Assembly (NCBI GenBank): GCA_029979185.1
Contig: JAPOIA010000002.1
Location: forward strand, 12,460-44,936
Length of the DNA: 32,477 nt
From: Alphaproteobacteria bacterium
GTDB taxonomy: Bacteria; Pseudomonadota; Alphaproteobacteria; Rhizobiales; Beijerinckiaceae
Reading direction: 5' to 3'
This document shows, piece by piece, positions 1-32,477 of this stretch. A model generated the notes under the pieces. It saw only the letters and a program-made list of their open reading frames with translations. It was not told the origin of the DNA and made no database searches. Positions within the stretch are counted from its first letter, which is position 1, and each line of letters starts with the position of its first letter. A program made the position numbers and the translations under genes.

Positions 1-2
1 TC

Positions 3-1139
3 GGCGCCACCCGGCTTGCCGAGGCAGTTCAAAAGGCCGTGTCGACGGAAACGCCTGCAGACGCTTTCGCTGAGAATAGAAGCACAGAACAGGAATTCCA
101 TTATTGCGGATTTGTCGGAAAATCGCCGGCCATGCGTTCCGTTTATCGTACAATTGATGCGGCAGCAGCGTCCGACGTAACGGTCTTCATTACAGGTGAA
201 AGCGGCACCGGCAAGGAAGTAGCGGCTGAGGCGATCCACAGCCTGTCGCTGCGGCGCGACAAGCCTTTTGTTGCATTGAACTGCGGTGCAATTTCCAGGG
301 AGCTGGCCGAGAGCGAATTGTTCGGCCATTGCAAGGGAAGTTTCACCGGAGCTATCGCGGACCGGGCTGGGGCGGTCCGGCAGGCAGATGGCGGCACATT
401 GTTCCTGGACGAACTCTGTGAAATGCCTTCCGATTTGCAAATCAAGCTTTTGCGCTTTCTTCAGTCCGGTACGTTCCGGCCAGTCGGCGCCGCCGTTACG
501 GAACACGTTGATGTTCGAATCGTTTGTACGACGAATCGCGATCCGCTGGAAGAGGTCGCGAGCGGCCGTTTTCGGGAGGACCTTTATTACAGGTTGCATG
601 TCATTCCGCTCCGGATGCCCGCGTTGCGGGAGCGTGGCGAGGACATGCTGCTTGTCGCCGAGTACCTGCTGCGCAGGTACGTCGGAGAATATGGCGGTGG
701 CGACATGGAATTCGCGCCATGCGCTACCGAGAAGATCATGGCCTATCCATGGCCAGGAAACATTCGCCAGTTGCAGAATGTCATTCGCCATGCGGTGGTC
801 ATGCATCCCGGTGCGCCGCTTACGGCATTCATGCTGCCGCTTCCGGAGTTACCGGGCTCGCAGGAAGCGAATATCAACCGAATGCTGGCTAGTTCTGCGC
901 CGCCTGTGATTGCAAAGTTCGAGACCCCGAACAATTCCGCCGACGTGCCGCAACGCACTGGAATCGATCCTGCTGACTGGCGCACAGCGAGTGACATCGT
1001 GCGCGTTTCAGAAATGGAGAAGGTGGCTATCGATAGGGCGATCGTACTCTGTGATGGAAATGTTGTGCAGGCGGCAATGTTGTTGGGACTAAACCCCTCG
1101 ACAATCTACCGGAAGAAACGTGTGTGGCAGGCTGCCTGA
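3..1139 (+). CDS. sigma-54-dependent transcriptional activator (AAA+ and Fis-type HTH), 5' end outside the window
   Basis: Walker [15 protein letters not shown] loop, GGTLFLDEL Walker [13 protein letters not shown]-terminal Fis-like HTH ([20 protein letters not shown]). Frame stays open to the window edge ([13 protein letters not shown]...), so a receiver-like N-terminus probably lies upstream; the listed ORF starts at an internal GTG (39). Confidence 0.9.
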
Positions 1140-1164
1140 AATATTTGGCCTCGGCGCGGTTTGC

Positions 1165-2391
1165 CTATTCCTCCAGCCGGTCGCGCTTGCGCAATTCCGG
1201 AAACAGGTTCATCCACAGGGCAGTGACGCCGAGCGTGCCGACGCCGCCGATGACGACAGCCGCCACCGGACCGGTGAAATGCGCCAGCGCGCCCGATTCG
1301 AATTCGCCCAGCTCGTTTGATGCGCCGATGAAGATGCTGTTGACCGCCGATACGCGCCCGCGCATCTCGTCCGGAGTTTCCATCTGCACCAGCGTCGAGC
1401 GGATGAAGATGCTGACCATGTCGGCCGCACCGAGGCAGGCGAGGAAGAGCATCGCCATATAGATGTTGGTGGACAGGCCGAAGGCAATGGTCGCCAGCCC
1501 AAAGGCGGCGACCGACTGGAACATGCGCAGGCCAACTTTCCGGTTCATGGCAAAATAGGCCAGCGCGAATGCCGTCAGGAACGCACCGACTGCCGGGGCG
1601 CTGCGCAACAGGCCAAGGCCCACCGGTCCGGCATGAAAGATATCCTTGGCGAAAATCGGCATCAGGGCTGTCGCGCCCCCCAGCAGCACCGCGAACAGGT
1701 CCAGCGAGATCGTGCCGAGCAGAATCTGGTTGGTGCGAATGAAGCGGAAGCCGGCTGTTACCGTCTCCCAGTTGATCTTGTTCTTCGAGGCCGCGGGCGG
1801 GCGCGCCTGCATCGCCATCAGGCACACCGTGCAGCCGATGAACAGCAGGCTGGCGACCAGAAAAACGACATGCGGGCCGGCGATATAAATGAGTCCACCG
1901 AGCGCCGGACCAACGATGACGGATACCTGGTTGGCCGAGGAATTGAGCGGTACGGCGCGGGCGAACATGTCGCGCGGGACAATGTTCGGCAGCAGCGCCG
2001 CAGCCGCGGGCGATGTAAAGGCGCGGGCAGAGCCAATCAGCGCTATCAGCACATAGATCAGGCCCGGCGTCAGTGCCTTCAGCATCACCCCGCCGAAGAG
2101 GCCCATGGCGCCGAGCGTCAGAACGACATTGCATACGATCAATACGCGCCGCCGCTCGTAGCGGTCGGCGACATGGCCGGCGGCCAGAATGAACAGCAGG
2201 TTGGGGACGAAGATGGCGAGGCCGACCAGGCCGAGCGCCATGGCGCTGCCGGTGATCTCGTAAATCAGCCAGCCGACCGCGACATTGATCATCTGCACGG
2301 CGAGGCCGGCCTGTACGCGCGTCATGAAGAACAGCGAAAAATCCCGCACCCGAAACGGTGCAAATCCCGGGCGCGAGAAAATGCCGCTCAT
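1165..2391 (-). CDS. MFS transporter (EntS/MFS_3-like)
   Basis: 408 aa polytopic protein; MSGIFSRPGFAPFRVRDFSLFFMTRVQAGLAVQMINVAVGWLIYEITGSAMALGLVGLAIFVPNLL...GHVADRYERRRVL. Overlaps the upstream gene by 4 bp (ATGA). Confidence 0.9.
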   Translation of the reverse strand: MSGIFSRPGFAPFRVRDFSLFFMTRVQAGLAVQMINVAVGWLIYEITGSAMALGLVGLAIFVPNLLFILAAGHVADRYERRRVLIVCNVVLTLGAMGLFGGVMLKALTPGLIYVLIALIGSARAFTSPAAAALLPNIVPRDMFARAVPLNSSANQVSVIVGPALGGLIYIAGPHVVFLVASLLFIGCTVCLMAMQARPPAASKNKINWETVTAGFRFIRTNQILLGTISLDLFAVLLGGATALMPIFAKDIFHAGPVGLGLLRSAPAVGAFLTAFALAYFAMNRKVGLRMFQSVAAFGLATIAFGLSTNIYMAMLFLACLGAADMVSIFIRSTLVQMETPDEMRGRVSAVNSIFIGASNELGEFESGALAHFTGPVAAVVIGGVGTLGVTALWMNLFPELRKRDRLEE

Positions 2392-3374
2392 ATGCGATAG
2401 CCACCCCGTTTGCGGCCCTGTCCGACATCGAGGAAGAGGTCGTCGACGCTGAACCGCTGCTTGATCAGTCCGCAGTCATGAGAGTAGCCGATCATCGTGT
2501 CGAGCGTGTTGCGGTTGCGCTCGCTCAGGCCGTATTCCCACGGATCCTTGCCGATCACCTCCTCCTGCTCCTCCCAGGCCTCGCGGTACCAGACCAGCGG
2601 CGCCACGCGCGGGTTTTCCATGCGCTCCATGCCCATCGCCTTGGCCTGGTCGAATGCCTTGTAGAGTTCAATCGGCGCCCAGGGGTTGTCGCGCACGATA
2701 CTGCGCTTGATGCCCATCACATGCATGATCGGGAAGATCGAGGTCTTGCGGAAATAGGCCAGCTCTTCGGTCTTGTAGTCCGGCCACAGGCGCGCCACCG
2801 AAGGGTGCTTTTCGACGATGGGCCAGATGAGATCGGCATGCAGCACCGCGTCCAGCTCGCCGGAGACCAGCATGTCCTCGCAGGACTGGTCGTCGCGCAT
2901 GCGGTGCAATGTCAGGTCGGGCGGCGGCACGAAGGGCACGTCCTCGTCGTATTCGGCAAACCATTCGATGGACTTGTGCGGTACGCCGTATTCATGCTCG
3001 AGGATGCCGCGCATCCACAGTACCGCCGTTACCTGGAACGACTTCACGCCGATTTTCTTGCCGATCAGGTTCTTTGGCTCGCGAATGCCTTTGGAGGAAT
3101 TGATGAAGCAGAAGCCATGGCGGAAGCGCCGGTGCAGATAGACCGGGATGGCGTCGATTTCCATGCCCTGGTCGCGCGCCACCAGATAGGACGAGCACGA
3201 GAGTTCCGCGACATCGAACTCCTGGTTGCGCAGGAAGCGCCAGTGGCGGGTCGTCGAATCGAGGCCGGTCAGCATCGTCAGGTCGATCCCGTCCGGTTCG
3301 ACCTGGCCTTCTTTCAATGCCCTGACAATTTCGTAATCGCCGCAGGCGAGAGACAATTTCAGTTTGCTCGGCAT
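2388..3374 (-). CDS. 4,5-dihydroxyphthalate decarboxylase-like / ABC substrate-binding-fold protein
   Basis: 328 aa; LKLSLACGDYEIVRALKEGQVEPDGIDLTMLTG...FDVAELSCSSYL...IPVYLHRRFRHGFCFIN resembles the Pht5-like family. Confidence 0.8.
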   Translation of the reverse strand: MPSKLKLSLACGDYEIVRALKEGQVEPDGIDLTMLTGLDSTTRHWRFLRNQEFDVAELSCSSYLVARDQGMEIDAIPVYLHRRFRHGFCFINSSKGIREPKNLIGKKIGVKSFQVTAVLWMRGILEHEYGVPHKSIEWFAEYDEDVPFVPPPDLTLHRMRDDQSCEDMLVSGELDAVLHADLIWPIVEKHPSVARLWPDYKTEELAYFRKTSIFPIMHVMGIKRSIVRDNPWAPIELYKAFDQAKAMGMERMENPRVAPLVWYREAWEEQEEVIGKDPWEYGLSERNRNTLDTMIGYSHDCGLIKQRFSVDDLFLDVGQGRKRGGYRI

Positions 3375-3671
3375 GGGTTCCCTGTTTCGCCTCGTTTCTT
3401 GCGTTTCGACGTCCTGTCGTATTGTCTTGTCCGCTCCGGCAGCCGATGGAAACCCGTTCGGTTTACAGGATTATCCGGGAGCCGAAAACCGGCTGCCGGA
3501 AGTGGCTTTTGTCCGTGGGATAGGATGTACACCTGTAGCGCGCCCGATGGTCCGTGGCAATGCGGTGGCCTGCTCAGGAGACCGCCTGCGGAGGCGTCTG
3601 CCCACCGTTGCGCCGTTGCGCCAAGGCCGGAAAGCTGTCATCAGCCACAGGCCAACACGTGAAGGGCCGGT

Positions 3672-5039
3672 ATGCAGATGACGGATATGATAATCAAGGG
3701 CGGTGCCATCGTGACGATGGACGATGCCCTGGGAGAACTGGCGGGCGACATTCTTGTCCGCGGCGGCAGGATCGAAAGGGTTGCGCCGCAGATCGATGCG
3801 CCTGACGGGGCGGAGATCATCGACGCCACGGGCATGATCGTGATGCCCGGATTCGTCAATGCCCACGCCCATCTGTGGCAGACGGGCCTGCGGGGCATCG
3901 CTGCGGACTGGGCGATTGCCGAGTATCTGCGCGCCATGCATGCGGGGCTTGCCACCTTCTTCCGCCCGGCGGATATCCATGTCGCCAATCTGGCAGGCGC
4001 GATTAACCAGCTCTATTGCGGCACGACGACCGTCGTCGACTGGAGCCACAACAACCCGACGCCCGAGCATACCGATGCAGCGGTACAGGGACTCGACGAA
4101 AGCGGCATCCGGGCGCTGTTCCTGCACGGCTCGCCGAAGCCGGACCCGAAGCCGGGACAGAAGCATTTCAGTGAAATTCCCATGCCGCGTTCGGAAATCG
4201 AGCGGTTGCGCAAGGGCCGCTTCTCGTCCTCCGGCAGCAAGGGCGAACTGCTGACTTTGGGCCTGGCGATTCTCGGGCCGGGGTTCGGCGTTTACGATGT
4301 CTTCCGCGAGGATGCCAAGCTGGCGCATGAACTGGACATGATCGCCAGCATGCATGTGAGCGGGCCGATGCTGGCGCCCGGCGGCTTTCAGCGGCTCGAC
4401 GGCGAAGGGCTGCTCGACCGGCGCTTCAATATCGTGCATGGCAATTCCATGGACGACGATACGCTAGAACTCCTGTGCAGGCGCGGTGCTTCGTTCACAG
4501 TGACGGCGGAAATCGAAATGCAGATGTCGTTCGGCCGGCCGCTGACTGGGCGGCTGCGCAAGCTTGGCGCACCGGTAACTATTGGTTCTGATGTGGAGTC
4601 CGGTGTTTCAGGCGACATGTTTACTGTCACGCGAATGACTTTGCAGGGCCAGCGGTTTGTCGATGCCCTCGATGTCATCGAAGCGACCGGCAAGGGCCCG
4701 GCCAGTGTCAGCACTACCTGCCGCGAGGCCCTGCGCTGGGCGACTATCGATGGCGCGCGCATGGCGGGGCTGGAGCAGGAAACAGGTTCGCTGACGCCGG
4801 GCAAGCAGGCGGATATCGTTCTGCTGTCAGCGACCGATCCGAACCTGTTTCCCGTCGTCGATCCGGTTGCGTCCATCGTGTTGCAGGCCGGCCCGGGCAA
4901 TGTCGATACCGTGATTGTCGGTGGCAATGTTCGCAAGCGCGGCGGCAAGCTGGTCGGAGACCAGCTGGAGGCCTGTCAGGCGAAGCTGGCCATGTCGAGC
5001 TTGCGGATCATGGAAAAGTTCCGGGCCGCTGCGCATTGA
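3672..5039 (+). CDS. amidohydrolase family protein (cytosine deaminase / AtzA-TrzN-like)
   Basis: 455 aa; N-terminal beta-sandwich start (MIIKGGAIVTMDD), HAHLWQ (HxH), NIVHGNSMDD, VTIGSDVESG, C-terminal TPGKQADIVLL. Confidence 0.88.
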   Translation: MQMTDMIIKGGAIVTMDDALGELAGDILVRGGRIERVAPQIDAPDGAEIIDATGMIVMPGFVNAHAHLWQTGLRGIAADWAIAEYLRAMHAGLATFFRPADIHVANLAGAINQLYCGTTTVVDWSHNNPTPEHTDAAVQGLDESGIRALFLHGSPKPDPKPGQKHFSEIPMPRSEIERLRKGRFSSSGSKGELLTLGLAILGPGFGVYDVFREDAKLAHELDMIASMHVSGPMLAPGGFQRLDGEGLLDRRFNIVHGNSMDDDTLELLCRRGASFTVTAEIEMQMSFGRPLTGRLRKLGAPVTIGSDVESGVSGDMFTVTRMTLQGQRFVDALDVIEATGKGPASVSTTCREALRWATIDGARMAGLEQETGSLTPGKQADIVLLSATDPNLFPVVDPVASIVLQAGPGNVDTVIVGGNVRKRGGKLVGDQLEACQAKLAMSSLRIMEKFRAAAH

Positions 5040-5071
5040 TGCGGGCCACGGAAACGGCGTCAGGAAACAAC

Positions 5072-5098
5072 AACGGCCGGATGAAGCATCCGGCCGTT
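5072..5098. terminator. bidirectional terminator hairpin between convergent genes
   Basis: Perfect inverted repeat AACGGCCGGATG-AAG-CATCCGGCCGTT (12 bp stem, 3 nt loop) between convergent stops (5039 + / 5118 -); T-rich GTTGTTGTTT follows on the minus strand. Confidence 0.8.
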
Positions 5099-5117
5099 AG
5101 CTGTTAAATAGCAAAGC

Positions 5118-6089
5118 TTACTTTTCCGGCACTTCCAGTCCGGTCGGGATCGGCACGCCTTCGCTTTCCAGTTTTATGCCGGAGGCCAGCGCATGGGTTT
5201 CCAGCAGGGCGGCAAAATCGAGCCCGAGATAATGCTCCGGATCGTCCTGCAGGGTGGCCACGCCGAAATGGTTCTGTAGAGCCTCGCGGGTTGCGGCGGT
5301 GGAGGGCATCGGCACATTGTACTTGCGGCCGGCAGCGAGGCCGAGATCGAGATCCTTGCGCAGCAGTTCGGGTGTAAATGTCGTTGTCCAGTCGAGATTG
5401 ACCAGCGAATTGGACTTGTAGCGCGTAAAGGTCGAACCCATTACCGAGTTGTTCATGAAATCGAGAAAGGCATGACGCGGCACGCCATGCTTTTGCGCCA
5501 GAATGGTAATCTCGATCAGGTTCTGTATCACCACGCCGAGCATGACATTATGGGCGATCTTGCAGATGCGCGCGAGCTCGCCTTCGCCGACATAAGAGGT
5601 GCCGGCTTTGGCAAACGTATCGATATAGGGCCTGACGGTTTCAAAGGCGGCTTTCGACCCGGACGCAACCGTTGAAAGTTTACCGGCCTTGACGCATTTG
5701 CCGTTGCCGGAGACCGGGACGGCCAGGTAGTCGGCGCCGAGTTCATTCAGCTTGCCACGGATTTCTTCCGATTCCTCAACGCCGATGGACGAACAATCGA
5801 CGAAAATCTTCGGCACCTTGCCCTTGCCGCCGGAGGCGACGCCGTTTTCGCCGAAGTAGACTTGCTTCAGGTCCTTGCCGGTAGCGACCATGGTGAAGAT
5901 GATATCGACATTGCCGAGATCGGATGGCTTGTCGACCAGCTTGGCGCCCTTTGCGGCAAGCGGCTCTGCCTTCGAGCGCGTGCGGTTCCAAAGGCTGACG
6001 TCGTGACCTGCCTTCAAAAGCAGTTCTGCCATCGGCGTTCCCATGCGGCCCATGCCGATCCAGCCGAGGCGATGTGTATTCTGGCTCAT
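5118..6089 (-). CDS. NAD(P)-dependent beta-hydroxyacid dehydrogenase (3-hydroxyisobutyrate dehydrogenase family)
   Basis: 323 aa; LGWIGMGRMGTPMAELLLKAGHDVSLWNRT Rossmann motif, DCSSIGVEESEE, PVSGNGKCVKAGKLSTVASG, ICKIAHNVMLG. Confidence 0.9.
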   Translation of the reverse strand: MSQNTHRLGWIGMGRMGTPMAELLLKAGHDVSLWNRTRSKAEPLAAKGAKLVDKPSDLGNVDIIFTMVATGKDLKQVYFGENGVASGGKGKVPKIFVDCSSIGVEESEEIRGKLNELGADYLAVPVSGNGKCVKAGKLSTVASGSKAAFETVRPYIDTFAKAGTSYVGEGELARICKIAHNVMLGVVIQNLIEITILAQKHGVPRHAFLDFMNNSVMGSTFTRYKSNSLVNLDWTTTFTPELLRKDLDLGLAAGRKYNVPMPSTAATREALQNHFGVATLQDDPEHYLGLDFAALLETHALASGIKLESEGVPIPTGLEVPEK

Positions 6090-6137
6090 GCGTGTCTCCT
6101 GAAAATGCGCAGCGCGTTGTGTGGAATTACTGCGGCG

Positions 6138-7472
6138 TTAGTTGAATTCGGCGCTCCAGTCGCGGGTTTCGAGAATGGTCTTCACCTGCCCAAGGAATGA
6201 CGCGGAGTAGGCGCCGTCGAAAGCGCGGTGATCGAAACTCTGGGCGAGGATGCCGGCGGGGCGCGCGACGATGACATCGCCATATTCCGTTTCCTTCACC
6301 AATGCGCGTTTGGAGATGCGGTCGGTTGACAGGATCGCAACCTGCGGCGCGTTGATGAGCGGCGCTGTAAACAGTGTTCCGAAGCTGCCGTTGTTGGTGA
6401 TGGAATAGGTGCCGCCCTCCATGTCGTCCGGCGTCAGCTTGCCCTCGCGCGCCTTCTGAGCAAGTGCGTTGATGGCCAACGCCAGACCGGCAACATTGAG
6501 ACCGTCGGCATTCTTCACAACCGGCACCACCAGGCCCTGATGGTCGATGTCGACGGCGAAGCCGAGATTGACGCTGCGGGCGATGTGCAACTTCTCGCCG
6601 TCGAAAGCTGCGTTGACTTTCGGAAAAACGCGCAGCGCAAGGCAAATTGCGCGGGCGATAAAGGGCAGATAGGTGAGCGACAGACCGTGTGCTTTCCGGA
6701 AGGCATCCTTCTGGGCAAGGCGCACGTTGTCGACGAAGCCGAAATCCACTTCCACCGTCTGCAACACATGCGGCACCTGTTGCCAGGAACCCTGCAGATG
6801 ACGCGCCGTTTGCTGGCGGATGCGGTTGAGCGGCTCGACATCGCGTTCGCCGGTGATCGGCATGAGCGGGGCAGCCGCAGCGCGCATCATCGCCGGTGCG
6901 GCAAGGGCCGCCTGCACGTCCTTCGCCGAAATTTTTTCGCGACCGGCAGCGCGCACCTGCGATGCAACAGAGGCTGCATCGAGATTATTCTGCTTGATAA
7001 GGCGGCGGGCCAGCGGCGAAATGCGCATGCCGTCGGGCAGTCTGGCCGGACCGAAGTTGCCGCGCGATGTAAATACCTCGTTGAAGGGTGCGAAACCGCG
7101 CTCTTCCAATGAGGCAGTCGGTGCGGCTTGCGGCGCGGGTGCAACGGGTTTTGGCGGGGCCGCTGCCGGTGCAGGTACCGGTTTGGCGGCCGAGGCAGGT
7201 GCAGGCTGTTGCTTCGGCGGTGCGGCGGGCGACTTGCCGGAACCGTCGTCGATGAATGCGACGACCGCCCCTGTTCCCACGGGTTCCCCGGCCTTGACAT
7301 AGACGGCAGAGAGCACGCCGCTTTCAATAGCCTGCACTTCCATCGACACCTTGTCTGTCTCGATCTCGAACAGGTTATCGCCGGCGGCAACCTTGTCGCC
7401 GGGCTGCTTGAACCAGGCCGAGATCGTGCCTTCTTTCACGGTCTCGCCAAGTTGCGGCATCAGCACGTCCAT
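6138..7472 (-). CDS. 2-oxo acid dehydrogenase complex E2 (dihydrolipoamide acyltransferase)
   Basis: 444 aa; lipoyl domain with ETDKVSMEV, Ala/Pro-rich linker, PSBD (RISPLARRLIKQNNLD...), catalytic SFDHRAFDGA. Confidence 0.93.
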   Translation of the reverse strand: MDVLMPQLGETVKEGTISAWFKQPGDKVAAGDNLFEIETDKVSMEVQAIESGVLSAVYVKAGEPVGTGAVVAFIDDGSGKSPAAPPKQQPAPASAAKPVPAPAAAPPKPVAPAPQAAPTASLEERGFAPFNEVFTSRGNFGPARLPDGMRISPLARRLIKQNNLDAASVASQVRAAGREKISAKDVQAALAAPAMMRAAAAPLMPITGERDVEPLNRIRQQTARHLQGSWQQVPHVLQTVEVDFGFVDNVRLAQKDAFRKAHGLSLTYLPFIARAICLALRVFPKVNAAFDGEKLHIARSVNLGFAVDIDHQGLVVPVVKNADGLNVAGLALAINALAQKAREGKLTPDDMEGGTYSITNNGSFGTLFTAPLINAPQVAILSTDRISKRALVKETEYGDVIVARPAGILAQSFDHRAFDGAYSASFLGQVKTILETRDWSAEFN

Positions 7473-7497
7473 CTATCGTCTCCCGCGTTCGTGCTGG

Positions 7498-8949
7498 TTA
7501 CCATTCAACCGAGATGTATTGTGTCTCGAGGAATTCCATCAAACCCTCATGCGCTCCTTCGCGGCCGATGCCCGACTGCTTGACGCCGCCGAACGGCGCC
7601 GCCGGATCGGATACCAGACCCCGGTTGAGGCCGATCATGCCGAATTCCAGCTTTTCGCTCATCGCCATTCCGCGCTTCAGGTTCTTCGTATAGAGATAGG
7701 CAACGAGGCCGTATTCGGTATCGTTGGAACGGCGGATGACATCCTCGTCGCTGGAGAAACTCTGCAGCGCTGCGACCGGCCCGAAGATTTCATCGCTCAG
7801 CAGGTCCGCATTGTCTGGCACATTCGTCAGCACGGTCGGTGTGTAGAAATAGCCCTTGGTGTTGGGCCGCGTGCCGCCGGTCAGCAGCTTTGCGCCCTTC
7901 TTCACTGCATCTTCGACAAAGTATCCGACCTTGTCGCGGGTCTCTTCATTGACCAGAGCGCCGACGTTGATGCCGTCGTCAAGGCCATTGCCCATCTTCA
8001 GTGCCTCGAACTTCTTCACCAGCTTGCCGGCGAATTCGTCATGCACCTTGTCGTGTACATAGAAGCGGTTCGCGGCGGTGCAGGCTTCGCCCATGTTGCG
8101 CATCTTGGCGATCATTGCGCCTTCAACGGCGGCATCGACATCGGCGTCCTCGCAGACGATGAAGGGTGCATTGCCGCCGAGTTCCATGGCCGTGTTGACT
8201 ATGCAGTCGGCAGCGCCATGCAGCAGCTTGCGGCCGACTTCCGTCGAGCCGGTAAAGGAAATGATGCGCACGCGCGGATCGTGCAGCAGCTTGTCGACGA
8301 CAGCGCCCGACTTCCGCGAGGGGATGATGTTGACGATGCCCTTCGGCACGCCGGCCTTTTCCAGGATCGGCATCAGCGCCAGCATCGTCAGCGGCGTTTC
8401 GGATGCCGGCTTGCAGATCACCGGGCAGCCGGCGGCAAGGGCGGGGCCGATCTTGCGGGTCGCCATGGCGGCGGGGAAGTTCCACGGCGTTACCAGAACG
8501 CCAACGCCTACCGGCTTGTGATGGGCGATGATGCGAGCGCCCGTGGACGGGCCCACCGAGATTTCGCCGATGTTGCGAACGCCTTCCTCGGCGTACCAGC
8601 GGAAAAATTCGGCTGCATAGGCAACCTCTCCCATGGAGTCCGACAAGGCCTTGCCGTTTTCCAGTGTGATAAGTTTCGCCAGTTCCTTCTGCTCGGCCAT
8701 CATCAGCTCGAAGGCCTTGCGCAGGATTTCGCCGCGCTCGCGCGGTTTGCGGGCGGCCCATTCGGCAAATGCGGCCTGCGATGCGTCAAGCGCTTTCATG
8801 GCGTCCGCTTCGCTGGCGCTGGCGACGGAGGCGATCACTTCTTCGGTTGCCGGATTGAGCACGTCGAAGCGCTCGCCGCTTTCAGATGGCACGAAGGCGC
8901 CGTTGATATACAGGTCGGTCGGAACTTCGATGTTGAGATCGAGCGACAT
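7498..8949 (-). CDS. NAD(P)-dependent aldehyde dehydrogenase, succinate-semialdehyde dehydrogenase-like
   Basis: 483 aa; VTPWNFPAAM, FTGSTEVGRKL, MELGGNAPFIV, NMGEACTAANRFYV, FGGVKQSGIGREGAHEGLMEFLETQYISV. Confidence 0.92.
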   Translation of the reverse strand: MSLDLNIEVPTDLYINGAFVPSESGERFDVLNPATEEVIASVASASEADAMKALDASQAAFAEWAARKPRERGEILRKAFELMMAEQKELAKLITLENGKALSDSMGEVAYAAEFFRWYAEEGVRNIGEISVGPSTGARIIAHHKPVGVGVLVTPWNFPAAMATRKIGPALAAGCPVICKPASETPLTMLALMPILEKAGVPKGIVNIIPSRKSGAVVDKLLHDPRVRIISFTGSTEVGRKLLHGAADCIVNTAMELGGNAPFIVCEDADVDAAVEGAMIAKMRNMGEACTAANRFYVHDKVHDEFAGKLVKKFEALKMGNGLDDGINVGALVNEETRDKVGYFVEDAVKKGAKLLTGGTRPNTKGYFYTPTVLTNVPDNADLLSDEIFGPVAALQSFSSDEDVIRRSNDTEYGLVAYLYTKNLKRGMAMSEKLEFGMIGLNRGLVSDPAAPFGGVKQSGIGREGAHEGLMEFLETQYISVEW

Positions 8950-8987
8950 GGTTTCTCCCTTTGTATGGTGCAGTTCAGTTCACGAGA

Positions 8988-9965
8988 TCAATTCATGGAC
9001 TGAACGATTTTCTGCACGATGCGTTGCGGCGTCGGCAGGACGATATCTTCGAGGTTGTCCGCTGCGGGGAGCGGAATATGCGGTGTGGTGATGCGAACGA
9101 TCGGTCCGTCGAGGTCGTAGAAGCATTCGTCCGCAGCGATGGATGCGATCTCGGCGCCCCAGCCGCACAGGCGCGGATTTTCTTCCACTGTGAACAGGCG
9201 TCCCGTACGCGATACGGAACCGAGGATGGTTTGGGTATCGAGCGGCACCAGCGAGCGTACATCGATCACTTCGCAGTCGATACCGTGATCGCGCGCCAGA
9301 ATGTCGGCCGCTTCCAGGGCGCGCGGCACCATCAATGCCAGGGCGATGATGGTGGCGTCCTTGCCGGCGCGCAGGATTTTCGCGGTACCGAGCGTATCGA
9401 GGATTTCGCCATCCGGTACTTCGCCCTTCACGGCATACAGCGACTTGTGCTCGAAGAAGATCACCGGGTCGGGATCGCGCACGGAAGCCGCCAGCAGGCC
9501 GATCACGTCGGCGGGGCTTGAGGGAGCCACGACTTTCAGGCCGGGGATCATCATCGCCCAGTTTTCGACCGACTGGGAATGCTGGGCTCCAAAGCGCGAG
9601 CCTGCGCCGTTGCCGGTACGCACCACCAGCGGGCATTTGGTCTGGCCGTTCGACATGTACCGGCTCTTGGGAAATTCGTTGGCGATGAAATCGAAGCAGA
9701 CAGCGAGAAAGTCCGAGAACATGATTTCGGCGATGGGCTTGAGGCCGGTCATCGCCGCGCCCATGGCGGCGCCCAGGATCGCCTGTTCGGAAATCGGCGT
9801 ATCGCGCACGCGCAGGGGACCGAATTCATCGTAGAGGCCGACCGTCGCCTTGAACACGCCGCCGGCCTTGGCAACGTCCTCGCCGAGGAACACGACGTTT
9901 TCGTCGCGCCGCATTTCCTGGGCAATGCCGCGGGCCACCGCTTCGCGATAGGTTAGTTCGGCCAC
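8988..9965 (-). CDS. 2-oxo acid dehydrogenase E1 beta subunit
   Basis: GTG start at 9965 preceded by GGAGG; VAELTYREAVARGIAQEMRRDENVVFLGEDV...RVRDTPISEQAILGAAMGAAMTGLKPIAEIMF. The ORF-track start at 10376 overlaps E1-alpha and is not used. Confidence 0.92.
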   Translation of the reverse strand: MAELTYREAVARGIAQEMRRDENVVFLGEDVAKAGGVFKATVGLYDEFGPLRVRDTPISEQAILGAAMGAAMTGLKPIAEIMFSDFLAVCFDFIANEFPKSRYMSNGQTKCPLVVRTGNGAGSRFGAQHSQSVENWAMMIPGLKVVAPSSPADVIGLLAASVRDPDPVIFFEHKSLYAVKGEVPDGEILDTLGTAKILRAGKDATIIALALMVPRALEAADILARDHGIDCEVIDVRSLVPLDTQTILGSVSRTGRLFTVEENPRLCGWGAEIASIAADECFYDLDGPIVRITTPHIPLPAADNLEDIVLPTPQRIVQKIVQSMN

Positions 9966-10096
9966 CTGGGTTCCTCCACAATCAATATCGCATTCCGGAA
10001 AATCGCGTACCCTTAGCAGGGAAATTTGCCGCGCTCCATTTCCGACAGTCCAAATGTCCCGGATTGCGCCATGCGTTTCCGGGATGACACTTCTGT

Positions 10097-11179
10097 TCAG
10101 TTCCGCCAGGCCCAGCCGCCGTCGGCGTAGACATCCGTGGTCATGATTTCCTCCGGCGGCAGGGGCGCAGCCTTGCAGTTTTCCACCGCCTGATCGAGTT
10201 CCTCGTCGATGGCCTTTTCTATCTTCTTTATCTGCGCTTCCTTGATGCCGAATTCGGCAAGCCGTTCGCGGTAGATTTTCACCGGATCGCGTTTTAGCCA
10301 TTCCTCCAGTTCGCCCTTGGGCCGGTAGGCGCCTGGGTCGGCGCGCGAATGGCCGGAGTGGCGATAGGTCTTGCATTCGATGAGCGAGGGGCCGCCGCCG
10401 GAGCGGGCCTTTTCCAGTGCTTCCTGCGCGACACGATAGACCGCATCGGCGTCGTTGCCGTCGACAATGATCTTCGGCAGTCCATAGGCCGGTGCGCGGT
10501 CGGCGGCTGGATGTTCGACAGCCGTCACATCGCCAATCGGGGTATATTCCATATACAGGTTGTTTTCGCAGACGAAGACAACCGGAAGGTTCCAGATCTT
10601 GGCGAAATTCAGCGCTTCGTGGAATGCGCCAATGTTCGTGGTGCCGTCACCGAAGAAGCAGACCGACACATCGTCATGGCCGAGATATTGCGCCCGCCAG
10701 GCCGCGCCGCAGGCAATCGGCAGATGTGCGCCGATGATGGCGTAGGAGCCCATCACGCCATGTTCTTCCGATGTCAGGTGCATGGAGCCGCCCTTGCCGC
10801 GCATCAGGCCGTTGTCGCGCTGCATCAGTTCGCCGAGCATCTTTTCCATCGGCACGCCGCGGGCCAGCGTATGGGCATGGCCACGATAGGTGCAGAAGGA
10901 CTTGTCGCCCGGTTTCATGGCTCCTGCGAACCCGGCGGCAATGGCTTCCTGTCCGAGAGACAGATGGCTGGTGCCCTTGACGAGATTCTGCAGGAAGAGG
11001 TCGTAGGCTTTTTTCTCGCAGACGCGGATCTCGTATTGCAACCGGTACAGTTCCAGCCGGGTATCGGCGCCGATGTCGTCGTTGACGCCGGCGCGCTTGC
11101 CCGCAGCTGCGGATTTTGCAGCCGATGGCTTCTTTGCAGGTGCGGCTTTCCTTGCACGCGCGGCAGCGGGCTTTTTCAT
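10097..11179 (-). CDS. 2-oxo acid dehydrogenase E1 alpha subunit with Lys/Ala-rich N-terminal tail
   Basis: 360 aa; TPP motif GDGTTNIGAFHEALNFAKIWNLPVVFVCENN; HLSLGQEAIAAGF; YRHSGHSRADPGAYR. N-terminus MKKPAAARARKAAPAKKPSAAKSAAAGKRAG. Confidence 0.93.
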   Translation of the reverse strand: MKKPAAARARKAAPAKKPSAAKSAAAGKRAGVNDDIGADTRLELYRLQYEIRVCEKKAYDLFLQNLVKGTSHLSLGQEAIAAGFAGAMKPGDKSFCTYRGHAHTLARGVPMEKMLGELMQRDNGLMRGKGGSMHLTSEEHGVMGSYAIIGAHLPIACGAAWRAQYLGHDDVSVCFFGDGTTNIGAFHEALNFAKIWNLPVVFVCENNLYMEYTPIGDVTAVEHPAADRAPAYGLPKIIVDGNDADAVYRVAQEALEKARSGGGPSLIECKTYRHSGHSRADPGAYRPKGELEEWLKRDPVKIYRERLAEFGIKEAQIKKIEKAIDEELDQAVENCKAAPLPPEEIMTTDVYADGGWAWRN

Positions 11180-11207
11180 CCGGGCGCTTCCCTTTGTTTC
11201 AGGCCGT

Positions 11208-12512
11208 TCAGTAGCGGTTGGCGATCGGCAGTTCTTCCGCCGGGAACAGGCTGATAACCTGACAGCCCTTGTCTGTCACGACAACCTCTTCCTCGATGCG
11301 TGCGGCGGAGAACCCGTCCGCTGCCGGGCAATAGGTTTCCAGCGCGAAGACCATGCCGGTCTTGATTTCCATCGGATTTTCGAGGGAGACCAGGCGCGAG
11401 ATGATCGGCCGCTCGTGCAGGGCAAGGCCAAGACCGTGGCCGAACTGCAGGCCGAAGGCAGCCAGTTCGTTCGGGAAGCCGAATTTCTCCGCCTTCGGCC
11501 ATACCTTGGCGACCGTGTCGGTGGAAACGCCGGGCTTGATCAGCGCGATGGCGTCATCCAGCCATTCGCGGCACTTCTTGTAGGCGTCGCGCTGTACATG
11601 GTTGGCGCGGCCGATATTGAAGGTGCGGTAGTAGCAGGTGCGATAGCCCTGGTAGCTTTGCAGAATGTCGAAGAAAGCCTGATCGCCGGGGCGGAAATAG
11701 CGATCTGTGAAGTTGTGCGGATGCGGGTTGCAGCGCTCGCCGGAAATGGCGTTGATCGCTTCCACGTCGTCCGAGCCCATTTCGTAGAGCATCTTGTTGG
11801 CGAGGGCGACAATGTCGTTTTCGCGCACGCCCGGTTTCAGCTCCTCGTAGATCATGTGATAGACGCCATCGACCATGGAGGCTGCCTGGTTGAGCAGCAT
11901 GATCTCGTCGATGTTCTTGATCTCTCGCGCGTCGAGCATGACCTGCTGGCCGTCGACCACGTTCATGCCGGCCTTCTGCAGTTCGAAGAACATGGCGGTT
12001 TCGGCAACGTCGACACCGACCTTCAAGTCGGAGACGCCGGCCTGCTTCAGAAGGTCCATCACTTCTTCGGCGTGATATTTCATCAGTCCGACGGAGGGTG
12101 GGACAGTGCCGCGCATGCCCAGCATGCCGGCGCGGCAATTGTCGGGGGCCAGCCAGTCGCTGTAGAGTTTGTGGTGGACGGCGGCGGAACCGAAATCCCA
12201 CAGGATCGGCTCGTTGTCGCCGGCCAGAAGCGCAAAGCGGCAGAACTTGTCGCGCTCCCATTCGCCGATCTTGGTGCCGGTGACGTAGCGGATGTTGTTG
12301 ACGTCGAACAGCAGCAGCGCGCCGCAGTCGGAGTTCTTAAGAGCCTGGCGGGCGCGGGCGAGGCGGTAGGTGCGCAGGCGGTCGTGGTCGACCCGGCGCT
12401 CAAAATCCACGGCCATGTGGCCCGGTGCGCCAATCGGGCGGTTCCAGTGCCAGTGCGGATCGATTTCGCCGGGTTTCACGATATTCGGCCGCAGTGCGTT
12501 TCCTGGATTCAT
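11208..12512 (-). CDS. M24-family (pita-bread fold) Xaa-Pro peptidase-like protein
   Basis: Start MNPGNALRP at 12512 with GAGG upstream; GHGLGLALHE, FALETYCP, ARIEEEVVVTDKG. The position of the second metal Asp is Cys (RTCYYRTF). Confidence 0.88.
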   Translation of the reverse strand: MNPGNALRPNIVKPGEIDPHWHWNRPIGAPGHMAVDFERRVDHDRLRTYRLARARQALKNSDCGALLLFDVNNIRYVTGTKIGEWERDKFCRFALLAGDNEPILWDFGSAAVHHKLYSDWLAPDNCRAGMLGMRGTVPPSVGLMKYHAEEVMDLLKQAGVSDLKVGVDVAETAMFFELQKAGMNVVDGQQVMLDAREIKNIDEIMLLNQAASMVDGVYHMIYEELKPGVRENDIVALANKMLYEMGSDDVEAINAISGERCNPHPHNFTDRYFRPGDQAFFDILQSYQGYRTCYYRTFNIGRANHVQRDAYKKCREWLDDAIALIKPGVSTDTVAKVWPKAEKFGFPNELAAFGLQFGHGLGLALHERPIISRLVSLENPMEIKTGMVFALETYCPAADGFSAARIEEEVVVTDKGCQVISLFPAEELPIANRY

Positions 12513-12548
12513 TGTTGTTTCCTCGCGGTTCTCATATGCTGCAAGCAT

Positions 12549-12564
12549 CCGGTCACGTAACCGG
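12549..12564. promoter_or_regulatory. imperfect palindrome in divergent intergenic region
   Basis: CCGGTCACGTAACCGG; 16 bp with one mismatched pair; 37 bp upstream of the M24 start. Confidence 0.35.
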
Positions 12565-12654
12565 CTTGTATCCGGTTTGGGGCCGCCATGCGTGGCCGGA
12601 TTGCAGTTTGCGGCCCCGCCGCAATACCACATACTTGCCTCGCCAGCGATTTAA

Positions 12655-12668
12655 TGCAATCGATTGCA
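12655..12668. promoter_or_regulatory. putative LacI-family operator
   Basis: Perfect 14 bp palindrome TGCAATCGATTGCA with the CG centre typical of LacI-family sites, in the intergenic region between the divergent M24 operon and the lacI-family gene. Confidence 0.8.
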
Positions 12669-12734
12669 CGTTGATGGAGAGCATGTAATTCGGCGCTGGC
12701 GGTTGAGTCAAGCGCTGTTGCGGGAAAGGGAGCG

Positions 12735-13868
12735 ATGACAGGCGGTAAACCAGAAACCGGCAAGACCGGCAGCGCTGCAGGCGCTTCGCGAAGGGCGACT
12801 CTGAAGGATGTGGCGCGGGCCGTGGGCGTTCATGTTTCGACTGTGTCGCGGGCGTTGAACCCGGCTACCCGTCACCTGATTACCGAGGAAATTGCCACGC
12901 GCGTGCTTGAGGTCAGCCGCGAGCTCAACTACCGGCCCAATCCGGCGGCCTACAGCCTGCGGACCAATCGCAGCCATACGATCGGCATCGTGGTACCCGA
13001 TATCACCAATTCCATCTTTCCACCGATGATCCGCGGCGTGGAGGATGTGCTCGCGCCGCATGGCTATGCCGCGCTGGTCGTCAATACCGATCTCAACCGT
13101 GAGCGCGAGGCCGCCGCGATCAGCACCTTGTCTGCGCGCGGGGTGGACGCCATGGTGGTGGCCAGCGCCGAGCGCGAGGATGCAGAACTTTCCGCTTTGG
13201 CGAAACAGGGCACGCCTGTCGTAACCATCAACCGGCGCACGGACGATGCGTCGGTTTCTTCTGTCATCAGCGACGAGATCGAGGGTGTCCGGCTGATGCT
13301 CGCGCACCTGGTCGAGCTGGGTCACCGCCGCATTGCGACCATTGCCGGCAACCAGAACCTGTCCACGGGCCAGCGCCGCTACGACGCATTTCTGCGCAAT
13401 ACTCTGGCCATGGGCCTGCATATCGGTCCGGAACAGGTAGGGTTTGCCAATGCCTTCAACGAGGCGGAGGGGCGCCGCTGCATGGAGGAACTACTGGCCC
13501 GGGGCAGCGGCTCTACGGCGGTTCTGTGCGCCAACGACCGGCTGGCAATCGGTGCGATATCGGCCCTGCGCGGCCGCGGACTATCGTGCCCGGGAGATGT
13601 TTCGGTGACGGGCTTCAACGACATGGCCATGGTCGATTGTATCGATCCGCCGCTGACCACGATCCGCATCCCTCATTACGGAATTGGCCAGGCCGCGGCG
13701 CAATTCCTGTTGCAGCGGCTGAACGAGACGGATGGCGGGCCGGCGCCGCTGCATCAGGTGCTGCCTGTGGAGCTGATCGTACGTGCTTCCACCGCAGCGC
13801 CGCGCAAGGGTAGCGCCGAGGGGCCATCCGGCGATCCGGCTGTATCCCATATGCGGATTGTGCGTTAG
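12735..13868 (+). CDS. LacI family transcriptional regulator
   Basis: ATLKDVARAVGVHVSTVSRALNP HTH, NYRPNPAAYSLRTNRSHTIGIVVPDITN, VTGFNDMAMVDCIDPPLTTIRIP. AAAGGGAG precedes the ATG. Confidence 0.95.
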   Translation: MTGGKPETGKTGSAAGASRRATLKDVARAVGVHVSTVSRALNPATRHLITEEIATRVLEVSRELNYRPNPAAYSLRTNRSHTIGIVVPDITNSIFPPMIRGVEDVLAPHGYAALVVNTDLNREREAAAISTLSARGVDAMVVASAEREDAELSALAKQGTPVVTINRRTDDASVSSVISDEIEGVRLMLAHLVELGHRRIATIAGNQNLSTGQRRYDAFLRNTLAMGLHIGPEQVGFANAFNEAEGRRCMEELLARGSGSTAVLCANDRLAIGAISALRGRGLSCPGDVSVTGFNDMAMVDCIDPPLTTIRIPHYGIGQAAAQFLLQRLNETDGGPAPLHQVLPVELIVRASTAAPRKGSAEGPSGDPAVSHMRIVR

Positions 13869-13917
13869 GCTTGGCGTCCGACGAATGTAGCCATAAGAAA
13901 GTTTGCGGGAGAACATC

Positions 13918-15096
13918 ATGGCCCCTGTGCTGCCGGAGCGCTTGCGACCCCTTCTGGATGCGGAATATCCGCGATTTTCCGATGCAGAGATTGCGCGCCG
14001 CCGCAAGGCCATGGCCGATGTCATGGTTGCCAACGGAATCGACCATCTGGTGTTTTATGGCGCAAGCTGGACCGGCTCCGCGGTTCAGTGGCTGACCCAG
14101 TGGCCGGTGACGACGGAATGCGCAGGCGTCTTCACCCCAGGCCAGCGCGACCGGATGTTCATCCACTATTACAACCACCTGCCGTTGGCCCGCCGGCTGG
14201 CGCGCGAGGCCGATGTCGATTGGGGCGGCCCCTCGACGCTTGGCAATGTTGCGGCGGAACTCAAGGCGCGCGGGGCGCGTGGCGGGCGTATCGGGCTGAT
14301 TGGTCCGCTGGGCCATGAAGGCCACGCCATCCTGAAAAAGGCTTTCGGCAAGATTGTCAGCCTGGGGCGTGAATATGTGCAGTTGCGCAAGGTGAAATCG
14401 GCGGAGGAACTGGACTGGTTCCGAATCGGCGCATGGATGAGCGATTGCGGCATGCAGGCCATGGCCGACCATGCCAAGCCGGGCGTGACCGAGCATGAGC
14501 TGGCCAATGAGATCGAGCGCGCTTACGTGGGCAACGGCGGGCAGACGGTAATCCATTTCATCGGTTCCACGTCCATGGCCGAACCGTCAATCCCTGCGCC
14601 GGCGCAATATACCTCCTCGCGCAAATTGCAGATGGGCGACATCGTCTTTGCCGAAATCAGTGCGCATTACTATGGCCATTCCGGCCAGGTCCTGCGCTCC
14701 TATGCGGTAGGCGGCGAACCGTCTCCGCTTTATCGCAACATGCATGCGGCAGCCGATGCTGCCTATGACGCCATCGTAGGCGTACTCAAGGCCGGCGCAA
14801 CGGCGCGCCAGGTGTTTGAGGCATCGCGGGTGATCGAGGATGCCGGGTTCGAGACGGTGGACGATGTTCTGCACGGCTATGGCGGGGGCTATTTCCCGCC
14901 AGTCATCGGCTCGACCACGCGCGAGAACCCGCACAATCGGGACGAACAATTCGCCGCCGGCCAGCTGGTCGTGGTGCAGCCGAATGTCGTTACATCGGAC
15001 GGGCGCGCCGGCGTGCAAACCGGCGAGATGCTGCTGATAACGGAAACAGGCGTCGAGCGTATGCACGACCTGCCGCGCGGGTTTACGGTGGTGTGA
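13918..15096 (+). CDS. M24-fold protein with degenerate metal site (creatinase/aminopeptidase-P-like)
   Basis: 392 aa from the ATG after GGGAG; VQLRKVKSAEELDWFR, KPGVTEHELANEIERA, GDIVFAEISAHYYGHSGQVLRSYAVG, VLHGYGGGYFPP. Confidence 0.82.
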   Translation: MAPVLPERLRPLLDAEYPRFSDAEIARRRKAMADVMVANGIDHLVFYGASWTGSAVQWLTQWPVTTECAGVFTPGQRDRMFIHYYNHLPLARRLAREADVDWGGPSTLGNVAAELKARGARGGRIGLIGPLGHEGHAILKKAFGKIVSLGREYVQLRKVKSAEELDWFRIGAWMSDCGMQAMADHAKPGVTEHELANEIERAYVGNGGQTVIHFIGSTSMAEPSIPAPAQYTSSRKLQMGDIVFAEISAHYYGHSGQVLRSYAVGGEPSPLYRNMHAAADAAYDAIVGVLKAGATARQVFEASRVIEDAGFETVDDVLHGYGGGYFPPVIGSTTRENPHNRDEQFAAGQLVVVQPNVVTSDGRAGVQTGEMLLITETGVERMHDLPRGFTVV

Positions 15097-15099
15097 TCC

Positions 15100-15780
15100 A
15101 TGCACAAACTTGGCGTCAGGCAGGTGATTGTCGATCGGGTCATGGCGCGGCGCGGGCGCTATCATATCTTCGACAGCTTCGATCCGGCGCGGACGGCGCT
15201 GCTGGTCATCGACATGCAGGATACGTTCTGCGCGCCGGGCAGCCCGGCGGAAGTGGCTGTCTCCCGCTCGATCGTCGAGCCGATCAACCGGCTTGCCCGC
15301 GCCTTGCGGTCGCGCGGCGCAAAGGTCGTCTGGATATTGCATGCGAACATGCGCCATGGCGAGAAAAGCGACTGGGAGATGTTCTTCAACCATATCGTCG
15401 CAGACGATGTGCGCCTGAGAACAATCGACTCGCTTCTGCCGGGGCGCCAGTCCGTTTGGTCCGGTCTCGAACAGGCCAATGATGACCTGACGGTGTTCAA
15501 GAACCGGTACAGCGCGCTCATCCACGGCTCGTCGCAACTGGAGCCGTTGATGCGCAACCTCGGTATCGACACGTTGCTCATCGCCGGCACCAAGACCAAT
15601 GTCTGCTGCGAGGCGACGGCGCGCGATGCGATGATGCTGGATTTTCGCACCGTAATCGTCTCCGATTGCTGCGCGGCATTGAGCGACGAGGAACACCGCG
15701 CAACGCTGGAAACCTTCATCCAGCAATTTGGCGACGTGATGAGCACAGATGAAGTGCTGGAGCGGATGCCGGCGATCTGA
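15100..15780 (+). CDS. cysteine hydrolase (isochorismatase-like fold)
   Basis: 226 aa; Asp in ALLVIDMQDTFCAPG, Lys in TVFKNRYSALIHGS, Cys in TKTNVCCEATARDAMMLDF. Confidence 0.9.
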   Translation: MHKLGVRQVIVDRVMARRGRYHIFDSFDPARTALLVIDMQDTFCAPGSPAEVAVSRSIVEPINRLARALRSRGAKVVWILHANMRHGEKSDWEMFFNHIVADDVRLRTIDSLLPGRQSVWSGLEQANDDLTVFKNRYSALIHGSSQLEPLMRNLGIDTLLIAGTKTNVCCEATARDAMMLDFRTVIVSDCCAALSDEEHRATLETFIQQFGDVMSTDEVLERMPAI

Positions 15781-15782
15781 GC

Positions 15783-17066
15783 CTAGAGTTCAGCTACCCG
15801 CTGTGCGATGTCCCGCAACCGTTGCTTGTCCGCTTCGAGGGTCAATGCCCCTTCGGCGCGTGCCAGCGCTTCTTTCGATTGCTGTTTCGCGGCGTGGCGG
15901 GCTTCCGCATCGCCCATTTCGCACAGGGCGAGCAGAGCTTTCTGCAGGCGAATCTGCACTTCCACAATCGCTGCTCCGTCACGGGCGATGGGCGTGAAGA
16001 AATCGCTGAACGCATCCTCTGCAGCAATGCGTGGGGCAAACACATTCGTGCAGGCAATGTCCTTGGAATCGCGCTCACGCCCAGGTGCGAGCAGCGGGTG
16101 CAACAGGCGTATGCCGCGGCCGATAACGTCAATGGCGGTGCCGGGATCGTTGATGCCGGGGGATAGGGCGCGCGATGCGATTTCGGCAAGAACACAAAGA
16201 CCGAATCGTGGGTCCTGATTGAAGGAACGCTCCGTGCCGATGGTAAATGCGGTGCGAATTGCCTTTTCCAGCGTCTGTTTGTCTTTGCCCCTGCCTGCGG
16301 CATTCGGCTTCAAGGCGGCCAGCGGCAGGGCCGGATAGGCGAAAGTCCCCGGCAATGCCAGCAAGTAAATATCGACGCCATGCTCGCTTGCGGTTTCCTG
16401 CAGGCTGTTCATGTCGATATAGGCGATATAGCCGGTGGTATCGGGAAATACCCGCTCGCTGTCGCCGGCGTCTTCAAGCATGTCCGGTGTCAGGTGTGCG
16501 CCGCCAAGATAGGGTGTTGCGACATGGATGGAGATCGCCTCGGCGGTGGCGTCTTCGACGCGCTTGGTTGTATCGCCCACCCTACCCAGGTGCGACAGGT
16601 GGTCAATCCATCGCAATATGGCGAATACAACGACGCCAATGACGCCGATCGTCACGACGAACAGGATGAAGCGTCCGCGATCGCTGTAATATCCGGTGTT
16701 CAGCGCCACGATGCCGACAAGGCTATAGAGAAACGTCCCGAGAAATATCGACAGCACGTTTTGCGACGTGGGATCGCGCACCAGAAGCCGCGTGGCGCGC
16801 GGCGTTGCATTGCTGGTCGCTGCGCCGAGCGAGGTCACCATCACGCTGAGCGAAAACGTCGTGACCGCCAGCATGCTGGATGCCAGGATATTGAGTACCT
16901 GAAACACCGCATCGGCGCCGATACTGGCGGATACTTCAACCGGAATGAACGGGTCGAGTTTGACTGCGACAAGGGCGGTGAAGATGCCGAGCACGGCAAA
17001 AAGGGTGGAGCGCACCCACATCTGCTGGCCGAGCTGGCCAAGTATCCAGCGCCATTTCGCTATCAT
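15783..17066 (-). CDS. DUF2254 family membrane protein
   Basis: 427 aa; four N-terminal hydrophobic segments; LNILASSMLAVTTFSLSVMVTSLGAATSNATPRATRLLVRDPTSQNVLSIFLGTFLYSLVGIVAL. Confidence 0.85.
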   Translation of the reverse strand: MIAKWRWILGQLGQQMWVRSTLFAVLGIFTALVAVKLDPFIPVEVSASIGADAVFQVLNILASSMLAVTTFSLSVMVTSLGAATSNATPRATRLLVRDPTSQNVLSIFLGTFLYSLVGIVALNTGYYSDRGRFILFVVTIGVIGVVVFAILRWIDHLSHLGRVGDTTKRVEDATAEAISIHVATPYLGGAHLTPDMLEDAGDSERVFPDTTGYIAYIDMNSLQETASEHGVDIYLLALPGTFAYPALPLAALKPNAAGRGKDKQTLEKAIRTAFTIGTERSFNQDPRFGLCVLAEIASRALSPGINDPGTAIDVIGRGIRLLHPLLAPGRERDSKDIACTNVFAPRIAAEDAFSDFFTPIARDGAAIVEVQIRLQKALLALCEMGDAEARHAAKQQSKEALARAEGALTLEADKQRLRDIAQRVAEL

Positions 17067-17205
17067 GGCGTGCGATCGGTCTGCATGCGGGTCATCGGGC
17101 CTGTTCCTTCGCCTCTACCTGCATATATGGCAGAGGCACAGGTATTCCAGATGCGAGGCCGGTGGCCCGAGCATGCCGCGACCGGGGGCCGAATTCCAAT
17201 TGTCC

Positions 17206-17481
17206 CTATCTGTAGTAGGGTTCGACGGTCCCCTTCAGCCGGATGGTCAGGGGATTGCCGCGGCGGTCCTTGGCCTTTCCGGCCTCGACGCGGACCCAGC
17301 CTTCGCTGATGCAATATTCGACGACGTTGGTTTTCTCCGCGCCATTGAACCGGATACCGATATCGTGGGCGAAAACGTCTTCGTTGAAGAAGGGGCTGTC
17401 AGCTTCCGTGCAAAGGCGATCCGGCAACGGCGGCAGCGGGGCGGATTGTGTTTCTGGCGTATCGTTCATGGCGCGTGGCAT
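17206..17481 (-). CDS. DUF3297 family protein
   Basis: 91 aa; LPPLPDRL...SPFFNEDVFAHDIGIRFNGAEKTNVVEYCISEGWVRVEAGKAKDRRGNPLTIRLKGTVEPYY. Start may be the internal Met at 17469. Confidence 0.85.
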   Translation of the reverse strand: MPRAMNDTPETQSAPLPPLPDRLCTEADSPFFNEDVFAHDIGIRFNGAEKTNVVEYCISEGWVRVEAGKAKDRRGNPLTIRLKGTVEPYYR

Positions 17482-17748
17482 TCCGTTTCAGGTGTCGTGT
17501 CTCCCGGCGCCTCGCGCGGGCGATTCTTGGTAGCCTGTGTCTGGTCCCCGTATAGACGCAAAGGCTTGCGCGTTGCAATGCAACGGATGCCATGCTGCAC
17601 CGGTTTCGAAGCGTTTACAGCTTGTTGACCATGCCGCGAGGTTATGTTCACGATTGGCCTGTTTTGGGCGATTTGGTCCGGGAGGATCGATGTTCCGTTA
17701 AGTCCGCGATGCGACGGTGGGTGGTCTTCGAGGTTGCGGGGTATCGCT

Positions 17749-18186
17749 ATGACGAAAATGTTCGGATTTGCTGCGGGCATCGTATTCCTGGTTGTCGGCA
17801 TCGTACAGGGCGTCAATCTGCAGAGGGCCTCCCGAATGGGCGCCAGCAACGAGCCAATCAACATCGAACAAGTGTTGAATGCCCAGGCCGACAAGCTGAA
17901 CAAGAACAAGGGCAAGCGCCGCGGTCACAGCACCTTCGACGGAGCTTACGTTCGGGGCAGCACGCTGGTGCTGGAATATCTGGTCAGCCTCGATCCGCGC
18001 AACGTCAATACGACCAAGGCCGCCGACACATTGCGCGACGGCATGAAAAAGCTCATGTGCAAGGGCCAGATGCTGCGGGCGCTCGATCAGGGTGCGGCCA
18101 TCGAGGTTTCCTACCGCACCAAGCGCAAGCAGCAATTCCTGTTCGAGGTGCGGGTGAACGCCAGTTCGTGCCGAGCAAACGCCTAG
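17749..18186 (+). CDS. hypothetical protein with one N-terminal transmembrane segment
   Basis: Likely start MTKMFGFAAGIVFLVVGIVQGVNLQRAS; the rest is soluble and basic. The upstream start at 17644 in the ORF track is less likely. Confidence 0.6.
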   Translation: MTKMFGFAAGIVFLVVGIVQGVNLQRASRMGASNEPINIEQVLNAQADKLNKNKGKRRGHSTFDGAYVRGSTLVLEYLVSLDPRNVNTTKAADTLRDGMKKLMCKGQMLRALDQGAAIEVSYRTKRKQQFLFEVRVNASSCRANA

Positions 18187-18274
18187 ATCAATTCAGCAGG
18201 CTGCGGTGGCGGCTCTCACCTTCTTCCAGCGAAGCGGTTTCGGTCTCCCTGGAAGATATGCTTGCCGATAGTCT

Positions 18275-19369
18275 TCACTGCGCCGCTTCGGTAATTGTCT
18301 CGGCCGCCATTGACCCTTCGAATGCCGGCGCCACCTCCTCGGCGAAGCGTTGCATCGTTTCGCGGACATAAGGGTCAGGTGCATTGCCAAAGTTGAAGTA
18401 CAGTATCACTTCGTCGATGCCGATGGCCTCGACCTTCTTCAGGCTGTCGATGATCTGCTGCGGCGAGCCGTAGAGCATGGAATTGTCGTCGAAGTCGCCA
18501 TGCTTTGGATCGTTCAGCGCGGCGCCAATCTGTTTGAAATACTGCATCGATTCCGGCAATTGCCCCTTGCCGCCCTGGCTCATGGTCTTTCGCATCCCGG
18601 CCATGGTGATGTAGTTGATCATCCGTTCCTGAGCCTTGTCGTGGTCGCCAGGCTTGTCGCCGAGGTGGATGAAGTAACTGCACTTGACCTTGCGGACCGG
18701 CTTGTTCTTCTGTTCGCAGATTTCCTTGTAGGCCGCGACGGCGTTGCCGAGATTGCCGAACAGCACAGTCGTGGCGAAGGGCGCCAGCAGAAGGTTCCAG
18801 TCCCATTCGGCGGCAAGGCCCATGGAGAAGCGCGAGAACGAAGCCATGTAGGGGCGGAAGGTTTTCTGGAACATCTTCGGCTGCACGTCGACATTCTCGC
18901 ACTGGTAGAACTTGCCGTGGAACGAGAATTCGCCGGTCTCGTGCCAGCATTTGTGCAGCAACTCCAGCCCTTCGGCGAATTGTTCCGCCGACTGCTGGAA
19001 GTCGACGCCGAACGGCGTGAACTCGTGGCTGTCGTAACCGCGCCCGCAGGCGAAATCGACGCGCCCTCCGGACAATTGGTCGATCGTCGCCCATTCTTCG
19101 GCAACGTATATCGGGTGATGGATCGGCAGCACCACGACCGCGGGCGCAAGGCGGATGCGGGTGGTGGCTGCGGCGATGTTGGCCAGCATGATCGAGGGCA
19201 TGGAAACGCAGCCGCGCCGGTTGAAATGGTGTTCGCCGATCCAGGCGGAGTGGTAGCCAAGCTTTTCCGCCAGAATCGACTGGTCGCGGATTTCGAGGTG
19301 GAACTGTGCCGGAGTGCGCGGATTATCCGGATAGCGATTGTCGCTGAGCGTGAAATATCCGAATTTCAT
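18275..19369 (-). CDS. LLM-class flavin-dependent oxidoreductase (luciferase-like)
   Basis: Start MKFGYFTLSDNRYPDNPR with GAGGAG upstream; AWIGEHHFNRRGCVSMPSIMLANIAAATTRIRLAPAVVVLPIHHPIYVAEEWATIDQLSGGRVDFACGRGYD. Confidence 0.92.
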   Translation of the reverse strand: MKFGYFTLSDNRYPDNPRTPAQFHLEIRDQSILAEKLGYHSAWIGEHHFNRRGCVSMPSIMLANIAAATTRIRLAPAVVVLPIHHPIYVAEEWATIDQLSGGRVDFACGRGYDSHEFTPFGVDFQQSAEQFAEGLELLHKCWHETGEFSFHGKFYQCENVDVQPKMFQKTFRPYMASFSRFSMGLAAEWDWNLLLAPFATTVLFGNLGNAVAAYKEICEQKNKPVRKVKCSYFIHLGDKPGDHDKAQERMINYITMAGMRKTMSQGGKGQLPESMQYFKQIGAALNDPKHGDFDDNSMLYGSPQQIIDSLKKVEAIGIDEVILYFNFGNAPDPYVRETMQRFAEEVAPAFEGSMAAETITEAAQ

Positions 19370-19504
19370 GGGGCGTTTCTCCTCACTGCAATCTGGTTGG
19401 CGCTTGTGCCAGCGCTTCGCGAGCATTCCGGCTGCCTTTGTTGCGATAATTTGCCTGTTCCGGCAGCAGAACGCAAGCAAGCCTGCATCGCGCTTGCCAG
19501 CGCG

Positions 19505-21760
19505 TCAGGCTGCTCCGCTTGCCGACTTGGCTGCGACGGCACGTTCCTCGCTGGCGTCCTTCGCCCAGATGACTGAAGCCGATTGGGTCGATACCGAACT
19601 GGCGCCGATGTGAACGATGAATTCGCCCGATTCCCAGATTTCGGCGCCAGAAAGATCGTAGAACTTCAGGTCCCCGACCGTGATCGTGAAGCCGACCTGC
19701 TGCGACTGGCCGGGCGCGAGCTCGATCTTTTCGAAACCGCGAAGCACTTTCACCGGCCGCGTCATGCTGGCCACGGGATCGGTTAAGTAGAGCTGGACGA
19801 TCTCCTTGCCGGTCTTCGCGCCGGTATTGGTCACGGTGGCGCGCGCATGCAAAACGTCGCGTTCGCCGTTGAGCGAGGTCTTGTCCAGTTCCACCGGTCC
19901 ATACTCAAAGGATGTGTAGCTCAGGCCGTGTCCGAAAGGATATTGCGGCGTGTTCGGCACATCGATGTAGCAGGACTTGAACTTCTCGAATTCGAGGCCC
20001 GGCGAGAGCGGACGGCCGGTGCGGCGATGGTTGTAGTATATAGGCACCTGTCCGACATGGCGGGGGAAGGTCATGGTCAGCTTGCCGGAAGGATTGGCGC
20101 CCCCGAACAGAACATCTGCGACGCCATTGCCTGCCTCGGTTCCGGCGAACCACATATGCAGGATCGCGTCGGCGTTTTCGTGTTCCCAGGCCAGGGTCAG
20201 CGGACGTCCGCTGATCGTCACCAGCACCAGCGGTTTGCCGGTTTTCCGCAAGGCCTGCAGCAGGTCGCGTTGTTCCTCGGGGATACCGATATCGGCACGG
20301 CTCGCGCATTCGCCGGACATTTCCTGTGCTTCGCCGACAACGGCGACGACGACGTCCGCATCTTTCGCGATGCGCAAGGCTTCGTCGATCATGTCTACGG
20401 CTGGACGCGGATCGTTTACGACGCGTTCGATCCGGTAGTTCACCGCCGCAATCACGCGCGGATCGTCGGTGATGTTGGAGCCGCGCGCATACGCTATGCG
20501 GGCATCGGGACCGGCCACATTGCGCATGCCCTGGCGGATGGAAATGCAATCGTCTGAATCGGCGGCGATGCTCCAGTTGCCGGGCATGTTCAGAGTATCG
20601 TCGGCGAGCGGGCCGACCAGCGCAATTTTCGCGCTTCTGTCGAGCGGCAGGATATTGCCGTCGTTCTTCAGCAGCACGCAGGATTCGGCGATGGTTTCGC
20701 GTGCGAAGGCGCGATGTTCCGGCGTCAGGATGCGCGATTTGGCACGTTCATCGCTGAAATAGAGATAGGGATCGTCGAACAGGCCCAGCTTTTCCTTTGC
20801 AAGGAGAATACGGCGGCAAGCCATGTCGATCTGCGTTTCGGATATGTGCCCGGCATCGAGAGACTGTTGCAGCGTTTCGAGAAATCCTTCCCCGACCATG
20901 TCCATGTCGACTCCGGCATTCAGGGCGACCGCCGAGACATCGTGCAGGTCGCCCATGCCATGCTCGACCATTTCGTTGATCGCCGTGTAGTCCGTAACGA
21001 CCAGTCCGTCGAAGCTCCAGCGCTTGCGCAGGAGGTCGTTCAGAATTTCCGGATGCGCCGTGGCAGGCACGCCGTTGATATCGTTGAAGGCGGTCATGAC
21101 GGACCCGGCGCCGGCGTCCAGCGCCGCCTTGTAGGGCGGCAGATAGTCCTCCAACATGCGCACCGGGCTCATGTCGACGCTGTTGTATTCGCGCCCGGCC
21201 TCGACCGCGCCATAGAGGCCCAGATGCTTTACGCAGGCCATCATGGTATCGTTGCGCTTCAGATCGTCTCCCTGCAGGCCCTCGACCATGGCTCTGGCCA
21301 CCTGCGAGCCCAGGTAGGTGTCTTCGCCAGCGCCTTCCGACACGCGGCCCCAGCGCGGATCGCGCGCAATATCCACCATCGGCGAGAAGGCCCAGTTCAC
21401 GCCTTCGGCCGTTGCCTCGATGGCGGCAATCCTTGCCGTCTTGCGGATCAGTTCGAGGTTCCAGCTGCAGGAAAGCGCCAGCGGAATCGGAAAGATCGTC
21501 TTGTGGCCGTGGATGACGTCGAGGCCGAACAGCAGCGGTATGCCGAGGCGTGTCTGTTCGACAGCGATCGTCTGCATGGCCCGCGCTTCGGCCGGGTCGT
21601 GGGTGCCGAACAGGCCGCCGGCCTGGGCCGCGGCGATTTTCTTCGCGACGCCGACGGATCTGACCGTGCCGGTATCGACCTTGCCATAGCTGACGAGGTT
21701 CAGCTGGCCGATCTTTTCCTCGAGCGTCATCTGCAGCAGCAGGCGGTCAACGAAAGACAT
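19505..21760 (-). CDS. glycoside hydrolase family 3 beta-glucosidase (BglX-like)
   Basis: [63 protein letters not shown], catalytic region [12 protein letters not shown]-terminal FnIII. Start chosen at MSFVDRLL (21760); RBS weak. Confidence 0.92.
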
Positions 21761-21992
21761 GGGAATCAAACATCCGGTAGATGACGGGCAGGAGCATTTA
21801 CCGCGTTTCCGGGAGAATCCCAATGCGATTTGGATCGGGGCGCCACTTGTTCACAAGCGGTCGGGGATACTGGCCGGTGCTGCCGAAATATTGTGCTGCG
21901 ATTGCCCGCTATGCGTTTCATGCCTTAAGATGTTACACGGATTGCGATGGCAACAGAGACCCGGCGGAGACCGGGCTGCGCTTGGAGCGTTC

Positions 21993-22823
21993 ATGACAAG
22001 TGGGAATTTGTCCGGCAATGGCGCCGGTTCGACGATCGACCAGTCGGTAATTGAAGATCTTGCTGCCCGGCTCCGGCAGGCGGAAGCCACGGGCGTGGCC
22101 ATCGCACCGATCCGCGATGGCCTTGCGGGCGGCGGCGTGCAGGCCGCCTATGCTGTCCAGTCCGCGAACACGGCCTGGCATGTCGCCAACGGCCGGCGGA
22201 TCGTCGGGCGCAAGATCGGTCTGACCGCCAAGGCCGTGCAGGCCCAGCTCGGCGTCGATTCACCGGACTTCGGCATGCTGTTTGCTGATATGGAAGTGGC
22301 CGACGGCGAGGAGATCGCGCAGTCCCGGCTGATGCAACCGCGGGTCGAGGCTGAAATCAGTCTCGTTCTGGGCCGCGACCTGACCCAGGAGCAGCTTGGC
22401 ATCACCGAGGTCATGTCGGCGATAGAATACGCACTGCCATCCATCGAGATCGTCGGCAGCCGTATCGAGAACTGGAATATCCGCCTGCTCGATACGGTTG
22501 CGGACAATGCATCGTCCGGGCTTTTCGTGCTGGGCGGACGGCCGGTGAAGATCGACGCATTCGACTGGCGGCTGTGCGGCATGGTCATGGAGCGGCGTGG
22601 CGAGCAGATTTCGCTCGGCGCCGGGGCGGCGTGTCTCGGCAATCCGCTGAATGCGGCGCTCTGGCTGGCGCGCACCATGGTGGAGGCGGGCGCTCCGCTC
22701 AGGGCCGGGGATATCATCATGACAGGGGCGCTGGGGCCGATGGCGATCGCAGCGCCCGGGGACGTTATCGAGGCGCGGATCAACGGTTTGGGGTCCGTCC
22801 GCGCCGTTTTTGGAAACGAATAA
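21993..22823 (+). CDS. mhpD: 2-keto-4-pentenoate hydratase
   Basis: 276 aa from the ATG after [83 protein letters not shown]. Confidence 0.9.
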
Positions 22824-22841
22824 GTACAAGGGGTAGATGAC

Positions 22842-23762
22842 ATGGCAGCACCCAAAGTTGCAGCACGCAAGCCGGCAGCCGCAAAAAAGACGGCAGCAAA
22901 AAGACCGGCTCGCCGCGCCGCAACGAAGCCAATGACAAAGCCGGCACAAGGCGCAAAGAAGAAAGCCGCCAAACCGGTAGGCCAATCGAGGATCAAGACA
23001 AATATCAAGGCGCTGGCTCGCAATCTCGACAAGGCCGCCCAGGAGGCAAGGCCGATCGAGCAGATTTCCGCCACTACGCCGATCAGCCTCGATCAGGCCT
23101 ACCAGATCCAGAAGGAGGCGATTGCCCTGCGGATGTTACGCCGCGAGCAGCGCGCCGGCATCAAGATGGGCTTCACCAGCCGCGCCAAGATCGCGCAGAT
23201 GGGCATTGGCGATCTGATCTGGGGCCGCCTGACGGATGGCATGATCATCGAGGAAGGCGCGCCAATCGATTTCTCTACCTATATCCATCCGCGCGTCGAA
23301 CCGGAGATTGCATTCCTGCTGAAACGCCCGCTCTCGGGCCGCATCACGCCGATGCAGGCGATGGAAGCGGTGGAAGCCATTGCGCCGGCGCTGGAAATCA
23401 TCGACTCGCGCTACAGCAACTTCAAGTTTTCGCTTGAGGATGTTGTGGCCGACAACGCCTCGTCGTCCGGTTTCGTTACCGGGCCCTGGCAGATTCCGGA
23501 TTTCGATTTCGGCAATCTGGGGCTGGTGCTGTCGTTCAACGGCAAGCCGGTGCAGATCGGTTCGACGGCTGCAATCATGGGCCATCCGTTGCGCTCGCTG
23601 ATTGCCGCTGCGCGTTTTGCCGGCGAGGCGGGCGAGCCGCTGATGCCGGGCTGGATCGTCATGGCGGGCGGGGCGACAGCTGCCGAGCCGCTTGTTGCGG
23701 GCCAGTATGTCGAACTCGAAATGGAAAACATGGGCCGCGTCGCTTTCGGCGTATCTAGCTGA
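22842..23762 (+). CDS. 2-oxo-3-hexenedioate (4-oxalocrotonate) decarboxylase-like protein with histone H1-like Lys/Ala/Pro N-terminal tail
   Basis: 306 aa; core [33 protein letters not shown]...[16 protein letters not shown]...[32 protein letters not shown]. Tail [53 protein letters not shown] 8 nt before the ATG. Confidence 0.88.
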
Positions 23763-23823
23763 CGGGCATGTCGTTGGCAGCAGATCGCAAGCGACAGAAA
23801 GTAAATTACGGATCGCAAGACAG

Positions 23824-24765
23824 ATGGCAAAAGTGAAATGCGCGATTATCGGATCGGGCAATATCGGCACCGACCTGATGATCAAGATCATGCGCACGGC
23901 GAAGAACCTCGAAATGGCCGCCATGGTCGGCATCGATCCGCAATCCGATGGCCTCGCACGCGCGGCACGGCTGGGCATTCCCACGACCCATGACGGCGTA
24001 GAGGGCCTCAAGTCCATGCCGGGCTATGGCGACATCGGGATCGTGTTCGATGCGACTTCCGCCCGTGCGCATGTTGCCAATGACGCGGCGCTGCGCGGAG
24101 ACGGCAAGAAGATTATCGACATGACGCCGGCCGCCATCGGTCCGTTCAACGTTCCTGTGGTCAATCTCGACGACAATATCGATGCGCCGAATGTGAACAT
24201 GGTGACCTGCGGCGGGCAGGCGACGATCCCCATCGTGCATGCGATCAAGCAGGCTTCCGGACGGGTCATCTATGGCGAGATCGTTGCATCCATCGCTTCG
24301 AAGTCCGCCGGGCCGGGCACGCGCGCCAATATCGACGAATTTACCGAGACAACCTCCAAAGGCATCGAGACGGTGGGCGGCGCTGAAAAGGGCAAGGCGA
24401 TCATCGTGCTCAACCCGGCCGAGCCGCCGCTGATGATGCGCAACACGGTCTTCACGCTCTCGCAGGGCGGTAACCGCGAGGCCATCGAAAAGTCCATCGA
24501 GGAGATGGCGGCGCGGGTGAAGAGTTATGTGCCCGGCTATCGGCTCAAGCAAAAAGTGCAGTTCGAAAGTATCGGCGACAATGCGCCGGTCAATATCCCC
24601 GGTATCGGCCCGTGCTCGGGTCTCAAGACGACAGTCTTCATCGAGGTGGAAGGCGCGGCGCATTACCTGCCTGCCTATGCCGGCAATCTCGACATCATGA
24701 CGTCTGCCGCGCTGGCCACGGCCGATCTGTGGGCGGAAAAGGTTCAGGCACGGGAGCTGGTGTAA
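23824..24765 (+). CDS. mhpF: acetaldehyde dehydrogenase (acetylating)
   Basis: 313 aa; [79 protein letters not shown]-track start at 23692 overlaps the upstream gene and is rejected. Confidence 0.95.
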
Positions 24766-25793
24766 TGGCGCGGCGCGATCCGAACAAACTCTATGTGCAG
24801 GATGTAACCTTGCGTGACGGCATGCACGCGATCCGCCATCAATATGGCATGGAGCCGGTGCGGGCGATCGCGCGGGCGCTGGATGCGGCAAAGGTGGATG
24901 CTGTCGAGATCTGCCATGGCGACGGCATACGCGGCTCGTCGTTCAATTACGGTTTTGGCCAGCATTCTGACAATGACTGGGTGGCTGCCGTAGCGGAAGA
25001 ACTGAAGCACGCCGTGGTGACCGTATTGCTGATTCCGGGCATCGGCACCGTTCACGATCTGAAGGAAGCCTATGCGCAGGGCGCACGTTCTGTGCGCATC
25101 GCGACCCATTGCACGGAAGCGGACGTGTCCGCCCAGCACATGGAAGCGGCGCGCAATCTCGGCATGGATACGGTCGGCTTCCTGATGATGGCGCATATGA
25201 CGCCGGTCGATAATCTGGTCGCGCAGGCGAAGATCATGGAAGCTGCGGGCGCCGAATGCGTCTACATCACCGATTCCGCCGGAGCGCTGCTGCCTGGGCA
25301 ATATGCCGAGCGGGTGAAAGCCTTCCGCGATGCGCTGAAGCCGGAAACTGAGATTGGCGTGCATACCCATCACAACCTGACGATGGGCGTAGCCAATGCG
25401 GTGGCCGGCATTGAGCAGGGCGCGGTGCGGGTTGATGCCTCGCTCGCCGGGATGGGCGCGGGGGCCGGCAATGCGCCGCTCGAGGCGCTGGTCGCCGTAC
25501 TCGACCGCATGGGTATTGAGACGGGCTGCGATCTCAACCTGCTGATGGACGCTGCCGACGATCTGGTGCGTCCGCTGCAGGATCGGCCGGTGCGGGTGGA
25601 CCGGGAAAGCCTGTCGCTCGGCTATGCCGGGGTCTATTCCAGCTTTCTGCGCCATGCGGAGAATGCCACGAAGCTTTATGGCGTCGATACGCGCTCGCTG
25701 CTGAATGAACTGGGCCGGCGCCGCATGGTTGGCGGGCAGGAAGACATGATCGTCGATGTCGCGCTGGATTTGCTGAAGCAGGATACGAAATAG
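24765..25793 (+). CDS. mhpE: 4-hydroxy-2-oxovalerate aldolase
   Basis: 342 aa; [86 protein letters not shown] overlap with mhpF. Confidence 0.95.
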
Positions 25794-25811
25794 CCGCGCG
25801 GTCCTGGCCAG

Positions 25812-26837
25812 CTAGGGGCCGTCGAATGGCGACTTGATCCCCTTGTCGCGCCAGGGATTGCCCCTGAACCCGCATTTCCCGGCAAGATCGCGAATGCGCC
25901 AGAGCGCCGGGATGCGCCGTTCTGCAAGGCCCGGCAGGCTCAAGATATCGAAACCATTCCAGGGAATGAACGGGTTGCGCCGGTTATAGGCCCATATCTC
26001 GACCCGGATCGTGGGGCGGGCGCTGAAACCGCGGGCATGGAATCCGAAGGTATCGGCCACCACCAGCGTATTGGCGGGCACGGCGAAGGCCTGCGCCGGG
26101 GGCAACCCCATGCTTTCGATCTCGGCAGGGGTTATGCGGAACGAACCGCGCGCCGTATAGCCTCCCGATGTTGCGGCCTGCATGCTTTTTTCATGCTCCC
26201 AGTTCAGCCGCGCGTCGCTCGCCTTGTGCGAACCGGGCACATAAACGAAGGGGCCTTCGTCTTCGGCGACATCGGTGAGAAAAAACCAGGCCTTGACGGT
26301 CGGATGAAAGGTATCGGCGTGCAGCGCTGTCTGCGGGTCGGGCGCGGTATCGCGCACATGCGACAGGATCGTCTGGATATAATAGAGCGGCTCCTGCCCG
26401 GTCGAGGATACATAGCGCATCCTGCCGCGCCAGTCGGGCCGGTTGAGCAGGTCGCGGACGGCCGGCATTCTGGCCAGTGCGTCGGGGTCAAGCGCCATGC
26501 GGCGGGTAATGGTGTCGCCCTGCAGCATTTCCCGCGCCGTGCCGGTGAAATTGCGCACGGAGTTCCGCAGCTGCTCGAATTCTTCGGCTGGCAGAAGATC
26601 ACGCTTGAGAATGAAACCGTCACGCTCGAAGGCGGCGGCGTCCTCCGCGCTCACCAAGTGGCGCAACCGCTTGCGCCTGCTATCGGCGAGGGCGGAGGCC
26701 AGCTTGACGCGAAACCTGTGAAGGCCTTTCTCGTTGAGCGCCGGTGAGCCGATCAGCTTGTTCCGGCTGAAATTCTTCGCGCCTGTCGCGATGGACAGCG
26801 CCCACCAGGGATATTTGAGAATGTCGCCAGGGCACAA
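25812..26837 (-). CDS. phytanoyl-CoA dioxygenase (PhyH) superfamily protein
   Basis: 341 aa; HADTFHPTVKAWFFLTDVAEDEGPFVYVPGSHK with the HxD metal motif, distal FGFHARG His. Start uncertain. Confidence 0.85.
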   Translation of the reverse strand: MCPGDILKYPWWALSIATGAKNFSRNKLIGSPALNEKGLHRFRVKLASALADSRRKRLRHLVSAEDAAAFERDGFILKRDLLPAEEFEQLRNSVRNFTGTAREMLQGDTITRRMALDPDALARMPAVRDLLNRPDWRGRMRYVSSTGQEPLYYIQTILSHVRDTAPDPQTALHADTFHPTVKAWFFLTDVAEDEGPFVYVPGSHKASDARLNWEHEKSMQAATSGGYTARGSFRITPAEIESMGLPPAQAFAVPANTLVVADTFGFHARGFSARPTIRVEIWAYNRRNPFIPWNGFDILSLPGLAERRIPALWRIRDLAGKCGFRGNPWRDKGIKSPFDGP

Positions 26838-26960
26838 AACCGTGATCTTTCCTGCATTTTTGCCGCCGGGCCGGTGCTTGCACCTGCTGCGGATGCGCCA
26901 TCGACGCGGGCGGATCCTCGTGAGGGCCGGGCGCTCGTCAAGGCAAGTCTAGTGGCCAGC

Positions 26961-27008
26961 CATCCGCAAGTCCATCCGCAAGTCAAATGGCAAGTTGACT
27001 GGCAAGCC
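26961..27008. repeat. short degenerate 12-bp tandem repeat (4 units)
   Basis: CATCCGCAAGTC / CATCCGCAAGTC / AAATGGCAAGTT / GACTGGCAAGCC in the intergenic region between divergent PhyH and DUF442 genes. Confidence 0.7.
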
Positions 27009-27177
27009 CCGTCGCAACTTTGCCGGGAGACGCTTGCGCCGGTTTTCATTCCGGCCGTCCTTGGCGATGGCGCAAAAAACCGCCATAAGGGCGTTTCGGA
27101 AATTGAGGAAACAACGGGTGGCAGCCTGAAGCCTCGCAGTGAGAGGTTCAGCTACCCGGAAGCAGGGACAGACGAAC

Positions 27178-27606
27178 ATGGATGTAAAGAAGATCAACGA
27201 TACGATTTCGGTTTCGCCGCAGATGTCCCCGGCCGACATGGCAGATGCTGCCGCGCAGGGGTTCAAGACCGTCATCAACAACCGGCCGGACGGAGAGGGC
27301 GGTGCAGACCAGCCGTCGTCCGAGGCGGTGGCAGAGGCGGCCAGGGCTGCGGGACTCGACTATATCTATATGCCAGTGGTTTCCGGACAGATCACCGAAG
27401 CCAATATCGCCGACTTCCAGAAGGCGCTCGCCAATGCGCAGAAGCCGGTGCTGGCCTTCTGCCGTACGGGTACGCGCTGCACCAACCTGTGGGCGCTGGG
27501 CGAAGCGCCGACCGGTTCTGCCGCGGAAATCGTGCAGCAGGCCGCGGATGCCGGCTACGACCTGCGGCCGCTGGCCCCTGTCCTGCAGCAGCGCGGCGCC
27601 AAATAG
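27178..27606 (+). CDS. TIGR01244/DUF442 family sulfurtransferase/phosphatase-like protein
   Basis: 142 aa; ISVSPQMSPADMADAAAQGFKTVINNRPDGEGGADQPSS, Cys loop FCRTGTRCTNLWAL. Confidence 0.88.
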   Translation: MDVKKINDTISVSPQMSPADMADAAAQGFKTVINNRPDGEGGADQPSSEAVAEAARAAGLDYIYMPVVSGQITEANIADFQKALANAQKPVLAFCRTGTRCTNLWALGEAPTGSAAEIVQQAADAGYDLRPLAPVLQQRGAK

Positions 27607-27674
27607 GCTCCCGCTCACGCAATAAAAATCGACAAGCACGAAAACAGCCGCGGCAAGCGGATACGGAGGCATGG

Positions 27675-28721
27675 ATGGCTGAGGAGGTTCTGGTTTCCCA
27701 CGAAGCGCTGAAGACATTGGTGACAGACATGTTCGCCGCGGCCGGGATGACGCTGGATCATGCGAAAATGGTTGCCGATGTCCTGTGCTGGGCGGAATTT
27801 CGCGGCGTCGAATCGCATGGTTTCGAGCGTATTCCGCGCTATCTCGACCTGCTTGCCAACGGCCAGATGAACGCCAGGGCAGACATCAAGGTGCGGGATG
27901 TGGCCGGTGCGGCGTTCGCCATCGAGGCCGGCAAGGCGTCCGGCCTCGTCGCCATGACCATCGCCGCCGATGAGGCGGAACAGCGCGCCCGCGAATTCGG
28001 CGTCGCCATGGGCCTCGTCAACCGCACGACCCATACGGGCGCTATCGGATATTTCGCCGACCGTGCGGCACGGCGCGGGTTTGCCGCCATCGTCATGGCC
28101 GCCGGCATGCCGCTGATGGCCTATCCGGGGACGAAGGTGCCGAGCATTTCCACTTCGCCGCTTGCGATCGGGGTGCCGGGCGGCCCGTCCGGCGCCATGG
28201 TGCTGGACATGTCGACCGCGATTGCCTCCAACGGGCGGCTCAAGAAGGCGATAGCGGACAAGCAACCGATCCCGGAAGGCTGGGCGCTGGACGAGGACGG
28301 CAATCCGGTCACCGACCCGGCGAAGGCGAGTGTTTCCATGCCGGTGGGCGGGGCCAAGGGGGCGGGGCTTTCGATGATGATCGAAATCCTGTCCAGCGTG
28401 CTGGGCGCTTCCCCGATCACTTCGGTGCAGGCGCCGGTCGGGGCCAAGCGCACCCATACAGCCAACGGGCTGATCATCATGATCGACATTTCCCGCTTCC
28501 GCGATGTGACGGACTTTACCTGCGACGTGGTCGATCTGGTGTCCGTTCTGAAATCGCTGCCGCGGTTTGCCGATGCCGAGCCGGTTCGCATGCCGGGCGA
28601 GCGCGGCGCCGCCGACTACGCCACGCGGATGGAAAAGGGCACGCCGCTGAATGCCCGCCTGCGCGGGGCGCTGGCGGCGCGGGCCGAAAAACTGGGTGTG
28701 AAGGTTCCCGCGGGGTTCTGA
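27675..28721 (+). CDS. Ldh family (malate/L-lactate dehydrogenase-type) oxidoreductase
   Basis: 348 aa from the ATG after GGAGG; GVESHGFERIPRYLDLL, NRTTHTGAIGYFADRAARRGF, PVGGAKGAGLSMMIEILSSVL. Confidence 0.93.
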   Translation: MAEEVLVSHEALKTLVTDMFAAAGMTLDHAKMVADVLCWAEFRGVESHGFERIPRYLDLLANGQMNARADIKVRDVAGAAFAIEAGKASGLVAMTIAADEAEQRAREFGVAMGLVNRTTHTGAIGYFADRAARRGFAAIVMAAGMPLMAYPGTKVPSISTSPLAIGVPGGPSGAMVLDMSTAIASNGRLKKAIADKQPIPEGWALDEDGNPVTDPAKASVSMPVGGAKGAGLSMMIEILSSVLGASPITSVQAPVGAKRTHTANGLIIMIDISRFRDVTDFTCDVVDLVSVLKSLPRFADAEPVRMPGERGAADYATRMEKGTPLNARLRGALAARAEKLGVKVPAGF

Positions 28722-28816
28722 AGCGCTGATCCCCGTTACGCCGGGCGCATTCCCCTTCTTCCGAAAACCCTGTAGTCTGTTTCCCGTCAGAACCAATTTG
28801 GTCAGAGGGGAAATCC

Positions 28817-29827
28817 ATGGAGACTATCACCGCCGCGCGGCTGGCTGCCGCTGCGCTTCTTTCGCTTGTACCGCTTTCGGCCTCCGCCGATCCGGTCGCA
28901 GATTTCTACAAGGGCAAGACGATCACCCTGCTGGTCGGCTCCAGCGCCGGGGGCAGCTATGCGCTTTACGGCCGGGCGCTGGCCGAGCATATGCCCAGGC
29001 ACATTCCCGGCAAGCCGACGATGATCGCGAAGTTCACCGGCGGGCAGGGCGGCGGGCTCGATGTCGCCAATTCCATGTCGAACACCGTGCGGCCCGACGG
29101 CCTGACCATCGGCATGACGCAGCAGACCATCGTGCTGCACCAGGTGCTGATGCCGAAATACGCCAAATACGATGCGCGCAAATGGTACTGGCTCGGCAAT
29201 GTTTCGCCGATCCGCAACATGATGATGGTGTCGGACAAGTCGAAGGCGCAGACCATCGAGGACACGAAAAAGTTCGAGGTGATCGTCGGCGCCACCGGAC
29301 CCAGTTCGCCGACGGCGATCCTGCCGAAGACATTGAACAAGCACTTCGGCTCGAAGTTCAAGATCGTCTACGGTTACAAGGGCATCGGCGGGCTCAAGCT
29401 GGCGCTGCGGCGCGGTGAGATCGAGGGCTACGGCGGTTCCTGGGTGGCCGTGGTCACGCAGCTGGGGCCGGAACTGAAGGCCGGCAAGGTCAAGGCGCTG
29501 GCCTTCGCCTCGCGGACGCGGGAGCCGACCAACCCCAAGGTGCCGACCCTTGTTGAGGTAATGCCGGACGACAAGTCGAAGAAGGTGGCCAATTTCCTCG
29601 CCGCCGAATCCGACTATGGCCGCAGCCTGTTCCTGTCCCCCGGCGTGCCGGCAGCGCGGGCAGCTGCGCTGCGCAAGGCCTTCGAGGACACGATGAAGGA
29701 TCCGGCGTTCCTCGCCATGGCGAAGAAACTGCGCATACCGGTGGAGCCGACAACCGGCGATTCTCTCGCCGCCCTGACCGCCGAGCTGATCGCGACGCCG
29801 AAGGAAATCGTCGATCTGGCGAAATAG
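28817..29827 (+). CDS. Bug-family tripartite tricarboxylate transporter substrate-binding protein
   Basis: 336 aa; signal peptide (AARLAAAALLSLVPLSASA|DP), DFYKGKTITLLVGSSAGGSYALYGRALAEHMPRHIPGKPTMI. Confidence 0.85.
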   Translation: METITAARLAAAALLSLVPLSASADPVADFYKGKTITLLVGSSAGGSYALYGRALAEHMPRHIPGKPTMIAKFTGGQGGGLDVANSMSNTVRPDGLTIGMTQQTIVLHQVLMPKYAKYDARKWYWLGNVSPIRNMMMVSDKSKAQTIEDTKKFEVIVGATGPSSPTAILPKTLNKHFGSKFKIVYGYKGIGGLKLALRRGEIEGYGGSWVAVVTQLGPELKAGKVKALAFASRTREPTNPKVPTLVEVMPDDKSKKVANFLAAESDYGRSLFLSPGVPAARAAALRKAFEDTMKDPAFLAMAKKLRIPVEPTTGDSLAALTAELIATPKEIVDLAK

Positions 29828-29849
29828 CCGTCATGCCGGCACAAGATGG

Positions 29850-29880
29850 CGGGTCCGGCAGTGTTGCCGGGCCCGTTTTT
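29850..29880 (+). terminator. rho-independent terminator after the Bug gene
   Basis: CGGGTCCGGCA-GTGT-TGCCGGGCCCG stem (one T:G wobble) followed by TTTTT. Confidence 0.85.
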
Positions 29881-29982
29881 GCGGACAAAGCCGTTTCCGT
29901 CCGCCAAAAAAATGCTGTATGGAAACGGCGGCATTTTACGGGCCCGCGGAGCAACCGCAGGCATATCATCCGGGAGGACAGC

Positions 29983-30867
29983 ATGCAGGAAGAAGTCACG
30001 TTTAAATCCGGCGACCTGAATATCAAGGGCACGGTCACCATTCCGGACGACTACAAGGCCGGCGAGAAGCGTCCCGCCTTTCTCATCCTGCACGGTTTCG
30101 GCTCCAACCGCACGGCGGGCAATGTGGTGCTGCAGTCGAAGTTCCTGTCCGATCTGGGCTACGTCACCCTCGGTTTCGACATGCGCGGCTGCGGCGAAAG
30201 CGATGGCAAGCGCGCCAACCTCATTTGTCTCGAACAGGTCGAGGATACCCGTGCCGCCATGACCTATATGCAGTCGCGGCCGGAGGTCGATGCAGACCGG
30301 CTCGGTCTGCTCGGTTCCAGTTTCGGCGCTGCTGTTGCCGTCTATACGGGCGGAGTGGATGCGCGCGCCAGGGCCGTCATTTCATCCGGCGGCTGGGGCG
30401 ATGGCGAACGCAAGTTCCGCGGCCAGCATCCCGGCGAGGAAAACTGGAAGAAGTTCACAGACATGCTGGCGCGGGGCAAGAAGCACCGCGAGGAAACCGG
30501 CGAATCGCTGATGGTCGACCGCTACGACATCGTGCCGATTCCGCAGCATCTGCGGCACAATCTGGCGCAGAAGTCGATCGAGCAGTTCACCGCCGAGACG
30601 GCGCAGAGCATGTACGATTTCCGCGCTGATGACGTGGTTGGCAATATCGCGCCGAACGCGCTGCTGCTGCTGCATTCGTCCATCGATTCGGTAACGCCGA
30701 CCGAGCAGTCCGTCGAAATGTTCAAGCGCGCCGGCAAGCCGACGGACCTGCACCTGTTCGCCGAAACCGATCACTTCATGTTCGCCGAGGACAACACCCG
30801 CGTGCGCACGGTGGTGAAGGACTGGCTCGACATGTATTTTCCGGCGAAGGCGAAGACGCCGGCCTGA
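29983..30867 (+). CDS. alpha/beta hydrolase
   Basis: 294 aa; LILHGFGSNRTAGN oxyanion region, nucleophile elbow GLLGSSFGAAVA, acid LHSSIDSVTP, His AETDHFMF. GGGAGGA RBS. Confidence 0.92.
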   Translation: MQEEVTFKSGDLNIKGTVTIPDDYKAGEKRPAFLILHGFGSNRTAGNVVLQSKFLSDLGYVTLGFDMRGCGESDGKRANLICLEQVEDTRAAMTYMQSRPEVDADRLGLLGSSFGAAVAVYTGGVDARARAVISSGGWGDGERKFRGQHPGEENWKKFTDMLARGKKHREETGESLMVDRYDIVPIPQHLRHNLAQKSIEQFTAETAQSMYDFRADDVVGNIAPNALLLLHSSIDSVTPTEQSVEMFKRAGKPTDLHLFAETDHFMFAEDNTRVRTVVKDWLDMYFPAKAKTPA

Positions 30868-30917
30868 GGCTTTCAGGCTGGTATTCTTTTTCAACATGCC
30901 TCTGATGGAAACTGCAA

Positions 30918-30941
30918 CAGCCCGGCGCTAGGGCCGGGCTG
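30918..30941. terminator. hairpin between convergent alpha/beta hydrolase and TadG-like genes
   Basis: CAGCCCGGC-GCTAGG-GCCGGGCTG, 9 bp perfect stem; poor T tract. Confidence 0.65.
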
Positions 30942-30960
30942 ATCTTTCGATGCCGCCTGT

Positions 30961-32364
30961 TCATTTTGACAGTCGTATCGGACCCGAGACGCTGGCAACG
31001 ACCGTCTTGGCGATCTGGTCGTATACAGCTATCAGCTCGTTGCCGTTGGATGCCCGGATGGCCTTTGACGGGGTGGAGGCGCAGCCCTGGAACAGGTTCA
31101 TTGCGTCGGCATTGTTGCTGTCGACCAGGAAGCCCACCGTATAGATGACGATGCCGGCCGCCTTCATGTTGGCGCATAGTTGCGCCGCCTGGAAATTCAT
31201 GTTGCCGACGCTACCCTGATAATAGACGTTGAAATCGAAGTCGGACATGAGGATGGCGACCTTCACTGTCTTGTTGTCGGCCGGGTTTGGCGTAGCCGTG
31301 CCGGTCCAGACACTGCTCCAGTTTGGGGACAGGAGATACCAGGACCAGCCGATACCGATATGACTGGCGGTTGCGCCGTCGCTGGTGAAACTGTTGATCG
31401 CGGTCTTGAGTGCAGATTTGTCAGATGACAGAGGTAATATCGGGCTGTCGGGGCGGTTGTTGGAGGCATCGCGTTCGTAGTTGGCGATGAAGGACGTCGG
31501 AGACATCGCCGATCCATGCATGGCATAGTAGCTCGGGAAGCTGGCGGTGCTGGGCGCATCGTCGGTCAGCGAGGATGCTCCGTCACGCCCCAAAACGCTG
31601 GACCAGGTGTATGTCGTGCACCGCCGCCGCGAGCAACTCGATGTGGTGGGGGCTGCCGAACCGTTGACGGTCTGGAAGTAGGCGCCAACATTGACGCCCG
31701 ATGCGAAGGGCGCAAGCGCTACACGGGAGGTGAACTTGCTCTGGTCTGCCTGCACAACCGTGTCGACGAGATTCTTTGCCGCGGTCTGCAGGGCCTGCAA
31801 CTTGGTCAGTCCGTAAGTGCCTGAGTTCTGGTCCATCAATATGGTGGTATCGAGCATCATCGACACCTCGAGATTCTTCCCGAGGCCGCCATCCGACTTG
31901 ATACTGGCTGTTGCCTTGTTCTTCAGAGTAAAGCTCTGGTTCGACGGAGACATGAGGCCGATCAGCGGCGTGCTGACATTCGCCGTGGCCACGAGGTCGA
32001 CCGCGCGGTTCACGGTATCGACTTTCGAGTTGGTGGCGTCGAGGGTCGCGCCGGTGTTTACCGCGGTTGCTGCGAATACGTTCTGCGCCACCGCCATAGC
32101 CTTGGTCGTGTCGGACGTTGCCTTGTATTCGATTGCGGCTGCCAGCGCCGCCGCGTCCAGGGCGCCCTGCAGGTTGGTGCGGGCCAGATATACCCGCCCC
32201 ATGTCTACCGACATACCCAGCCCCGCTGTAACGGGCACAAGGCCTACGGCGAACACAACCGCCGTCGCGCCGCGCCTGTCGGGAATGAAGCCTGCAAACT
32301 GTCTGCCGAAGCTGGCTAAACAGCTTGTTGCGATAGTCGTGAGTGAAGCACTGGTATTGCGCAT
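30961..32364 (-). CDS. TadE/TadG-like pilus assembly protein with vWA-like domain
   Basis: 467 aa; RRGATAVVFAVGLVPVTAGLGMSVDMGRVYLARTNLQGALDAAALAAA; vWA-like LEVSMMLDTTILMDQ...VKVAILMSDFDFN...IVIYTVGFLVD. Confidence 0.85.
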   Translation of the reverse strand: MRNTSASLTTIATSCLASFGRQFAGFIPDRRGATAVVFAVGLVPVTAGLGMSVDMGRVYLARTNLQGALDAAALAAAIEYKATSDTTKAMAVAQNVFAATAVNTGATLDATNSKVDTVNRAVDLVATANVSTPLIGLMSPSNQSFTLKNKATASIKSDGGLGKNLEVSMMLDTTILMDQNSGTYGLTKLQALQTAAKNLVDTVVQADQSKFTSRVALAPFASGVNVGAYFQTVNGSAAPTTSSCSRRRCTTYTWSSVLGRDGASSLTDDAPSTASFPSYYAMHGSAMSPTSFIANYERDASNNRPDSPILPLSSDKSALKTAINSFTSDGATASHIGIGWSWYLLSPNWSSVWTGTATPNPADNKTVKVAILMSDFDFNVYYQGSVGNMNFQAAQLCANMKAAGIVIYTVGFLVDSNNADAMNLFQGCASTPSKAIRASNGNELIAVYDQIAKTVVASVSGPIRLSK

Positions 32365-32399
32365 GTCTATGCGGCCCCCTTGGTTGCGATCGAACGGAT

Positions 32400-32427
32400 T
32401 GTGAAAATACTTCCGGTATTTTTCACA
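32400..32427. promoter_or_regulatory. inverted repeat upstream of the tadG-like gene
   Basis: TGTGAAAATAC-TTCCG-GTATTTTTCACA, ~11 bp arms with one bulged base, 35 bp upstream of the start codon. Confidence 0.5.
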
Positions 32428-32477
32428 TCATGGTTCTTGCGAACTGGAGGCTACATAGTGGAAGGTAATGCCGTTAG

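Follow-up and report, generated by a model that had tools for sequence, protein, structure and literature searches.

The closest described relatives of the enzyme considered here are the 4-oxalocrotonate decarboxylases of the XylI/DmpH/NahK kind, which form bifunctional complexes with a partner hydratase according to literature cited in PMC10470539; the solved entry 8ih6 holds hydratase and decarboxylase chains, five of each. Polycationic tails have been described on other proteins: the KPAA-rich tail of AlgP matters for the spacing of polyphosphate (polyP) granules, and related peptides bind DNA (PMC9239181); the eukaryotic-like tail of mycobacterial HupB is called indispensable in the title of PMC5676037; and for HU and AlgP tails of such composition, DNA binding or the marking of polyP granules is described in PMC5676037, PMC5974015 and PMC9239181. 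Lys-rich regions are also found among polyP-binding proteins. By definition, a PASK region contains 20 consecutive residues of which 75% or more are D/E/S/K, K included, and the Lys-rich disordered N terminus of Escherichia coli YihI binds polyP though it has no strict PASK motif (PMC12345225). Here, a decarboxylase-type gene with a histone-like N-terminal tail is described from the window, by which we mean the whole 32,477-nucleotide stretch of a Beijerinckiaceae genome that was analyzed (positions 12,460 to 44,936 of contig JAPOIA010000002.1).

Gene block and enzyme identity

The gene (22842-23762, plus strand, 306 aa) lies among the following features.

21993-22823, plus strand, stop included: 2-keto-4-pentenoate hydratase, the partner gene (NF008461, 354.6 bits, above cut-off)
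22828-22833, plus strand: Shine-Dalgarno-like AAGGGG, 8 nt before the ATG at 22842
22842-22991, plus strand: codons 1-50, polycationic K/R/A/P tail (net +16, no D/E), with homology to tail-less relatives beginning at about residue 51-55
22932-22934, plus strand: ATG within the tail (Met31), in theory another possible start but lacking a good ribosome-binding site (RBS); it would leave a tail of about 20 aa
22992-23762, plus strand, stop included: core of the FAA_hydrolase fold, 4-oxalocrotonate (2-oxo-3-hexenedioate) decarboxylase type (PF01557, TIGR03218, 8ih6_F)
23824-24765, plus strand: acetaldehyde dehydrogenase (acetylating), the next step in the lower meta pathway (PF09290)
24762-25793, plus strand: 4-hydroxy-2-oxovalerate aldolase (PF00682 and PF07836)

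The core matched Pfam PF01557 (5.6e-12), and its best solved relative was 8ih6_F, a 4-oxalocrotonate decarboxylase (E=6.7e-84, 285 bits, ungapped over 250 residues), while the hydratase chain 8ih6_A reached only 110 bits; among NCBIfam models the protein scored best with TIGR03218 (209.6 bits), followed by TIGR03220 (152.6) and NF008461 (117.8). It thus has the FAA_hydrolase fold and is closer to decarboxylases than to hydratases, and the genes for the hydratase, acetaldehyde dehydrogenase and aldolase are adjacent. Three glutamates of the decarboxylase (E153, E155 and E185), invariant in a small alignment, are presumably metal ligands, from what is known of the fold. Because 209.6 bits falls under the TIGR03218 equivalog cut-off (350.55 bits), the enzyme is filed as decarboxylase-type only, as what its sequence indicates to be a divergent branch, and its probable substrate is taken from the similarity to 8ih6 and from gene order. 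With the hydratase upstream and the dehydrogenase and aldolase downstream, the genes therefore read as a lower meta-cleavage block in the order hydratase, decarboxylase, dehydrogenase, aldolase.

Luciferase-like monooxygenase genes adjoin this block in the window (18275-19480, minus strand) and in sister genomes G013 and G020 (loci L132 and L133), G013 having four of them together with an FAD monooxygenase. No extradiol dioxygenase was seen among the annotated window genes. The adjacency suggests a ring-cleavage route that may begin with luciferase-like flavin enzymes.

A polycationic tail ahead of the catalytic core

The sequence-only reading had proposed that the first 47 residues (22842-22982) form an AlgP/H1-like tail, and its counts of 11 Lys, 4 Arg, 16 Ala and no acidic residue are exact. 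The label was borne out as far as composition goes, the tail being K/A/P-rich and strongly positive with few acidic residues, and its placement outside the hydratase/decarboxylase fold agrees with the PDB relatives 8ih6, NahK and MhpD, all of which align only from residue 51-58. When 49-residue segments were drawn at random, with residue frequencies taken from 20 other CDS segments of the window, a net charge of +16 was reached in 0 of 200,000 draws (maximum, +14), and the probability of 49 residues without D or E was about 0.003. From this composition and its absence in solved relatives, the arm is probably exposed and disordered; an AlphaFold model built from four sequences had a mean pLDDT of 36. 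A search inside the tail for a terminator or promoter returned only two minus-strand stem-loop-like matches, at about chance level, and a genome search with the tail as protein query gave noise apart from the known genes because its composition is of low complexity.

Translation start

The tail-inclusive start is well supported by the surrounding sequence. AAGGGG does stand at normal spacing, 8 nt 5' of this ATG, as had been noted, and the hydratase stop TAA (22821-22823) lies 18 nt upstream of it. Equivalents of AAGGGG occur at the same place in three sister species (AAGAAGGAA, AAGAAGGAAAA, and GGGGAAGAAG), in each of which the tail has its own ATG, about 20 nt past the hydratase stop, with a purine-rich RBS. 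The further claim that no good start follows the tail also held: the sole start codon in or after it is ATG22932 (residue 31), which is preceded by CGCAACGAAGCCA and no good RBS. Were translation truly to begin there or at the core, the tail would be leader DNA, and a Met31 start would indeed leave a tail of about the sister-species length. Such a misassignment is nonetheless very improbable, since the sister tails start at ATGs that each have an RBS and stand equally far from the hydratase stop, since Met31 lacks an RBS, since the substitutions between sister tails are of coding type, and since only GTG codons without support as starts occur near the core in G020 and G013.

Conservation and selection in sister species

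Among the 51 genomes of the genus that were covered, the window's own included, three further genomes carry the decarboxylase gene; a search of genome contigs returned three loci, of which two (L001 and L002) apparently duplicate G020 and G013, the DNA around the start being identical. The tail was present in all four genus orthologues in the same arrangement. Those of the sister species, MAAKKPASKKKPAAKAPAKRV (G020), MAAKKPVNKKKPAAKAAAKRV (G013) and MATKKPSKKSVAKPAERKSDKKKAASASRRA (G003), are 21, 21 and 31 residues long with net charges of +8, +8 and +10, and the four tails together have 32-39% K/R and 0-2 acidic residues. As length varies from 21 to 50 residues, no precise motif is kept; the sequences indicate an arm conserved in charge and not in length.

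Between G020 and G013, the tail differed by 9 synonymous changes (14.8 sites) and 3 nonsynonymous changes (45.2 sites), which gives a dN/dS of 0.056 (p=3.6e-4; core, 0.022), and no K/R residue was altered. For this one species pair, over 20 codons, the substitution pattern is that of a translated, selected peptide and indicates purifying selection on the tail. These data bear on the alternative that the tail is mainly an expression or solubility leader, a disordered start rich in Lys and Ala codons that would ease initiation and folding and have no binding partner. The low third-position GC of the window's tail (0.52, versus 0.78 in the core) fits the A-rich initiation region that such a leader would provide; against it, synonymous changes were free while amino acids, above all K/R, were kept, so the peptide, beyond its codons, appears to be selected. 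We regard the leader as an unlikely explanation, if a serious contender.

Distribution and origin

Alignment of homologues had been proposed as a way to see whether the tail recurs by clade, and it clearly does. Outside the genus, a comparable tail was found in 0 of about 50 orthologues, which start at the core or have no more than about 10 basic residues ahead of it; these were mostly 50-63% identical and represented further genera within the family, order and class, as well as Burkholderiales and enterobacterial plasmids. In a 63-row tree, the four tailed proteins formed one clade (support, 100/99), for which the nearest named group was a tail-less set from Caballeronia, Cupriavidus and enterobacterial plasmids. 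In at least two loci of that tail-less set (L081 and L083), gene order is as in the window and the decarboxylase start overlaps the hydratase stop. The simplest history, on this sequence evidence, is a single gain of the arm, within one lineage and where the hydratase and decarboxylase genes meet: a 4-oxalocrotonate decarboxylase of ordinary catalysis would have acquired a flexible polycationic N-terminal arm, placed after the hydratase stop codon and before its own former start. Selected tails in four species with close relatives that lack them amount to a natural experiment on a catabolic enzyme, one in which a tree can locate the gain and the choice between an adaptive tether and a solubility leader becomes decidable.

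Several further observations accompany this comparison. Locus L083 is on the conjugative IncC/IncR plasmid RCS46_p of E. coli (NZ_LT985249.1), where the lower meta-cleavage block is complete (tautomerase, hydratase, decarboxylase, dehydrogenase and aldolase); its decarboxylase ranks among the nearest relatives of the window gene that lack a tail. Two loci of one distant alphaproteobacterial genus (L064 and L066, in G1032 and G935) have Arg/Ala-rich starts of about 10 residues (MARASRRLAIDV.. and MMARAARRAAPDI..), possibly an independent, shorter basic leader. A scan of viral contigs for relatives found none.

Charge and possible function of the arm

The tail raises the calculated pI of the window decarboxylase from about 5.4 to 9.9; across the four species, cores have pI 5.4-6.0 and full proteins 9.4-9.9. 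The partner hydratases of the tailed species have pI 4.8-5.4, that of the window (pI 4.8, net -9) being without a tail, and the window aldolase has a net charge of -13. If five chains of each kind assemble as in 8ih6, the arms (+80) would by calculation, not measurement, roughly offset the cores (about -65). The arm, in our analysis, most likely binds polyanions loosely and multivalently by electrostatics, with solubility as a side benefit, a reading held at a little under even confidence. By analogy with the solved hydratase-decarboxylase assembly of five chains each, several arms would hang outside each acidic complex and tether it, by multivalent electrostatic contacts, to anionic macromolecules, as do the K/A/P tails of HupB, AlgP and PhaF; the enzyme pair would then be weakly drawn near the nucleoid, RNA, polyphosphate or acidic partner enzymes, and its solubility would be raised. 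Polyphosphate kinase was found in all four tailed genomes, which keeps polyP among the candidate partners.

A more specific role would be that of an assembly arm for the lower-pathway complex, binding the acidic hydratase, the aldolase or the dehydrogenase and helping to pass on the dianionic intermediate. The charges of the window hydratase and aldolase fit such a role, as do the bifunctional decarboxylase-hydratase complexes reported in the literature that PMC10470539 cites and seen in 8ih6. However, tail-less relatives from Caballeronia, Cupriavidus and the E. coli plasmid have equal gene order and similarly acidic partners (hydratase pI, 4.6-6.2), and the hydratase is for that reason not singled out as the target; an assembly arm is in our estimate improbable, though with the expression or solubility leader it is one of the two main rivals. 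Targeting to a microcompartment or encapsulin shell has been proposed for the N-terminal extension (30-35 residues) of the ARO dioxygenase in Actinobacteria, where another meta-cleavage pathway is presumed to lie inside a shell (PMC10470539). Because searches of the four tailed genomes, of which one is about 100% complete, turned up neither BMC shell (PF00936) nor encapsulin (PF04454) genes, a shell scaffold barely enters consideration here.

Other basic leaders in the same genomes

Across roughly 505 kb of the genome that contains the window, a census based on codon-usage scoring found a K/A/P-rich basic N terminus in 3 of 479 called genes, counts that are approximate given the simple start choice and threshold. 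One of the three is the decarboxylase; the others are as follows.

L253:1198-1554: HU-family DNA-binding protein (PF00216) with an N-terminal histone H1-like tail, starting MVKAAAKKAPAKKAPAKKAAATK... (tail, MVKAAAKKAPAKKAPAKKAAATKSAAATT)
11081-11179, minus strand: K/A/P tail MKKPAAARARKAAPAKKPSAAKSAAAGKRAGVN, the first 33 codons of a gene (10097-11179) for a 2-oxoacid dehydrogenase subunit of E1-alpha type (PF00676)

In the stretches examined from G013 and G003, the same census returned the decarboxylase only, and in G022 one doubtful case. The rarity of such leaders within the sample argues against a general solubility leader on the decarboxylase. The E1-alpha subunits, on the other hand, speak for one, as their basic Ala-rich leaders are common across the order and variable in length and sequence, as expected for loosely constrained solubility leaders.

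The E1-alpha gene lies 12 kb from the decarboxylase and scored 328 bits against TIGR03182, below cut-off. Its leader, at 33 aa, is the longest in the genus comparison; MKKPxxKKxAAP-type leaders were found in G003 (MKKPAAKKAPAK..), G013 (MKKPVTKKAAAP..) and G020 (MKKPVNKKAAAP..) (loci L135, L136, and L137), G022 and G024, which are without the decarboxylase, have MTVAEAIVNDDIG, and basic Ala/Lys-rich leaders are common on the order's more distant E1-alpha proteins. For the E1-alpha leader, the substitution counts (3 synonymous and 2 nonsynonymous changes, p=0.09) did not establish selection. A shared DNA origin of the decarboxylase, E1-alpha and HU tails was considered and set aside, as only 9- to 12-nt matches were found. 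The gene belongs to a block at 5118-11179 (minus strand) that encodes E1-alpha, E1-beta, an aldehyde dehydrogenase, a lipoyl E2 and a 3-hydroxyisobutyrate-dehydrogenase-like protein and looks, from its sequences, like a non-housekeeping 2-oxoacid dehydrogenase cluster. Its E1-beta has an N-terminal extension of about 130 residues ahead of the transketolase domain, and its E1-alpha and E2 score under the NCBIfam equivalog cut-offs.

That decarboxylase and E1-alpha tails co-occur in the same four species is suggestive, though the four possibly form just a single branch within the genus. Judging from the E1-alpha tails, basic arms may be a lineage habit on multi-subunit metabolic enzymes, not tied to one reaction, which counts against an assembly arm specific to the lower meta pathway. 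In a bolder version, one lineage would have put the same histone-like arm on two unrelated multienzyme complexes, the meta-pathway decarboxylase-hydratase and the 2-oxoacid dehydrogenase E1, tethering both to one common polyanion, for instance the nucleoid or polyphosphate granules; this we consider a long shot. We know of no description of metabolic enzymes being localized by histone-like arms on a shared polyanion.

Comparison with known systems

To the XylI/DmpH/NahK decarboxylases (8ih6 and 5d2f-5d2k), the likeness lies in the alignment of the core and in the gene neighbors; unlike in the window enzyme, there is no room for a tail in 8ih6, where the match begins at chain residue 5. Stopping at the core, the family's reference structures would not reveal the tail. 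No histone-like polycationic tail on a catabolic enzyme was found in the solved structures or in the literature searched.

The sequence-only reading had also entertained a PASK-like target of lysine polyphosphorylation. The likeness to PASK and PASK-like regions (yeast Nsr1 and Top1; the YihI N terminus) is that of a Lys-rich, presumably disordered terminal region, but PASK regions are acidic and serine-rich and the window tail is not: its best 20-residue stretch has a D/E/S/K fraction of 0.30, against the 75% required, and those of the sister tails reach 0.40, 0.35 and 0.70, so that the PASK reading fails. The E1-alpha leaders of the order are N-terminal, basic, variable in length and carried by one subunit of a multienzyme complex, as is the decarboxylase tail; they differ in belonging to another enzyme and fold and in being spread across the order, whereas the decarboxylase tail is confined to one genus lineage.

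In composition the tail resembles the extensions of AlgP, PhaF, mycobacterial HupB/MDP1 and this genome's own HU, which are Lys/Ala/Pro-rich, of low complexity, almost free of acidic residues and situated beyond the folded domain. It differs from them in being N-terminal and short, with at most one KPAA unit, whereas AlgP has at least 25; a search for tandem KPAA/PAKK repeats found 0 or 1 KPAA in each of the four tails. The domain to which those extensions are attached is DNA or granule binding, whereas here it is a catabolic enzyme. The histone-like polycationic tail is, in short, of a known kind, and its occurrence on a catabolic enzyme is, against the solved structures and the literature searched, new.
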